Source of the DNA: Tsukamurella asaccharolytica
GTDB lineage: Bacteria > Actinomycetota > Actinomycetes > Mycobacteriales > Mycobacteriaceae
Reading direction: 5' to 3'
NCBI RefSeq assembly: GCF_007858435.1
Contig: NZ_VIGW01000002.1
Coordinates: 1-64,000, forward strand
DNA length: 64,000 nucleotides
The translations under genes were made by a program, and so were the position numbers. This document shows, piece by piece, positions 1 to 64,000 of the stretch. The notes under the pieces were generated by a model, which saw only the letters and a list, made by a program, of their open reading frames with translations, was not told the origin of the DNA and did no database searches. Within the stretch, counting starts at the first letter, position 1, and each line of letters starts with the position of its first letter.

Positions 1-1116
1 CCGCTGCACCGGGCCGCGCGCAGCACCGTCGCCCCGCAGGACCGCGCGGCCGTGCTCGACGCGCTCGCCCTCGCCCCGCCCGGCGCCGCCCCCGCGGCGC
101 CCGATCTGCACGCCGCCGTCCGGTTCGCGCATCCGTCCTGGTACCGGCGGCTCACGTTGGACGCGATCGCGGGCATCGTCGAGCAGGCGCAGATCGTCGG
201 CCTGGTCGCGGGTGGGGCGCTGACCTCGGCCGGCCGGGCCGCGCGCACCACCGATCCCGCGCAGGCGATGGCGGCGGCGCTGCCGAGACCCGTCGAGGAG
301 TTCCTCCTCCAGGCCGACCTGACGCTGACCATCCCCGGCCCCACGACGCACGACTTCGCCGCGGCGGTCGCGCTGGTCGCGGATCTCGAGTCGGCCGGCG
401 GCGCCGCGGTGTACCGCGTGACGGATGCCTCGGTGCGCCGCGCGCTGGACGCCGGCCGCACGTCCGCGGAGGTGCACGCCTTCTTCGTGGCGCACTCGGT
501 GACGCCGGTGCCGCAGGGACTGACGTACCTGGTCGACGACGTCGCGCGGCGGCACGGCGCGCTGCGCGCGGGCGTCGCCGGCTCGTTCCTGCGCTCCGAC
601 GACCCGGCGCTCATCGCCGCGGTCCTCTCCTCCCCCGCCGCCGAGGCGCTCGCGCTGCGGGCCGTCGCCCCGACGGTGCTCATCGCCCAGGTACCCCTGT
701 CGGAGCTGGTCGCGGGGCTCGCCGCCGCCGGCTTCACGGCCGCCGCCGAGGACTCGCGGGGGGTCGTCGTCGATCTGCGGCCCCCCGCCATCCGCCTGCC
801 GTCGCCGCGGCCGCGTCCCCCGGCCGCGCAGCCGACGCTCGAGCAGCTCGCCGACGCGGCGGTGCAGATCCGGCGGCAGGACGCCCCGTCGGACGACGGT
901 CCCCGCACGTCCGGCCCGGAGCTGATGGCGCTGCTGCAGTCCGCCGCGGGCGAGGGCCGCCCGGTACGGCTGGGCTACGTGGACGCGAACGGGGTGTTCA
1001 CGCGGCACGTCGTGGTGCCCGAGTCGGTGCGGCACGGGCAGCTCGCCGCGCTCGACGGTGACGCGACCCGCCGGTTCGCCCTGCACCGTGTGACCACCGC
1101 GGAGCCGGTGGAGTAG
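1..1116 (+). CDS. Helicase-associated (XPB/Ssl2-like) domain protein, 5' end outside window
   Basis: The reading frame is open from base 1 to the TAG at 1114-1116, so this is the C-terminal part (about 371 residues) of a longer protein. It is Ala/Pro/Arg-rich and has the look of the mycobacterial helicase-C-terminal-domain protein encoded beside the XPB helicase (Rv0862c next to Rv0861c in M. tuberculosis). The last ~70 residues resemble a WYL-like fold (GRPVRLGYVDANG, then HVVVPESVRHG). The XPB gene lies downstream on the same strand, but the sigma-factor pair and an inserted element now separate them. The function is unknown; a role beside XPB in DNA repair is inferred from context only. 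Confidence 0.75.
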   Translation, partial: PLHRAARSTVAPQDRAAVLDALALAPPGAAPAAPDLHAAVRFAHPSWYRRLTLDAIAGIVEQAQIVGLVAGGALTSAGRAARTTDPAQAMAAALPRPVEEFLLQADLTLTIPGPTTHDFAAAVALVADLESAGGAAVYRVTDASVRRALDAGRTSAEVHAFFVAHSVTPVPQGLTYLVDDVARRHGALRAGVAGSFLRSDDPALIAAVLSSPAAEALALRAVAPTVLIAQVPLSELVAGLAAAGFTAAAEDSRGVVVDLRPPAIRLPSPRPRPPAAQPTLEQLADAAVQIRRQDAPSDDGPRTSGPELMALLQSAAGEGRPVRLGYVDANGVFTRHVVVPESVRHGQLAALDGDATRRFALHRVTTAEPVE

Positions 1117-1117
1117 C

Positions 1118-2335
1118 TCAGACCAGCTCGCCGCGCTTGCGGGTGAGGTAGGCGCGCTCAGCGGTGTTGCCGGTGGCGGCGATCGCCGCGTCGTAGGCGT
1201 CCTTCGCCTCCGCGGTGCGCCCGAGCTTGCGCAGCAGGTACGCGCGGGTGGCGTGCCAGGGGTGATAGCCGTCGAGCGGCAGCGGGTCGACCAACGCCAG
1301 AGCCACCTCCGGCCCATCGAGCTCGGCGACGGCGATCGCCCGGTTGAGTCGCACGACCGGGGATCCGTCGATGACGAGCAACTGGTCGTACAGCGCGACC
1401 ACCTGCGCGTAGTCGACGGCGTCGGCGCTCGGCGCGTCGGTGTGGACGGCGCCGATCGCGGCGAGGATCTGGTACCGCCCCGGCCTGTTCCGCACCAGGC
1501 ATTCGCGGACCAGGTCGTGGCCCTCGGCGATGGCGGCGCGGTCCCAGCCGGCGCGGTCCTGTTCGTCGAGCGGGACGAGCTGGCCGCCGCGCACGCGCGC
1601 CTCGCGACGGGCCTCGGTGAGCAGCATGAGCGCGAGCAGGCCGGTGACCTCGGGGTCGTCGGGCAGCAGTCCCCGCACGAGCCGTGCCAACCGGATCGCT
1701 TCGCCCGTCAGCTCGGCGCGGATCGGCGCGCCGTCGCCGCTGGCCAGGTAGCCCTCGTTGAAGACGAGGTAGAGCACCGTCAGCACTCCGTCGATCCGGT
1801 CGGGCAGGTCGGCGGCCGCCGGCACGCGGTACGGGATGCGGGCGGCGGCGATCTTCTTCTTGGCGCGGGTGATGCGCTGCCCCATCGTGGTCTCGGCGAC
1901 GAGGAAGGCGCTCGCGATCTCGGGCACCGTCAGGCCGCCGAGCAGGCGCAGCGTGAGGGCGACCCGCGCCTCGGGCGCGAGCGCCGGGTGGCAGCAGGTG
2001 AAGATCAGCCGCAGCCGGTCGTCCTCGACCGCGCCGGTCGGCTCGGGGCCGGAGTCGTCGTGGATCATCTCGGCCGCCCTGTGCTTGTTCTCGCGCTGGT
2101 TCTCGCGCCGGATCCGGTCGATCGCGCGATGGCCCGCGGTGGTGGTGAGCCAGGCGCCGGGGTTCGGCGGGACGCCGGAGGTGGGCCACTTCTCTGCGGC
2201 GGCGAGGATCGCCTCGCCCGCCGCCTCCTCGGCGATCGTGATGTCGCCGAAGCGGCGGACGAGCGAGGCGATGACCCGGCCGTACTCCTCGCGGAAGACC
2301 CGGTCGAGCGCGGCGCCGGCGCCGGAATCGGTCAT
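1118..2335 (-). CDS. ECF-family RNA polymerase sigma factor (ECF42-like, DUF6596)
   Basis: This 405-residue protein has sigma-70 region 2 near residues 10-80 (FREEYGRVIASLVRRFGD, then AIDRIRRENQRENK) and region 4 near 105-165 (LTLRLLGGLTVPEIASAFLV). A long helical C-terminal extension (about 180-405) with TPR-like character follows, as is typical of ECF42 factors. ECF42 genes usually sit next to a YCII/DGPF gene, and here that gene lies directly upstream: its TGA overlaps this ATG by 4 bp (2332-2335), which implies translational coupling. No anti-sigma factor is visible. In this family the C-terminal extension is thought to control activity; the stimulus is unknown. Confidence 0.9.
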   Translation of the reverse strand: MTDSGAGAALDRVFREEYGRVIASLVRRFGDITIAEEAAGEAILAAAEKWPTSGVPPNPGAWLTTTAGHRAIDRIRRENQRENKHRAAEMIHDDSGPEPTGAVEDDRLRLIFTCCHPALAPEARVALTLRLLGGLTVPEIASAFLVAETTMGQRITRAKKKIAAARIPYRVPAAADLPDRIDGVLTVLYLVFNEGYLASGDGAPIRAELTGEAIRLARLVRGLLPDDPEVTGLLALMLLTEARREARVRGGQLVPLDEQDRAGWDRAAIAEGHDLVRECLVRNRPGRYQILAAIGAVHTDAPSADAVDYAQVVALYDQLLVIDGSPVVRLNRAIAVAELDGPEVALALVDPLPLDGYHPWHATRAYLLRKLGRTAEAKDAYDAAIAATGNTAERAYLTRKRGELV

Positions 2336-2694
2336 GCCAGCCCGTCGAAGGCCCGGACCTCGACGGTGCCGCCGCAGGCCTTCGAGCCCTCGGCCGCGAG
2401 CCGCAGCGCGACGTCGAGGTCGGGGGCGTCGATCACCCAGAAGCCGCCGATGAGCTCCTTCGACTCGAGATACGGGCCGTCGGTGATGATCGGCTTGTCG
2501 CCGCGGCCGTCGACGACGGTGGCCGTGGTCGCCTCGGCGAGTCCGCCCGCGAACACCCAGTAGCCGTCGGCCTTGAGCTGCTGGTTGAAGGCGTCGGTGC
2601 GTGCGAAGGCCTCCTCCATCGCCTCCTTGGTGCCGTAGTCGCCGAAGTCGCCGCGCTCGACGGGTCCGTGCACGGAGAGCAGGTAGTGCGTCAT
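2332..2694 (-). CDS. YCII-related (DGPF) domain protein, partner of the ECF sigma factor
   Basis: This 120-residue protein starts MTHYLLSVHGPVE and carries the DGP(F/Y) signature as ITDGPYLESKE near residue 75, followed by GGFWVIDAPDLDVALRLA. It is the usual partner of ECF42 sigma factors and is read first in a two-gene operon, with a 4-bp ATGA overlap to the sigma gene. Small YCII/DGPF proteins adopt a dimeric ferredoxin-like fold; their biochemical role is not established. I chose the ATG at 2694 because it begins the conserved domain directly. The divergent neighbour starts at 2887, leaving 192 bp for promoters in which I could not pick a convincing box. Confidence 0.9.
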   Translation of the reverse strand: MTHYLLSVHGPVERGDFGDYGTKEAMEEAFARTDAFNQQLKADGYWVFAGGLAEATTATVVDGRGDKPIITDGPYLESKELIGGFWVIDAPDLDVALRLAAEGSKACGGTVEVRAFDGLA

Positions 2695-2886
2695 GATCGT
2701 GTTCCTCTCGGTCGTCGGGCCGCCCCGGTGGGCGCCCTTCACCCTCACTACGAACGCAGGCGTACCGATACGACACCACCCCGGGAGATTCTTCGCAGCG
2801 CCGATGTCGAAATCCGTCGGCCCCGTTCGTGGAAGGGGTAGGACCCGCCCATCCCGGGCGCCGTCACCACCGCTGAGGAGCACGCC

Positions 2887-3312
2887 ATGAGCACCATCGC
2901 CCCCACCACCGCCCCCGCCCGCACCGACCGCCTGCCCGTGTGGAAGCACGGCGTCGGCGCCGCGGTCGGCGCCTCGGTCGCCACCACCGCGATCGCCGCC
3001 GTCGCGTCCGCCGCCGGCGTCAGCTTCGCCGGGCCCGACGGTTCCTCCATCCCCCTGCTCGGGTTCGCCCAGCTCACTTTTGTCTTCTCGCTGATCGCCG
3101 TGGGCATCGCCGCCGTGCTGGCGAGGCGCGCACGGCGCCCGCGCTCCACCTTCGTGCGCACCTGCGTAGTGCTGCTGGTGCTGTCGCTCGTGCCGGATCT
3201 GACCTTCGGGTTCGACGCGGCCTCCGCCGCGGTGCTGATCCTGACGCACCTCGTCGCGGCGGCGATCGTGGTGCCGGTGCTCGCCCGTCGCCTCACGCGG
3301 CACAATGGATAG
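2887..3312 (+). CDS. DUF6069-like small integral membrane protein
   Basis: This 141-residue protein has about four membrane helices (residues ~20-45, 58-78, 95-115 and 118-135). A GAGGAG ribosome site at 2876-2881 precedes the ATG. It resembles the actinobacterial DUF6069 family, whose function is unknown. Its TAG stop (3310-3312) is immediately followed by ATGACCGAC, the first codons of the XPB helicase. Before the element inserted, the helicase gene would therefore have started on the next base and been translationally coupled to this gene. The stop codon is also the first full codon of the 40-bp attachment repeat. Confidence 0.7.
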   Translation: MSTIAPTTAPARTDRLPVWKHGVGAAVGASVATTAIAAVASAAGVSFAGPDGSSIPLLGFAQLTFVFSLIAVGIAAVLARRARRPRSTFVRTCVVLLVLSLVPDLTFGFDAASAAVLILTHLVAAAIVVPVLARRLTRHNG

Positions 3313-3349
3313 ATGACCGACGGACCCCTCATCGTCCAGTCCGACAAGA
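3310..3349. repeat. attL: left copy of a 40-bp perfect direct repeat
   Basis: Bases 3310-3349 are identical to 7155-7194. They comprise the TAG stop of the upstream gene plus the first 37 bases of the XPB helicase gene. This copy leaves a dead 13-codon reading frame (MTDGPLIVQSDKR, stop at 3352-3354). The pair marks the ends of a site-specifically integrated element, because the right copy restores the helicase gene exactly. Confidence 0.92.
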
Positions 3350-3359
3350 GATAGGGCCG

Positions 3360-3416
3360 AAAACACGTCTACCAGCCATTTCTCCAGCGGAATGGTTCTG
3401 ACTGTCCTCGTGTTTT
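3360..3416. repeat. Inverted repeat AAAACACG / CGTGTTTT beside attL
   Basis: Eight-base arms at 3360-3367 and 3409-3416 are separated by 41 bases, just inside the left attachment repeat. It could be a binding site for an excision or recombination factor; no function is shown. Confidence 0.4.
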
Positions 3417-3435
3417 GTGAGGAGACGCTCCGTGT

Positions 3436-3454
3436 TGCGGGATTCTTGCGGGAT
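3436..3454 (+). promoter_or_regulatory. Left paired TGCGGGAT motif, candidate integrase arm site
   Basis: TGCGGGAT occurs at 3436-3443 and 3447-3454 (11-bp phasing), followed by CGG. The same doublet with the same spacing and orientation lies at 7065-7083. The doublets sit 86 and 71 bp from their respective core repeats. Tyrosine integrases with an N-terminal arm-binding domain bind such direct repeats, so I infer arm-type sites. Confidence 0.6.
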
Positions 3455-3542
3455 CGGAAGCCGCCCCGCGACCTGCAAAGATCATCGGCCATGATGCCGT
3501 TTTCGGGGACATGACGACCGCCCCTCCCCACCACCCCCGCGC

Positions 3543-3791
3543 ATGTCCCACCCCACGGGCAGGCTCGTGCACATGGATCAGCGCGCGCTCATCGCCCTCG
3601 CCGTCGCCCACGGCTGGCGGCTGGACACGTGCCGCCGCCACCTGCGGTTGATCCCACCGCCGTGCCGCCACGATCTGCCCGTGCTCGTGCTCGCGCGCAC
3701 GCCCTCGGATTGGCGGGGTACGCGCAACCTCGCCGCGCGCCTACGCCGCGCGGGCGTGCCCGTACCTCATCGGGGCGGTCGCTGCCCGTGA
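3543..3791 (+). CDS. HicA-like small basic protein
   Basis: This frame of up to 82 codons contains AHGWRLDTCRRHLRLIPP followed by ARTPSDWRGTRNLAARLRRAG. This matches the GW-(x)n-H-(x)n-TPSD-R-x(2)-N-x(2)-LRRA pattern of small HicA-like (dsRBD-fold) proteins found on actinobacterial mobile elements. The ATG at 3573 (MDQRALIALAVAHGW) may be the true start. The TGA (3789-3791) overlaps the GTG of the next gene by 4 bp. HicA proteins are mRNA-interferase toxins, whose conserved histidine may correspond to the H of RRHLRL here. Toxicity is not demonstrated, and many phage-type members have no known function. Confidence 0.55.
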   Translation: MSHPTGRLVHMDQRALIALAVAHGWRLDTCRRHLRLIPPPCRHDLPVLVLARTPSDWRGTRNLAARLRRAGVPVPHRGGRCP

Positions 3792-4120
3792 CCGAGCGGA
3801 GCGAGGTGCCGCAGGCGACCTCGCCGACCGTCCCCCTCCACCGCGCCCGCGCGGCCCTGTCCGCGCTCATCGCCGCGTGCGAGCGCGAGCCGATCACCCT
3901 GACCCGCAACGGGCACGCGGTCGCCGTGCTCGTGCACCCGAGCGTGGTCGCGGTCGAGGACGAGCCCATGCTCACCCCGTCGGCACGCCCTGGCCGCGCT
4001 CGACGGGGCGTTAACGAGAGCATGGGGGATCGTCCCCGCCCTCGATACGCGCTGGTGGAGAGCCAGCGAAGTAATGGCACTACATCGACATCCGCTGGAG
4101 ATCGTGCAGCGCGTCAATAG
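3788..4120 (+). CDS. Phd/YefM-like antitoxin, probably frameshifted after ~60 codons
   Basis: The GTG at 3788 overlaps the stop of the HicA-like gene. Residues ~13-58 read VPLHRARAALSALIAACERE followed by PITLTRNGHAVAVLVHPSVV, the classical prevent-host-death antitoxin fold that binds DNA and covers a toxin. After about codon 62 this frame turns low-quality (Arg/Pro/Ser-rich). The +1 frame from 3981 instead reads plausibly (RHALAALDGALTRAWGIVPA, then LDTRWWRASEVMALHRHP) to a stop at 4176-4178. A one-base slip in the CCCC run near 3973-3978 would explain this. Phd antitoxins normally pair with Doc, YoeB or PIN toxins rather than HicA-like ones. Confidence 0.55.
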   Translation: MTERSEVPQATSPTVPLHRARAALSALIAACEREPITLTRNGHAVAVLVHPSVVAVEDEPMLTPSARPGRARRGVNESMGDRPRPRYALVESQRSNGTTSTSAGDRAARQ

Positions 4121-4902
4121 CGGTCGATACCTGGGTAATAGCCGAGGAACGAGAGGACAGCGAGGTCAATGGTCGTAGAGGGAGTGTTCACGAAACCACT
4201 CGACCCCACCCGAGGAATATAGTTCAGCACGCCCCCTGCATAGTCCCAGCATTCCTCTGGCCTGTCGAGGTCCACAGCGACTGCACTCAATCCCGCCTCC
4301 CAGACCACCGCCATTTTGCCCGGGTCTGGAACGTACTCCGCCCCTTCAAGAATGCTTTCGAACTTGCCATGTTCAAACTCGTCCGGCGCGAATATCCCCG
4401 TGCGCTCACTCCACGTCCGAATCTCGTCAACAGGCACGATCATGTCCCCATGGCTCTGAATGACAATCTGAAACGCTCCGTGCACCAGACGGTAGAAGTC
4501 CTGTACATCTTGTGGCAACCGCGTCCCGAATCTAGAGGTTTCGATTTCCTTTCGTGAAACATTAGGGAAACCGAAACAAGCAATCCCGCTATCTGCGTCC
4601 GACGTGGAGTCGGGCCCCTGAATCAGATAGAGTAGACCATAATTCGTTTCACGCCCCTCCTTAATCAGGGAAACTGGTGCCACGAGCGCGTGTTCGCGGA
4701 TGACCTCGCGTAGGAATTTGAAGCTGTCGGGAAGCACCTCTTGCCAGCGATCGGCTACCAGAGCCGCGTTCTCACGAGCGTCGCGCGCCTGGCCCCTCCA
4801 CCAAGTTTCAGCGTATGCATCCGAATCGGATAGCTCGATCCGATCTGCAACTCCTCGAACTCCTTCGACATTTACACGTTCGACCAGCTGTGCCGTGTCG
4901 AT
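4114..4902 (-). CDS. Uncharacterised acidic protein, weakly SUKH/SMI1-KNR4-like
   Basis: The coding frame is open to 4902 (262 residues) and has lower GC than its surroundings. The motif LPQDVQDFYRLVHGAFQI is reminiscent of the conserved segment of SUKH (SMI1/KNR4) immunity proteins, but the match is weak. The frame lacks ATG, GTG or TTG until GTG 4737, which has no ribosome site. A strong GAGGAGGG (4914-4907) instead sits four bases before ATC at 4902-4900, just after the stop of the DUF5642-like gene. I therefore extend the gene to that ATC as an inferred non-canonical or mutated start. The function is unknown. Confidence 0.5.
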   Translation of the reverse strand: MDTAQLVERVNVEGVRGVADRIELSDSDAYAETWWRGQARDARENAALVADRWQEVLPDSFKFLREVIREHALVAPVSLIKEGRETNYGLLYLIQGPDSTSDADSGIACFGFPNVSRKEIETSRFGTRLPQDVQDFYRLVHGAFQIVIQSHGDMIVPVDEIRTWSERTGIFAPDEFEHGKFESILEGAEYVPDPGKMAVVWEAGLSAVAVDLDRPEECWDYAGGVLNYIPRVGSSGFVNTPSTTIDLAVLSFLGYYPGIDRY

Positions 4903-4918
4903 AGCGCCCTCCTCGGAT

Positions 4919-5709
4919 CTACGTTGTAGTCACCAGCCTAACCGCTTCGGAGAGTAGCTCCTTCGCGAAGGTGGGATCGATGGGGTTAGCCTGCGGCTTG
5001 TAAGAAGGGTCGGAAGTGGCCAGAACGACGACGGCATGATAGTCGTCGGTCCAAGCTGCAAACGTAAAATTGTCGACTGTCTCCTTAGCCACAGTTCGCG
5101 TAGTGGTACGAGTAGCCACAGTGTCGACTCCTGCCACCTTTGGCGACTCGGCAGGCGAGATGATGCTGTAGCTGCCGTCGCCGTACGCAAGCGACATTCG
5201 TTCGCACGCCTGATCGCGAGGCGTACGCGATGCGTTACTTGAAGGAATCTGCTGAGCGTTAATACTATACCGCACCCCCTCAATCTGAGCATTCACTGTG
5301 CTGATTTTCGCGCCAAGCAGGCGCTGCGAATTGAATTTCTGCTTCCCCTGGCAAGTCGAAGGAGTGACGACTGCCTCATCACTTGCCGCGAGTGCCGTCA
5401 CGTCGGCCTGCCCGAGGGTCTTCTCACTCTTCGCTACATGCGTGCCTACAGGGAACTTCGAGACTATCGACTCGACCTTCTGCGGCGTGAAGGTGGCCGA
5501 CTTCAGCTGGTCATCGTTGTCGCTATTCAGCAACCAGACGACACCCCTGCCCCAGCGACGATCGCAGCTGCCATTCCCGCTGCGACCCAAACTCTAGACT
5601 TTCGCGCCAAAGCAGAACTCGCTTCAATGCCTGACGACCCTAGGTCGTCAGAAGCCGAATGCTCGATGGGTTCGGTTTCGTCGCCGCTCCCAGGGACTTC
5701 GTTGCTCAC
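4919..5709 (-). CDS. DUF5642-like membrane-anchored protein, interrupted by a frameshift
   Basis: Translation from GTG 5709 gives an acidic N-terminus (SNEVPGSGDETEPIEHS), a basic patch and one membrane helix (VWVAAGMAAAIVAGAG). The frame then breaks near 5541-5556, between two CCCC runs. The other frame continues VVWLLNSDNDDQ and then a ~200-residue extracellular domain with paired Cys (PSTCQGKQKF, DQACERM) ending at 4919. TFTPQKVESIVSKFPVG recalls the actinobacterial DUF5642 domain. The GTG overlaps the TGA (5706-5708) of one upstream frame and has GAGGAG in front. Either it is a recent pseudogene or the base run was miscalled. The function is unknown. Confidence 0.6.
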
Positions 5710-5740
5710 GTGTTCATCTCCTCGATCATTGGCTGGTGGG

Positions 5741-6270
5741 TCAAGATGTCGCACCCACCAGAACGCCACCTGCCGCAACAGCACCAGCGCCAGCGGCAGC
5801 CGCCCCCCGCACCTGCGGCACCCGCGCCAGCGGCACCCGCCCCCGCAGCGCCAGCTCCAGCAGCTCCCGCGCCTGCTGCACCTGCGCCGACAGCCGCACA
5901 GATTCCGGCCGTTGCCACTACGCAGGCCGTACCTGCAACCACCAGTGCTCCCACACCAACGCCGACCGCAACCTTCTTCCAGTTGCGACTCCACCATCCA
6001 GCCTTGGCAGGCTCAGGAGCTGCTTGAGTCGTCGGAGCACGCACGTCAGCAGGCTTCTCAGTCTGTGTCGGCTTCGGCGGAGCTACAGGAGGCGTCTCCG
6101 TTGGCGCCTGCGGCACCTCAGTCACGGTGGGCTGCGCGGGGGTGCCTGTCGGATAGTCCTGTGTCGGTTTCGGGTATTGCTGCGGTGCTGTGGTCTCAGG
6201 GACCTGCGGGGCAGTAGTCTGCGGGGCAGTCGCGGTGGTGAGAGTTGGGGTGACGACAGTCGCCGTGAAG
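5741..6270 (-). pseudogene. C-terminal fragment of a Pro/Thr-rich single-pass membrane protein
   Basis: Reading from the deletion point near 6267, the fragment is a Thr/Pro/Gln stalk (TTATAPQTTAPQVPETTAPQ), then WWSRNWKKVAVGVGVGALVV with a membrane helix, then a Gly/Ala repeat (GAAGAGAAGAG). In one frame the tail becomes Arg/Cys-rich and ends at 5706. Shifting frame at the CCCCCC run (5803-5808) gives a far more natural tail (AAAGAGAVAAGGVLVGATS) that stops at 5741. The 5' part is missing: it meets the truncated integrase head-to-head. What was lost (for example an enzymatic domain) cannot be seen. Confidence 0.5.
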
Positions 6271-7157
6271 TCAAGACATCTGCCGTGCGTTCCTGGATCG
6301 CAGCTCTCGTGGATCAGGAGGTGGGCGTGCCCAGCATCGAGAACGCCCACGGCCTACTCCGCATGGTGCTCGATGCAGCAGTGGAGGATGGGCGGCTCCC
6401 CCGCAACCCCGCTGCGGGGATCATGCTGCCGAAGCGCACCCACCCTGATCGCGGCTACCTCTCCCACCAGCAGCTTCGTGAGTTGGCGGAGCACTGCGAG
6501 GATGATGGGCTCGTGGTGTTGACGTTGGGCTACACAGGGCTCCGATGGAGCGAGATGTCCGCGCTCCGCGTCATGGACGTGGACCTGGCGCGGCGACGGA
6601 TCAACGTGAGCCGCGCTGTCGTGGAGGCGAGCAAGCTCGACTGGAAAACACCCAAGAGCCACGAGCGCCGCAGCGTGCCCTTCCCCCAGGCGCTCGCCGA
6701 CCTACTCGCCGACCATGTGAGCGGCAAGGGGCGGGAGGACTTGGTGTTCACCAACACGCGGGGGACCGTGCTGCGGGTCGGCACGTGGCGCAACAGAGTG
6801 TTCCGCCCCGCCCTCGCTCGATGCCGCGCCGACGACGAAACCTTCCCCACCTTCACACCGCACGACCTACGTCACACCGCTGCCTCGCTTGCCATATCAG
6901 CGGGCGCAAACGTCCTCGGCGTCCAGAGGATGCTCGGGCACTCGAAAGCCTCGATGACGCTCGATGTGTACAGCGACCTCTTCGACTCTGACCTCGACGC
7001 CGTAGCAGCGAACCTCGACGCCGCGATCACCGCGCTCGACGCTGACGCTCCCGCCGCCAACTCCTGCGGGATCGCTGCGGGATCGGAGCCTGACTACGAG
7101 CCTTTCACCTGGGACCCTGGACCTTCTACCAGCACAGATACGGACGGAGACAACTAG
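6267..7157 (+). pseudogene. int: Tyrosine-family integrase, N-terminal domain deleted
   Basis: Homology begins at EVKTSAVRSWIAALVDQ, part-way through the core-binding domain, and runs through a complete catalytic domain. Arg is in YTGLRWSEMSALR, Lys in KTPKSHERRS, the HLRH box in FTPHDLRHTAAS, the second His in RMLGHSKASM and the Tyr nucleophile in LDVYSDLF. The arm-binding N-terminus (about 70-100 residues in related actinobacterial integrases) is absent. The upstream frame is only a shadow of the minus-strand gene. The gene ends on the TAG at 7155-7157, which belongs to the attachment repeat. The Ser/Thr/Asp-rich tail encodes the paired TGCGGGAT motif. Confidence 0.85.
7065..7083 (+). promoter_or_regulatory. 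Right paired TGCGGGAT motif, candidate integrase arm site
   Basis: TGCGGGAT occurs at 7065-7072 and 7076-7083 inside the 3' end of the integrase gene, followed by CGGA as in the left doublet. Phasing (11 bp) and orientation match 3436-3454. Confidence 0.6.
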
Positions 7158-7194
7158 ATGACCGACGGACCCCTCATCGTCCAGTCCGACAAGA
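7155..7194. repeat. attR: right copy of the 40-bp direct repeat
   Basis: Identical to 3310-3349. Its first three bases are the integrase stop codon and its remaining 37 bases are codons 1-12 (plus one base) of the XPB helicase, so the target gene keeps its full protein sequence. GGAG at 7145-7148, on the element side, now acts as the likely ribosome site for the helicase. Confidence 0.92.
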
Positions 7195-8825
7195 CGCTCC
7201 TACTGGAGGTCGACCACGAGCTGGCGGGCGCCGCGCGCGCCGCGATCGCGCCCTTCGCCGAGCTCGAGCGCGCCCCGGAGCACGTGCACACCTACCGCGT
7301 GACGCCGCTCGCGCTGTGGAACGCGCGGGCCGCCGGGCACGACGCCGAGCAGGTGGTGGACGCCCTCGTCAGCTTCTCCCGCTACCCCGTGCCGCAGCCG
7401 CTGCTGGTCGACGTGGTCGACACCATGAGCCGCTACGGACGGTTGCAGCTGGTGAAAAGCCCGGTGCACGGACTCACGCTCGTCTCGCTGGACCGGGCGG
7501 TGCTGGAGGAGGTGCTGCGGCACAAGAAGATCGCCCCGATGGTGGGCGCCCGCATCGACGACGACACCGTCGTGGTGCATCCGTCCGAGCGGGGCCATCT
7601 CAAGCAGCTGCTGCTCAAGGTGGGCTGGCCCGCCGAGGACCTCGCCGGGTACGTGGACGGCGAGTCGCACCCCATCGCGCTGGACACCGAGTCCGACCCG
7701 TGGGAGCTGCGCGACTACCAGAAGGTCGCGGCGGATTCGTTCTGGCTGGGCGGTTCCGGGGTCGTCGTCCTGCCGTGCGGCGCGGGCAAGACCATGGTCG
7801 GCGCGGCCGCGATGGCGCGGGCCCAGGCCACGACCCTGATTCTGGTGACGAACACCGTCGCGGGGCGGCAGTGGAAGCGGGAGCTGCTGGCGCGGACGTC
7901 GCTCACCGAGGAGGAGATCGGCGAGTACTCGGGCGAGAAGAAGGAGATCCGCCCGGTCACCATCGCCACCTACCAGGTGCTCACGCGGAAGTCTAAGGGC
8001 GAGTACAAGAATCTCGACCTGTTCGACTCGCGCGACTGGGGCTTGATGATCTACGACGAGGTGCACCTGCTGCCCGCGCCCGTCTTCCGGATGACCGCCG
8101 ATCTGCAGTCCCGCCGGCGACTCGGGCTCACCGCGACCCTCGTGCGCGAGGACGGCCGCGAGGGCGACGTCTTCTCACTCATCGGGCCGAAGCGCTACGA
8201 CGCGCCGTGGAAGGACATCGAGGCGCAGGGGTGGATCGCGCCCGCCGACTGCGTGGAGGTGCGCGTGACCCTCACCGAGAACCAGCGCATGCAGTACGCG
8301 ACCGCCGAGCCCGACGAGCGCTACCAACTGGCGTCCACCGCCCCGACGAAGGTGGCGGTGGTGAAGTCGATCCTCGAGCGACACCAGGGCGCCCCCACGC
8401 TGGTGATCGGCGCCTACCTGGATCAGCTGGAGCAGTTGGGCCGCGAGCTCGACGCCCCGGTCATCACCGGCTCGGTGAAGAACAAGGACCGCGAGGCGCT
8501 GTTCGACCGGTTCCGGGCCGGCGAGATCTCCACGCTGGTGGTGAGCAAGGTCGCGAACTTCTCCATCGATCTGCCGGAGGCTTCCGTCGCCGTGCAGGTC
8601 TCGGGCACGTTCGGCTCGCGGCAGGAGGAGGCGCAACGCCTCGGTCGGCTCCTGCGCCCCAAGCACGACGGCGGCACGGCGCACTTCTACTCCGTCGTCT
8701 CGCGCGACACCCTCGACGCCGACTACGCCGCGCACCGCCAGCGCTTCCTCGCCGAGCAGGGCTACGCCTACCGCATCGTCGACGCCGACGACATCCTCGG
8801 CCCCGCCATCGGCGAAGCGAACTGA
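7158..8825 (+). CDS. XPB/ERCC3-like DNA repair helicase (SF2)
   Basis: This 555-residue protein corresponds to mycobacterial ercc3/XPB (Rv0861c), a 3'-5' ATP-dependent DNA helicase. It has an N-terminal damage-recognition-like domain (~1-175), then Walker A PCGAGKTM (~206), the DEVH box (~300), motif III GLTATLVREDG containing the RED triad, and a C-terminal helicase domain with QEEAQRLGRLLRP (~495). The first 12 codons and the start codon lie in the attachment repeat, so the gene now follows the integrase instead of the DUF6069-like gene. Its native upstream context has been replaced, and expression may now depend on element sequences. It converges with the HNH gene; the stops are 1 bp apart. 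Confidence 0.95.
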   Translation: MTDGPLIVQSDKTLLLEVDHELAGAARAAIAPFAELERAPEHVHTYRVTPLALWNARAAGHDAEQVVDALVSFSRYPVPQPLLVDVVDTMSRYGRLQLVKSPVHGLTLVSLDRAVLEEVLRHKKIAPMVGARIDDDTVVVHPSERGHLKQLLLKVGWPAEDLAGYVDGESHPIALDTESDPWELRDYQKVAADSFWLGGSGVVVLPCGAGKTMVGAAAMARAQATTLILVTNTVAGRQWKRELLARTSLTEEEIGEYSGEKKEIRPVTIATYQVLTRKSKGEYKNLDLFDSRDWGLMIYDEVHLLPAPVFRMTADLQSRRRLGLTATLVREDGREGDVFSLIGPKRYDAPWKDIEAQGWIAPADCVEVRVTLTENQRMQYATAEPDERYQLASTAPTKVAVVKSILERHQGAPTLVIGAYLDQLEQLGRELDAPVITGSVKNKDREALFDRFRAGEISTLVVSKVANFSIDLPEASVAVQVSGTFGSRQEEAQRLGRLLRPKHDGGTAHFYSVVSRDTLDADYAAHRQRFLAEQGYAYRIVDADDILGPAIGEAN

Positions 8826-8826
8826 C

Positions 8827-10059
8827 TCACGCCGCCTGTTCCGGCGCTCTGGACCGGTGGACATGTCCGCTCGGTGTTCGGGTCTCGACGGTGTGCCGTC
8901 CGCTCGGGTCGTCGATGACTGCGCTGTGCCAGCCGGTGGCTTCCTTGGCGTAGTTGCATGCGGCGCACAGGCCCTGCCCGTTCGCGAACTCTGTCTGTCC
9001 GCCGTGCGCGTGTGGGGTGATGTGATCGATGTGGCTGATGGGTGCGTCGCAGTACGGGGTGCGGCAGTACCGGTCCCGTGCTCGGATCATCTCCGCCAGC
9101 CCGTCGGGGAAGCACCGCGCCCTCGAGTCCATCCCGACCACCGCACCCGACTCGGGCGCGATGAACAACCGTTTGACCCAGGCGACGCCCGCGGCGGTGG
9201 CTTTCCCGATGAGGTTGCGGGCGATCTCCGCCGGCATCGTCCCGCCGCCGTCCAGGTGCGCCGTCCCGGGCCGGTCACCGAGGAGCACTGTCGCCGGGAT
9301 TGTCAGGTTCACCAGCACCGGCTGCCCTTCCGCAGCTGCCCGGCCGGTGAGCCGGGCGAACGCGGTATCGGCCATGACCTGCCCTCGGGTGCGCACGTCC
9401 CCGGCGACCCCGACCACGGTGTCCGCGTGCCGGCGCAACGCCGCGTAGACGCCGACGCCCTGCGCGACCGGCAGCAGTAGCGACACCCGCGCCATGCCCT
9501 CGGGCAGCGGGCGGATGGTCACCGTCCGGTCCTTCTCCGCCCACGCGTCCCGATCGACGGTGCCCCGCCCGTCCAGCGCGTACGCGGCCTGCTTCACGCG
9601 GGCGGCGAGCTGCTTGAGGCCCATGCCCGCGAGCGTCGTCGGGTCGGAGCACAGCTGCTCGTCCGCGCGGCGCCGGTCCGCGTCGTCCAGGTGCGATAGG
9701 CCGGCGACGATCACCGGGACGGCCTCCGGTGACAGGTCGCCCTCGCGCAGCCGGGCAAGGGTGTGCGGCAGGTGCTTGTCCAACTCCACCGCCCGCGCCA
9801 GGAACTTCGCGCCCGTGTGCGGCGACAGATGCAACGCCAACCCGACCTCCGCGGCCACCCCCTGCTGCCACCGGTCCTGCGGCAGCCCGGCGGCGATCCG
9901 CTCGCAGACCCGCTCCCGCAGCAGCTCGACCGCTAACCGGTACTGCTCGAACACCGTCCGGCAGCGCCGCTGTTCCATCGAACGCAACCGCTCGGCCGCA
10001 CCGTCGCCAGACCCCGGATCGGGCGGCCGATCATCCTCTACGCCAGCATCTTCCTCCAT
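8827..10059 (-). CDS. 13E12-repeat-type HNH endonuclease (DUF222)
   Basis: This 410-residue protein has a DUF222 region (~30-300) and a C-terminal HNH nuclease motif: RYCRTPYCDAPISHIDHITP then HAHGGQTEFANGQGLCAACN. The Cys pairs bind zinc and the His-Asp-His core cuts DNA. This is the 13E12 family, present in many copies in mycobacteria and relatives and often linked to mobile DNA. Here it immediately follows the XPB gene in convergent orientation. Its precise role is unknown, although the catalytic residues look intact. Confidence 0.9.
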   Translation of the reverse strand: MEEDAGVEDDRPPDPGSGDGAAERLRSMEQRRCRTVFEQYRLAVELLRERVCERIAAGLPQDRWQQGVAAEVGLALHLSPHTGAKFLARAVELDKHLPHTLARLREGDLSPEAVPVIVAGLSHLDDADRRRADEQLCSDPTTLAGMGLKQLAARVKQAAYALDGRGTVDRDAWAEKDRTVTIRPLPEGMARVSLLLPVAQGVGVYAALRRHADTVVGVAGDVRTRGQVMADTAFARLTGRAAAEGQPVLVNLTIPATVLLGDRPGTAHLDGGGTMPAEIARNLIGKATAAGVAWVKRLFIAPESGAVVGMDSRARCFPDGLAEMIRARDRYCRTPYCDAPISHIDHITPHAHGGQTEFANGQGLCAACNYAKEATGWHSAVIDDPSGRHTVETRTPSGHVHRSRAPEQAA

Positions 10060-10159
10060 GGCCCGACGCTACATCGACCCACTGACAAGTTTTCGATCTC
10101 TGCTCGATAGTCGAACATCTTCGTCGAAGAGACGAGGTACCTACGAAGCGGCCGGCGAG

Positions 10160-10702
10160 TCAGACCGCCGCGTCCTCCGCGTCGATATCGGGGCGGGTCC
10201 ACGCGAGGATCATGGCGGGCGTCGTCATGCCGATCAGCACCGCGACGAGGGTGAACAGGCCCGCGGCGTAGTGCCACGACGGATTCCCGTCCGGCTGCGC
10301 GACCACCGAGGTGACCACGGTGTACGCGACTGCCAGCAGCACCAGGTTCCCCATGACGGTGAATCCCATGGACCGGGCCTCGTTGCGCTGTTCGACCTCC
10401 CACTCGTCCAGCGCGGTGGCGGGGGCATCGCCCTGCCTACCCGAGACGATCTGCACCATCACCCAGATCGGAACGCTAACCAGGTACGCGGGCAACCAGA
10501 GCAGCGGCGCGTTGGGTACGTCGAAGTGGCACAGCACCGCGACGACGAACATGAAGAGATAGTTGATGAGCAACACGGCGACCAACAGTCGTCGCCGTGA
10601 ACGGGTGCGCAACGATGGGAGCAGCGTAGACCACCGCTCCTCGTTCTCCCGGAACTTCCGGGCGCGGCGCTCCTGGTAGCGGGTGATCAAGCTCGTCGTC
10701 AT
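10160..10702 (-). CDS. Four-helix membrane protein paired with an XRE regulator
   Basis: This 180-residue protein has a basic N-terminus (RYQERRARKFRENEERW) and four predicted membrane helices at about 38-58, 68-86, 116-136 and 146-166. It starts at ATG 10702, which overlaps the stop of the XRE gene (ATGA, 10699-10702), so the two are translationally coupled. I recognise no family beyond the common actinobacterial pairing of a short XRE repressor with a membrane protein. The role is unknown. Confidence 0.7.
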   Translation of the reverse strand: MTTSLITRYQERRARKFRENEERWSTLLPSLRTRSRRRLLVAVLLINYLFMFVVAVLCHFDVPNAPLLWLPAYLVSVPIWVMVQIVSGRQGDAPATALDEWEVEQRNEARSMGFTVMGNLVLLAVAYTVVTSVVAQPDGNPSWHYAAGLFTLVAVLIGMTTPAMILAWTRPDIDAEDAAV

Positions 10703-10980
10703 CGTGCTACACCTCTTTCGTTGCGTCCGTACAGCTCTGCTGACAGGGGCCCGAATTCGCTGCGGGAGAACACAGCCTCGACCGGCAGGTCGAAGACCGC
10801 GCACACGCGGAACGCGAGATCGAGGCTGGGATAGTGATCCCCACGCTCCAACGCGCCCACCGTCTGCGGGTTGACATTGATTGCCGCCGCCAACTCCTTC
10901 CGGGTCATCCGGCGCTCGGCGCGAAGCACTCCGATGCGATTGAAGATGGGGAGCGAACCCTCCCGTTTCACCGGACTCAT
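10699..10980 (-). CDS. XRE-family helix-turn-helix regulator
   Basis: This 93-residue protein has an N-terminal HTH: NRIGVLRAERRMTRKELAAA then INVNPQTVGALERGDHYPSL. It resembles small YozG/HipB-like XRE regulators that pair with a membrane protein. The gene sits at the end of a well-formed promoter that contains an 18-bp inverted repeat (10990-11007), so autoregulation is likely. The -10 region lies only a few bases from the ATG, which points to a leaderless transcript. Confidence 0.88.
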   Translation of the reverse strand: MSPVKREGSLPIFNRIGVLRAERRMTRKELAAAINVNPQTVGALERGDHYPSLDLAFRVCAVFDLPVEAVFSRSEFGPLSAELYGRNERGVAR

Positions 10981-10986
10981 GCAACC

Positions 10987-11016
10987 TATTGTTAGGAAAA
11001 CCCAACACTCTGTCAA
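10987..11016 (-). promoter_or_regulatory. XRE operon promoter with overlapping palindromic operator
   Basis: On the minus strand, TTGACA (11016-11011) is followed after 16 bases by TAACAAT, ending seven bases before the ATG at 10980. The spacer contains the imperfect palindrome 10990-11007, with arms TGTTNGG and CCNAACA around AAAA. A repressor bound there would cover the promoter. Confidence 0.7.
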
Positions 11017-11057
11017 GAGAGGCATGCACTTCATGCTTCCGGCCGCGTGGCCGCGCC

Positions 11058-12365
11058 CTACAGCGACCGCAGCGCCGAGGCCGCGGCGTGCCAGCCCACC
11101 ATCCCGTGCACGCCGGGCGCACCTGCGGCGGAGGAGCACAGGAAGACGCGGTCGGTGAGGCGGTAGGGGTCGACCAGCTTCGGCCGGCGCACCAGCTGCG
11201 CGGGCAGGGCGGCGCCGGCGGCGATGTCTCCGCCGACGAGGTTGGCGTTCCCCGCCTGTAGGGCCGCCGGCCCGACCGAGCGCACCTCGACGATCCGCTC
11301 CCGCAAGCCGGGCGCGTGCCGCTCGACCTCGGCGACGATCGATGCGGTGAGGTCGCCCGGGAAACCGTTGGGGCAGTGCGCGTACATGGACACGGGCACG
11401 AGTGGACCGGCGCAGCGCGACGGATCCGCCACGTACTGCTGCGAGAGGATGATCACGGGCCGCTCGGGCATCCGGCCGCGGTTCACCATGAGCTCCTTGC
11501 GCGCGATCTCCCGCGCCGTGCCGCCCAGATGGACGAAGGCCGACCGTCGGAGTTCCTCGTGCGCCCAGGGGATCCCGCCGTCCAGCACCAGATCGACCTT
11601 GAACGCCGCGGGCCCGAACCGCCACTGCCGCACCCGCCGGCGCAACCACCCGGGAGCACGATCGCCGAGCAGGTCCCGCGCCGCGGGCAGGCCGGTGTCG
11701 AGCATCACCAGGTCGGAGTCGGGCAGCGACGTCACCCGCTCCCCCGTCCGGATCGTCCCGCCGTGTGCCACGACGATGGCGGCCAGTGCGTCCGAGATCC
11801 GCTGGGAGCCGCCGATCGGCACCGGCCACGGCCGCGCGCCGGAGAGCAGGTACCCGATCGACGACGTCATCGGCAGGTGCTGCGGACTGATGGAATGCGC
11901 GGCGACCCCGGCGAAGACGGCGCCGCCCGTCCGCCCGAGCGCGGCGGCGGTGACCGCCGCCGGGAGGAGGAACCGCGGTCCCCACCGCGTCGCGACGACG
12001 GGGTGACGCGGCACGTCCGTCATGGGGCCGAAGAAGACCGGCATGACCTCCGGCCCGCAGTCCGGCACATCGGCCAGGGTGCCCACCGCGTCCGCCGGGT
12101 CGGGCGAAAGCGGATGCGCCACGTCGATCTCCGCCGTGCCCCAGTCGATCTCGACACCCACGTCGCGCAGGGCCGGCGAGGCGTACGCGAGGGGATGCCC
12201 CGTCGAGAACCGGTCCATCACGGTCCCCCGCAGCGAGTCCGACCGGCACGCTCCACCGAGGGTGGTCGAGGCCTCGAGCACGGTTACGTCGAGGCCCACG
12301 CGCGCCAGCGACGCGGCAGCGGTGAGCCCGTTGGGACCTGACCCGACGACGACGGCGGTTGTCAT
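11058..12365 (-). CDS. CrtI/phytoene-dehydrogenase-like FAD oxidoreductase
   Basis: This 435-residue protein has an N-terminal dinucleotide fold: TTAVVVGSGPNGLTAAASLA (GxGxxG) followed by VLEASTTLGG. The C-terminal FAD motif lies near residue 405 (RVFLCSSAAGAPGVHGMVGW). It belongs to the NAD(P)/FAD amine-oxidase/CrtI superfamily. The family includes carotenoid desaturases and retinol-saturase-like enzymes, and no carotenoid genes are nearby, so the substrate is unknown. It is divergent from dapC with only 38 bp between the starts, and both starts have a -10-like box six bases upstream. Confidence 0.85.
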   Translation of the reverse strand: MTTAVVVGSGPNGLTAAASLARVGLDVTVLEASTTLGGACRSDSLRGTVMDRFSTGHPLAYASPALRDVGVEIDWGTAEIDVAHPLSPDPADAVGTLADVPDCGPEVMPVFFGPMTDVPRHPVVATRWGPRFLLPAAVTAAALGRTGGAVFAGVAAHSISPQHLPMTSSIGYLLSGARPWPVPIGGSQRISDALAAIVVAHGGTIRTGERVTSLPDSDLVMLDTGLPAARDLLGDRAPGWLRRRVRQWRFGPAAFKVDLVLDGGIPWAHEELRRSAFVHLGGTAREIARKELMVNRGRMPERPVIILSQQYVADPSRCAGPLVPVSMYAHCPNGFPGDLTASIVAEVERHAPGLRERIVEVRSVGPAALQAGNANLVGGDIAAGAALPAQLVRRPKLVDPYRLTDRVFLCSSAAGAPGVHGMVGWHAAASALRSL

Positions 12366-12371
12366 GCCCCC

Positions 12372-12377
12372 ACGGTA
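12372..12377 (-). promoter_or_regulatory. -10-like box TACCGT of the FAD oxidoreductase gene
   Basis: TACCGT ends six bases before the ATG at 12365, placing the expected transcription start on the start codon (leaderless). Confidence 0.5.
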
Positions 12378-12391
12378 GCCACGCGGACCAC

Positions 12392-12397
12392 TAGGCT
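12392..12397 (+). promoter_or_regulatory. -10-like box TAGGCT of the aminotransferase gene
   Basis: TAGGCT ends six bases before the ATG at 12404, again predicting a leaderless transcript. Confidence 0.5.
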
Positions 12398-12403
12398 GCG
12401 GAC

Positions 12404-13606
12404 ATGCGCACCGTCCGACGCCTCCAGCCGTTCACGTCGACGATCTTCGCGGAGATCTCGGCGCTCGCCGCCGCGACCGGCGCCGTCAACCTGGGGCAGG
12501 GCTTCCCGGACACCGACGGGCCGGCGGGCATGCTGCAGGCCGCGAAGGACGCGATCGACGGCGGGCTCAACCAGTACCCGCCCGGCGACGGCCTGCCCGA
12601 GCTGCGCCGCGCCGTCTCCGCACAGGTGCAGCGCGAGTACGGCCTGCGCTACGACCCGGACGGCGAGGTGCTGGTCACCGTCGGCGCCTCCGAGGGGATC
12701 GCGGCCGCCGTGCTGGGCCTCGTCGAGCCCGGCCGCGAGGTGATCCTCATCGAGCCCTTCTACGACTCCTACGCCGCGACCGTGGCGATGGCGGGCGCGC
12801 ACCGCGTCGTCGTGCCGCTCGTCGAGGACGCCGGACGGTACGCCCTCGACGCGGACCGGCTGCGGGCCGCCGTCACGGAGAAGACGGCGGCGATCATCGT
12901 GAACTCGCCGCACAACCCCACCGGCACGGTGCTCTCCGACGCGGACCTGCAGCTCATCGCCGACGTGTGCATCGAGCGCGACCTGCTCTGCTTCACCGAC
13001 GAGGTCTACGAGTACCTGCTCTTCGACGGCCGCGCACACCGGCCGCTCGCCGCCTTCGACGGGATGCGGGAGCGCACCGTCCGGATCTCCGGCGCCGCCA
13101 AGACCTTCAACGTGACCGGTTGGAAGGTCGGCTGGATCACCGCCCCGCGCGCACTGGCCGACGCGTGCCGCGCCGCGAAGCAATGGCTCACCTTCACGGG
13201 TGCGACGCCCCTGCAGCACGCCGTCGCGCACGCCCTCGACAACGAATTTTCGTGGCTCGAGAAGCTCTCGCCCGCACTGCAGGACAACCGCGACCTGCTC
13301 ACCGCCGCCCTGCGCGAGACCGGGTTCACGGTGCACCCCTCGGAGGGCACCTACTTCGTCGTCGCCGACGCCCGCGAGCTCGGCTTCGAGGACGCCGGCG
13401 CCCTGTGTCGCGCGATGCCCGAGCGGATCGGGGTCGCGGCGGTGCCGGTGAGCGCGCTCGCCGACGATCAGGCCCGCTGGGGCCACCTCCTGCGCTTCGC
13501 CTTCGCCAAGCGCGAGGAGGTGCTGGTGGAGGGCGCCCGCAGGATCGGTCAGCTGAACGCCGGGATCACCTCGCGCTCGAAGAGCTCGAGCCCCGAGGTG
13601 TCGTAG
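12404..13606 (+). CDS. dapC: PLP-dependent aminotransferase, DapC-like
   Basis: This 400-residue class I/II aminotransferase has NSPHNPTGTVL (~167), the PLP-binding lysine in SGAAKTFNVTGWKVG (~232) and the C-terminal substrate Arg region (GHLLRFAFAKREE). M. tuberculosis DapC (Rv0858c), N-succinyl-LL-diaminopimelate aminotransferase of the lysine/peptidoglycan pathway, has this length and lies near the XPB gene (Rv0861c), as here. Assignment by length, motifs and neighbourhood is good, but kynurenine/methionine aminotransferases are close relatives. The last 58 bp overlap the 3' end of the convergent LLM gene. Confidence 0.8.
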   Translation: MRTVRRLQPFTSTIFAEISALAAATGAVNLGQGFPDTDGPAGMLQAAKDAIDGGLNQYPPGDGLPELRRAVSAQVQREYGLRYDPDGEVLVTVGASEGIAAAVLGLVEPGREVILIEPFYDSYAATVAMAGAHRVVVPLVEDAGRYALDADRLRAAVTEKTAAIIVNSPHNPTGTVLSDADLQLIADVCIERDLLCFTDEVYEYLLFDGRAHRPLAAFDGMRERTVRISGAAKTFNVTGWKVGWITAPRALADACRAAKQWLTFTGATPLQHAVAHALDNEFSWLEKLSPALQDNRDLLTAALRETGFTVHPSEGTYFVVADARELGFEDAGALCRAMPERIGVAAVPVSALADDQARWGHLLRFAFAKREEVLVEGARRIGQLNAGITSRSKSSSPEVS

Positions 13607-14535
13607 GCGATCTCGGGGAAGTAGCAGATCGCGTAAGTCATGCCCTCGGCCTCGAGGCGCTGCAGGTTCGCCACGATCTCGGCCGGGGTGCCGACGCCCG
13701 GCATCCCGAGGTAGGCGCCCATCGTCGCGTCGACGGCGGCCTCGGGCGCGTGGTCGAGCAGCCGGTTGCGGGTCTCGTCGAGTCGCGTCTGCACGTCGCG
13801 GGCGGCCTCGCCGATCGCGATGTTGTAGTTGGCCGAGCGGGTGATGGCGTCGAAGTCGGTGCCCACGTCGGCGCAGTGCTTCCGCAGCACCTCGGACTTG
13901 TGGGCGAAGCCCTCGAAGGTCCCGTCGAAGTTGGTGTACTGCGCGTACTTCGCCGCGGTCCGCAGCGTCTTCTTCTCGCCGCCGCCCGCGACCCACAGCG
14001 GGATGCCGCCGTCCTGGAGCGGCCGGGGCTCGCAGATGGCACCGTCGACCTGGTAGTACTTCCCGTCGAGCGTCGCCGAGCCCTCGGTCCACGCCTGGCG
14101 CAGGATCTGGATGCCCTCGTCGAGGCGGCCGAGCCGCTCCCCGGCCGACGGGAAGCCGTACCCGTACGCCCGCCATTCGTGCTCGTACCAGCCGCCGCCG
14201 ATGCCCATCTGCGTACGGCCGCCGGAGATCAGGTCGACGGTGGCGGCGACCTTCGCCAGGTAGGCGGGGTTGCGGTAGCTCATGGCGGTGCACATCTGGC
14301 CGAGCTTCACCCGACTCGTGGTGGCGGCGAGCGCGGACATCAGCGTCCACGCCTCGTGGGTCGCCTCCCGGCTCGGGACCGGGGTGGTGTGGAAGTGGTC
14401 GTACACCCACACCGAATCCCACGGGCCGCTGTCGGCGCGCTGGGCGAGGCCGTTCATGACGGACCAGTGGTCCGCCGGGTCGATGCCGACGAGGTCGAAG
14501 CGCCAGCCTTGCGGGAGGAAGAGTCCGAATCGCAC
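13549..14535 (-). CDS. LLM-class F420-type oxidoreductase
   Basis: This 328-residue protein has a luciferase-like TIM barrel: VRFGLFLPQGWRFDLVGIDP at the start, then WDSVWVYDHFHTTPVP, LGQMCTAMSYRNPAYLAK and GGRTQMGIGGGWYEHEW. The pattern fits actinobacterial F420-dependent enzymes, but no substrate can be assigned. The GTG at 14535 begins the conserved domain; GGAGG lies only one base upstream, too close for normal use, so the exact start is uncertain. It overlaps the aminotransferase gene tail-to-tail. Confidence 0.85.
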   Translation of the reverse strand: MRFGLFLPQGWRFDLVGIDPADHWSVMNGLAQRADSGPWDSVWVYDHFHTTPVPSREATHEAWTLMSALAATTSRVKLGQMCTAMSYRNPAYLAKVAATVDLISGGRTQMGIGGGWYEHEWRAYGYGFPSAGERLGRLDEGIQILRQAWTEGSATLDGKYYQVDGAICEPRPLQDGGIPLWVAGGGEKKTLRTAAKYAQYTNFDGTFEGFAHKSEVLRKHCADVGTDFDAITRSANYNIAIGEAARDVQTRLDETRNRLLDHAPEAAVDATMGAYLGMPGVGTPAEIVANLQRLEAEGMTYAICYFPEIAYDTSGLELFEREVIPAFS

Positions 14536-14596
14536 GCCTCCAACCCTACGGAGGTCGCGCGAAAAGTGTCGGTGCGTGGTCGTATCGTCGGAGGCG

Positions 14597-15190
14597 ATGC
14601 AGGAATCGCTGTTCGACGACGCCGCACCGCTGGCCCCGCACCGTCGGGACCTGTCCGACGGGGCCTGGCTCGAGGTGCGCGCGGGGTGGCAGGCCGGCGC
14701 GGACGAGCTCTTCGCGGCGCTGCAGCGCGACGTGCCGTGGGTCGAGGAACGGCGGCGCATGTACGAGCGGACGCTGCCCGTGCCCCGGCTGCTGCGGTAC
14801 TACGGCGATGGCGCCGCCCTCCCGCACCCCGCGCTCGCCGCGGCGATGGCCGACCTGACGGAGCTGTACTGGGACGACCTGCACGAGCCCTTCACCTCGG
14901 TCGGCCTGTGCCTGTACCGCGACGGCGCGGACTCGGTGGCCTGGCACGGCGACACGATCGGCCGCGGCGCCACGCACGACACGATCGTCGCCATCGTCTC
15001 CCTCGGCGCCGCCCGCCCGTTCCTGATGCGCCCGCGCGGCGGCGGCGCGTCGACGAAGCTGACGGTGGGCCACGGCGACCTGCTCGCAATGGGCGGCTCC
15101 GCGCAGCGCACCTGGGAGCACGCGGTGCCCAAGGTGCCGCACGCGGGCCCGCGGATCAGCGTGCAGTTCCGCGCCTCCGGCGTCCGTTAG
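14597..15190 (+). CDS. alkB: AlkB-like 2-oxoglutarate/Fe(II) dioxygenase
   Basis: This 197-residue protein fits the AlkB family, which oxidatively removes alkyl lesions from DNA or RNA. The iron ligands are the HxD pair in VAWHGDTIG (~117/119) and a distal His in RTWEHAVPKV (~175). The 2-oxoglutarate-binding Arg residues are in GPRISVQFRAS near the C-terminus. The substrate-lid region lies at ~60-100 (WVEERRRMYERTLPVPRLL). TATCGT lies eight bases upstream of the ATG and GGAGG two bases upstream, so the transcript leader is very short. It is divergent from the LLM gene. Confidence 0.9.
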   Translation: MQESLFDDAAPLAPHRRDLSDGAWLEVRAGWQAGADELFAALQRDVPWVEERRRMYERTLPVPRLLRYYGDGAALPHPALAAAMADLTELYWDDLHEPFTSVGLCLYRDGADSVAWHGDTIGRGATHDTIVAIVSLGAARPFLMRPRGGGASTKLTVGHGDLLAMGGSAQRTWEHAVPKVPHAGPRISVQFRASGVR

Positions 15191-15194
15191 CCCC

Positions 15195-15210
15195 ACTGGT
15201 CATGACCTGG
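15195..15210. promoter_or_regulatory. DasR/NagR-like operator upstream of the GntR gene
   Basis: ACTGGTCATGACCTGG is a near-palindrome resembling the DasR consensus (ACTGGTCTAGACCAGT). It lies 18-33 bp upstream of the GntR start, as expected for autoregulation. A second site lies at 18961-18976. Confidence 0.65.
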
Positions 15211-15227
15211 TGTGACACGATGGGTCA

Positions 15228-15953
15228 ATGATCTCGGACGGCCCGATTCCGAAGCACGAGCAGCTGCGGGCGCTCCTCGAGCAGCGCTGCACGGGCGAAC
15301 TCGAGCCCGGTGCCGCGCTCCCCAGCGAGCGGCAACTGTGCGAGGCGTACGGCGTCTCCCGGATCACCGTGCGCGAGGCGCTGCGGCAGCTCGTCGCCGA
15401 GGGCACGCTCGTGCGGATCCGCGGCAAGGGCACCTTCGTGGCCGACCGGCCCGCGCGGTCTCGGCTGCACCTCGCCTCGTTCCACGAGGACATGCGCCGC
15501 CTGGGCCGCACCCCGTCCACCGTGGTCCTGCTGACCGAGCTGCGGGTGCCGCCCCCGTCGACCACCTCGGCCCTGCAGATCCGTGCCGCCGACAAGGCCT
15601 ACCGCGTCAAGCGGTTGCGGCTCGCCGACGGCGTGCCCATCTCCGTGGACGACGCCTGGTACCCCCAGGCGATCGCGCCGGACCTGGACGCGCACGACCT
15701 GACGCAGTCGATCTACACGCTGCTGCGCACCGAGTTCGCGCAGACAATCGACCGGGCGGAGCAGTCCATCGGCGCCATCTCGTCCGACGGGGAGCTCGCC
15801 CGCGTGCTCGGGGTCCCCTCGGGAGCGCCCCTGCTGGCCTTCGACCGCGTGGCCTTCGCCGGCGCCACCCGCGTCGAGCACAGCTACTCCTGGTACCGGT
15901 CCGACCGCTACCAGGTCCAGATGACGGTCACGGAGACCGCCGCGGCGCCGTAG
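15228..15953 (+). CDS. GntR/HutC-family regulator, DasR/NagR-like
   Basis: This 241-residue protein has an N-terminal winged HTH (~10-72: ALPSERQLCEAYGVSRITVR then EALRQLVAEGTLVR) and a C-terminal UTRA ligand domain (~85-235). DasR and NagR of this family repress N-acetylglucosamine genes and release DNA on binding amino-sugar phosphates. The assignment is supported by DasR-like palindromes before this gene and between the PTS genes about 3 kb away. The PTS and nagA genes on the far side of the DUF445 gene are therefore the probable targets. ATG 15228 begins the domain cleanly. Confidence 0.82.
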   Translation: MISDGPIPKHEQLRALLEQRCTGELEPGAALPSERQLCEAYGVSRITVREALRQLVAEGTLVRIRGKGTFVADRPARSRLHLASFHEDMRRLGRTPSTVVLLTELRVPPPSTTSALQIRAADKAYRVKRLRLADGVPISVDDAWYPQAIAPDLDAHDLTQSIYTLLRTEFAQTIDRAEQSIGAISSDGELARVLGVPSGAPLLAFDRVAFAGATRVEHSYSWYRSDRYQVQMTVTETAAAP

Positions 15954-15962
15954 GCGCTCGGC

Positions 15963-16799
15963 TCACTCCCCTGCGGAACCCTGCGACGGCGAGAAACAGG
16001 TGCGGTAGAAGGCGCGGCCGAACGGGGTGATCTCGATCCGGCGGCGGACGGTCTTCGCGTACCGGCCCGCGGCGCTCATCGCGTCGATGACCTGCGGCTG
16101 CACCTGCAGCAGCTCGTACCGCCGCACGTCGACCTGCTCCTTGGAGAACCAGATCAGGCCGAGGCGGTGCAGGTTGCCGAGGTACTCGGCGATCCGGTCC
16201 GGGTTCCGGCAGCCGGCGACCTCGGGGATCATCGAGACGCCGGCGGCCACGGTCTCGGCGCCCACGCCGAACGGGCGGTTCGTGCGCACGTCGATGGCCG
16301 GCTGGGCACCGTCGGTGACGAGCAGCCGCAGGATGCGGGCCTCGTCGGGGCACAGCTCCGACAGGAGGTGCTCGTAGGCCGGATGCGGCGCCTGCGCGCC
16401 GGCGGGCTCGGCGGACTGGGCGAGGAGGCGATCACCCCTGCGGCGGAGCTCCTCGGTGGTCGCGACGGGGTCGGGCGCCTGCTCGGGCACCTCGTCGACG
16501 ACCTCGCCGTGCACGACGACGCGCGGCGCGACGTCCGTGGTCAGCGCGACGTCCACGAGATGTCCGGCCTCGCTCACGAACTGCTGGGTGAGGCGCTGCG
16601 CCGAGCCTCCGAGCTCGCGGGTCACGCTGAACGCGGAGTTCGAGACGCGACCGAGCCGGCCCAGGAGCCCGCCGGACTCCTGCTTGTCGGCCGCGGCCAC
16701 CTCGCCGCCCCCGTCGCGGAGCGCGAGCTCGCGGTTCTCGTCCGCGACCGCCTCGCCGGACGCTGCGGAGGAACGGGACTTCTCACTCACGTCTGTCAC
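15963..16799 (-). CDS. Abi-alpha/DUF4393-like protein
   Basis: This 278-residue soluble protein has a charged N-terminus, a central segment with a GHLVDVALTTDVAPRV motif and a C-terminal winged-helix-like half (DEARILRLLVTDGAQPAIDV, then EYLGNLHRLGLIWFS, ending ITPFGRAFYRTC). This layout resembles the Abi-alpha (abortive-infection-like) family of actinobacteria, but phage defence is not demonstrated. GTG 16799 overlaps the TGA of the DUF445 gene by 4 bp, so it is second in that operon. Confidence 0.65.
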   Translation of the reverse strand: MTDVSEKSRSSAASGEAVADENRELALRDGGGEVAAADKQESGGLLGRLGRVSNSAFSVTRELGGSAQRLTQQFVSEAGHLVDVALTTDVAPRVVVHGEVVDEVPEQAPDPVATTEELRRRGDRLLAQSAEPAGAQAPHPAYEHLLSELCPDEARILRLLVTDGAQPAIDVRTNRPFGVGAETVAAGVSMIPEVAGCRNPDRIAEYLGNLHRLGLIWFSKEQVDVRRYELLQVQPQVIDAMSAAGRYAKTVRRRIEITPFGRAFYRTCFSPSQGSAGE

Positions 16800-18070
16800 A
16801 CCCCGAATATCGCTAGATGGAGGAACCCGGCGAACGAGCCGAGCACCGCGCCGTGCAGGAACAGCAACCACTCGTCCTGCTTGATCGCCGACCGGAGCAG
16901 CTCACTGAGGTCCTCCGGGCTGAGCTTGCTCATCCGCTCGATCACGAACTCGCGGACCTTGGTCTGCTGTTCGGCGACGAACTTCGGGTCGCTGACGGTG
17001 GCCTGGGCGACCTTGAGCGCCTCGGCGCCGACCAGCTGCGGCACCCGGTCGTAGGCCTCGGAGCCCACCGACAGCTTGACGAAGCCGCGCGCCCAGCCGG
17101 CGGCGTTGTCGATCGAATCGCGCAGCACCGCCTCGACGGTGGCGCGCGTGCGGTCGGACCTCGGGCCGTGCAGCAACTCGTCGCAGATGTTCTCGATGGT
17201 GATCACCTTATCGGCCATCACGATGGCGTACTGCTCGCCGATCTCCTTCTTGCGTTTGAGGAAGAGGCCCTGCTTCCAGGGCACCCACCAGGTGGGGTGG
17301 ATCGGCTCGAAGATCATGAGGATGCCGATGTAGTTCACCACGTAGCCGATGACGATCCCGCCGAGCGGCAGCAGCCACCAGTACGGGAAGAAGTGCAGCA
17401 GCGCGACCAGCAGGAAACCCATGGGGAAGCCGAAGTAGAAGCCGAAGTTCTGCATGAACTTCAGTTCCTTGCGGCCCATGTTGTAGAAGATGTCCTTGAG
17501 CACCGACGGGTTGTTCGTCAGGTACCGGATCACCAGGAGCTTGGCGTCGATGTAGTCGTCGATGTTCTCGCCGATGGTCGACGTGATCTTCCGGACGTCC
17601 TTGGGCAGCGAGGCCGAGACGCGGCGGTAGACCAGGAGCTTGACGTCCTCGGGCAGCGAGTACCACAGACGCGGATTCTCGCGCTGCATCACGGACTCCA
17701 CGATCGACGGGATCATCGGCAGCGCCGCCCGGGTGAGCACCTCGGAGACGTGTTCCGGATCCATCACCTGGTAGAACTCGGCGATGCTTCCCACTTTGTT
17801 GAGCGATTTGTCGACGGCGATGCTCGCCATCTTCTCCGCGCGGGAGGGCACGATCCCCTGCCAGCCGACGCGGCCGTCGGGCATGATCGCAGGGATCACC
17901 TGGACGCGGCGCGGGAGCAGCGGGTAGAGCGTGGCCATGCCGGGCACCTTGACGCCGTGGAACTTCTTCGGCTCGAACAGCATCAGGATGCCCGTCCAGT
18001 TGGTGATGTAGCCGATGACGCCGGTGAACAGCGGAACGGTGATGAGGTGCGAGATCAGGTTCGCATCCAT
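16796..18070 (-). CDS. DUF445 family membrane protein
   Basis: This 424-residue protein has an N-terminal membrane segment followed by the DUF445 signature (GVIGYITNWTGILMLFEP). The pattern repeats near residues 245-275 (GGIVIGYVVNYIGILMIFEP) and a hydrophobic C-terminus follows. The internally duplicated xxxYxxNxxGILMxFEP unit is a family hallmark. Its role is unknown; it is probably inner-membrane. It forms an operon with the Abi-alpha-like gene. Confidence 0.85.
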   Translation of the reverse strand: MDANLISHLITVPLFTGVIGYITNWTGILMLFEPKKFHGVKVPGMATLYPLLPRRVQVIPAIMPDGRVGWQGIVPSRAEKMASIAVDKSLNKVGSIAEFYQVMDPEHVSEVLTRAALPMIPSIVESVMQRENPRLWYSLPEDVKLLVYRRVSASLPKDVRKITSTIGENIDDYIDAKLLVIRYLTNNPSVLKDIFYNMGRKELKFMQNFGFYFGFPMGFLLVALLHFFPYWWLLPLGGIVIGYVVNYIGILMIFEPIHPTWWVPWKQGLFLKRKKEIGEQYAIVMADKVITIENICDELLHGPRSDRTRATVEAVLRDSIDNAAGWARGFVKLSVGSEAYDRVPQLVGAEALKVAQATVSDPKFVAEQQTKVREFVIERMSKLSPEDLSELLRSAIKQDEWLLFLHGAVLGSFAGFLHLAIFGV

Positions 18071-18230
18071 GGCACGCCTCCATCATCGAGGCGTCCCGTC
18101 GAACTCACCACCGGTCGTCCGCCTTTCACCCGTTCGACAACATTCGCGCTCACGCTACTCAAGATAGTGAGAGGATTACCCCTTCATTCGATCACTGTGA
18201 CCAGACGAACACGCCGAATCGACTCGTCGT

Positions 18231-18686
18231 TCAGACAGTAAAGATCCAATCGCCCGCCGCCACGTCACGTTCTTCCAGATTCGCAATCGACCCGGGTTGG
18301 GAGTCCATCACCACAACGGGGCAGATCGCGCTCAGCCCGCGGTCACGGATGCCCGCCGGCGAGAACGCGATCAGCGGATCTCCCGCCTCCACCTTCGCCT
18401 TCTCCGCGACCAGCCGCGTGAACCCCTCGCCCTCGAGACCCACGGTGTCGATACCGACGTGCACCAGGACGCCGACGCCCCGGTCCGTGAGCACGATCGC
18501 GGCGTGCGGATGCAGCTTGAGCACCGTCCCGGCGACCGGCGACACGACGACGGCGTCGGCACCGTCGTCGGGGACGGCCGGCTCGATGGCCACCCCCGAG
18601 CCCACCATCTCCGCCGCGAAGACCTGATCGGGCACGGCCGAGAGCGGGAGGAGCCGCCCGGCGACGGGCGCCTGCACGTCGGTCAC
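18231..18686 (-). CDS. PTS EIIA component, glucose/GlcNAc family
   Basis: This 151-residue EIIA(Glc)-type domain accepts phosphate from HPr on the active-site His76 (VGVLVHVGIDTVG), with His61 (KLHPHAAIVL) as the second conserved histidine. It passes phosphate to EIIB. GTG 18686 overlaps the TGA of the EIIB gene (GTGA). With the EIIB upstream and the divergent EIIC it makes a complete split PTS permease. The adjacent nagA and DasR-like sites point to N-acetylglucosamine. Confidence 0.92.
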   Translation of the reverse strand: MTDVQAPVAGRLLPLSAVPDQVFAAEMVGSGVAIEPAVPDDGADAVVVSPVAGTVLKLHPHAAIVLTDRGVGVLVHVGIDTVGLEGEGFTRLVAEKAKVEAGDPLIAFSPAGIRDRGLSAICPVVVMDSQPGSIANLEERDVAAGDWIFTV

Positions 18687-18910
18687 AGAAGGTCCTGCAC
18701 TTCCTCGGCGAGCGCGTCGGCGGTCGGACCGACGACGACCTGCACGGCGGAACCGGAGACCATCACGCCGTGCGCGAGCTTCTTCAGGGCGCCCCGGTCG
18801 ACGAGGCCGGCGTCCTTGACCTCGCAGCGGAGGCGGGTGATGCAGCCCTCGACCTCTTCGATGTTGTCGGCCCCGCCGAGCCCGTTCACAATGTCCTGCG
18901 CCTTCGACAT
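18683..18910 (-). CDS. PTS EIIB component, glucose/GlcNAc family
   Basis: This 75-residue domain carries the phosphorylated cysteine Cys23 in VEGCITRLRCEV. ATG 18910 starts the domain; the open frame extends upstream but without homology. In NagE, B is fused to C, whereas here it is a separate gene divergent from EIIC and coupled to EIIA. It transfers phosphate to the sugar during import. Confidence 0.92.
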   Translation of the reverse strand: MSKAQDIVNGLGGADNIEEVEGCITRLRCEVKDAGLVDRGALKKLAHGVMVSGSAVQVVVGPTADALAEEVQDLL

Positions 18911-18960
18911 ACCGGCCGTCTTTCTCTTCGGGTTCGGGGAATCCGGCTCGTACCGGCCGA

Positions 18961-18976
18961 ACTGGTTATAACCTGT
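18961..18976. promoter_or_regulatory. DasR/NagR-like operator between the PTS genes
   Basis: ACTGGTTATAACCTGT is an inverted repeat (ACNGGTTATAACCNGT) centred between the divergent EIIB (start 18910) and EIIC (start 19016) genes. It resembles the 15195-15210 site and the DasR consensus, so one repressor could control both transcripts. Confidence 0.65.
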
Positions 18977-19015
18977 CGTCACCCTAGTGGACTCGTCCCT
19001 CGACAGGAGCGAAAA

Positions 19016-20247
<1,232 letters not shown>

Positions 20248-20251
<4 letters not shown>

Positions 20252-21402
20252 CGGAGCTCTTTCGCGGCACCGTCGTCACGCCCTCCGGGACGATCGACGA
20301 CGGTGTCCTGGCCCTCGCTGACGGCCTGATCGCCGCGGTCGGGCCCGCCGCCGCGTTCTCCGCCGCGACGCTCCCGGCACCGTCGGACCGCGTCTACCTG
20401 CCCGGCATGATCGACGTGCACTGCCACGGCGGCGGGGGCTTCGACTTCCCCGGCTCGGACGTCGACGGCGCCCGCGCGGCCGCCGCGCACCACCTCGGCC
20501 GCGGGACCACGACCCTGCTCGCCTCGCTGGTCTCCGCGGCGCCGGAGAAGCTGCTCGAGCGGATCGCGACGCTCGCGCCGCTGGTCGACGACGACACCGT
20601 CGCCGGCCTGCACCTCGAGGGCCCGTTCCTGGCGCAGGAGGTTTGCGGCGCGCAGGATCCGCGGTACATCCTCGATGGCGATCCCGCGCTGCTGGCGACG
20701 CTGCTCGACGCCGCGGGCGGGCGGATCCGGTCGATGACCGTCGCCGCGGAGACGCCGCACTTCGCCGACCTCGCGCGACAGCTCTCCGCCGCCGGCGCCG
20801 TGGTCTCCGTCGGGCACACCGCGGGCGACTACGACACCGTCGCCCGGGCGCTCGGCACGCCGGACGGCCCGGTCAGCATCACGCACCTGTTCAACGGCAT
20901 GCCACCCATGCACCACCGGCACCCCGGCGCCGTCGGCGCGGCGCTGGCGGTCGCGGGCGAGGGCCGCGCCGTCGCAGAGATCATCGGCGACGGGGTGCAC
21001 CTCGCCGCCGGCACTGTCGCGATGGTCTTCGCCACCGTCGGGCCGGATCATGTCGCGCTCGTCTCCGACGCGATGCAGGCCGCGGGTATGCCCGACGGCC
21101 AGTACTCGCTGGGACCGCTGGAGGTCACCGTCGGGGGCGGCGTCGCGCGCCTGACCACGCCCGACGGTACGCCGGGCCCCATCGCGGGCGGCACCTCGTC
21201 GGTGCTCGACGTGGTGGTGCGCGCCGTCCGGCACTCGGGGGTGTCGCTCGCCGACGCCGCGCGCGCCGGCGCCACCACGCCCGCCCGGCTGCTGGGCCTG
21301 CACGACCGCGGCGAGCTCGCCGCCGGCCTGCGCGCCGACGTGCTGGAGCTCTCCGCCGACCTGGAGCTGCAGCGGGTGCTCCGCGGCGGTCGGCAGGTGT
21401 AA
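20248..21402 (+). CDS. nagA: N-acetylglucosamine-6-phosphate deacetylase
   Basis: This 384-residue amidohydrolase removes acetate from GlcNAc-6-P. Metal- and substrate-binding motifs are MIDVHCHGGGGFDFPGSD (~54-71), GLHLEGPFLA (~118), VGHTAGDYD (~190), THLFNGMPPMHHR (~211) and VSDAMQAAG (~270), with a catalytic Asp in the last. GTG 20248 overlaps the EIIC stop. No nagB is present in the window. Its own stop codon (TAA, 21400-21402) lies inside the first operator of the downstream vapBC pair. Confidence 0.95.
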
Positions 21403-21426
21403 CACCGCGATTCTAGGTGTTACACT
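21396..21426. promoter_or_regulatory. Twin palindromic operators and promoter of the vapBC pair
   Basis: GGTGTAACACC (21396-21406) and GGTGTTACACT (21416-21426) are two near-identical palindromes with centres exactly 20 bp apart. The second contains the -10-like box TACACT (21421-21426), which ends five bases before the antitoxin ATG. The antitoxin dimer or VapBC complex probably binds both and blocks its own promoter. Confidence 0.7.
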
Positions 21427-21431
21427 CGGGT

Positions 21432-21701
21432 ATGCCCACGACTCGGCCCCGCCACGCGATCACGGAGACCCCCGAGATCACGCGCGCTCTCGAGGTCGCC
21501 CGACGGCGGTGGCCCGCGCACGCCGAGAGCCCGTCGCGCCTGCTCCGCGAGCTGATCGCCGCGGGCGCGGACGCGGTCGAGGAATCGACCGACAGCGAGA
21601 TCGAGCGGCGTCTCGCAGCCCTCACCCGCATTGCAGGTCGCCGTACCGACTGGTTCCCCGACGGCTATCTCGAGAATCTTCGGTCCGAATGGCCGGACTG
21701 A
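21432..21701 (+). CDS. VapB-like antitoxin
   Basis: This 89-residue protein lies directly upstream of a PIN toxin and overlaps it. ITETPEITRALEVARRRWP then SRLLRELIAAGADAVEE suggests a ribbon-helix-helix-like N-terminal half and an acidic C-terminal tail (RRTDWFPDGYLENLRSEWPD) that would wrap the toxin. ATG 21432 is chosen over the upstream GTG because the -10 box and operator occupy the preceding bases. Confidence 0.8.
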   Translation: MPTTRPRHAITETPEITRALEVARRRWPAHAESPSRLLRELIAAGADAVEESTDSEIERRLAALTRIAGRRTDWFPDGYLENLRSEWPD

Positions 21702-22105
21702 TCGTCGTCGACGCCAGTGTGCTGATCGCCGCCTTCGAGCCGTCAGACCGATTCCACGACCGTGCGGTCGCCTCACTGACGCGCGCGCTGTCCGGCGGCG
21801 ACCGACTCGCAGCGAGCGAGCTGACCGTCGCCGAGTTCCTGGTGGGCCCTGTCCAGTGGGGCGGACTGGACACCGCCGAGGCCGACCTGGCCGACTTGGG
21901 GGTCGCCCGCGTGCCGCTGCCGCCGTCCTTCGCGCCGCGGCTGGCCCGGATCCGGCACGAGGCCCGCGTCAAGCTCCCCGACGCCGTCGTTCTGATGACG
22001 GCTCTCGACATGGCGGACGGCGGCCGCAGCGTCTCGGTCGCGACGTACGACGAGCGACTGCGAACGGCTGCGCTCGACTACGGACTCAGCGGCGAGCCAC
22101 GGTGA
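21689..22105 (+). CDS. PIN-domain ribonuclease toxin (VapC-like)
   Basis: This 138-residue PIN domain has its first acidic residue at Asp8 (LIVVDASVLIAAFE), Glu in LTVAEFLVGPV (~50) and Asp in VKLPDAVVLMTALDMA (~98) and ATYDERL (~121), the metal-binding set of VapC nucleases. VapC toxins cut specific RNAs. The gene overlaps the antitoxin by 13 bp. Confidence 0.88.
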   Translation: MAGLIVVDASVLIAAFEPSDRFHDRAVASLTRALSGGDRLAASELTVAEFLVGPVQWGGLDTAEADLADLGVARVPLPPSFAPRLARIRHEARVKLPDAVVLMTALDMADGGRSVSVATYDERLRTAALDYGLSGEPR

Positions 22106-22165
22106 CCACGCCGCGCCGACCGAGGGTAGAGGCCCGAGCCGCCGTTCCGCGACCCGCTTTCCGCC

Positions 22166-22921
22166 CTACAGCGGCCGCAGGATGCGGTCGAGGAACTCGC
22201 GGGTGCGGTCCTGCTGCGGGTTCCCGATGACATCCGCGGGGCGACCGGACTCGAGCACCACGCCGCGGTCGATGAACAGCACCTGATCCGCGACCTCGCG
22301 GGCGAAGGCCATCTCGTGCGTCACGACCACCATCGTGCGGCCCTCCGTCGCCAGGTCGCGCATCACGGTGAGCACGTCGCCGACGAGCTCCGGATCGAGC
22401 GCCGAGGTCGGCTCGTCGAACAGCACGACCCGTGGGCGCAGCGCCAGGGCCCGCGCGATCCCGACGCGCTGCTGCTGACCGCCCGAGAGCTGATGCGGAT
22501 ACTTGTCCACGTGGTCCTCGAGGCCCACGCGGGCGAGGAGGTCGCGCGCCTCCGACTCGACCTCGGACGCGGGCCGCTTCTGCACGACCGCCGGCCCCTC
22601 GGTCACGTTCCGCAGCGCGGTGAAGTGCGGGAAGAGGTTGTGCGACTGGAAGACCATCGCGCTCTGCGCGCGGTAGCGCTTCAGCTCCGCCTTCCCCGGC
22701 GCGCCGGCGCCGAAGTCCACGGTCGCATCGCCGACGGTGACGGTGCCCCCGTCCGGGAGTTCGAGCGCGTTGAGCGAGCGCAGCACCGTCGTCTTGCCGG
22801 ATCCGGACGGCCCGATGATGACGGTGACCGTGCCCTCCGGGACGGCGAAGTCGATGCCGCGCAGCACCTCCACATCGCCGAAGGACTTGGTGAGGCCGTG
22901 CACCGAGATCAGGTCGGTCAT
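22166..22921 (-). CDS. Amino-acid ABC transporter ATP-binding protein (GlnQ-type)
   Basis: This 251-residue ATPase has Walker A IIGPSGSGKTT (~36), Q-loop MVFQSHNLFPHFTALRNV, signature YPHQLSGGQQQRVGIARALA (~140) and Walker B RVVLFDEPTSALD (~165), followed by an H-loop (VVTHEMAFA). It powers the fused binding protein-permease encoded upstream; the ATG overlaps that gene's TGA (22918-22921). Polar amino acids such as glutamine or cystine are the family's usual substrates; the exact one is not determinable here. Confidence 0.93.
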   Translation of the reverse strand: MTDLISVHGLTKSFGDVEVLRGIDFAVPEGTVTVIIGPSGSGKTTVLRSLNALELPDGGTVTVGDATVDFGAGAPGKAELKRYRAQSAMVFQSHNLFPHFTALRNVTEGPAVVQKRPASEVESEARDLLARVGLEDHVDKYPHQLSGGQQQRVGIARALALRPRVVLFDEPTSALDPELVGDVLTVMRDLATEGRTMVVVTHEMAFAREVADQVLFIDRGVVLESGRPADVIGNPQQDRTREFLDRILRPL

Positions 22922-24366
22922 CGTGCCACGTACCTTTCGAATCGATCCTCGAGACGGGACTGCACGAGGCTGAGCGCCTGGCAGATCACCCAGTAGTAGC
23001 AGGCCGCGACGACGTACATGATGAAGAAGTCGTAGGTGGGCGCCGCGGCGATCTGGGCCTGCCGGAAGAGTTCGGTCACCAGGATGGCCGACGCCAGCGA
23101 GGTGTCCTTGACCAAGGAGACCAGCGTGTTGGCCAGCGGCGGCGTGGCGGTCCGCGCGGCCTGCGGCAGGATGATCCGCTGCAACGAGGTGCGGTAGTCC
23201 ATGCCGATCGTGGCGGCCGCCTCCCACTGGCCGCGCGGTACCGCGCCGATCGCCGCCCGGATGATCTCCGCGGCGTAGCCGCCCACATTGAGCGAGAAGG
23301 CGATCACCGCAGCGAGGAAGGGATCGAAGACCACCCCGGCGAGGGGGAGCCCGTAGAAGATGATCACCAACTGCACGAGCAGCGGCGTGCCGCGGATGAT
23401 CGAGATGTAGGCGCGGGCGATCCCGCTGACCACCCGCCGCTTCGACATCCGCGCGAGCGCCACCACGAGCGCGATCGCGAGTCCGAGCACGAAGCTGATC
23501 GCCGTCAGCGGAATCGTCGTGGTGACCGTGGCCCGCAGCATCGGGACGAGGTTGCGCTGCACCATGTCCCACGTGCTCGCCGGGGATTGGCCCTGCGCGC
23601 CCGCCCCGAAGAACTGGTCGGAGATGCGTTGCGCGGTCCCGTCGGCGCGAATCTCGGCCAGGCCGCGGTTGATCTCGGCGATCAGCCCGGAGTTCTTCCG
23701 GGCGGCGAACACCGAGTCGGACTTGTCCGGCGTCTCCGCGGCGATCTCGACGGGTGCGCCCGGCGTCACCGTCAGGTAGTTGCGCACGACGCCCGTGTCG
23801 TTGACGACGACGTCGACGCGGCCCTGCGCCAGTACATTGACCGCGTCGGTGAAGCTGTTGACCGGCTCGATCCTCGCGCCCGCCTTCTCGGCCACGCCGG
23901 ACCAGCTACTCGTGATGCTCTGCGCCGCCGTCTTCCCGCGGATATCGGCGAGCGAGCGCACCGAGGTGTCGCCCTTGCGCACCAGGATCGAGCCGCCCGT
24001 CTGCAGGTACGTGTCCGACAGGTCGTACTTCGCCGCGCGCTCCGGGCTGGCCGTGACCTGGTTGGCGACCAGGTCGAAACGGCCCGACTCCAGCCCCGCC
24101 ATCATCGAATCCCACGGAGTTTCGACGAATTCCACTCGCTTGCCTATTTTCTCGGCGATCGCGGTGATCATCTCGACGTCGTACCCGGTGAGCTTCCCGG
24201 CGTCGTCGTGGTAGCTGTACACCTGGTACACGCCCTCGGTGCCCACCCGAAGCACACCGCCCGCCGGCGGTACCGGTTCGGCCTGCGCGGGCAGCGGCGC
24301 CGCGACGACGAGCATCGCGAGCAGCACGAGAAGGACGCGGTGCGCGGTGCGGACGGCTGATCGCAT
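22918..24366 (-). CDS. Amino-acid ABC transporter: fused substrate-binding protein and permease
   Basis: This 482-residue protein starts with a signal peptide (LVLLAMLVVAAPLPAQAEP). A periplasmic-type binding domain follows (~36-255: GYDVEMITAIAEKIGKRVEF, DLVANQVTASPERAAKYDLS). The permease domain (~275-480) has the EAA loop GGYAAEIIRAAIGAVPRGQW. Fusion of receptor and channel occurs in some Gram-positive polar amino-acid importers. The motif set resembles cystine/glutamine uptake systems, but the specificity is unknown. The ATPase is coupled downstream. Confidence 0.9.
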   Translation of the reverse strand: MRSAVRTAHRVLLVLLAMLVVAAPLPAQAEPVPPAGGVLRVGTEGVYQVYSYHDDAGKLTGYDVEMITAIAEKIGKRVEFVETPWDSMMAGLESGRFDLVANQVTASPERAAKYDLSDTYLQTGGSILVRKGDTSVRSLADIRGKTAAQSITSSWSGVAEKAGARIEPVNSFTDAVNVLAQGRVDVVVNDTGVVRNYLTVTPGAPVEIAAETPDKSDSVFAARKNSGLIAEINRGLAEIRADGTAQRISDQFFGAGAQGQSPASTWDMVQRNLVPMLRATVTTTIPLTAISFVLGLAIALVVALARMSKRRVVSGIARAYISIIRGTPLLVQLVIIFYGLPLAGVVFDPFLAAVIAFSLNVGGYAAEIIRAAIGAVPRGQWEAAATIGMDYRTSLQRIILPQAARTATPPLANTLVSLVKDTSLASAILVTELFRQAQIAAAPTYDFFIMYVVAACYYWVICQALSLVQSRLEDRFERYVAR

Positions 24367-24426
24367 GCGTCGTTCTTAGCACCGGAGCCGGTCCGGCGCG
24401 GCGAGGACTCGCGTGTCGGAATCTTT

Positions 24427-24493
24427 TTCAACTTAAGGGTTGAATACGGCGGGCCGAGGATATATCGTCGTATTCAACGAACTAGTTGAATAC
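24427..24493. promoter_or_regulatory. Twin inverted repeats and promoter of the ArsR operon
   Basis: Repeat 1 (24427-24444) is TTCAAC-N6-GTTGAA. Repeat 2 (24470-24493) has perfect nine-base arms GTATTCAAC and GTTGAATAC around six bases. Centres are 46 bp apart. Between them TTGAAT (24440-24445) and TATCGT (24463-24468), spaced 17 bp, form a plausible promoter whose start would fall inside repeat 2. Repression by the ArsR product is likely. Confidence 0.7.
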
Positions 24494-24507
24494 AACGGAG
24501 GTGCACC

Positions 24508-24873
24508 ACGAACGACGACCCCGACGACCTGTCCAAGGCGTTCGCGGCGCTCGCGGACCCCACCCGACGCGACATCGTGGCCCGCCTCGCCGACGGCGAC
24601 GCCACGCTCACGGAGATCGCGGAGCGTTACGACGTGAGCATCCAGGCCGTCTCGAAGCACCTCACGGTGCTGGAGAACGCCGGCCTGATCAGCAGGACCC
24701 GCCGCGCCCAGGCGCGCCCCGCCCACCTCGAGGCCGAGGTCTTCGACCTCATGAACGGGTGGATCGAGCGGTACCGGCGCCGTGCCGAACAGCGCTACCA
24801 GCGACTCGACGCGGTGCTGGCCGAGATGAACGCCGAAGAGAACACCACCACCGACGAAGGAGCAGCATCATGA
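24508..24873 (+). CDS. ArsR-family repressor with an apparent ACG start
   Basis: The protein is a winged-HTH ArsR regulator: KAFAALADPTRRDIVARLAD then EIAERYDVSIQAVSKHLTVL and ENAGLISRTRRAQARPAHLE. It has no ArsR metal-binding cysteines and is of the type that pairs with SRPBCC genes. The conserved frame has no ATG, GTG or TTG before residue 24 (GTG 24577, which would cut the HTH domain). CGGAGG at 24496-24501 sits six bases before ACG 24508, so I place the start there (121 residues). The GTG at 24501 is out of frame. It is coupled by ATGA overlap to the next gene. Confidence 0.8.
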   Translation, partial: TNDDPDDLSKAFAALADPTRRDIVARLADGDATLTEIAERYDVSIQAVSKHLTVLENAGLISRTRRAQARPAHLEAEVFDLMNGWIERYRRRAEQRYQRLDAVLAEMNAEENTTTDEGAAS

Positions 24874-25355
24874 CCATCATCAACGCCGAGGCCGGCATCG
24901 AGGCCTCCGCCACCCTCCCCACCATCACCATCACCCGCGACTTCCAGGCGACGCCGGCGCAGCTGCACCGCGCCCACACCGACCCGGCGATCTATTCGCG
25001 GTGGGTGGGGCCGTCGGACATCGACACCGAGATCGTGCACTGGGACGCGCGCACCGGCGGCAGCTGGGCCTACGTCAGCAAGCGCGGTGACGAGCGCTAC
25101 GCCTTCCACGGCAGCTTCCACGACGTCCAGGAGGACCGGATCGTGCAGACCTTCACCTACGACGACCTGCCCGAGTCGGTCTCGCTGGAGACCATGACCT
25201 TCGAGGACCTCGGCGACGGCCGCACCCGGCTGCGCGCCGTCTCGCTCCTGGACAGCTTCGAGAGCCGCGACGGCATGCTCTCCAGCGGCATGGAAACGGG
25301 CATCGTCGACGGCTACGCCGCGCTCGATCGACTCCTCGCGGAAGGAGAGGTGTAG
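24870..25355 (+). CDS. SRPBCC (AHSA1-like) protein
   Basis: This 161-residue START/Bet v1-like domain has ITITRDFQATPAQLHRAHTD, IYSRWVGPSDIDTEIVHWD, GGSWAYVSKRGDERYAFHGS and a C-terminal helix with MLSSGMETGIVDGYAALDRL. It is a typical ArsR-operon partner that may bind small hydrophobic ligands. It overlaps the repressor gene by 4 bp (24870-24873). Function unknown. Confidence 0.85.
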   Translation: MTIINAEAGIEASATLPTITITRDFQATPAQLHRAHTDPAIYSRWVGPSDIDTEIVHWDARTGGSWAYVSKRGDERYAFHGSFHDVQEDRIVQTFTYDDLPESVSLETMTFEDLGDGRTRLRAVSLLDSFESRDGMLSSGMETGIVDGYAALDRLLAEGEV

Positions 25356-25433
25356 CCGTACGGCCACTGAGGGCGGGCGGGACGACGGGGTTCCTCGCCG
25401 CGAAAGGACCATCGTGCGGCGAGGACGACCCGG

Positions 25434-25439
25434 TAACTT
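25434..25439 (+). promoter_or_regulatory. -10-like box TAACTT of the adenylate cyclase gene
   Basis: TAACTT ends six bases before the ATG at 25446, predicting a leaderless transcript. Confidence 0.45.
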
Positions 25440-25445
25440 GACACC

Positions 25446-27068
25446 ATGAAGCTGCCCCGGCTCCGCGCCGACTACGGATCGATCCTCCTCGGGTCGGCGG
25501 ACGACAGCTCACAACTCACCCGGTTGCGGGTCCAGCTGGTGATCACGATCGGCGTGATCGTCGCGAACCTCATCGGCGTCGGCCTGGCCATCGCGCTGGC
25601 CACCGTCGGCATCCCCGAGCCGTCGATCCCCTGGGACGCCTGGTGGATGAACTACCTGGTGCTCCCGCTGTACATCACGTTCGCCTTCGTCCTCGGCGCG
25701 ACGCTGGGCACCGTCCGGCTGGTCCGCTCACTGCGCTGGTCGATCCGAGGCGAAGAACCGAACGCCGCGCAGGCGCGCGCCGCGATCGTCGGCCCGTGGC
25801 GACTCACGATCCTGCAAGCGCTGCTGTGGGGTGTCGGCACCGTGGTGATGACGGTGGGCTACGGCAGCATCGACCCCGAACTGATCCCGAAGATCGCCCT
25901 GGTCACCGGGCTGTCCGGGGTGGTGGTGTGCGCCATCTCGTACCAGATCACGGAGTTCGCGCTGCGGCCCGCTGCGGCGCGCGCGCTGGAGGCCGGGTAC
26001 CGCGCCCGGCGCAAGGGCCGGCTGCGGATGCGTGCCGCGACCGCCTGGGCGATCGGTTCCGGCGTGCCGATCCTGGGCATCTTCCTGGTGGTGTTGTTCG
26101 GCGCCTTCCGCGACGACACCACCAAGCTCGACATCTTCGTCGCGGTCGCCGCGCTGGCCGGAATCGCACTGCTCACCGGGCCGCTCGTCACCCTGTTGAA
26201 CATCGACGCCCTGGCCGCGCCCCTGCGCGTGCTGGGCCGCGCCATCCGCCGTGTCCGCGACGGGGAGACCGACGTGGCCGTCCGCATCTTCGACGGGTCC
26301 GACATGGGCGAGCTCCAGGCCGGGTTCAACGAGATGACCGCAGGGCTCGCAGAGCGAGAACGGCTGCGCGACCTGTTCGGCCGGCACGTGGGCCGCGACG
26401 TCGCCGAGTCGGCTCTGGGCCACGGTGTGCAGCTGGGCGGCTCCGAGCAGGTGGTCGGCGTGCTGTTCGTCGACGTCGTGGGCTCGACGACGCTGGCGCG
26501 GCAACGTCCCGCGACCGAGGTGGTCGAGCTGCTCAACCGGTTCTTCGAGGTGATCGTGACCGCCGTCGAGGATAACGACGGGCTGGTCAACAAGTTCGAG
26601 GGCGACGCCGTTCTCGCGGTCTTCGGCGCGCCGCTGCCCCACCCCGACCCGGCGGGCGGCGCCCTGCGCACCTCCCGGCTCATCGCGGAGCGCCTGCCGT
26701 CCGCGGTGCCCGACCTGACCGCCGGAATCGGCGTGTCCTACGGCGTGGTGGTGGCGGGCAACGTGGGCGCCATCGAGCGCTACGAGTACACCGTGATCGG
26801 CGACCCCGTCAACGAGTCCGCGCGCCTGTCCGAGGTCGCCAAGCGCGACACCACCCTCCCGGTGGCGTCGGAGCCCGCGGTCATGGGCTCCCGCGAGGCG
26901 GAATCGCAGCATTGGCGGTTCACGGACGAACTGGAGCTGCGCGGGCGCGACGAGCTGACCCGCCTCTACTCCCCGTCGCCCTCCAGGACGAGCACGTCGT
27001 CGACGAACATCGTGCCGCCGACGGTGAAGTCTCGCACCCCCGCCGTCACGAACCCGGACTTGGCGTAG
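25446..27068 (+). CDS. Class III adenylate cyclase with six-helix membrane and HAMP domains
   Basis: The 540-residue frame encodes about six membrane helices (~30-260), a HAMP linker (~262-315: RVRDGETDVAVRIFDGSDMG) and a cyclase homology domain (~335-500). Metal-binding Asp residues lie in GVLFVDVVGSTTLAR and NKFEGDAVLAVFG; the adenine/transition-state region is VIGDPVNESARL. This architecture matches the mycobacterial Rv1318c-Rv1320c group, which make cAMP. The last ~35 codons lie in antisense to the GNAT gene and look non-native (Ser/Thr/Pro-rich), so the original stop may have been lost. Confidence 0.88.
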   Translation: MKLPRLRADYGSILLGSADDSSQLTRLRVQLVITIGVIVANLIGVGLAIALATVGIPEPSIPWDAWWMNYLVLPLYITFAFVLGATLGTVRLVRSLRWSIRGEEPNAAQARAAIVGPWRLTILQALLWGVGTVVMTVGYGSIDPELIPKIALVTGLSGVVVCAISYQITEFALRPAAARALEAGYRARRKGRLRMRAATAWAIGSGVPILGIFLVVLFGAFRDDTTKLDIFVAVAALAGIALLTGPLVTLLNIDALAAPLRVLGRAIRRVRDGETDVAVRIFDGSDMGELQAGFNEMTAGLAERERLRDLFGRHVGRDVAESALGHGVQLGGSEQVVGVLFVDVVGSTTLARQRPATEVVELLNRFFEVIVTAVEDNDGLVNKFEGDAVLAVFGAPLPHPDPAGGALRTSRLIAERLPSAVPDLTAGIGVSYGVVVAGNVGAIERYEYTVIGDPVNESARLSEVAKRDTTLPVASEPAVMGSREAESQHWRFTDELELRGRDELTRLYSPSPSRTSTSSTNIVPPTVKSRTPAVTNPDLA

Positions 27069-27502
27069 AACCCCTTCGCGCGGGCGTTGTGGGCGTTCAC
27101 GCCGAGCCACACCGGCAGGCCGCCGGCGTCGGCGCGGACCGCGTCGAGCAGCGCGCGGGCCACCGGGCCGCCGTGGTGGCCCGGGTCGACGTAGAGCTTG
27201 GACAGGTAGGCCGACGGTGCGCCGCGCAGCGCCGCGGGCCCCTCGGCGTGCGCGCCGTGCAGCACCAGGGCGTATCCGACGGGGCCGTCCGCCCCGTCGA
27301 CCACGAGGACCCGGTGCGCGGGATCGGCCAGGTGCCGGTCGAACTCGGCCTCACTGAGGTGCGTCGCCACGAAGGCCGCGATGTGCTCGCGCGACAGCGT
27401 GGGCGGGCAGGCGAGCGGGAAGGTGCGAGCCGCGAGCGCCGCCACCGCGGCGGCGTCGCCGGGCGCGGCGCGGCGCACCCGCGGTTCGGTCGGGTTCGTC
27501 AC
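26966..27502 (-). CDS. GNAT-family N-acetyltransferase
   Basis: This 178-residue protein has RRAAPGDAAAVAALAARTF, then YLSKLYVDPGHHGGPVARAL (motif A, acetyl-CoA pyrophosphate loop) and VNAHNARAKGFYAKSGFVTA (motif B). The substrate is unknown. GTG 27502 overlaps the stop of the S4-domain gene (GTGA). It overlaps the 3' end of the cyclase frame by about 100 bp. Confidence 0.88.
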   Translation of the reverse strand: MTNPTEPRVRRAAPGDAAAVAALAARTFPLACPPTLSREHIAAFVATHLSEAEFDRHLADPAHRVLVVDGADGPVGYALVLHGAHAEGPAALRGAPSAYLSKLYVDPGHHGGPVARALLDAVRADAGGLPVWLGVNAHNARAKGFYAKSGFVTAGVRDFTVGGTMFVDDVLVLEGDGE

Positions 27503-27855
27503 TCGCGCCCCAGCAGCCGGTCGGTCTCGCGCCGCTCGCGCTTGGTGGGCCGGCCCGCGCCCCGGTCGCGCTGCGGCATGGACAGCAGGATCTCCCGCGG
27601 CGGGGGCGGCGGGCTGTGGTCGATGTAGCAGGTGGCCGCGACCGGCGCGCCGACCCGCTTCGGCAGGAGGGTGGCGACCTCGACGATCCGCTCCCGGCCT
27701 CCGATCCGCAGCCGCACCTCGTCGCCCACGACGATGTGCTGCGCGGGTTTGGCCGTGGCGCCGTTCACGCGCACGTGGCCGCCGCGGCACGCGGTGGCCG
27801 CGACCGACCGCGTCTTGGTCAGCCGCACCGCCCACAGCCAGGCGTCGACCCGCAC
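27499..27855 (-). CDS. S4-domain RNA-binding protein (Hsp15/RlbA-like)
   Basis: This 118-residue protein opens with the S4 fold: MRVDAWLWAVRLTKTRSVAA then CRGGHVRVNGATAKPAQHIV. A basic tail follows (GRPTKRERRETDRLLGRE). Hsp15-type S4 proteins bind RNA or stalled 50S subunits during stress. It is coupled to the GNAT gene by a 4-bp overlap. Confidence 0.88.
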   Translation of the reverse strand: MRVDAWLWAVRLTKTRSVAATACRGGHVRVNGATAKPAQHIVVGDEVRLRIGGRERIVEVATLLPKRVGAPVAATCYIDHSPPPPPREILLSMPQRDRGAGRPTKRERRETDRLLGRE

Positions 27856-27857
27856 GG

Positions 27858-28070
27858 CTACCGTGCGCGCAGCAGCCGCGACAGCCCCACGGCGCCGAGC
27901 ACGCCGAACGCCACCAGCAGGAGCAGGCCGACGCCCGCACCGCCGATGAACCAGCCCACCGCGACGACCACCACCGCGGGGGCGGCCATCGCGGCGATCA
28001 TCCCCGGATGCTGCTTCACAACGTCCAGCGCGGCCTTCTTGCGCGCGGGATCGAGCTCTTTTCCAGCCAT
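27858..28070 (-). CDS. Small two-helix membrane protein
   Basis: This 70-residue protein has a basic amphipathic start (AGKELDPARKKAALDVVKQH) followed by two membrane helices (~22-45 and 47-66) and a short Arg tail. It lies 2 bp upstream of the S4 gene, so is probably its operon partner. No family is recognised. Confidence 0.65.
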   Translation of the reverse strand: MAGKELDPARKKAALDVVKQHPGMIAAMAAPAVVVVAVGWFIGGAGVGLLLLVAFGVLGAVGLSRLLRAR

Positions 28071-28076
28071 GTCACC

Positions 28077-28082
28077 AATGTA
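28077..28082 (-). promoter_or_regulatory. -10-like box TACATT
   Basis: TACATT ends six bases before the ATG at 28070, predicting a leaderless transcript for the small membrane protein/S4/GNAT operon. Confidence 0.45.
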
Positions 28083-28110
28083 CGCATTCCCGGCAGGGCA
28101 AGATCGGGGC

Positions 28111-28563
28111 ATGACGGTGCTGGCGCTCATGCGACACGGCGAGGCGGGAATGTCGGTGCCCGACGAGGCCCGCCCGATCAGCGCGAACGGACGCGACCAG
28201 GCCCGACGGTCCGCGGTCTGGCTCGCCGAACAGGGGCTCGCGCCGGGCCACGCGCTGGTCTCGTCGGCGCGGCGCACCGTCGAGACCTTCCACGCGATGG
28301 GCCTGCGCTGCACCATGACCGCGACGGAGGAGCTCTACGCGTGCCCCGGACGCCGCGTGCTCGACGAGATCAACGGCGTCCCCGGCGACGTGGACGTGCT
28401 CCTCGTCGTCGCCCACTTCCCCGGCCTGCCGGAGGCGGCGGCGCAGCTCGACCCGGGCGCCGACCTCCCGGGCTTCGCGCCCGGCACCGTCGTCCTCCTG
28501 GACCTCGACGACGGCCCGGCGTCCCCCGGTTCGGGGCGGATGCTGTCCTGGTACACCCCGTAG
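28111..28563 (+). CDS. SixA-like histidine phosphatase, copy 1
   Basis: This 150-residue histidine phosphatase has the catalytic RHG in LALMRHGEAGMS (~8) and a second His in LLVVAHFPGLPEAA (~101). RPISANGRDQARRSAVWLA and VSSARRTVETFHAM are typical SixA segments. SixA enzymes dephosphorylate phosphohistidine proteins. It is followed directly by a second, more divergent SixA-like gene. Confidence 0.88.
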   Translation: MTVLALMRHGEAGMSVPDEARPISANGRDQARRSAVWLAEQGLAPGHALVSSARRTVETFHAMGLRCTMTATEELYACPGRRVLDEINGVPGDVDVLLVVAHFPGLPEAAAQLDPGADLPGFAPGTVVLLDLDDGPASPGSGRMLSWYTP

Positions 28564-28566
28564 GAT
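28561..28566 (+). promoter_or_regulatory. -10-like box TAGGAT of SixA-like copy 2
   Basis: TAGGAT begins with the stop codon of copy 1 and ends seven bases before ATG 28574. It overlaps the alternative ATG at 28565, which favours 28574 as the start. Confidence 0.4.
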
Positions 28567-28573
28567 GCCCGAT

Positions 28574-29005
28574 ATGGACACCCTGATCCTGCTGCGGCAC
28601 GGCAAGTCCGCGTACCCCGACAAGGTCAAGGACCACGATCGGCCGCTGGCGCCGCGCGGCGTCCGGCAGGCCGCGCTCGCCGGCAAGGCGATCCGCCGAT
28701 ACGGCCACGACGTCGATCTCGTCCTGTGCTCCACGGCCGAGCGGGCCCGCGCGACGCTGGAACAGGCGGCCATCGACGCGCCGGTGCGGCACCTGTCCGC
28801 GCTGTACGGCGCCAGCGGAGCCGAGATCCTCAAGATCGTGGAGTCCAAGCGGGGCGATGCGGCCACGGTGCTCGTCGTCGGCCACGACCCCGGGCTCGCG
28901 GAGGCGGCGCAGATCCTCGACCCCACCTTCACCTTCGCCAAGTTCCCCACGTCCGCCTTCACGGTCATCAGGAAGGGTCACGCGGAGTTGCACATCCCTC
29001 GCTAG
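28574..29005 (+). CDS. sixA: SixA-like histidine phosphatase, copy 2
   Basis: This 143-residue protein starts MDTLILLRHGKSAYPDKVKD, with RHG at ~9. It has DRPLAPRGVRQAALAGKAIR, LCSTAERARATLEQA and the second His in VLVVGHDPGLAEAAQIL. It is closer to canonical SixA than copy 1. I prefer ATG 28574 to 28565 because the latter lies within a -10-like box and adds only MPD. Tandem paralogues here may act on different phosphohistidine partners. Confidence 0.88.
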   Translation: MDTLILLRHGKSAYPDKVKDHDRPLAPRGVRQAALAGKAIRRYGHDVDLVLCSTAERARATLEQAAIDAPVRHLSALYGASGAEILKIVESKRGDAATVLVVGHDPGLAEAAQILDPTFTFAKFPTSAFTVIRKGHAELHIPR

Positions 29006-29008
29006 CGT
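29003..29008 (+). promoter_or_regulatory. -10-like box TAGCGT of the dihydroxyacetone kinase gene
   Basis: TAGCGT (overlapping the preceding stop) ends six bases before ATG 29015, predicting a leaderless transcript. Confidence 0.45.
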
Positions 29009-29014
29009 GAGGTC

Positions 29015-30652
29015 ATGACCCACCGCGCACGGTTCGAGAACTCCGCCGGCTCCCTCTTCACCGACGGGCTGCGGGGCATCCTCGCCGCCCACCCCGACGC
29101 GACCTGGCACGACGCGGGCTTCGTCGCCCGCCGCACGCCCCGGACCTCCGGCGTCGCCGTGGTCTCCGGCGGCGGCTCCGGCCACGAACCCCTGCACATC
29201 GGCCTGGTCGGCGCGGGGATGCTCGACGCCGCCTGCCCGGGCCTGATCTTCACCTCTCCCAACGCGGTGCAGGTGGCCGCCGCGACCCGCGCGGTGGACA
29301 CGGGCGCCGGCGTCGTGCACGTGGTGAAGAACTACACCGGCGACGTCATGAACTTCGCCGTCGCCCGCCGCCTGGTCGGCGCGCCCGACGGCGACGGCCC
29401 GGCGGTCGCCACCGAGTTCGTGCTGGTCGACGACGACGTCGCCACCGAGGACACCGCAGGGCCGGGCCGCCGGGGCACCGCCGCCACGATCGTCGTGGAG
29501 AAGGTGTGCGGCGCGGCCGCCGACCGCGGATCGTCGCTGGCGGAGGTCGCCGCGGTCGGCCGGCGCACCGCGGCCCGCGCCCGGTCCATGGCCGTCGCCC
29601 TCTCGGCCTGCACCGTGCCCGGCGCCGACGGCCCGTCGTTCGACCTGCCCGCCGGGCAGCTGGCCTTCGGCGTCGGCATCCACGGCGAACGCGCCCGCGA
29701 CGAGCGGCCCGCGGAGTCCGCCGAGGAGATCGTCACCGAGCTGCTGGCACGGATCCTGCCCGGCACCGGCCTCGGCTCCGGCGACCGCGCACTGGTCGTC
29801 GTGAACAACCTCGGCGCGGTCACCGATCTCGAGACGGGCGTGCTCTTCGCGGAGGCGACGAAGCAACTGGGCGAGCGCGGGATCGAGGTCACGCGCTCGC
29901 TGGTCGGACGGTTCGTCACGGCGCTCGACATGGCGGGCGCCTCGCTCACCGTGGTCCCCCTCGACGACGAGCTCATCGGGCTGTGGGACGCGCCGACGAC
30001 CGCGCCGGGCTGGCCGAACGCGGCCGCCGCGGCACCGTCGTCCGTGGACCCGCTCGCGACGGCCCGCCCGGACGACTCCGCCGACCGGGGCGAGCCGAAC
30101 GTCTGGCTCTCCGACTTCGTGGGGCGCGTACAGCGCTCGGTCGACGAGCTCACCGACCTGGACCGCAAGGCCGGCGACGGCGACTTCGGCACGAACATGA
30201 GCGCAGCACTCGGGCACTTCCCGCTGCCCCTGCGCGGCCCGGACGATTCGGCGCTCGGTGCGCTGGCCACCTCGTTCCTGGTGCGCGCGGGCGGCACCTC
30301 CGGCGCCGTCTTCGGCACCTTCTTCACCGAGCTCGGGCGGGCCCTGCAGGCCGACGGTGCCGGCTTCGCCGCCGGCGTGCGGGCCGGGCTCGACGCCGTG
30401 GTCGAGCTGGGCGGTGCGCGCGTGGGCGACAAGACCGTGGTGGATGCGCTCGCCCCCGCCGCCGACGTGCTGGACGCCGGCGGGACCCTCGAGGAGGCGG
30501 CCGCCGCGGCGGCGCAGGGTGTGGCGGCGACGGCCGACAGCACGGCCTCGCGCGGCCGGGCCAGCTACCTCGGCGACGCCGTGATCGGCGTGCCGGATCC
30601 CGGTGCGCTCGTCGTGTCCTGGCTGTTCGAGGCCGCCGCGCGCAGCCGCTAG
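29015..30652 (+). CDS. Dihydroxyacetone kinase, fused DhaK-DhaL
   Basis: This 545-residue protein has a DhaK domain (~1-335) with the substrate-binding His region VVSGGGSGHEPLHIGLVGAG (~47), TSPNAVQVAAAT and KNYTGDVMNFAVARRL. A DhaL ATP-binding domain (~360-545) follows with DLDRKAGDGDFGTNMSA, RAGGTSGAVFGTFFTELGRA and ADSTASRGRASYLGD. The single-chain K-L layout indicates an ATP-dependent kinase rather than a PTS-dependent one. It phosphorylates dihydroxyacetone to the glycolytic triose phosphate. The stop is shared in antisense with the convergent acyltransferase gene (CTAG). Confidence 0.93.
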   Translation: MTHRARFENSAGSLFTDGLRGILAAHPDATWHDAGFVARRTPRTSGVAVVSGGGSGHEPLHIGLVGAGMLDAACPGLIFTSPNAVQVAAATRAVDTGAGVVHVVKNYTGDVMNFAVARRLVGAPDGDGPAVATEFVLVDDDVATEDTAGPGRRGTAATIVVEKVCGAAADRGSSLAEVAAVGRRTAARARSMAVALSACTVPGADGPSFDLPAGQLAFGVGIHGERARDERPAESAEEIVTELLARILPGTGLGSGDRALVVVNNLGAVTDLETGVLFAEATKQLGERGIEVTRSLVGRFVTALDMAGASLTVVPLDDELIGLWDAPTTAPGWPNAAAAAPSSVDPLATARPDDSADRGEPNVWLSDFVGRVQRSVDELTDLDRKAGDGDFGTNMSAALGHFPLPLRGPDDSALGALATSFLVRAGGTSGAVFGTFFTELGRALQADGAGFAAGVRAGLDAVVELGGARVGDKTVVDALAPAADVLDAGGTLEEAAAAAAQGVAATADSTASRGRASYLGDAVIGVPDPGALVVSWLFEAAARSR

Positions 30653-32058
30653 GAGGTGGCGGCCGGGCGGGCGCCCGCGGGGCCGGCGAAGATCGTGCGG
30701 CCCAGACCCTGCCAGACCAGCAGGACCGCACCGAGGGTCACCGCGACCGCGCCGGCGGGCACCTCGAGCGGCCAGTAGAAGATCGCGCCGATCGCGATCA
30801 TCGCGACTCCGATGCCGATCGAGACGCGCAGGCTCTGCTTCGCCATCGGGATCATCGTGCGGCCCGTGGTCCACAGGCTGACCGGGGTGCGCCGCAGCAC
30901 CTCGCTGATCGCGACGGTGAGGAAGGCGGTCACCACGAACGTGCCGATGGTGAGGATGGGCGCGTAGACGTCGAAGCGGAGGCGCTGGATCGTCGGCGCC
31001 AGCTCCTGCAGGGCGAAGGCGTGCACGAGGAAGATGCCGAACGACCGGTCGGAGGCGACCTTCAGGAAACGGTCCCAGAAGGAACCCTCGGTCCGGTTGT
31101 CGGCCCAGTAGGTGCCGGCCGCGTAGAGGGCCAGGATGATCATCACGAACATCACCGCGGCGTAGGGGCGGAAGACGTTCGCCGCATCGGTGGGGAACAT
31201 CCCCTCCATGCTCGTCTTGTAGCCGTAGGCGATGAGGGTGGCGATGACGACGCCGATCGCGGTCGTGATGACCCAGCCGCGGAAGCGCGAGCACCACGCC
31301 CGCACCTCCTCGAGGTGCATGGCGGCGATGCAGCCGAGCAGGGTGAAGAACAGGTACGGGAACAGCGTCGCCGGCAGGTGGTTCCAGAGCTTCGCGAGCA
31401 GCCCGTAGTTGAAGATCTCCGGGCGCGCGGTGGTCATGTAGTGCAGCAGGACCAGGTGGAAGACGAAGCTCGCCGCCAGCAGGTACTTGTGATACCCCAT
31501 CGTCCAGCGCAGGAACTTCAGCAGGAACGGGAAGATCAGGTACACCTGCATCGTCACGAAGACGAAGTAGAGGTGGTACCAGGCGTCGCCGGTGAACAGG
31601 TCGTAGGCGAGCACCTTCAGCGCGGCCTGCGTCGACTCCCACGTCTGGAACGTGCGCGTGACGTTGGAGAACGCCGGCGGCCACATCACGTACATGTGAT
31701 AGAGCCAGTAGAAGACGCTCCAGGTCAGGAACGGCAGGCCCACCGCCTTGTACCGGCGGCGCCAGAAGTCGACGGGGTCGAGCTTGCGGTCTCGGTACTG
31801 GTACACCAGCACGAACCCGGTGAGCGCGAAGAAGGCGTTGCGGGTGTAGTGGAAGACGGTCTGGACCGCGTTCGACGCGACACTGAACGGAAACGTCGTG
31901 CCGGAGACGCAGTGGTCGAAGACGACGCCCGCGAAGGTCACGATGCGCACGATGTCGAGCTCGAAGAGGTGGCCGCCGCCGCGCTTGGGCTTCGACGGTG
32001 CCGCCGGGGCGGGCCCGTCCATCGACTCAGGCGCCGACTCGGCCCCGCGTTCGCTCAT
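30649..32058 (-). CDS. Membrane acyltransferase (acyltransferase-3 type)
   Basis: This 469-residue protein has about ten membrane helices. A conserved N-terminal segment reads HLFELDIVRIVTFAGVVFDH, in which RxxxxxxxxxxH resembles the catalytic pattern of acyltransferase-3 proteins (OafA/NolL type), which acylate sugars, lipids or peptidoglycan. NAFFALTGFVLVYQYRDRK is a typical continuation. The acceptor is unknown. I chose ATG 32058 (MSERGAES); an upstream in-frame GTG at 32076 is possible. Confidence 0.82.
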   Translation of the reverse strand: MSERGAESAPESMDGPAPAAPSKPKRGGGHLFELDIVRIVTFAGVVFDHCVSGTTFPFSVASNAVQTVFHYTRNAFFALTGFVLVYQYRDRKLDPVDFWRRRYKAVGLPFLTWSVFYWLYHMYVMWPPAFSNVTRTFQTWESTQAALKVLAYDLFTGDAWYHLYFVFVTMQVYLIFPFLLKFLRWTMGYHKYLLAASFVFHLVLLHYMTTARPEIFNYGLLAKLWNHLPATLFPYLFFTLLGCIAAMHLEEVRAWCSRFRGWVITTAIGVVIATLIAYGYKTSMEGMFPTDAANVFRPYAAVMFVMIILALYAAGTYWADNRTEGSFWDRFLKVASDRSFGIFLVHAFALQELAPTIQRLRFDVYAPILTIGTFVVTAFLTVAISEVLRRTPVSLWTTGRTMIPMAKQSLRVSIGIGVAMIAIGAIFYWPLEVPAGAVAVTLGAVLLVWQGLGRTIFAGPAGARPAATS

Positions 32059-32227
32059 CGTCCGGTCCACACCCACTGATCAACAATCCCAACTACAGCA
32101 TGGCAACACCTGGTCACAGGCCGCCTCGTACGGTAGCCGCCGCGAGTGCGCCGCTCCAACTCAGCGCGCACGCTCCCAGCAGATTGCCAGCCTCGCCCGC
32201 GGAGGCGATGCGTGCGATCACAGAAGC

Positions 32228-32244
32228 CATGCGTGCGACGCATG
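32228..32244. repeat. Palindrome CATGCGT-N3-ACGCATG
   Basis: Perfect seven-base arms around a three-base loop. It shares the CATGCG core with the two copies of the dispersed repeat, but its flanks differ. Confidence 0.5.
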
Positions 32245-32286
32245 CCCATCATCTCCGCAGTTCACGGCATATTTTTCGGCGGTGCC

Positions 32287-32333
32287 CCATGCGCGACACG
32301 CATGGCTTGGACGTGCAGCGTGGTGCGGGACTC
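32287..32333. repeat. Dispersed palindromic repeat, copy A
   Basis: Arms CCATGCG and CGCATGG (32287-32305) surround a five-base loop. The right flank to 32333 (GGCTTGG..., CAGCGTGGTGCGGGACTC) aligns with the flank of the palindrome at 42184-42230 with one small gap. Confidence 0.6.
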
Positions 32334-32364
32334 GGGGGTGGTTGCGGGGCCCGCTCCCACCGGC

Positions 32365-33093
32365 TCAGTTCGCGGTCCAGCCGCCGTCCATCGTGTACGC
32401 GGCGCCGGTGACCATCGCGGCGGCGGGGCTGCACAGCCACGCCACCAGCCCCGCCACCTCGTCGGGCTCGATGAGGCGCTTGATCGCCGGGCGGGCGAGG
32501 AAGACCTCGTCGGTGACGCGCTGCTCGGAGATCCCGTGCGCCGCGGCCTGCTCGGCGATCTGCTGCGCGACGAGCGCGGTGCGCACGTAGCCGGGGTTCA
32601 CGCAGTTGCTGGTGACGCCGTGCTCGCCGCCCTCGAGCGCGGTGACCTTCGACAGGCCCTCCACGCCGTGCTTGGCGGCGACGTACGCGGCCTTGTACTT
32701 CGATGCCCGCAGCCCGTGCACCGAGGAGACGTGCACGATGCGACCGAAGCCGCGCTCGTACATGCCCGGCAGCGCGGCGCGGGTCAGGAGGAAGGGCGCC
32801 TCCAGCATCAGCGTGAGGATGCGGTGGAACCAGGCCGGGTCGAAGTCCTCGATCGGCGCGACGTGCTGCACGCCCGCATTGTTGACCAGCACGTCGACGT
32901 CGAGGCGCAGATCCGCGAGGGCGACCGTGTCCGTGAGGTCGAGCTCGAGCGCGGCGCCGCCGATCTCCCCGGCGAGCGCTGCGGCCGCGGCGCCGTCGCG
33001 ATCAACGACGGTGACGACGGCACCGTCGGCGGCGAGGCGGCGCGCGATGGCCGCCCCGATCCCCGCGGCGCCGCCGGTCACCATCGCCTTCAC
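32365..33093 (-). CDS. 3-hydroxybutyrate dehydrogenase-like SDR
   Basis: This 242-residue short-chain dehydrogenase has the cofactor motif MVTGGAAGIGAAIARRLA, NNAGVQHVAPIEDFD, the catalytic Ser/Tyr/Lys in HVSSVHGLRASKYKAAYVAA then KHGVEG, and NCVNPGYVRTALV. The VQHVAPIEDF and YVRTALVxxQ patterns fit bacterial D-3-hydroxybutyrate dehydrogenase, which makes acetoacetate with NAD. GTG 33093 overlaps the stop of the MFS gene, so import and oxidation are coupled. Confidence 0.82.
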   Translation of the reverse strand: MKAMVTGGAAGIGAAIARRLAADGAVVTVVDRDGAAAAALAGEIGGAALELDLTDTVALADLRLDVDVLVNNAGVQHVAPIEDFDPAWFHRILTLMLEAPFLLTRAALPGMYERGFGRIVHVSSVHGLRASKYKAAYVAAKHGVEGLSKVTALEGGEHGVTSNCVNPGYVRTALVAQQIAEQAAAHGISEQRVTDEVFLARPAIKRLIEPDEVAGLVAWLCSPAAAMVTGAAYTMDGGWTAN

Positions 33094-34451
33094 GCGCGCG
33101 CCCCGGCGGCCCGCTCCGCCCGCAGGGCCGCCCGGTCCTCCTCGTCGACGGTGGCCAGGTCGATGCCCTTGGTCTCCCGGACGAAGAACACGGCGACGAA
33201 GGTGATGCCGCAGGCGAGCGCGAGGTAGATCGCGACCGGCACCGACGAGCCGAAGTCCTTGAGCAGCTTGGTCGCGATGATCGGCGCCAGCGAGCCGGCG
33301 ACGACGGAGGTGACCTGCGCGGCGACGGAGACGCCCGAATAGCGCATGCGGGTCGGGAAGGACTCCGCCATGATCGCGGGCTGCGGCGCGTACATCAGCG
33401 CGTGGAACATCAGGCCGATCGTCACCGCGGCGACGACCAGCACCCCGTGACCCGTGTCGAACATCGGGAAGGCGAAGAAGCCCCAGGTGGCCGCGAGGGC
33501 GGCGCCCACCCAGTACACGGGGCGCCGGCCGACGCGGTCGGTCAGCGCGCCCGCCATCGGCATGACCACGAAATGAACCGCGTGCGCGATGAGGAGCCAC
33601 ATCAGGATGTCGGAGGTGTCCATCTTGACCACGGTCTTGAGGTACGTGATCGAGAAGGTGACCACGAGGTAGTAGAAGATGTTCTCGCCGAAGCGCAGGC
33701 CCATGGCCGAGAGCACGCCGCGCGGATACCGCTTGACGACCTCGGCCACGCCGTAGGAGACGTTCTTCTCCTGCTCGATCTCCCGCCGGGCCTCCTTGAA
33801 CAGCGGCGACTCGTCGACCTGGGTGCGGATGTAGTAGCCCACCAGCACGATCACGGCCGACAGCCAGAAGGCGACGCGCCAGCCCCAGGCGAGGAAGGCG
33901 TCCTCGGGGAGCGCGTTCGTCAGGATCAGCAGCACGACGGTGGCGGCCAGGTTGCCGCCCGGTACGCCGGCCTGCGGCCACGACGCCCAGAAGCCGCGCC
34001 GGGCGTTCGGGCTGTGCTCGGCGACGAGTAGCACGGCGCCGCCCCACTCGCCGCCCACCGCGAAGCCCTGGATGAAGCGCAGGACCACGAGCAGGAAGGG
34101 CGCCCAGTAGCCGATCTGTTCGAACGTGGGCAGGCAGCCCATGAGGAAGGTGGCGACGCCGACCATGATGATCGAGGCCTGCAGCAGCTTCTTGCGGCCG
34201 AACTTGTCGCCCAGGTGGCCGAACACGATGCCGCCGATCGGGCGGGCGGCGAAGCCCACCGCGTAGGTCACGAACGCCGCGATGATGGCGTCGTACTCGC
34301 TAGAGCCGGGCTTGAAGAAGACCTTGTTGAACACCACCGTGGCCGCGATGCCGTAGAGGAAGAACTCGTACCACTCGACGACCGTGCCGGCCATCGACGC
34401 GGCGACGATCTTCCGGAGCCCCCGCGGCTGGTCCAGATCGGTCTGCGTCAT
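33090..34451 (-). CDS. MFS transporter, metabolite:H+ symporter family
   Basis: This 453-residue, twelve-helix transporter has the family signature GTVVEWYEFFLYGIAATVVF at the start of helix 1 and the loop motif FGHLGDKFGRKKLL between helices 2 and 3. ShiA/KgtP/ProP-type symporters carry organic acids or zwitterions. With the hydroxybutyrate dehydrogenase downstream, a short hydroxy acid is the likely cargo (inferred). ATG 34451 is preceded by AAGGAG at five bases; the GTG at 34457 lies within that ribosome site and is rejected. Confidence 0.9.
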   Translation of the reverse strand: MTQTDLDQPRGLRKIVAASMAGTVVEWYEFFLYGIAATVVFNKVFFKPGSSEYDAIIAAFVTYAVGFAARPIGGIVFGHLGDKFGRKKLLQASIIMVGVATFLMGCLPTFEQIGYWAPFLLVVLRFIQGFAVGGEWGGAVLLVAEHSPNARRGFWASWPQAGVPGGNLAATVVLLILTNALPEDAFLAWGWRVAFWLSAVIVLVGYYIRTQVDESPLFKEARREIEQEKNVSYGVAEVVKRYPRGVLSAMGLRFGENIFYYLVVTFSITYLKTVVKMDTSDILMWLLIAHAVHFVVMPMAGALTDRVGRRPVYWVGAALAATWGFFAFPMFDTGHGVLVVAAVTIGLMFHALMYAPQPAIMAESFPTRMRYSGVSVAAQVTSVVAGSLAPIIATKLLKDFGSSVPVAIYLALACGITFVAVFFVRETKGIDLATVDEEDRAALRAERAAGARA

Positions 34452-34573
34452 GTTCACTCCTTGTGAGATGTATCACGGCACGGACCGCGATGTGATGCAC
34501 GCCATGCTTACCGCAGTATGTATGGATAAATTCGCACACACAATGACCACCTACGCGGATCGGATCTGCATTC

Positions 34574-35497
34574 ATGCACACTCCTGAGCCGAGCGCCGAC
34601 GGCCTGCTCACCCTGTTGGCTGTGGCCCGGACCGGCCGCTACACGGCCGCCGCCGACCTCCTGGGGATCAACCACACCACCGCCTCGCGCCGGGTCGCGG
34701 CGCTCGAGCAGGCGCTCGGCGGCCCGCTCCTGGCCCGGGGCGCCGCCGGCTGGGAGCTCACCGAGCTGGGCCGATCGGGCGTCGCCGCTGCGGAGCGGAT
34801 CGAAGAGGTTCTGCACGGCCTGGACGCCGACACCGCGCCCGACCTGCACGGCACGGTCCGCATCGCCGCGACCGACGGCTTCAGCGCCCGCGTCGTGGCA
34901 CCCGCGATCGCCGAGCTGGGACGCGCGCACCCGCGGCTGTCCGTCGACCTGCTGACCGTGACGCGCCGCGCACCGTCGACCCGGTCGGGCGTGGACATCG
35001 AGGTCGTGGTGGGCCGCCCCGACACCTACCGGGTGGAACCCGAGCTGCTCGCGCCCTACCGGCTGGGCCTGTACGGCTCACGCGACTACCTCGCCGCCGA
35101 CGGGACGCCGCAGCGGCCGCGCGACCTCGCCGGACGCCCCCTGGTCTACTTCATCGATTCCATGCTCACCGTCGACGACCTGGACCTCGCCCGCGTCGTG
35201 GTGCCCGGCATGACCGACCGTCTCAGCTCGACGAACGTTCTCGTCCACGTCGAGGCGACCTGCGCGGGCGCCGGCCTGGGCCTGCTCCCCTGCTTCCTCG
35301 CCGACGCCCGCCCCGATCTCGTGCGGGTGCTCCCCGACGACGTCTCGGTGCAGCTGGAGTACTGGATGGTGGTGCGGCCCGAGGCTGCGCAGCGACGCGA
35401 AGTGGCCGCGGTCGTCACGGCGCTGCGGGCGCAGGTGGCATCGGTACGGCGGGACCTGCTCGGCGACCCGCTGAGCCGCGATCGAGCCGATTCCTGA
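34574..35497 (+). CDS. LysR-family transcriptional regulator
   Basis: This 307-residue protein has the N-terminal HTH LTLLAVARTGRYTAAADLLG then INHTTASRRVAALEQALGG, and a LysR substrate-binding domain (~95-295). It is divergent from the MFS-dehydrogenase operon across 122 bp, the standard arrangement for a LysR activator of its neighbour. The gap is AT-rich around 34505-34535 (ATGTATGGATAAATTC), where a promoter and T-N11-A box could lie. Confidence 0.9.
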   Translation: MHTPEPSADGLLTLLAVARTGRYTAAADLLGINHTTASRRVAALEQALGGPLLARGAAGWELTELGRSGVAAAERIEEVLHGLDADTAPDLHGTVRIAATDGFSARVVAPAIAELGRAHPRLSVDLLTVTRRAPSTRSGVDIEVVVGRPDTYRVEPELLAPYRLGLYGSRDYLAADGTPQRPRDLAGRPLVYFIDSMLTVDDLDLARVVVPGMTDRLSSTNVLVHVEATCAGAGLGLLPCFLADARPDLVRVLPDDVSVQLEYWMVVRPEAAQRREVAAVVTALRAQVASVRRDLLGDPLSRDRADS

Positions 35498-35506
35498 AGT
35501 GTGTGC

Positions 35507-35839
35507 CTACAGCTCATCCAGGCGGACGTAATCGTCCTGCAGGAGCCGCGCGGCGAGCGCGGCCTTCGTCGCGGCCGGCCGCCCGGCCGCGGCGTACTTC
35601 GCGCGCACGCGGGTGACGTGTTCCGCCACGGTGCATTCCGCGATGAACAGGCGGCCGGCCGCGGCAGCCTTGCTGTCCGTGCGCAGCCAAGCGCGCACCA
35701 CCTCCACCTCCCGATCCGTCAGACCCACCGCTGACAGCACCGCGCCGCTCATCCCCACCTCCAGCTCGATTGGTTCGACGGTATCGACGGGCGGGGTGCC
35801 GCGGTAGCGGGTCCGCCCCGCCCGGGAAACACCCCTCAT
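35507..35839 (-). CDS. Orphan LuxR-type HTH protein
   Basis: This ~110-residue protein consists mainly of a LuxR HTH: GLTDREVEVVRAWLRTDSKA, FIAECTVAEHVTRVRAKYAA then AGRPAATKAALAARLLQDD. The tail after the HTH (KY-x3-GRPA-x-TK-x2-L) matches that of the neighbouring response regulator, so the two are related. No receiver domain is present. ATG 35839 is used; TTG 35854 is an alternative. It is divergent from the response regulator gene. Confidence 0.75.
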   Translation of the reverse strand: MRGVSRAGRTRYRGTPPVDTVEPIELEVGMSGAVLSAVGLTDREVEVVRAWLRTDSKAAAAGRLFIAECTVAEHVTRVRAKYAAAGRPAATKAALAARLLQDDYVRLDEL

Positions 35840-35911
35840 CGTGGCGAAAGACAACGAAACAGATCATCGGAGAAGACCTTTCGACATCCCCCGCGCCCAC
35901 GCAACGCAGCG

Positions 35912-35917
35912 TATGTT
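35912..35917 (+). promoter_or_regulatory. -10-like box TATGTT of the response regulator gene
   Basis: TATGTT ends six bases before ATG 35924, predicting a leaderless transcript. Confidence 0.5.
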
Positions 35918-35923
35918 CGATCC

Positions 35924-36622
35924 ATGACCGGACCCGAGACGGGCGTCGAGACCACGGCGCACCGTCGACAGCACACCGTGGGCATCGTCGAGGACCACGC
36001 CCTCATCGTGCTCGGCTTCGAGGCCAGCCTCGCCGCCGCGCCCGACCTGACCTTCAGCGGCCACGCCGCGGGCGTGGACGAGCTGCTCGACCGCTGCTGC
36101 CCCGACGTGGTGGTGCTCGACCTGCTCCTCGCCGACGGCACCGCCCCCGAGGCCAACATCGAGAAGCTCCACCTCGGAGGCGCGCGCGTACTGGTGTACA
36201 CGGGCAGCTTCGACACCGACCCCTACCTCCCGCGACAGGCCGCCCGCGCCGGAGTCTGGGGCATCGTCCCGAAGACGGTGAGCGGCGACGACCTGGTGCA
36301 GGCCGTCCGCGACACCGCGGAGGGGCGGCCCGTCGTCACCACCGAGTGGGCGGCCGCGATCGACGGCGACCCCGACTTCAACGACGTGGGCCTGAGTCCT
36401 CAGCAGCGGGAGGTGCTGGCGCTGTACGCCTCGGGCGAGACCACGTCCCGCGTTGCCGAGCTCGCGGGGCTCGCGCCGAAGACGGTGGAGAGCTACATCG
36501 AGCGGATCAAGTCCAAGTACGCGGTGCAGGGCCGCCCCGCCGAGACCAAGCTGCACATGTACCAGCGGGCCGTCGAGGACGGATTCCTCCAGGCCCCTCG
36601 CAGGCACCGATGGCAGCGCTGA
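35924..36622 (+). CDS. NarL/LuxR-type response regulator
   Basis: This 232-residue protein has a receiver domain (~18-135): acidic pocket IVEDHALIVLGF, phospho-acceptor Asp in DVVVLDLLLADG (~65) and conserved Lys in GIVPKTVSGDD. A C-terminal LuxR HTH (~150-215) reads GLSPQQREVLALYASGETTS then KTVESYIERIKSKYAVQGRP. It overlaps the sensor kinase gene by 13 bp. The signal and targets are unknown. Confidence 0.92.
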   Translation: MTGPETGVETTAHRRQHTVGIVEDHALIVLGFEASLAAAPDLTFSGHAAGVDELLDRCCPDVVVLDLLLADGTAPEANIEKLHLGGARVLVYTGSFDTDPYLPRQAARAGVWGIVPKTVSGDDLVQAVRDTAEGRPVVTTEWAAAIDGDPDFNDVGLSPQQREVLALYASGETTSRVAELAGLAPKTVESYIERIKSKYAVQGRPAETKLHMYQRAVEDGFLQAPRRHRWQR

Positions 36623-37809
36623 CGCCGACGGCGTCGCTGCCGGGCGTCCCACCGGCGACTCCGGGCATCGGCGCGGACGAGCGACTCACCCGCGTCTTCA
36701 CCCGGTTCATCGCCGCGGGCTACCTGTTCAACCTGCTCACGACGTTCCCCACCGTCATCGACGCCTACCGGGTGGCACCCGCGCTCACGGTGATCACCGC
36801 GACCGCCGTCTTCGGCAGCGGCGCCGCACTGCTCCCGGCGAGCTATGCACACGACCATCGCCGGACGATCGGCCGGGCTTCCATGCTCGCAGCGGGCACG
36901 TACCTCGCGTCCGTCGTGCTGTGGCTCGCGGCCGGCGAGATCGCGCACGTGCAGGTGTCCGGAGACCACTTCCTCTACTACATCCCCGCGCTCGCGGCGA
37001 TGGCCATCGCGATGCCGGTGCGGCCCGCGGTCGCCGTCGGCTATGGCACGCTCGCGGTGGTCGGCACGGTGGTCCTCAACCACCGCGTCGGCACCGCGCG
37101 GGACCCCTACCTGCCGTCGATGCTGTTCTCCCTGGTCTTCTCCGCAGTCTTCCTCTCGGCATCGATCGTCGCCTGGCGCACGGGCCGCCGCCTCGACCTG
37201 GCCCACGCCGAGGCACTCGAAGCGACCGCCGCCGATGCCTCCGCGCAGGCCCGCGGCTACGAGCAACAGCGGTTCGCCGCGCTCGTCCACGACGACGTGA
37301 TCGCGACCCTCCTCGCGTCCACGCGCATCGACGATGCCGCGGCCATCGCGCGGCACGCCCGGACCGTCCTGACCGCGGTCGACGAGTACGAGGGGCACGC
37401 CGATCACGACGACGCGCCGCCGGCGGTGGCCGCCTCCGTCCTCGGCGCCGCAGTGGGCCGCATCGCGCCGCACGCGTACTGGTCCGCGGACATCGGGCCG
37501 GACGCGTGCCGCGTACCGTCGGACGCCCTGACCGCCGCCTCCGCGGCGGTCTCCGAGGCGCTGCGCAACGTGCAACGGCACGCCGGGCCCCGCGCCCGCG
37601 CGACGGTCCTCGCCGACTTCGACGCCGACGGCTTCTGCGTGACCATCGAGGACGACGGCGCCGGCTTCGACCCGCGCACCGTTGCACCGGATCGGCTCGG
37701 GCTCGCGGGCAGCATCGTCGGGCGGATGGCGTCGACGCCCGGCGGCGCCGCGGCTGTGGAGTCCGCGCCCGGCGCGGGCACCACGGTCTCGATCCGGTGG
37801 TCGCGGTGA
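36610..37809 (+). CDS. Sensor histidine kinase (DesK/NarX-like)
   Basis: This 399-residue protein has about six membrane helices (~35-190), a short dimerisation region with the likely phospho-acceptor His in FAALVHDDVIATLLAST (~226) and a HATPase domain: N box AVSEALRNVQRHAG (~312), G1 EDDGAGFDPRT (~345) and GLAGSIVGRM. It would phosphorylate the regulator encoded just upstream. ATG 36610 lies inside the 3' end of that gene. Confidence 0.9.
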   Translation: MAALTPTASLPGVPPATPGIGADERLTRVFTRFIAAGYLFNLLTTFPTVIDAYRVAPALTVITATAVFGSGAALLPASYAHDHRRTIGRASMLAAGTYLASVVLWLAAGEIAHVQVSGDHFLYYIPALAAMAIAMPVRPAVAVGYGTLAVVGTVVLNHRVGTARDPYLPSMLFSLVFSAVFLSASIVAWRTGRRLDLAHAEALEATAADASAQARGYEQQRFAALVHDDVIATLLASTRIDDAAAIARHARTVLTAVDEYEGHADHDDAPPAVAASVLGAAVGRIAPHAYWSADIGPDACRVPSDALTAASAAVSEALRNVQRHAGPRARATVLADFDADGFCVTIEDDGAGFDPRTVAPDRLGLAGSIVGRMASTPGGAAAVESAPGAGTTVSIRWSR

Positions 37810-38813
37810 CCGACGACGACGACGTCCGCGACATCCTCGGGATGCGACACACCGGGGCGAAGGTCCTGGTGTGGGGCTTCGCGGCGACCTTCGCCGTTCT
37901 CGCCTGGTACGCGCGCAGCGACCTGGACCGCGACTGGCCGCAGGCCCTGGGGGTCGCGGCCCTGCTGGTCGGCGCGCTGGTACTCATCCGCGCGCCCGGG
38001 GATCCGTTGCCCTACCGGTGGACCGCGGTCGTCGCCGGCGGCGGGCCGATCGCGGCGCTCAGCGTGTTCCCGTTCCTGCCGGGCGAGTACGCCTTCGCGC
38101 TCACCACCTGGCCGATCGGCGGCGGCGCCGTCCTCAGTGCCTATCTCGCGGTGCGCGGCCGCATCGCCATCACGTGGCTGTCGGTCGCGCTCACCGCGGC
38201 CGTCGTGGTGTGGTGGGCCGTTGACCGCGGACACGGCGCTGTCGACGGGGTGCTCCGCTGCCTGCCGAGTACGACCGTCACCCTCACCGCCACGTTCTTC
38301 GCGCTGACCCTGCGCCCCGTCGCCCGGCAGACCTTCGCGATGCGGGCCCGCACCACTGAGCGACGCGCGGCGGAGGCCGCCGCCGCGACGGCGCGCGAGG
38401 AGCGCAGCCGCCGCCGTGACTTCCTCGACCGCGAGGCTCGCCCCATGCTCGAGCGGCTCGCCACCGGCGTACCTCTCACGGCGCAGGAACGGCTGGAGTG
38501 CCGCATCGTCGAGGCCAGGCTCCGCGACTCGGTGCGCGCCCCGGGGCTGCTCTCCCCACGACTCACGGCGGCCGCCGACAGTGCCCGCCGCCGGGGCGTC
38601 GACGTGGTGCTCCTCGACGACGGAGGCCTGCGCGACCTGGCCCCGCCCGCGGCGGCCGCGATCCGCGACCGGATCGCCGAGGCGGTCGAGTCGCTTCCCC
38701 GCGGTGCGGTGACCGCCCGCGCGGTGCCGCCCGGTCGCGCGCTGGCGGCCACCATCCTGCTCCGCGACGTCGACGGGACGACCACGCGGATCGAGCTGCC
38801 GGGCCCGGCCTGA
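37806..38813 (+). CDS. Sensor-like membrane protein, degenerate kinase companion
   Basis: This 335-residue protein overlaps the kinase stop by 4 bp (GTGA). It has about five or six membrane helices (~18-160), a coiled-coil linker rich in Arg/Glu/Ala (~170-200) and a C-terminal ~120-residue domain (RDFLDREARPMLERLATGVP, ECRIVEARLRDSVRAP, RRRGVDVVLLDDGG). The layout mimics a histidine kinase, but I see no phospho-acceptor His at the expected place and no N, G1 or G2 nucleotide motifs. It may modulate the adjacent kinase; that is inference. Confidence 0.6.
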   Translation: MTDDDDVRDILGMRHTGAKVLVWGFAATFAVLAWYARSDLDRDWPQALGVAALLVGALVLIRAPGDPLPYRWTAVVAGGGPIAALSVFPFLPGEYAFALTTWPIGGGAVLSAYLAVRGRIAITWLSVALTAAVVVWWAVDRGHGAVDGVLRCLPSTTVTLTATFFALTLRPVARQTFAMRARTTERRAAEAAAATAREERSRRRDFLDREARPMLERLATGVPLTAQERLECRIVEARLRDSVRAPGLLSPRLTAAADSARRRGVDVVLLDDGGLRDLAPPAAAAIRDRIAEAVESLPRGAVTARAVPPGRALAATILLRDVDGTTTRIELPGPA

Positions 38814-38861
38814 GCCGAGGGACCCCGCGGTACGGCCCTGCGGGGATTCACCGAACCGCGC

Positions 38862-38867
38862 TAGACT
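38862..38867 (+). promoter_or_regulatory. -10-like box TAGACT of the SNF2 helicase gene
   Basis: TAGACT ends six bases before TTG 38874 and twelve before ATG 38880, so the leader is absent or very short. Confidence 0.4.
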
Positions 38868-38873
38868 GTCCGC

Positions 38874-41800
38874 TTGACCATGAGAGCATCGACTACCGGC
38901 GGAGGCCCCGCGTTCACCCCCGAGGACCTCAACGGCTTCTTCGGGGGGCCGACGGTGCGGCGCGCGGGCGAGTACGTGGGCACCGGCCTCATCGGCGATC
39001 TCGAGTGGGACGACGAGAAGCGCCTCGTCACGGGCGTCGTCGCCGGCACCCGCGAGTACGACACGCAGGTGTGGATCGAGCCCGGCGGCTCCGGCTGGCG
39101 CCCCGTGCGCAGCCTGTGCAGTTGCCCCGTGGCGCTCAACTGCAAGCACGGCGCCGCGCTGCTACTCGAGCTCACCGCGGAGGACGTCGAGGAGAGCGAG
39201 GCCCCGCAGCCCGACCCGTGGGAGCGGCAGCTCGCCTCCCTCCTGCCCGAGCCCGCGCGCACCAGCGCCGCGGTGCTGCCCGTCGCGCTGCAGTTCGACG
39301 TCGACGAGCGCGGCGTCGTCTCCGGGCAGCGACTGCAGGTGCGCCTCGCGACACCCGGCATGCGCGAGGGCTCGTGGGTCGCCGGCGACGTGCGGTGGCG
39401 CACCATTGCCACCGCGCCCCGGGTCGCGCCCGCGCAGCGCGACGTCCTCGCGCCGCTGGCGCAGCTCATCACCTGGTCGCTGTACGGCGTGGACGCATGG
39501 GCCGATCTCGGGATGGTCGACACTCCGCTGCTCTGGGATCAGCTGCGCGCCGTCCGCGACGCGGGCGTGCCGCTGCTGAGCAAGAGAGCGCGCGGCACCG
39601 TCGTACTGGGCCCGCCGACGCGGCTCGGACTCGTCACCCGCTCGGTCGGCGGGAACGTCGAGCTGGACCGGGAAGTCGATTTCGGCGACGGGCCGCGGCC
39701 CTTCACGGGCGGGCTCCTCGGCGCGCACCGCGCACTCGGTGCCTTCCAGCAGGACGGCGACGTGCTGCGGCTCGCCCCGCTGGCCCCGCCGCTGACCCCG
39801 CAGCAGACGACGGCGCTGCGGCGGTTCACCCCGGTGCAGGTGCCCGCGGAGGCCGTGCCGGAGCTGCGCGAGAAGTACCTGCCCTACCTGGCGGCCGTCG
39901 CGCCCGTGCGCGACCCGGACCAGCTCGTCGGCGAGGTGGAGGTCTCGGGCCCCGCCCTGCTGTGCACCGCCCGCTACTACCCCGAGGCCGCCGAGCTCGA
40001 GGTCGACTGGAAGTGGCGCTACACGGTCGTGAGCCAAGGGGTCGGCGAGCCGACCGACTACGCCCTGGGCCGCGAGCCGGCCGGCCTGGCGGACGCCGTC
40101 GGACAGCAGCGGATCACCCGCGCGATGGCCGAGGCGCTGCGCGAGGCCGCCGTCGGCGTGGACCACTCGCAGGGCTTCTACCGGGGCACCGAGGCCGCGG
40201 TCTGGCTCGCCGAGGTCGCGCCGGTCCTGCGATCGGTGCCGTCGGTCGTCGTCGAGGTCACCGACGACCCCGGCTTCCGCTGGGCGCAGAACTCGGCCTC
40301 GGTGTCCGTGCGGGTGCGGCCGGAATCCGACGGCCCGTCGACCGACTGGTTCGATCTCGAGGTCGCCGTCGAGGTCGACGGTGAGGAGGTCCCGTTCCGG
40401 GACGTCTTCACCGCCGTCGCCGCGGGCCACGACACCCTCGTCACGCCCGGCGGCGTGCTGGCCCGCATCGACGGCGAGCGCTTCGACCGGCTGCGCGAGC
40501 TGATCGGCGAGGCGCGGGACCTGCCGGCGCGGGGCGCGCGGCGCGGCGCGCGCACCGGGCCCGGGGACCGCTCCGGGGACCGGGACGGCCTGCGGATCAG
40601 CCGTTTCCAGGCGGGCCTCGTCGACGACCTCGCGGACCTCGCCGACGCCACCGACTTCGACGGTGACTGGTCCCGCCGGGTCGGCGCCCTGACGGCGGGC
40701 GACCTGGCGCGGCAGGAGGCACCGTCGACACTGAAGGCGGAACTCCGGCCGTACCAGCGCGACGGCCTGGACTGGCTCTCGTTCCTGTACGACAACGACT
40801 TCGGCGGCATCCTCGCCGACGACATGGGCCTCGGCAAGACGGTCCAAACGCTGGCGCTGATCTGCCGGGCGCACGAGACCGCGGCCGAGCGGCCCGGCCC
40901 GTTCCTGGTGGTGGCGCCGACCTCGGTGGTGGGCAACTGGGCCGCCGAGTGCAAGCGGTTCGCGCCGCACCTGTCGGTGGCGGTGGTCTCCGAGACCGCA
41001 CGCAAGTCGGGCTCGTCGATCTCGTCCGTGGTGGCGGGTGCCGACCTGGTGCTGACCTCGTACACGCTGCTGCGGTTGGACGCCGAGGAGTACGCGGCGG
41101 TCTCGTGGGCGGGCGTGATCCTCGACGAGGCGCAGTTCGTGAAGAACCCGCGGTCGAAGGCCTTCGCGGCGGTCTCGCTGCTGGACCGCGCGTTCACCCT
41201 CGCCGTGACCGGTACTCCGATGGAGAACCACCTCGAGGAGCTGTGGGCCCTCACCGCGCTGACGGTGCCGGGGCTGTTCCCCGGGCGGTCGTGGTTCGCG
41301 GAGGAGTACCGGCGGCCCATCGAGCGCGGCGGCGACGACGACCGGCTGGCCCGGCTACGGCGGCGCGTGCGCCCGTTCATGCTGCGCCGCACCAAGGACC
41401 TGGTGGCGAAGGACCTGCCGGCGAAGACGGAATCGGTGGTGCAGGTGGAGCTCTCGGAGGAGCACCGGCACACCTACGACCGGGTACTGGCCGATCAGCG
41501 GGCGAAGCTGCTGGGCCTGCTGGACGACTTCGAGGGCAACCGGTTCGAGATCCTCCGGTCGCTGACGATGCTGCGCCGGCTCGCGCTCGACCCGTCGCTG
41601 GTGGACGAGGAGCTGGCCGTCGAGGACGTCGCCAAGCTCGACTTCCTGGTGGAGAAGCTGGACGAGCTGCTGGAGGAGAAGCACGCCGTACTGGTGTTCA
41701 GCCAGTTCACGGGCTTCCTGCACAAGGCCGCGGAGCGCCTCGACGAGGAGGGCGTGGAGTACGCCTACCTCGACGGCTCGACGACGGACCGGCCCGCGGC

Positions 41801-42134
41801 GATCGAGAAGTTCACCTCGGGCGAGGTCCAGGTCTTCCTGATCTCGCTCAAGGCCGGCGGCTTCGGCCTGAACCTGGTGCAGGCCGACTACTGCTTCCTC
41901 CTCGACCCGTGGTGGAACCCCGCGGCGGAGGCGCAGGCCATCGACCGCGCGCACCGTATCGGCCAGACCCGCAGCGTGATGGTCTACCGCCTGGTCTCCG
42001 CAGACACCATCGAGGACAAGGTGATGGCGCTCAAGGAGCGCAAGGCCGCCCTGTTCGATTCCGTCGTCGGCGGCGAGGGCGGCTTCGATGCGCGCCTGGC
42101 CGCCTCCGACATTCGCGCGCTGTTCGAGGACTGA
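38874..42134 (+). CDS. SNF2-family helicase with SWIM zinc finger
   Basis: The protein is about 1,085 residues. An N-terminal SWIM zinc motif (CSCPVALNCKHGAALLLEL, ~80) precedes a ~500-residue central region. The SNF2 ATPase has Walker A LADDMGLGKTVQTLAL (~647), the DEAQ box in GVILDEAQFVKNP (~750), and a C-terminal helicase domain ending PAAEAQAIDRAHRIGQTRSV. Such HepA/RapA-like actinobacterial proteins translocate on DNA, but their role is poorly known. TTG 38874 or ATG 38880 may start it. Confidence 0.92.
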   Translation: MTMRASTTGGGPAFTPEDLNGFFGGPTVRRAGEYVGTGLIGDLEWDDEKRLVTGVVAGTREYDTQVWIEPGGSGWRPVRSLCSCPVALNCKHGAALLLELTAEDVEESEAPQPDPWERQLASLLPEPARTSAAVLPVALQFDVDERGVVSGQRLQVRLATPGMREGSWVAGDVRWRTIATAPRVAPAQRDVLAPLAQLITWSLYGVDAWADLGMVDTPLLWDQLRAVRDAGVPLLSKRARGTVVLGPPTRLGLVTRSVGGNVELDREVDFGDGPRPFTGGLLGAHRALGAFQQDGDVLRLAPLAPPLTPQQTTALRRFTPVQVPAEAVPELREKYLPYLAAVAPVRDPDQLVGEVEVSGPALLCTARYYPEAAELEVDWKWRYTVVSQGVGEPTDYALGREPAGLADAVGQQRITRAMAEALREAAVGVDHSQGFYRGTEAAVWLAEVAPVLRSVPSVVVEVTDDPGFRWAQNSASVSVRVRPESDGPSTDWFDLEVAVEVDGEEVPFRDVFTAVAAGHDTLVTPGGVLARIDGERFDRLRELIGEARDLPARGARRGARTGPGDRSGDRDGLRISRFQAGLVDDLADLADATDFDGDWSRRVGALTAGDLARQEAPSTLKAELRPYQRDGLDWLSFLYDNDFGGILADDMGLGKTVQTLALICRAHETAAERPGPFLVVAPTSVVGNWAAECKRFAPHLSVAVVSETARKSGSSISSVVAGADLVLTSYTLLRLDAEEYAAVSWAGVILDEAQFVKNPRSKAFAAVSLLDRAFTLAVTGTPMENHLEELWALTALTVPGLFPGRSWFAEEYRRPIERGGDDDRLARLRRRVRPFMLRRTKDLVAKDLPAKTESVVQVELSEEHRHTYDRVLADQRAKLLGLLDDFEGNRFEILRSLTMLRRLALDPSLVDEELAVEDVAKLDFLVEKLDELLEEKHAVLVFSQFTGFLHKAAERLDEEGVEYAYLDGSTTDRPAAIEKFTSGEVQVFLISLKAGGFGLNLVQADYCFLLDPWWNPAAEAQAIDRAHRIGQTRSVMVYRLVSADTIEDKVMALKERKAALFDSVVGGEGGFDARLAASDIRALFED

Positions 42135-42144
42135 GATTCCGGCC

Positions 42145-42166
42145 GGGGCCGGGGCCGGGGCCGGGG
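42145..42166 (+). repeat. Four GGGG tracts spaced by CC
   Basis: GGGG at 42145, 42151, 42157 and 42163, each separated by CC. It lies 10 bp after the helicase stop codon on the coding strand and could form a G-quadruplex in the mRNA 3' end. Confidence 0.6.
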
Positions 42167-42183
42167 CGGTAGTCGATGCGAAC

Positions 42184-42230
42184 AGCCATGCGCGGGGCGC
42201 ATGGCTCAGGCGCAGCATGACGCGTGACTC
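42184..42230. repeat. Dispersed palindromic repeat, copy B
   Basis: Perfect ten-base arms AGCCATGCGC and GCGCATGGCT around GGG (42184-42206). The right flank aligns with copy A at 32287-32333. Confidence 0.65.
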
Positions 42231-42257
42231 CGCCGGGTTGAGTTCCGCAGTCAGACG

Positions 42258-42372
42258 TCCCCCGCGCCGCGCCGAACCGCGGCTTCGACGTTCACTCCCC
42301 CACCAGACGCCGCGCACCTGGTGGGGGCTCGGTCGTCCCCCACTCGGCGCCGACTCCCCCACCAGGAGCCGG
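42258..42372. repeat. CCCCC-rich dispersed repeat units with hairpin
   Basis: Two related units occur (42258-42310 and 42334-42372), of the form GTCCCCC-N8-GCGCCG ... TCCCCCACCAG-N2-GCCG. A third copy lies at 56585-56627. CCCCCACCAG (42297-42306) and CTGGTGGGGG (42318-42327) form a perfect ten-base stem with an 11-base loop that could terminate both converging transcripts. Confidence 0.6.
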
Positions 42373-42407
42373 CTTTCTAGGGCCTCACCTTCGTCCATGT
42401 CAACGGC

Positions 42408-42986
42408 TCACGCCGCGGACCAGCGGTGACCGTTCCAGTTGGCCAGGCGCTCGGTGGGGCCGGCGCCCTCGCGGGGCTCGACGACGGGGCCGAACGGGAC
42501 GTCGCCGCCACGGAAATCGGCGGGCAGTACATTCTTCACCACGGCCAGCGCGCCCTCGGGCACCGCGGGCTCGGGGAACTCGGCCGGCTGACCGGTGGCG
42601 ACCGCCAGGTCCCAGCCGTGCACCAGCGTCTCGTTGATGTACATCCCGAGCGCCGCGAAACCGGGGACGACGCCCCAGGGCACGGTGACCTCGCGCTCGA
42701 GCGGGGCGGCCTCCCACGCCGCCAACGCGCGCTCGCGGATCGCGGCATACGTGGCGGCGTCGTGTTCGTCGGCGCGGAAGGGCTGTCCCTCGACGGTCGC
42801 GACCGTGGCGAGCGCCTCGGCGCGCATCATCACGGCGACGAGGTGCTCGGCGAGGGCGCGGACGTCGAAATCGTCGCACGGGGTGGGCAGCGTGAGCTGC
42901 TCCTGGGTGACGCCGGCGAGGAGGGAGTGCACCCACGCGGTGGCGACGGCGTAGGAGGGACGGGGATCAGTTGCTGTGTTGGTCAT
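42408..42986 (-). CDS. TIGR03086-type DinB-like metal-binding protein
   Basis: This 192-residue protein has the four-helix DinB/maleylpyruvate-isomerase fold: LTLPTPCDDFDVRALAEHLV near the start (the TPC-D-W/F signature with a metal-ligand His) and MYINETLVHGWDLAVATGQP with further His ligands. Mycothiol-dependent transferases share this fold, but its substrate is unknown. It is divergent from a WYL regulator across a 23-bp palindrome. Confidence 0.85.
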   Translation of the reverse strand: MTNTATDPRPSYAVATAWVHSLLAGVTQEQLTLPTPCDDFDVRALAEHLVAVMMRAEALATVATVEGQPFRADEHDAATYAAIRERALAAWEAAPLEREVTVPWGVVPGFAALGMYINETLVHGWDLAVATGQPAEFPEPAVPEGALAVVKNVLPADFRGGDVPFGPVVEPREGAGPTERLANWNGHRWSAA

Positions 42987-43006
42987 GGGAACGATTCAAC
43001 CGGCAG

Positions 43007-43029
43007 AACATGACACCTTGTGTCATGTT
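43007..43029. promoter_or_regulatory. Perfect palindrome between the TIGR03086 and WYL genes
   Basis: Ten-base arms AACATGACAC and GTGTCATGTT surround CTT. Located 21 bp upstream of both divergent starts, it is the likely operator of the WYL regulator. Confidence 0.7.
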
Positions 43030-43049
43030 TGTCTGGCAATCTGAGATTC

Positions 43050-43967
43050 ATGCGCGCCGACCGCCTCCTGTCCGTCCTCATGCTGCTGCGCCACCGCGGC
43101 ACCATGACGGCCGCGCAGATCGCCGCGGAGCTGGAGGTCTCGACCAGGACCGTGCTGCGCGACGTCGAGGCGCTCGGCGTCGCGGGCGTCCCCGTCTACA
43201 CCGACCGCGGCCGCGGCGGCGGCATCAGCCTGCTTCCCGGCTACCGCACCGACCTCACGGGCCTCACCCTCGACGAGGCGAAGGCCCTACTCGCCGGCGC
43301 GCCCGACTCCCCCGCGTTCGCGGGCGCCATGCGCAAGGTCGCGGCGGCGCTGCCCGAGGCGCACCGTCGGGAAGCGGCGGCCGCCGCCCAGCGAATCCAC
43401 GTGCGCCCCGACGGATTCGCCCGCGCGCCCGAGCCCGAGCCTCACCTGGGCGAGCTGCAGCGCGCCGTCATCGACGGGCTGCGCGTGCGGGCGACGTACC
43501 GGCCGCGCGGGTCCGGCGCGGCGGAGCGGACGCTGGACCCCGTCGGCCTGGTCCACGCCGGCCAGTCCTGGTACCTGATGGCCCTGCGCGACGGCGCGCG
43601 GCGCACCTACCGGACCTCGCGGTTCGAGGCCGTCACGGTGCTCGCCGAGCCCGCTCGGCGCCCCGCGGAGGTGGACCTCGCGGCCGAGTTCGAGGAGTCC
43701 CGCGCGTCGTTCCGCTCCGGCCGCGAGGCGATCACCGTCGAGCTCCGGGCCGACGAGTACGGCTGGACCAAGCTCTCCGGTCTCGGGACGATCGTCGCCC
43801 CGCCCGGGCCCGACGGTGCCGGCACGCTCGGCTTCAGCGACCTCGGACGCGCGGTGTGGACGCTGTGGGGCGCGCTCCCGCACGTCGAGATCGTCGGACC
43901 GCCCGCGGTGCGCGCCGCGCTCGCCGACCGCCTCGCCGCGGCGGCCGCGGCGCTGGGCCCGAGCTAG
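43050..43967 (+). CDS. YafY-type HTH/WYL transcriptional regulator
   Basis: This 305-residue protein has an N-terminal winged HTH (MRADRLLSVLMLLRHRGTMT, then STRTVLRDVEALGVAGVPVY) and a WYL ligand domain (~135-215: GLRVRATYRPRG, VGLVHAGQSWYLMALRDG, TYRTSRFEAVTVL) with a C-terminal extension. It probably regulates the divergent TIGR03086 gene through the intervening palindrome. Its stop overlaps that of the convergent neighbour. Confidence 0.9.
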   Translation: MRADRLLSVLMLLRHRGTMTAAQIAAELEVSTRTVLRDVEALGVAGVPVYTDRGRGGGISLLPGYRTDLTGLTLDEAKALLAGAPDSPAFAGAMRKVAAALPEAHRREAAAAAQRIHVRPDGFARAPEPEPHLGELQRAVIDGLRVRATYRPRGSGAAERTLDPVGLVHAGQSWYLMALRDGARRTYRTSRFEAVTVLAEPARRPAEVDLAAEFEESRASFRSGREAITVELRADEYGWTKLSGLGTIVAPPGPDGAGTLGFSDLGRAVWTLWGALPHVEIVGPPAVRAALADRLAAAAAALGPS

Positions 43968-44302
43968 GGGGCCAGGGCGACCCGGACGACGGTGCCCTTC
44001 TCCCCGCTGGTCGCGACGGCCCGGCCCGTGCGGTCACCGTCGGGGAAGTGGAGCGTGAGGTCGGCACCCTCCCCGAGGAAGTTGCGCCACCACTGCTTCT
44101 GTTCCGGCATCGCGACGCCGATGACCACCTCGTCGCCGGTGCGACGGTACGCGACCGGCAGGGAGAAGGACTTGCCGGATTTGCGGCCGGTGTAGCTGAC
44201 GGTGACCATCGACTTCCCCAGCGCGGGGCCGACGACGGGCAGGGACAACAGCGGCGTGAAGGCGGTGTTGAACAGCTTGGCTCCGCGCTGGAAGAGGTTC
44301 AT
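43964..44302 (-). CDS. Deazaflavin (F420)-type nitroreductase-family protein
   Basis: This 112-residue split-beta-barrel protein has VTVSYTGRKSGKSFSLPVAY and VVIGVAMPEQKQWWRNFLGE, matching the Ddn/DUF385 family of F420-binding proteins in mycobacteria. It is short for the family, so catalysis is uncertain. ATG 44302 is chosen because TACCGT lies exactly six bases upstream and the domain begins there. Confidence 0.78.
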   Translation of the reverse strand: MNLFQRGAKLFNTAFTPLLSLPVVGPALGKSMVTVSYTGRKSGKSFSLPVAYRRTGDEVVIGVAMPEQKQWWRNFLGEGADLTLHFPDGDRTGRAVATSGEKGTVVRVALAP

Positions 44303-44308
44303 GCCACC

Positions 44309-44314
44309 ACGGTA
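44309..44314 (-). promoter_or_regulatory. -10-like box TACCGT of the nitroreductase-family gene
   Basis: It ends six bases before ATG 44302; the same hexamer and spacing occur before the FAD oxidoreductase gene. Confidence 0.5.
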
Positions 44315-44324
44315 GCCGCGGCGG

Positions 44325-44330
44325 CATACT
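44325..44330 (+). promoter_or_regulatory. -10-like box CATACT of the YccF gene
   Basis: It ends six bases before GTG 44337, predicting a leaderless transcript divergent from the nitroreductase-family gene. Confidence 0.4.
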
Positions 44331-44336
44331 GGTGTG

Positions 44337-44711
44337 GTGAAGCTGATCCTCAACATCATCTGGCTGGTGTTCTGCGGGTTCTGGATGGCCGTCGGGTACG
44401 CGATCGCCGGGATCATCTGCTGCTTGCTGATCGTGACCATCCCGTTCGGACTCGCGTCGTTCCGCATCGCCAACTACGCGCTCTGGCCGTTCGGGCGGAC
44501 CGTCGTGGACCGGCCCGGAGCCGGCGCGGCGTCGCTGCTGGGCAACATCATCTGGCTGCTGGTCGCGGGGATCTGGCTCGCGATCGGGCACATCCTGACC
44601 GGGATCGCGCTGTGCCTGACCATCATCGGCATCCCGATGGCCATCGCGAACTTCAAGATGATCCGGCTCTCGCTGCTGCCGCTCGGCTCGGAGATCGTCC
44701 CGACCTCGTAG
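44337..44711 (+). CDS. YccF domain membrane protein
   Basis: This 124-residue protein contains two copies of the YccF unit: LNIIWLVFCGFWMAVGYAIA ... IVTIPFGLASFRIANYALWP, and LGNIIWLLVAGIWLAIGHIL ... IIGIPMAIANFKMIRLSLLP. Each unit has a membrane-helix pair. The family is inner-membrane and of unknown function. GTG 44334 and 44337 are both possible; 44337 fits the upstream -10 box. Confidence 0.88.
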   Translation: MKLILNIIWLVFCGFWMAVGYAIAGIICCLLIVTIPFGLASFRIANYALWPFGRTVVDRPGAGAASLLGNIIWLLVAGIWLAIGHILTGIALCLTIIGIPMAIANFKMIRLSLLPLGSEIVPTS

Positions 44712-44733
44712 CCCTCGAAGGATCGTCGCCATT

Positions 44734-44787
44734 CCTAGTGGTTTCGGCGGACGAATCGCAGGTCGGGGGCGCCGTAACCACTAGGAA
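44734..44787. repeat. Stem-loop and first copy of a 35-bp direct repeat
   Basis: CCTAGTGGTTTCGGCG (44734-44749) pairs with CGCCGTAACCACTAGG (44770-44785) except for one base. The segment 44753-44787 recurs at 45734-45768 with 29 of 35 identical bases. The DUF559 gene lies between the two copies. Confidence 0.65.
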
Positions 44788-44831
44788 CCGGTCGACTGGG
44801 AACCGCCAGCGGAGATGGTGCGTCCAATGAT

Positions 44832-45611
44832 GTGATCCGCCGAACGCGCGACCTGCTCCGGACTCAGACCGCACACGCCATGCGCATCGAGTCCACGTCG
44901 GTTCTGCACGGCCTCCGGAAGGACGGCGTGGAGTCCGCGACGGCTAAGGAGATCCGCGACGCACTCGCCTTCGCCTACCCCGAGGCCGTCTTCACCGGAT
45001 GGACCGCCGCCGCACTCCACGGCGCGTTGTACACCGACTGCCACCCGCCGGAGATCTGGCTTCCGCAGCAGCGCGCCCGCAAGAACGTGATCATCCGCAC
45101 CGGTCACCTTCCCAAGGAGGACATCCAGACAGTCCTACGCCGGCGAGCGACATCGGGCCCGCTCACCGCCGCCGACATCGCACGCCACAGCACGACCGAC
45201 GAGGGGATCGCGGGGTTCGACCAGTGCCTGCGCGTCGACGACTACGGCAGGTCGGTCACCACGCAGAAGGCCGTTCTCGCCTACCTCGACGCGCACCCCG
45301 GGTTCTACGGCGGGCACCGAGTGCGCGCCGTCCTCGCCGAATCGAGCATCGGCGCCGACTCGCACTGGGAGACCTACACCCGCCTCGCGGTGCACCGAGC
45401 AGGCCTGACCTTCTTCACACCGCAGACACCGGTTCCCGGCACCGGCTACCACGTCGACCTGGGCGATCCGGAACACCTGATCGCCATCGAGTACGACGGC
45501 GGGTATCACCGGTCAGTACGGCAGCAGCGCAAGGACATCCGGCGCTGGAACGCCATCACAGGACAGGAGTGGGCGATCATTCGTGTGACATCCGAGACGC
45601 TCACCGGGTGA
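44832..45611 (+). CDS. DUF559 (Vsr-like) domain protein with a C-terminal frameshift
   Basis: The frame from GTG 44832 gives 259 residues. The first half has an AbiEi-like element (FTGWTAAALHGALY, HLPKEDIQTVLRRRATSG). The C-terminal DUF559/Vsr-like nuclease fold reads IAIEYDGGYHRSVRQQRKDI then RRWNAITGQEWAIIRVTSE. The frame ends at LTG, whereas the next frame from 45607 continues GDLAAFVTRIESELRHRGWS, the usual end of such proteins. One extra G in GGG (45606-45608) would explain it. Catalytic residues precede the break, so activity may survive. Function unknown. Confidence 0.75.
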   Translation: MIRRTRDLLRTQTAHAMRIESTSVLHGLRKDGVESATAKEIRDALAFAYPEAVFTGWTAAALHGALYTDCHPPEIWLPQQRARKNVIIRTGHLPKEDIQTVLRRRATSGPLTAADIARHSTTDEGIAGFDQCLRVDDYGRSVTTQKAVLAYLDAHPGFYGGHRVRAVLAESSIGADSHWETYTRLAVHRAGLTFFTPQTPVPGTGYHVDLGDPEHLIAIEYDGGYHRSVRQQRKDIRRWNAITGQEWAIIRVTSETLTG

Positions 45612-45733
45612 CCTCGCGGCCTTCGTCACACGCATCGAATCCGAACTCCGACACCGCGGCTGGTCGGGCCCCACGCCGACGGTGCCGCGTCTCCTGTTAG
45701 CCGACCAGCCGGTTGCCAGCGGAATCAGTGGGC

Positions 45734-45768
45734 AAATCGCAGGTCGAGATCGCCGAAACCACTAGCAA
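45734..45768. repeat. Second copy of the 35-bp direct repeat
   Basis: It matches 44753-44787 at 29 of 35 positions (shared blocks AATCGCAGGTCG, CGCCG and AACCACTAG). The left stem arm is only partly preserved here. Confidence 0.6.
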
Positions 45769-45802
45769 TCTCAGAGCGAGGGGCACCGTCGGACCAACGA
45801 GG

Positions 45803-45838
45803 ACGGCCCCCGACCTGCAGAAGCAGGTCGGGGGCCGT
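45803..45838 (-). terminator. rpoBC terminator stem-loop
   Basis: Perfect 16-base arms (45803-45818 and 45823-45838) surround AGAA, 16 bases downstream of the rpoC stop. There is no U-tract, as is common in actinobacteria. Confidence 0.85.
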
Positions 45839-45853
45839 TGTCAGCTACTCAGC

Positions 45854-49810
<3,957 letters not shown>

Positions 49811-49840
49811 TTCTCTCCTTATTCGTTCGGTTGGCGTGGA

Positions 49841-53356
<3,516 letters not shown>

Positions 53357-53767
53357 GATGCGTCCTCTGCTGTGACTAGTAACGTTGCCAAAATTGTGCT
53401 GACGGCAACCCGCAGAGTACGGCCCTTACGAGGGCGAATATTCAGATGGGCAGGAGGCAGCCAGCGCAACGTCCAACATTAACAGAGGATTGACCGCCCC
53501 GCAAGGGGCAGTCCAGACTAAGCCCCTCGGGGCTTCCGCGCAAGCATGACGCGCGTCATTCTTCGAACACCGGCATCGTCGGTCGGCACTGCCGGTCGCC
53601 CCGGCCGCGGGCTGGCTGCCGTGCGGTCCGGATGCACCCGAGGATGCTCTCACGTGGACACGAGCACATCGCGTCCTGCCGATAACTGTGACCCGAAACC
53701 GCGCGGACGTCAAGCGAAACCGCCGATTTCCTTCGAATATCGGCGTCGATGGTGCTCCCGGGACCAC
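53357..53767 (-). promoter_or_regulatory. rpoB upstream region with several small palindromes
   Basis: The 411 bp carry no gene. From distal to proximal they contain a perfect 14-bp palindrome ATGACGCGCGTCAT (53546-53559), a hairpin AAGCCCC-TC-GGGGCTT (53520-53535) and a hairpin GCCCC-GCAA-GGGGC (53496-53509). A GTACTCT box near 53420 resembles the rplJ -10 (TACTCT), but I see no good -35 partner. Promoters must lie here; I cannot place them with confidence. Confidence 0.5.
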
Positions 53768-53803
53768 GACACCGGCCCGGGAGAGCGTTCCCGGGCCGGT
53801 GTC
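53768..53803 (-). terminator. Terminator of the mceG gene
   Basis: GACACCGGCCCGGGA (53768-53782) and TCCCGGGCCGGTGTC (53789-53803) form a perfect 15-bp stem with a six-base loop, 23 bases past the stop. It separates this gene from rpoB. Confidence 0.85.
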
Positions 53804-53826
53804 GGTCAGTTGCTACGACGGTGCGG

Positions 53827-55089
53827 TCAGCGCCCGCCCTCGACCTTCGGCAGGTGGTCGGTGGGGTTCTCGTCCGGATGCGCCACCTCGTAGGCCGCGG
53901 TCGGCGAGTCGTCCCCCGCGTACCCCTTCTGAATCGAGACGGGGGCGGTCGCGGGGGCCTGCTGGTGCTGCGCTGCGGCCGCGGTGGTGGCGGCGGCCGC
54001 GGTGGTGGCGGCGGCCGCGGGCACAGTCGCGGTAGGCGCCGTGGCGGGCGCCGCCGTGGCGGTGGCGGCGGGCGCGGCGGTGGCGGGCGCGGTCGTGGCG
54101 TAGTCGGCCGGGTCGTCGCCGAGGTCGCGGCGGATGGCGATCTGCGCCTTCTCCGGCAGCGTCGGCAGGATCTGGCGGACGCGGGCCTTGCGTCGCTGCT
54201 CGCCCTTGCGGGGCGGCATGCCCGGCGTGGGCTGCATCTGTGGGGCGATCTCGTCCGGCACGTCGACGCCACCGTCGGAATGGCCGGCGGCGACGCGGGC
54301 GCGCTCCGCCTCCATCTGCGCCGTGTCCTTCTCCTCCGACATGCCGATCGGGCCGATCATCGAACCCGACAGGAACTGCTTGACCACCGGCTCCTCGGAG
54401 GTGAGCAGCACCTCGCGGGGACCGAACATGACCAGGTGCTTGAGGAAGAGCATGCCCATGTTGTCGGGCACCGTACGGGCGATGTTGATGTTGTGCGAGA
54501 CGATCAGCGTCGTGCAGTCGATCTGCGCGTTGATGTCCATCAGCAGCTGGCTGGTGTAGGTGGTACGCACGGGGTCGAGGCCGGAGTCCGGCTCGTCGAC
54601 GAGCATGATCTGCGGATCCATCACGAGGGCGCGGGCCAGGCCGGCGCGCTTACGCATACCGCCCGAGATCTCACCGGGGAGCTTGTCCTCCGCGCCGATC
54701 AGACCGACCATCTCGAGCTTCTCCATCGTGATCTGACGGATCTCGCTCTCCTTCTTCTTCGTGTGCTCACGAAGCGGGAAGGCCGTGTTGTCGTACAGGT
54801 TCATCGAGCCGAACAGCGCGCCGTCCTGGAACAGCACGCCGAACATCTTGCGGATCTCGTACAGCTCCGACGACGTACAGGTGAGGATGTCCGTGCCGTC
54901 GATGATGATCTCGCCCTCCTCGGGGCGGAGCAGGCCGATCAGCGACTTCAGGAACACCGACTTGCCGGTACCCGACGGGCCGAGCAGAACCGAGACCTCA
55001 CCCGCCGGCAGGGTCAGCGAGACGTCGGACCAGATGTTCTGGGACCCGAACGACTTCGTCAGGTTCTTGGTAGTTACTTCGACACCCAC
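53827..55089 (-). CDS. mceG: Mce-system ABC transporter ATPase (MceG/Mkl)
   Basis: This 420-residue ATPase has Walker A VLLGPSGTGKSVFLKSLIGL (~35), signature LPGEISGGMRKRAGLARAL (~140), Walker B MLVDEPDSGLDPVR (~165) and an H-loop (LIVSHNINIA). It is the MlaF/MceG type that energises Mce lipid importers. In M. tuberculosis mkl (Rv0655) also lies near rpoB. The C-terminal ~120 residues are an Ala/Thr-rich low-complexity tail (AAATTAAAATTAAAAQHQQ) longer than in M. tuberculosis. GTG 55089 (VGVEVTTKNLTKSFG) begins the conserved part. No Mce membrane genes are in the window. Confidence 0.92.
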   Translation of the reverse strand: MGVEVTTKNLTKSFGSQNIWSDVSLTLPAGEVSVLLGPSGTGKSVFLKSLIGLLRPEEGEIIIDGTDILTCTSSELYEIRKMFGVLFQDGALFGSMNLYDNTAFPLREHTKKKESEIRQITMEKLEMVGLIGAEDKLPGEISGGMRKRAGLARALVMDPQIMLVDEPDSGLDPVRTTYTSQLLMDINAQIDCTTLIVSHNINIARTVPDNMGMLFLKHLVMFGPREVLLTSEEPVVKQFLSGSMIGPIGMSEEKDTAQMEAERARVAAGHSDGGVDVPDEIAPQMQPTPGMPPRKGEQRRKARVRQILPTLPEKAQIAIRRDLGDDPADYATTAPATAAPAATATAAPATAPTATVPAAAATTAAAATTAAAAQHQQAPATAPVSIQKGYAGDDSPTAAYEVAHPDENPTDHLPKVEGGR

Positions 55090-55218
55090 TGCCGTAGACC
55101 TTTCGTCGCACTCCAGGTGTGGCTCGCGCCACAGCCGCTGGGAGCACAGTACCCCAGTAGCCGCTGGTCGCGGTACCGGACCTGTTCTACTCGGACCGGC
55201 GGCACCGTCGGAAAACGA

Positions 55219-55253
55219 GAACCGCCCCGTCGCACTGGGCGACGGGGCGGTTC
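55219..55253 (-). terminator. rplJL terminator
   Basis: GAACCGCCCCGTCGC (55219-55233) and GCGACGGGGCGGTTC (55239-55253) form a perfect 15-bp stem with a five-base loop, 26 bases past the rplL stop. Confidence 0.85.
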
Positions 55254-55278
55254 GGAGCACTGACGTGCGGTTCGGCTA

Positions 55279-55671
55279 TTACTTGACCGAAACCGACGCG
55301 CCGGCCTCCTCGAGCTTGGCCTTGGCAGCCTCGGCGGCCTCCTTGTCGACCTTCTCCAGGATCGCCTTGGGGGCGCCCTCGACGAGGTCCTTGGCCTCCT
55401 TCAGACCGAGGCCCGAAACCAGCTCGCGGACGACCTTGATGACCTGGATCTTCTTGTCGCCGGCACCCTCGAGGATGACGTCGAACTCGTCCTGCTCGGC
55501 AGCGGCGTCGGCGCCGCCGGCGGCCGGGGCGGCACCGGCAGCCGCGACGGCGACCGGAGCAGCGGCGGTGACCTCGAAGGTCTCCTCGAAAGCCTTCACG
55601 AACTCGCTGAGCTCGAGCAGGGTCAGCTCCTTGAACTGGTCAAGCAACTCGTCGGTGGTGAGCTTCGCCAT
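55279..55671 (-). CDS. rplL: 50S ribosomal protein L7/L12
   Basis: This 130-residue acidic stalk protein has an N-terminal dimerisation domain ([20 protein letters not shown]), an Ala-rich hinge (~40-60) and a C-terminal factor-binding domain ([40 protein letters not shown]). It lies downstream of rplJ in the usual L10-L12 operon and is followed by a strong stem-loop. Confidence 0.99.
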
Positions 55672-55770
55672 GATGGCGTCCTTCCGTTCAGTCTTGCTCG
55701 CTGATCCGCGAGGCAAGGTGGTGATGGTTCCCGCGAGCGGTGCCCGCGGGGGTTCGCTGGATCAGCGGTC

Positions 55771-56301
55771 TTACGCGGCAGCCTCTTCGGCGGCCTTCTT
55801 CTCCTGCAGCGCGGCGGCCAGGCGGGCCACCTGCGAGGCGGGAGCGTTGAACAGGCCAGCGGCCTTCGCCAAGTTGCCCTTCATCGCACCGGCGAGCTTG
55901 GCCAGGAGCACCTCGCGCGACTCGAGGTCGGCGATGCGCTCGACCTCGGCCACGGACAGCGCTTTGCCGTCCATGTAGCCGCCCTTGATGACCAAGTCCT
56001 TGTTGTCCTTGGCGAACTTCTTGATCGCCTTGGCGGCCTCGACCGGCTCACCCTCGATGAAGGCGATGGCGGTCGGGCCCACGAACAGCTCGTCCAGGCC
56101 CTCGACGCCGGCGTCCTTGGCGGCGAGCTTGACCAGGGTGTTCTTGGCGACGGAGTAGGTAGCACCCTCTCCGAGCGAACGACGCAGCTCGGTGATGGAA
56201 CCGACCGACAGCCCGCGGTACTCGGTGACCACGGTGGCCGTGGACTTCGAGAACTGCTCGGCGATCTCAGCGACTGCTGCGACCTTCTCGGCGTTTGCCA
56301 T
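55771..56301 (-). CDS. rplJ: 50S ribosomal protein L10
   Basis: This 176-residue protein forms the stalk base: [40 protein letters not shown], and a C-terminal helix that carries L7/L12 dimers ([20 protein letters not shown]). It is preceded by a ~200-nt leader with a hairpin near the start of the conserved L10 leader and by a clear promoter at 56510-56538, suggesting autogenous control by L10. Confidence 0.99.
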
Positions 56302-56503
56302 ACTTCGCCTCCTCTCTACGTGTCATCCGTCTGCGGAGGCCCTACCCTGAAACGACGAGAACCCCGGCGCAGGGCGCACGGGGTTCATGAAGAAGCCTCG
56401 TCCTCCTGCGTGGGTCGCCGACACGGGGCCGGACCTTCGATCAGGCTCGCGCCTGATGACCGACGGTCTTCGGTGGAACGATCCGGTTGTCACCGGATTC
56501 CAG
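56302..56503 (-). promoter_or_regulatory. rplJ leader (probable L10 leader)
   Basis: This untranslated leader runs from the predicted start near 56503 to the rplJ ATG. It contains a stem GAACCCCG (56359-56366) / CGGGGTTC (56379-56386) and a GGAGGA-rich stretch near 56396-56401. L10 binds such leaders in many bacteria to repress its own operon. The remaining bases to 56627 hold the promoter and a dispersed repeat. Confidence 0.55.
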
Positions 56504-56509
56504 GGGACC

Positions 56510-56538
56510 AGAGTACCGGCGGTGCGCGAGTTCACCAA
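56510..56538 (-). promoter_or_regulatory. rplJL promoter
   Basis: TTGGTG (56538-56533) and TACTCT (56515-56510) are separated by exactly 17 bases, close to a housekeeping sigma-A promoter. Confidence 0.7.
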
Positions 56539-56584
56539 ATCGTGGTGCGACGGTGCCGCGCGTCCAGCCAGGTCGGCCCACGTC

Positions 56585-56627
56585 CGTCGTCCCCCGCGCG
56601 GCGCCGCGTCCCCCACGAGAAGCCGGG
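56585..56627. repeat. CCCCC-rich dispersed repeat, distal copy
   Basis: GTCCCCCGCGCGGCGCCG followed by GTCCCCCACGAGAAGCCGG aligns base for base with 42334-42372, with only a few mismatches. It lies between rplJ and the TIGR04338 gene. Confidence 0.6.
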
Positions 56628-57122
56628 TCAACCGACGGCGACGCCCGATTCCGTGTAGACGATGCGCAGGGCTAGGCCGGCCTCCGGGCCCATGATCCGG
56701 GCCGCGAGGTCGACGAACGCGGCGGTGAACGAGGGGCCGTGAGCGGCGCCGTCGATACCCGCGCCGTCGACACCCGCGGCGGCGACGACGTGGTGGGCGA
56801 GCTCGTGCAGGACCACCAGCTCGCGCAGCGCCCAGGCACCGTCGCGCCCGGCGGGGACGGCGATGACCGGACCGGCCGGACCGCTCTCGTAGTGCGCGCC
56901 GCCGGCGCCCGCGCGGGCCCGCACCCGCACCGCGCCGGGCCCGAGAACCCGGTCGGCGTAGGACTGCACCGCGTCGACGGAGGCGAATCGGGCCTCGGGC
57001 GGCAGGGTCAGCGACACCCCCAACACGTCGACGGTGCGCCCCGCCCCGGCGTGCTCGAACAGGCCGCGGACCAACTCCTCCGCGCGATAGACCGCGGCCC
57101 GCTGTGCGTCCCTAGCCAGCGT
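56628..57122 (-). CDS. TIGR04338-type putative metalloprotein (HExxH)
   Basis: The conserved frame includes RDAQRAAVYRAEELVRGLFE and a zinc-protease-like HELAHHVV (~105) with a distal His in GAAHGPSFTAAF. It is the small actinobacterial TIGR04338 family of unknown substrate. The frame is open upstream of TTG 57074 and the extra residues look family-like, but no ATG or GTG exists. AAGGA lies nine bases before ACG 57122, two bases after the stop of the upstream gene, so I place a tentative start there (164 residues). TTG 57074 is the conservative alternative. Confidence 0.65.
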   Translation of the reverse strand, partial: TLARDAQRAAVYRAEELVRGLFEHAGAGRTVDVLGVSLTLPPEARFASVDAVQSYADRVLGPGAVRVRARAGAGGAHYESGPAGPVIAVPAGRDGAWALRELVVLHELAHHVVAAAGVDGAGIDGAAHGPSFTAAFVDLAARIMGPEAGLALRIVYTESGVAVG

Positions 57123-57124
57123 GG

Positions 57125-58066
57125 CTACACATCCTTGGCGACCTTGAGCTGCTCGATGATGGCCTTGCCGGTGGCGGCCATGTCGTCGCGGCCGATCGGG
57201 ATGACCAGCATGGCGTAGGTCTGCGGCGCGGACGCGATGACGATGACCGTGATGTCGTCACCCGCGACGGTGAGCCTGTCGCCCGTGACCAGGATCTTGC
57301 CGGTGACCTTCGCGGCGGGCACGCCGTCGACGGTGATCGACTCCGCCGCCGACTGCTCCACCCGCTTCGACGTGACGTTGAGGTAGCCGGCGCCATCGGC
57401 GATGCACTGGATCATCCGCGAGGCGGCGTCCTTGGGGTCGAGCTTGGAGTTGAAGTTGGTCTGGCCGACCTCCGCGCCGGCCTGCCAGGGCTGGCCGTCG
57501 TCCATCGACTTCTGCAGGCCCGCGGCGGCAATGCTCTGTGCGTAGACGGTGTAGCTCTCCTTCTCCCATCCCGGCGCGGCCGAGACGGGGAAGGACAGCG
57601 GGCCCGAGGCCACTCGGTCGGTGATCTCGGAGGCGAGGCCCGTGCCGGGCACACCGCAGTCGCCGCCCGTGCTGGGCGTGACCGAGGTCGGGCCGGTGCT
57701 GGGCCCCGCGGAGGCATCGCTCTCGTTGCTGTTCGAGTTCACCACGAGCAGAACCGCGGCGATGGCGACGGCGATCACGACAACCACCGCGATGCCGACC
57801 GCCGCGTACAGGCCAGTGCGGTTAGGCTTCTGCGGCGGCTGCCCGGGGTACTGCTGGCCCGAGTACTGCTGGCCCGGGTACTGCTGGCCCGAGTACTGCT
57901 GGCCCGGGTACTGGTAGCCCTGCTGCTGGTATCCCTGCTGGTACGGCTGTTGCTGCCCGTATCCGTACTGGTAACCGCCCTGGGCGTACGGATCGGGCCG
58001 CGCATACGGGTCTGGCTGCGCGTTGGGATCGGGCTGCTGCCCGTACGGATCCTGCGGGTTGCTCAT
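57125..58066 (-). CDS. Pro/Gln/Tyr-rich single-pass membrane protein with extracellular domain
   Basis: This 313-residue protein has a disordered cytoplasmic N-terminus (DPYGQQPDPNAQPDPYARPD, then five-residue GQQY(S/P) repeats), one membrane helix (~88-110), a Ser/Thr linker and a ~180-residue extracellular domain with Cys residues (GGDCGVPGTG, RMIQCIADGAG). No enzyme motif is seen. Its C-terminal ~65 residues are duplicated in the fragment just upstream. It is coupled by ATGA overlap to that fragment and lies next to the TIGR04338 gene. Confidence 0.75.
   Translation of the reverse strand: MSNPQDPYGQQPDPNAQPDPYARPDPYAQGGYQYGYGQQQPYQQGYQQQGYQYPGQQYSGQQYPGQQYSGQQYPGQPPQKPNRTGLYAAVGIAVVVVIAVAIAAVLLVVNSNSNESDASAGPSTGPTSVTPSTGGDCGVPGTGLASEITDRVASGPLSFPVSAAPGWEKESYTVYAQSIAAAGLQKSMDDGQPWQAGAEVGQTNFNSKLDPKDAASRMIQCIADGAGYLNVTSKRVEQSAAESITVDGVPAAKVTGKILVTGDRLTVAGDDITVIVIASAPQTYAMLVIPIGRDDMAATGKAIIEQLKVAKDV
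57848..57912. repeat. 15-bp tandem repeat inside a coding region
   Basis: About four units of GTACTGCTGGCCCGR encode the GQQY(S/P) repeats of the membrane protein. Copy number could vary between strains. Confidence 0.75.
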
Positions 58067-58260
58067 ACGTCCCTCGCCACCTTGAGCTGCTCGAAGACCT
58101 GCTGGGTCACCGCCGCGAGGGCGGTGTCCCCGATCGGGGTGTCCGACTCGAAGTATGCCTGGGGCGCCGAGCCGATCACCACAACAGTAACCACGTCTCC
58201 CGTGATCGCCAGACCGGCGCGGCTGACGAGGATCCGCCCGACGACGCGGGCGGCGGGCAC
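58063..58260 (-). pseudogene. C-terminal fragment of a paralogue of the neighbouring membrane protein
   Basis: The translation SVPAARVVGRILVSRAGLAI then TGDVVTVVVIGSAPQAYFES and a tail ending FEQLKVARDV matches the end of the 57125-58066 product (GVPAAKVTGKILVTGDRLTV ... IEQLKVAKDV). Only ~65 codons remain. The earlier part is replaced by the end of the DUF2786 gene, and there is no ribosome site. Its TGA still overlaps the ATG of the intact paralogue. Confidence 0.7.
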
Positions 58261-58288
58261 GCTGGGACCCACGGAGGCGGGAGCGGGT

Positions 58289-59107
58289 TCACGGCGCGCC
58301 CTGCTCCAGCGCGCCACGACTGCCGCCCAGCTCGGAGTGGGCGCCCAGGCGCGCGGACCGGCCAGCGCGGTCACCGGCGCGGCGGGCACCGTCGGAGTAC
58401 CCGGCCGACGCGGTGGACCCGCGCCACCGGCCCCGCGCCGTGGACTCGCCCCGGTAGAACGAGGCGAGCTCGACCTCCTTGTCGCGCAGCGCGACCGCGG
58501 TGCCGGGTTCACCCCGCTCCGTGGCCTGCGCCGTGGCCTCGGCCCGGGCCTCCGCGAGCCGCGCCCCGATGCGGGCGGCGAACGCGGACTGGAAGTTGAT
58601 CCGGGCGGTGACCGCCGCGACCGGCTTCGTCTCCACCCAGCGGCGCCGGGTGCGCCGATCTTCGTACAGCTGCTGCACCGTCTCCGACTTGTAGGCGCCC
58701 GACCGCAGGTAGGCGTCCGACGCGCGGACCATCTGGATGACCAGGGACGCGTACAGCGCCTCACACGCGTCGATGTCCTCCGCGAAGCCGTAGGCGAAGA
58801 CGAAGGTGGAGTTGGCGGCCACGTCGCACCGCACGTCGTTCGACTGGGCGATCGCGACGAACAGCTCGACGAAGGTGCGCAGGCCGCGCCGGCCCGCCTC
58901 CCCGATCCGGACGGTGCGCTGCTCGGGGACGGCCCGGGCCCGCTCGGTGCCGCGCTGGTGGGCGCGGGCGACGGCGAGGTCGATCGACGCGGCCGTCGCG
59001 AGCCGCTGCGCCGCCTCCGTGAATGTGGCCGCCTCGTGCTCGTTGTCGGTCCCCTCGGCCTGCCGCAGCAGCGCCCCGATCCGCGTCAACAGCCTGTCGT
59101 CGTCCAT
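58289..59107 (-). CDS. DUF2786 family protein
   Basis: This 272-residue protein has the DUF2786 N-terminus MDDDRLLTRIGALLRQAEGT then DNEHEAATFTEAAQRLATAA and a longer middle domain (RTFVELFVAIAQSNDVRCDV, AYLRSGAYKSETVQQLYEDR). The C-terminal ~45 residues are Arg/Gly/Ser-rich. It resembles other actinobacterial DUF2786 proteins; the function is unknown. ATG 59107 has TATCCT six bases upstream. The 3' end abuts a paralogue fragment, so its own tail may have been altered by the rearrangement. Confidence 0.8.
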   Translation of the reverse strand: MDDDRLLTRIGALLRQAEGTDNEHEAATFTEAAQRLATAASIDLAVARAHQRGTERARAVPEQRTVRIGEAGRRGLRTFVELFVAIAQSNDVRCDVAANSTFVFAYGFAEDIDACEALYASLVIQMVRASDAYLRSGAYKSETVQQLYEDRRTRRRWVETKPVAAVTARINFQSAFAARIGARLAEARAEATAQATERGEPGTAVALRDKEVELASFYRGESTARGRWRGSTASAGYSDGARRAGDRAGRSARLGAHSELGGSRGALEQGAP

Positions 59108-59113
59108 GGCGCG

Positions 59114-59119
59114 AGGATA
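59114..59119 (-). promoter_or_regulatory. -10-like box TATCCT of the DUF2786 gene
   Basis: It ends six bases before ATG 59107, predicting a leaderless transcript. Confidence 0.5.
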
Positions 59120-59256
59120 CCGACGCCGACCGACACGTTCCCGACGCCGCGAGCCGGCCGGAGGCTCCGCGCCCCAAGCGAACGACAAGCGGATCGCCGT
59201 GCCCCGAGGAATACCGTCGACCTCAGTCACCCGGATCCCCGTCGAAGGAGAAGTCA

Positions 59257-59640
59257 GTGTCGGTTCGCCCTCCCGCACCTGGTCGGTATCAGCCGTACCC
59301 GCAGCCCGCTCCGGCACACCCCTTCGGCCGGCCGTACGCCCCGGTCCCACCCCGGCCGCGCCCCGCCGGCGATCCGGGCTTGATGATCGCGGTCGTCGGC
59401 CTGGTGCTGTTCTTCGTCATCGCGCTGCCGATCGTCGTGATCGGCATGGTGTTCGACCTGAATCCGACGTTCTATCTGCCGGCGACGATGGCCGCACTGT
59501 TCCTTTCGGTCCGCGCGTTCTGCGTCTCGAAGCGGTATGGCCACACCAACGTGATCGCCGTCATCACGATGACCCTGTGCATGCTGCTCCTGCTGTCCGG
59601 ACTCGCATCCGCCCTCATCCGGCTCCTGCTCATCCTCTGA
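59257..59640 (+). CDS. Small Pro-rich membrane protein
   Basis: This 127-residue protein has a Pro/Tyr-rich N-terminus (PPAPGRYQPYPQPAPAHPFG) followed by three membrane helices (~45-65, 70-88, 100-125). AAGGAG at 59245-59250 precedes GTG 59257 by six bases, which decides the start. No family is recognised. It resembles the next gene in layout but not in sequence. Confidence 0.65.
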   Translation: MSVRPPAPGRYQPYPQPAPAHPFGRPYAPVPPRPRPAGDPGLMIAVVGLVLFFVIALPIVVIGMVFDLNPTFYLPATMAALFLSVRAFCVSKRYGHTNVIAVITMTLCMLLLLSGLASALIRLLLIL

Positions 59641-59722
59641 GACGCCACACTCCGTCCTGTCGGCGCGCTCGGCTACGCTCGGCGCACACCGATCTCCGCA
59701 ATGACGAGGGGGAACGTTCACG

Positions 59723-60091
59723 ATGTCGACGCCCAAGGATCCGCACGGCTACGACCCGTACGGGCAGCCACCGTCGTACCCCGCCCAGCCCTACCCGTCG
59801 TACCCGCCCCACCCCGGCTACCCGCCGCCGCAGGGCCTGCAGGACCCGGACCAGGCGATGGGCATCGTCGGGCTGATCCTGTCGGTGCTGGGCTGCTACC
59901 CCGTGGGCCTGCTCGTCAGCTGGATCGCGCACCGGCAGTCGCGGGATCGCGGCTACAAGAACACGCTCGCCACGGTCGGCATGATCATCGGCGGCGTGCT
60001 CACGGGTCTGACGCTCCTCGCGGTCCTCGCGTACGGCGGCCTGTTCCTCCTGGTGTTCCTCGCCACGGGCTCGGGGACCGCGCTGATCTGA
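59723..60091 (+). CDS. DUF4190-like small membrane protein
   Basis: This 122-residue protein has a Pro/Tyr-rich N-terminus and the DUF4190-like segment AMGIVGLILSVLGCYPVGLL then YKNTLATVGMIIGGVLTGLT, giving two or three membrane helices. The function is unknown. It converges with rplA across a bidirectional stem-loop. Confidence 0.8.
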   Translation: MSTPKDPHGYDPYGQPPSYPAQPYPSYPPHPGYPPPQGLQDPDQAMGIVGLILSVLGCYPVGLLVSWIAHRQSRDRGYKNTLATVGMIIGGVLTGLTLLAVLAYGGLFLLVFLATGSGTALI

Positions 60092-60105
60092 CCCCGGACA
60101 CGACG

Positions 60106-60140
60106 AAGCCCCCGGCCGCTCGGTCAGCGATCGGGGGCTT
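60106..60140. terminator. Bidirectional terminator between the DUF4190-like gene and rplA
   Basis: AAGCCCCCG (60106-60114) pairs with CGGGGGCTT (60132-60140), with an inner CGCT/AGCG pairing. It lies between two convergent stops. Confidence 0.75.
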
Positions 60141-60163
60141 GCGTCAGACGGTGCTGGAGAGGC

Positions 60164-60880
60164 TTACGCCTCGTCCTCCTCCGCGAGGTTGCTCACTCGC
60201 GACGGGTCCACCTGGATGCCCGGTCCGGTGGTCGTCGAGACGGTGACCTTCTTCACGTACCGCCCCTTGGCCGCCGACGGCTTCGCGCGCAGGATCTCGT
60301 CCAGCGCGGCGCCGTAGTTCTCCACCAGCTGCTTGGCGTCGAAGGACGCCTTACCGATCACGAAGTGCAGGTTCGACGCCTTGTCGACGCGGAAGGTGAT
60401 CTTGCCGCCCTTGATGTCGCCCACGGCCTTCGTCACGTCGGGGGTGACGGTGCCGGTCTTCGGGTTCGGCATGAGGCCACGCGGGCCGAGCACGCGAGCG
60501 ATCCGGCCGACCTTGGCCATCTGGTCCGGGGTGGCGATCGCGGCGTCGAACTCGAGCCAGCCGCCCTGGATCTTCTCGATCAGGTCCTCGGCGCCGACCT
60601 CGTCGGCACCCGCGGCCTTGGCCTCCTCGGCCTTGTCGCCCACGGCGAAGACGATCACGCGGGCCGTCTTACCGGTGCCGTTCGGCAGGTTGACGGTGCC
60701 GCGCACCATCTGATCGGCCTTGCGGGGGTCGACACCGAGGCGCACGGCGACCTCGACGGTGGCGTCCTGCTTGGTGGAGGAGGTCTCCTTGGCGAGCGTG
60801 ACGGCCTCGAGCGGGCTGTACAGCTTGTCCTTGTCGACCTTCTCGGCAGCGGCCTTGTAGGCCTTACTGTTCTTGCTCAT
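60164..60880 (-). CDS. rplA: 50S ribosomal protein L1
   Basis: This 238-residue rRNA-binding protein of the L1 stalk has [40 protein letters not shown] and [23 protein letters not shown] 60880 ([20 protein letters not shown]) is the conserved start, although the frame is open upstream. It ends the secE-nusG-rplK-rplA unit. Confidence 0.99.
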
Positions 60881-61006
60881 GTATCCAGCTCTTTCGTTTC
60901 TTGCCCAGCTACTGGGCAGTGAGTGGTTCTGCGGGCCGAGCCGGCCCTCCCACGAGAAGCGCGTGCCTCTCGACAACACTCGGGCGCGGGAGCGCGCCCT
61001 GGTGAC

Positions 61007-61438
61007 TTACTCGACGGTGATGCCCATCGAGCGAGCAGTGCCGGCGATGATCTTCGCGGCCTGATCGACGTCGTTCGCGTTCAGGTCCTCCTTCTTGGTC
61101 TCGGCGATCTCGCGCACCTGATCCCAGGTCACCTTGGCGACCTTGGTCTTGTGCGGCTCGCCCGAGCCCTTCTGCACGCCCGCTGCCTTGAGCAGCAGCT
61201 TTGCGGCCGGAGGAGTCTTCAGCTTGAAGTCGAAAGAACGGTCCTCGTAGACCGTGATCTCGACGGGGATGACGTTGCCACGCTGCGACTCGGTCGCGGC
61301 GTTGTACGCCTTGCAGAACTCCATGATGTTGACGCCGTGCTGACCAAGCGCGGGACCCACGGGCGGAGCAGGATTGGCCTGCCCGGCCTGGATCTGCAAC
61401 TTGATGAGCCCGGCGACCTTCTTCTTCTTCGGGGGCAT
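61007..61438 (-). CDS. rplK: 50S ribosomal protein L11
   Basis: This 143-residue protein has [20 protein letters not shown] then [18 protein letters not shown], the conserved N-terminal domain, and a C-terminal rRNA-binding domain ([20 protein letters not shown]). It binds the GTPase-associated centre of 23S rRNA. It is followed by rplA. Confidence 0.99.
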
Positions 61439-61499
61439 CCTCAGTTTCCTTTTTCTTCACCCCGCACCGGGCACCGGCGCGGGAAGCATGGGTGTCTCG

Positions 61500-62339
61500 C
61501 TAGGAGATCTTCTCGACCTGGTTGAAGGCGAGCTCGACGGGCGTCTCACGACCGAAGATCGACACCAGCACCTTGAGCTTGCGCTGCTCGGCGTTGATCT
61601 CGCTGATGGACGCGGGCAGCGTGGCGAACGGGCCGTCCATGACGGTGACCGACTCGCCGACCTCGAAATCGACCTCGACCGCGGGGCCCTGCGAGACCGC
61701 GCCGCCGGAGGCGGCGGCACCGTCGGACGCGGCGCCGGCCTTGTCCTTGGCCGGCTTGGTCCGCGCGCTCTCGGGGAGCAGGAACTTCACGACCTCGTTC
61801 ATCGTGAGCGGCGAGGGCTTGCTGGTCAGGCCGACGAATCCGGTGACGCCGGGGGTGTTGCGCACCGCGCCCCAGGACTCGTCGTTGAGGTCCATGCGCA
61901 CCAGGATGTAGCCCGGCAGCACCTTGCGGTTGACCCGCTTCTGCTGGCCGTTCTTGATCTCGGTGACCTCCTCGGTGGGGACCTCCACCTGGAAGATGTA
62001 GTCGCCGACGTCGAGGTTCTGGACGCGGGTCTCGAGGTTGGCCTTCACCTTGTTCTCGTAGCCCGCGTAGGTGTGGATGACGTACCAGTCGCCAGGAGCG
62101 GTCCGCAGCTGCGCCTTGAGCTCTTCGACGGGGTCGATCTCCTCCTCGGCCTCTTCCTCGACGAGTTCGGCGCCGTCACCGGCGGCCGCATCCTCCTCGG
62201 GGGTGCCGAAGACGCCCTCCTCGACCTCGATGAGCGCCTCGTCCTCGGCCGCCTCGACCTCGGTCGCCACGGCAGCGTCATCGACCTGCGCGTCCGCCTG
62301 GACGTGCAGCTCTGCCTCGTTGTGCTCCGGGGTGCTCAC
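61500..62339 (-). CDS. nusG: Transcription termination/antitermination factor NusG
   Basis: This 279-residue protein has an acidic N-terminal extension (~1-90) typical of high-GC Gram-positives, then the NGN domain ([40 protein letters not shown]) and a C-terminal KOW domain ([20 protein letters not shown]). A Ser/Gly/Ala linker lies at ~205-225. It couples RNA polymerase to Rho or the ribosome. It lies between secE and rplK. Confidence 0.98.
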
Positions 62340-62381
62340 AGCGCCGAAGTTCCTTCCGTCTCGTCTATCCGTGCGGTTCGG

Positions 62382-62771
62382 CTACTTGCCGAACGCCCAC
62401 AACATCAGCTTCGCGAAGCCGAGGTCGATGAGGCTGATCATCGCGGTGAGAACCACCACGAACACCAGCACGATGATCGTGTAGTTGATCATCTGGCTCC
62501 GGGTCGGCCAGATGACCTTCCGCAGCTCCGCGATGACCTGGCGGATGAACAGCCAGATGGCGGCGAACGGGTTGCGCGAGCGCTTCGCCTCCGCCGGCTT
62601 CTTCGCGGCGCCGGACTCGACCGCCGAACCGGGCTCCGGCGCCTCGGCGAGCGCGGTGCGGCCGCGACGGCCGCTGGAGCGCTTACCGGAGGGGCGGGCC
62701 TGCTGGGCGTCGTCGACGCCGCTGTCGCCGGCGTTCTTGCCGGTGGTCGCGTCGTCCTTGTCGTCGCTCAC
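62382..62771 (-). CDS. secE: Preprotein translocase subunit SecE
   Basis: This 129-residue protein has a ~70-residue disordered N-terminus rich in Ala, Gly and Asp, then the conserved SecE segment NPFAAIWLFIRQVIAELRKV then IWPTRSQMINYTIIVLVFVV with one membrane helix (~98-120). GTG 62771 is the start. It forms the SecYEG channel and lies directly downstream of tRNA-Trp. Confidence 0.97.
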   Translation of the reverse strand: MSDDKDDATTGKNAGDSGVDDAQQARPSGKRSSGRRGRTALAEAPEPGSAVESGAAKKPAEAKRSRNPFAAIWLFIRQVIAELRKVIWPTRSQMINYTIIVLVFVVVLTAMISLIDLGFAKLMLWAFGK

Positions 62772-62847
62772 GCACTTCCCTCCGCTGGATCTTCCAGCGG
62801 GCGTCGGCCCGCCGATTTCGACAGCCGGGCCGGGGGCCCGCGCTATG

Positions 62848-62920
62848 CAGGGGCGACAGGACTCGAACCTGCGACCTGCGGTTTTGGAGACCGCTGCTCT
62901 ACCAACTGAGCTACACCCCT
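62848..62920 (-). tRNA. trpT: tRNA-Trp (CCA anticodon)
   Basis: The minus strand folds into a 73-nt tRNA. Acceptor AGGGGTG pairs with CGCCCCT, the anticodon loop is TCTCCAAAA-like with CCA, the T loop is GGTTCGAGTCC, and the discriminator is G. The 3' CCA is not encoded. It lies between hadB and secE, the same position as trpT in M. tuberculosis. Confidence 0.97.
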
Positions 62921-63066
62921 TTGCGGGACCTTCCGGCCCCGCACCCGCACCGTCCGAAGGGCGCGCTTTCGCACGCCCGCCGTTCTACGCGGACAGTTCA
63001 GTGTACGGCACGTCGGTGCCGCACCTCAAAACGCACCGGTCATGCGGCCTGACGGGCCGCGGACCG

Positions 63067-63492
63067 TCAGGCGAACTGGACGGTGGCGACCGGCTTGCCG
63101 AAGATCTTGCGCTCACCCTGCTTCACGGTGAGGAAGACGACGCCCGTCTTGGTCTCCTCGTCGAGGGACTTGACCTTGCCCGAGTAGACGAGCTCGGCCT
63201 TCTGGTCGGCGGCGACGTACACCGGCGCGGTGAAGCGCACGCTGTACTCCTTGAGCGCGCCCGGATCGCCTAGCCACTCGGTGATGTAGTTCGAACCGAG
63301 GCTCATCGTGAGCATGCCCTGCGCGACGACGTCCTCCATGCCGGCCAGCTTCACGATGTGATCGGACCAGTGGATCGGGTTCGGGTCGCCGGTGACGCCG
63401 GCGTAGTTCACCAGATCGCCGCGGGTCAGCTCGAAGATGCGCTCCGGGAGCTCCTCGCCCACCGTCACGTCCGCGAAGTTACGAAGCGCCAT
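63067..63492 (-). CDS. hadB: (3R)-hydroxyacyl-ACP dehydratase subunit HadB
   Basis: This 141-residue hot-dog-fold dehydratase subunit carries the catalytic dyad Asp36/His41 in GVTGDPNPIHWSD, with GMLTMSLGSNYITEWLGDPG following. With HadA it dehydrates 3-hydroxyacyl-ACP in the FAS-II cycle that builds meromycolic acids. Its ATG lies 14 bp inside hadA. Downstream comes tRNA-Trp with no hadC between. Confidence 0.96.
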   Translation of the reverse strand: MALRNFADVTVGEELPERIFELTRGDLVNYAGVTGDPNPIHWSDHIVKLAGMEDVVAQGMLTMSLGSNYITEWLGDPGALKEYSVRFTAPVYVAADQKAELVYSGKVKSLDEETKTGVVFLTVKQGERKIFGKPVATVQFA

Positions 63493-64000
63493 ACATCATC
63501 ACCTTTTCCATTGCACTGACGAACTCGGCGTCCTCGTCCTCGCCCGACCGGCCGGCCAGGGTGGTCCACGAGGTGACCAGGTGATTGCCGTCCTGGTCGG
63601 AGATCTCGTTGCGCGTCGTGATCAGGTCCACACCCGCGATCTGACGGAACGAGTCGAAGTGCACGTGCGTCGTCAGGATCATTCCCGCCACGATCGGGGC
63701 GTGGAACTGCGCCTTCTGCTCCGTCTGCATCACGGGACGGCGGCCGTAGCCGACGATCGCGTTCTCGAACAGCGGGCGATGCGCGATGATGCCGATCAGC
63801 GAGAACATGATCGGCGGCGCCACGATGTCGGCGTACCCGGCAGCGCGGGCCGCTTCCACGTCGTGGTGCACCGGGTCCAGCAGCTGGCTCGCGTTGGCGA
63901 ACTCGTGGATCTTCTCGCGGCTGACCACGTACTTCTCTTCGAACTCGTAGTTGTAGCCGACCGCTGCGCGCGTGCGCTCCGCGACCTCGTCGGGGCTGAG
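63479..64000 (-). CDS. hadA: (3R)-hydroxyacyl-ACP dehydratase subunit HadA, 5' end outside window
   Basis: The frame is open to the window edge. The visible part includes SPDEVAERTRAAVGYNYEFE, YVVSREKIHEFANASQLLDP and APPIMFSLIGIIAHRPLFEN. HadA is the substrate-binding partner of HadB, with a hot-dog fold lacking the catalytic dyad. The genes overlap by 14 bp. The presence of the pair indicates mycolic-acid synthesis. Confidence 0.93.
   Translation of the reverse strand, partial: LSPDEVAERTRAAVGYNYEFEEKYVVSREKIHEFANASQLLDPVHHDVEAARAAGYADIVAPPIMFSLIGIIAHRPLFENAIVGYGRRPVMQTEQKAQFHAPIVAGMILTTHVHFDSFRQIAGVDLITTRNEISDQDGNHLVTSWTTLAGRSGEDEDAEFVSAMEKVMMYGAS

Follow-up and report, generated by a model that had tools for sequence, protein, structure and literature searches.

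The integrative conjugative elements (ICEs) of the SXT/R391 family carry a tyrosine integrase that targets the 5' end of prfC, and the element brings new upstream signals to this gene (PMC2791158, PMC8409611). The dusA-associated islands lie at the 5' end of a protein gene between direct-repeat att sites, keep their target expressible and range from 4758 bp upwards (PMC4482086, PMC8409611). AICEs, the actinobacterial elements for which the published survey required Int, Rep and Tra, mostly use tyrosine integrases, and the vast majority of the tyrosine-integrase ones reside in the 3' ends of tRNA genes (PMC3218068). Here we analysed a window of 64,000 nucleotides from Tsukamurella asaccharolytica (NZ_VIGW01000002.1, positions 1 to 64,000), in which foreign-looking DNA lies at the start codon of a gene for an XPB/ERCC3-type helicase (Table 1). 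We consider it highly probable that this feature is what a deletion has left of an element with a tyrosine integrase, that the att site of this element was the first 37 nt of XPB, and that it arose by the mechanism set out below.

Table 1. Features of the element and its flanks; positions are those of the window.
Feature	Position	Strand	Evidence
DUF6069 gene, upstream of insertion; TAG stop is first 3 nt of left repeat	2887..3312	+	PF19545 2.3e-37
GGCACAATGG, putative -10 element of XPB promoter (leaderless), stranded at left end	3299..3308	+	conservation
Left direct repeat, attL core	3310..3349	+	
13-codon leftover of XPB start (MTDGPLIVQSDKR, then stop)	3313..3354	+	sequence; G012 has same junction
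Putative left arm-type sites: TGCGGGAT twice, with 11-bp period	3436..3454	+	
HicA-like small protein gene	3543..3791	+	phrog_2089 2e-12; PADLOC HicA-like 1.2e-9; relative in G012 element 58.8% over 80 aa
Phd/YefM antitoxin-like frame	3788..4120	+	PF02604 3.2e-7, positions 3-42 of the 74 in the profile
Weakly SMI1/KNR4-like (SUKH) protein gene	4114..4737	-	PF09346 0.023, below cut-off
DUF5642 protein gene	4919..5590	-	PF18702 8.9e-14
Effector-like gene, C-terminal remnant, 5' part missing (528 aa in G013)	5796..6263	-	similarity to G013
Putative deletion junction, effector-like remnant fused to integrase remnant	6263..6267	.	the two similarities meet at this point
Tyrosine integrase, C-terminal part only; TAG stop is first 3 nt of right repeat	6267..7157	+	PF00589 1.5e-22
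Paired TGCGGGAT motif, putative right arm-type sites, within integrase 3' end	7065..7083	+	
GGAG, Shine-Dalgarno-like, 8 nt before XPB ATG, element-supplied	7146..7149	+	-8.2 kcal/mol against 16S tail
Right direct repeat, attR core	7155..7194	+	
XPB/ERCC3-type helicase gene, 555 codons, intact	7158..8825	+	PF16203 9.1e-45, PF13625 5e-39; 99.3% to T. tyrosinosolvens XPB

An earlier note on this DNA had reported a perfect direct repeat at the XPB start with an integrase and foreign-looking DNA between its copies, and this was borne out. The two copies are identical over 40 bp, cannot be extended on either side, occur nowhere else in the window in exact form and bracket 3.8 kb; the runner-up among the exact direct repeats of the window is a 38-bp tandem repeat at 57846. 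In the left copy the opening 37 nt of XPB come right after the stop codon of the upstream gene, while in the right copy the stop of the integrase frame and the XPB start adjoin as TAG-ATG, which places the integrase gene directly beside an att site. GC content falls to 55-58% at about 4000-5750; in the 14 kb profiled, 500-base windows that do not touch the element have 62-79%. The claim that the right repeat rebuilds its target exactly stood for the whole protein-coding sequence, the first 12 codons being identical, but not for the upstream promoter-like box, which had been overlooked. Similarly, the repeat is perfect, as would suit a fairly recent insertion, but this is weak evidence of age, since zero differences over 37-40 nt bound the divergence only to less than about 8%.

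Among 16 Tsukamurella genomes, one per species, the XPB-start core was single in 14 and double in two, namely the window genome (G000) and T. spumae DSM 44113 (G012). The site is uninterrupted in T. tyrosinosolvens, where XPB begins at the base right after the TAG of the upstream gene, and an empty site with the same upstream gene was found in G006, against which a query made by joining the two flanks aligned over all 2056 bases at 92.8%. Both comparisons that had been proposed, with relatives lacking the insert and with islands at the same XPB start elsewhere, thus gave positive results, and the second element in T. spumae together with the single cores upholds the proposal that a site-specific integrative element targets the 5' end of a protein gene here. 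A family-wide core pattern matched 180 of 401 genomes, the other 221 having diverged starts beyond its reach, and was found twice only in the same two genomes. The elements known at the XPB start so far number two.

The T. spumae element (C14:4824-27027) spans 22 kb at the same XPB position and encodes a full-length integrase of 417 aa. Like the window element it has the same target, left end and arm pairs, a related integrase and a HicA-like gene; its left 220 bp are 88% identical, beginning exactly at the repeat, and the integrases share 77% identity over 293 residues, with 74% at the DNA level at the integrase end. In contrast, it carries different cargo and has an Xis-like HTH protein, a repressor-like HTH protein, a primase-like protein (phrog_28894, 1.9e-17), a resolvase and a D12 methylase. 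Its right core lacks the TAG and the shared core is 37 nt (ATG...AAGA) with one mismatch; the TAG match in the 40-bp repeat may therefore be incidental. No replication protein was matched among the scanned frames of the window element, and no capsid, portal, large terminase or tail gene among those of either element; the sole packaging label in the T. spumae element was a terminase-small-subunit family match (2e-9) on the Xis-like HTH protein. An FtsK/SpoIIIE-type Tra was absent from the Pfam scan of the window element, and none of the 27 PF01580 matches in the T. spumae genome at E<=10 fell within its element.

The exact pair TGCGGGAT-N3-TGCGGGAT occurs at four places in the 16 genomes, these being both ends of both elements, with none for the reversed control, and the paired motifs are probably the arm sites of the integrase. 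A hairpin of the left core with the left arm pair folded no better than shuffled sequence (z -1.09; 31 of 200 shuffles fold as well).

The window integrase aligned only from residue 128 of its T. spumae counterpart. The roughly 127 missing N-terminal residues are those expected to hold the arm-binding region and part of the core-binding region. The effector-like cargo gene is cut off at the same point: its remnant was 73% identical to G013 (C1:2195106-2195537) over query residues 30-185, or 69% over 118 aa in a second alignment, and across 201 genomes it was matched in eight, the window's own, G013 strongly and six weakly (E 3e-4 to 1e-3). The neighbouring DUF5642 protein was 47% identical to the product of the gene next after the effector-like gene in G013. 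As for the other cargo, the match of the Phd/YefM-like frame covers the N-terminal half of the domain only and the frame looks broken beyond it, whereas the SMI1-like protein was matched in two of 201 genomes (its own and G015, at 36%), with one more, less strong match elsewhere in its own genome, and in no plasmid searched. With so incomplete an integrase, the locus does not support the reading of a small working element; as far as its sequence can be read, it is a remnant in which the integrase and the tail of the effector-like gene meet at a deletion, and this loss probably left it immobile.

We propose that Int bound the arm sites flanking attP and that recombination took place at a core with the same sequence as the XPB start; attR would therefore restore the whole XPB coding frame right behind int. 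A single later deletion would have run from within the effector-like gene into the divergent int gene, taking the 5' ends of both and all the DNA that separated them; xis, repressor and replication genes would have gone too if the element was built like that of T. spumae. What was left would be unable to move itself. Alternatively, the deletion may have occurred in a donor; homologous recombination would then have brought in the remnant together with a piece of the flanking XPB, without any insertion by Int in this lineage. Homologous exchange in XPB, a gene highly conserved across the genus, could bring in an element without working Int, but this requires an extra step, none of the 16 genus genomes is a donor with the same remnant, and we regard it as unlikely. 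That a small element is still mobile, driven by its truncated integrase or by a helper acting in trans, we hold to be quite improbable. In favour of mobility, neither the att cores nor the arm pairs are damaged, and the integrase retains the aligned catalytic domain, whose catalytic residues we take, by eye, to be in place. An AICE with a stop codon interrupting int has been reported to excise (PMC3218068). However, the first ~127 residues of this Int are missing, no xis-like match was found among the scanned element frames, and no other integrase of its own genome comes close, the second-ranking match to that of T. spumae being 43%. The short and perfect repeat might also reflect an assembly error, or a duplication of the XPB start in place rather than an insertion. 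The chance of this is negligible, because T. spumae, an independent species, shares the repeat, the integrase and the left end at this very site. The genus comparisons thereby rule out an assembly duplication, and the empty site in G006 and the foreign composition between the repeats speak against it further.

Insertion by Int, the first step of the reading we prefer, would also have detached XPB from its probable promoter. At -14..-5 relative to the ATG of the XPB start, all 14 sites (12 uninterrupted and two attL) read GGCACAATGG without variation, although these sites are not independent, since by eye seven share one upstream-gene end, three share another and four differ; no position from -45 to -15 is invariant across them. 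Within GGCACAATGG, a conserved CACAAT box 6 nt before the ATG remains at the left end of the element, and the ATG of XPB itself now comes immediately after the stop of the integrase. This box is probably a leaderless promoter of XPB, although it departs from the mycobacterial -10 consensus TANNNT (PMC3898074). CACAAT was found at -12..-7 in none of five other-genus contexts. Cut from the box, XPB should depend on transcription through the int remnant and on an element-supplied start site. Shine-Dalgarno energies against the 16S tail were -8.2 and -6.9 kcal/mol at the two attR and -3.1 in 10 of the 14 sites, the exceptions being G001 and G011 (-9.8), G008 (-6.4) and G007 (-6.0), and with so mixed a result a Shine-Dalgarno gain was discarded as a clean marker of attR.

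The GGCACAATGG box is absent from both attR and from G004 and G014. An insertion at the same place was considered for the latter two and rejected, XPB in G004 being preceded by further genes (putatively acetyltransferase-like and NTF2-like, from a reading of the frames) and no integrase. The last ~28 bp before the G004 XPB resemble the right end of the element (88% over 66 bp including the core), which on inspection is too little for a scar. XPB evidently tolerates loss of the CACAAT box, because G004 and G014 lack it and in G004 no integrase adjoins XPB.

Of the other integrases in the genus, the two most closely related, from G004 (49% identical) and G013 (42%), differ from that of the window in their target, both ending beside tRNA-Pro(CGG), which suggests that the integrase was retargeted from a tRNA gene to XPB. 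The contrast with tRNA targets that the earlier note had drawn holds for nine of the 14 best-scoring other integrase loci of the genus, which end <=150 bp from a tRNA gene, but not for the remaining five. The longest exact word common to the XPB core and tRNA-Pro was 6 nt and uninformative. One degenerate form of the core found no exact attP match in viral_contigs, and MT836665.1, the one phage-collection match to the left end, proved to be an XPB gene in an unverified contig and not an attP. Integrases were matched in 1886 phage records, all at <60% identity. It is possible, though we put it forward only tentatively, that a tRNA-targeting actinobacterial integrase branch was retargeted to the XPB start and that integration acts as a promoter switch, released on excision and frozen here by the deletion; with a leaderless XPB cut from its own -10 box and made the downstream partner of int, the integrated element would set the helicase level.

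With this locus, the 5' end of an actinobacterial protein gene, that of a DNA-repair helicase, joins the integrase att sites, most of which lie at tRNA 3' ends in the phylum. Relatives that are otherwise syntenic keep or lack the conserved promoter box at the XPB start and thus provide a natural experiment on this gene, and the two elements together with their tRNA-Pro relatives make the retargeting of an integrase from tRNA to protein gene testable. As mentioned above, the AICE survey demands Tra (PMC3218068), and in this the T. spumae element, without an FtsK match, differs. The dusA islands resemble the window element in their 5' protein-gene target and direct-repeat att sites, and differ, as described (PMC4482086, PMC8409611), in their 21-bp semiconserved repeats, altered N-terminus, Proteobacterial host and target. 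The SXT/R391 ICEs share a tyrosine integrase acting at the 5' end of a protein gene; in contrast, they are conjugative, Gammaproteobacterial and give prfC a new N-terminus, whereas the first 12 XPB codons are identical here, and promoter replacement, reported for them at prfC (PMC2791158, PMC8409611), is inferred for XPB. The kind of insertion is already known from SXT at prfC and the dusA islands, while the target, the lineage and the promoter type appear to be new.

The 40-bp copies that bound the inserted segment in the T. asaccharolytica window are identical and enclose 3805 bp. The left copy consists of the DUF6069 stop codon and the first 37 nt of the XPB helicase gene, and the right copy of the stop codon of the integrase frame and the same 37 nt, continuing into a complete 555-codon XPB gene. 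The XPB-start core is present in two copies in T. asaccharolytica itself and in T. spumae DSM 44113, and as a single copy in the other 14 of 16 Tsukamurella genomes. A query made by joining the two flanks of the window at the repeat aligned without interruption to one relative, G006, over 2056 query bases (92.8%), and there DUF6069 lies directly 5' of XPB. The empty site expected from the earlier note, which had placed an integrative element at the XPB start codon, is therefore found in relatives. In T. tyrosinosolvens NCTC13231 two genes, one TetR and one hypothetical, separate DUF6069 from XPB, and here too the upstream gene's stop TAG stands immediately 5' of the XPB ATG; an HNH-motif gene adjoins XPB in this species, as a DUF222/HNH endonuclease-type gene does in the window.

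Positions of features in the window and in related loci
Feature	Position (strand)	Remark
DUF6069 gene	2887-3312 (+)	stop codon is first 3 nt of left repeat
Left repeat copy (attL)	3310-3349	
Conserved left-end stretch	3370-3460	between left core and left TGCGGGAT pair
TGCGGGAT, left pair	3436, 3447 (+)	
Phd-like frame	3788	
GC 55-58%	~4000-5750	62-79% in windows wholly outside element
Opposite-strand fragment	5796-6263 (-)	
Tyrosine integrase (int)	6267-7157 (+)	
TGCGGGAT, right pair	7065, 7076 (+)	within integrase frame
Right repeat copy (attR)	7155-7194	
XPB gene	7158-8825 (+)	
DUF222/HNH endonuclease-type gene	8827-10059	convergent to XPB
38-bp exact repeat	57846-57913	30-bp spacing; second to att repeat in length among the window's exact repeats
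G013 three-protein cluster	L068 5024-8244	
Second, distant SMI1-like relative, own genome	C42:19949-20434 (L070, C42:14000-30000)	near integrase match C42:19291; another at C42:37346
XPB upstream region, G004	L028 5180-6697	
XPB upstream region, G014	L072	just 5' of XPB

All four copies of TGCGGGAT in the 64-kb window lie on the + strand, with none on the other strand. The exact pair, with a period of 11 bp, occurs at only four places in the 16 genomes, namely the left and right ends of both elements, and a reversed control pattern gave no match in the same genomes. By analogy with what is generally known of lambda-type integrases, these pairs are probably arm-type integrase sites. The stretch between the left core and the left pair belongs to the 88%-conserved left end common to T. 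spumae, and a small hairpin within it folds no better than shuffles.

The T. spumae element at the XPB start is fuller (~22.2 kb). Over its first 220 bp, beginning with the first base of the repeat, it matches the window element at 88% identity, and at the integrase end the DNA identity is 74%. The proteins recognised in it are a 417-residue integrase, two HTH proteins, one Xis-like (phrog_66, 6.2e-11) and one repressor-like, a resolvase (PF00239, 2e-41), a primase-like protein (phrog_28894, 1.9e-17) and a D12-class methylase (PF02086, 7.8e-20). Since the element contains no FtsK-type transfer match, and the frames scanned gave none to a capsid, portal or tail family, we call it neither an AICE nor a prophage.

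The window integrase aligns to its T. spumae counterpart from residue 128 of 417 onward only (77% over 293). Where this alignment begins, a fragment starts on the opposite strand that shares 73% identity with a section of a longer open frame of genome G013; a single deletion would account for the missing 5' ends of both genes. In G013 the gene for a 528-aa protein comes first, then one for DUF5642 and then a SMI1/KNR4 (SUKH) gene, and the window has a similar order of fragment, DUF5642 gene (47% identical) and weakly SMI1-like gene, the last without clear homology to the G013 SMI1/KNR4 gene (best E 0.25). Pfam gives only GmrSD_C for the 528-aa protein, below cut-off (E 0.22), so that "effector-like", applied to it and to the fragment, is a guess from gene context; by eye it is possibly HNH-like. 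The G013 cluster joins a secreted-looking 528-aa protein to DUF5642 and SUKH-type proteins and has the look of an effector and immunity set not characterised so far. The Phd-like frame matches only half of its family's domain, and looks broken too.

For the 14 best-scoring integrase loci of the genus, the XPB pair left out, a tRNA gene lay within 150 bp of the aligned integrase end in nine (Leu 4, Pro 2, Ala 2, Arg 1) and in that interval none was found in five (L082, L090, L091, L092, L093). The two closest integrases among them (49% and 42% identical) adjoin tRNA-Pro(CGG), and in a published survey tRNA 3' ends likewise house the vast majority of AICEs with tyrosine integrases, one integrase subfamily being the exception (PMC3218068). 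Judged from identities and tRNA neighbours, a target switch in the ancestry of the XPB integrases is therefore plausible.

We compared 14 XPB starts, 12 of them in uninterrupted genomes and two in the attL copies. The decamer GGCACAATGG, spanning -14 to -5, was invariant in all of them, and no position from -45 to -15 was. The sites are not independent; by eye seven share one upstream-gene end, three the DUF6069 end, and four differ (G001, G007, G008, G011). CACAAT ends 6 nt 5' of the ATG, where a -10 box would lie if transcription began at the start codon, and in M. tuberculosis 26% of the genes with a primary start are reported to have leaderless transcripts (PMC3898074). The box is absent from both attR junctions, and integration therefore strands it at the extreme left of the element. 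At the window attR the int stop abuts the XPB start (TAG-ATG), with GGAG 8 nt 5' of the ATG, and from this sequence we infer that XPB may now depend on transcription through the int remnant. Against this reading, CACAAT differs from TANNNT, the box is missing from G004, G014 and all five other-genus starts examined, and Shine-Dalgarno energies of native and attR sites overlap. G004 and G014 have another upstream sequence in common, the last ~28 bp of which resemble the right end of the element, possibly as an old scar, possibly by chance.

The earlier note had also read the perfect repeat as implying a fairly recent insertion. The repeat is indeed perfect, but recency is possible rather than implied, as 0 differences in 37-40 nt bound divergence only to below ~8% (rule of three), and coding constraint is absent from the left copy only. 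Identity of 74-77% to the T. spumae element shows that the two elements diverged long ago and gives no date for the window insertion.

A search of open-licence PMC text with a few word combinations, "ERCC3" not among them, found neither XPB as a named attachment site nor a description of the window element. Elements that insert at a 5' end and rescue their target gene are known already from SXT at prfC and from dusA islands, where a new promoter was demonstrated by lacZ fusion (PMC8409611, PMC2791158, PMC4482086). A promoter switch at XPB would be the bolder case beyond these; in its 5'-end insertion and rescue of the target gene, the window element is like SXT at prfC and the dusA islands.
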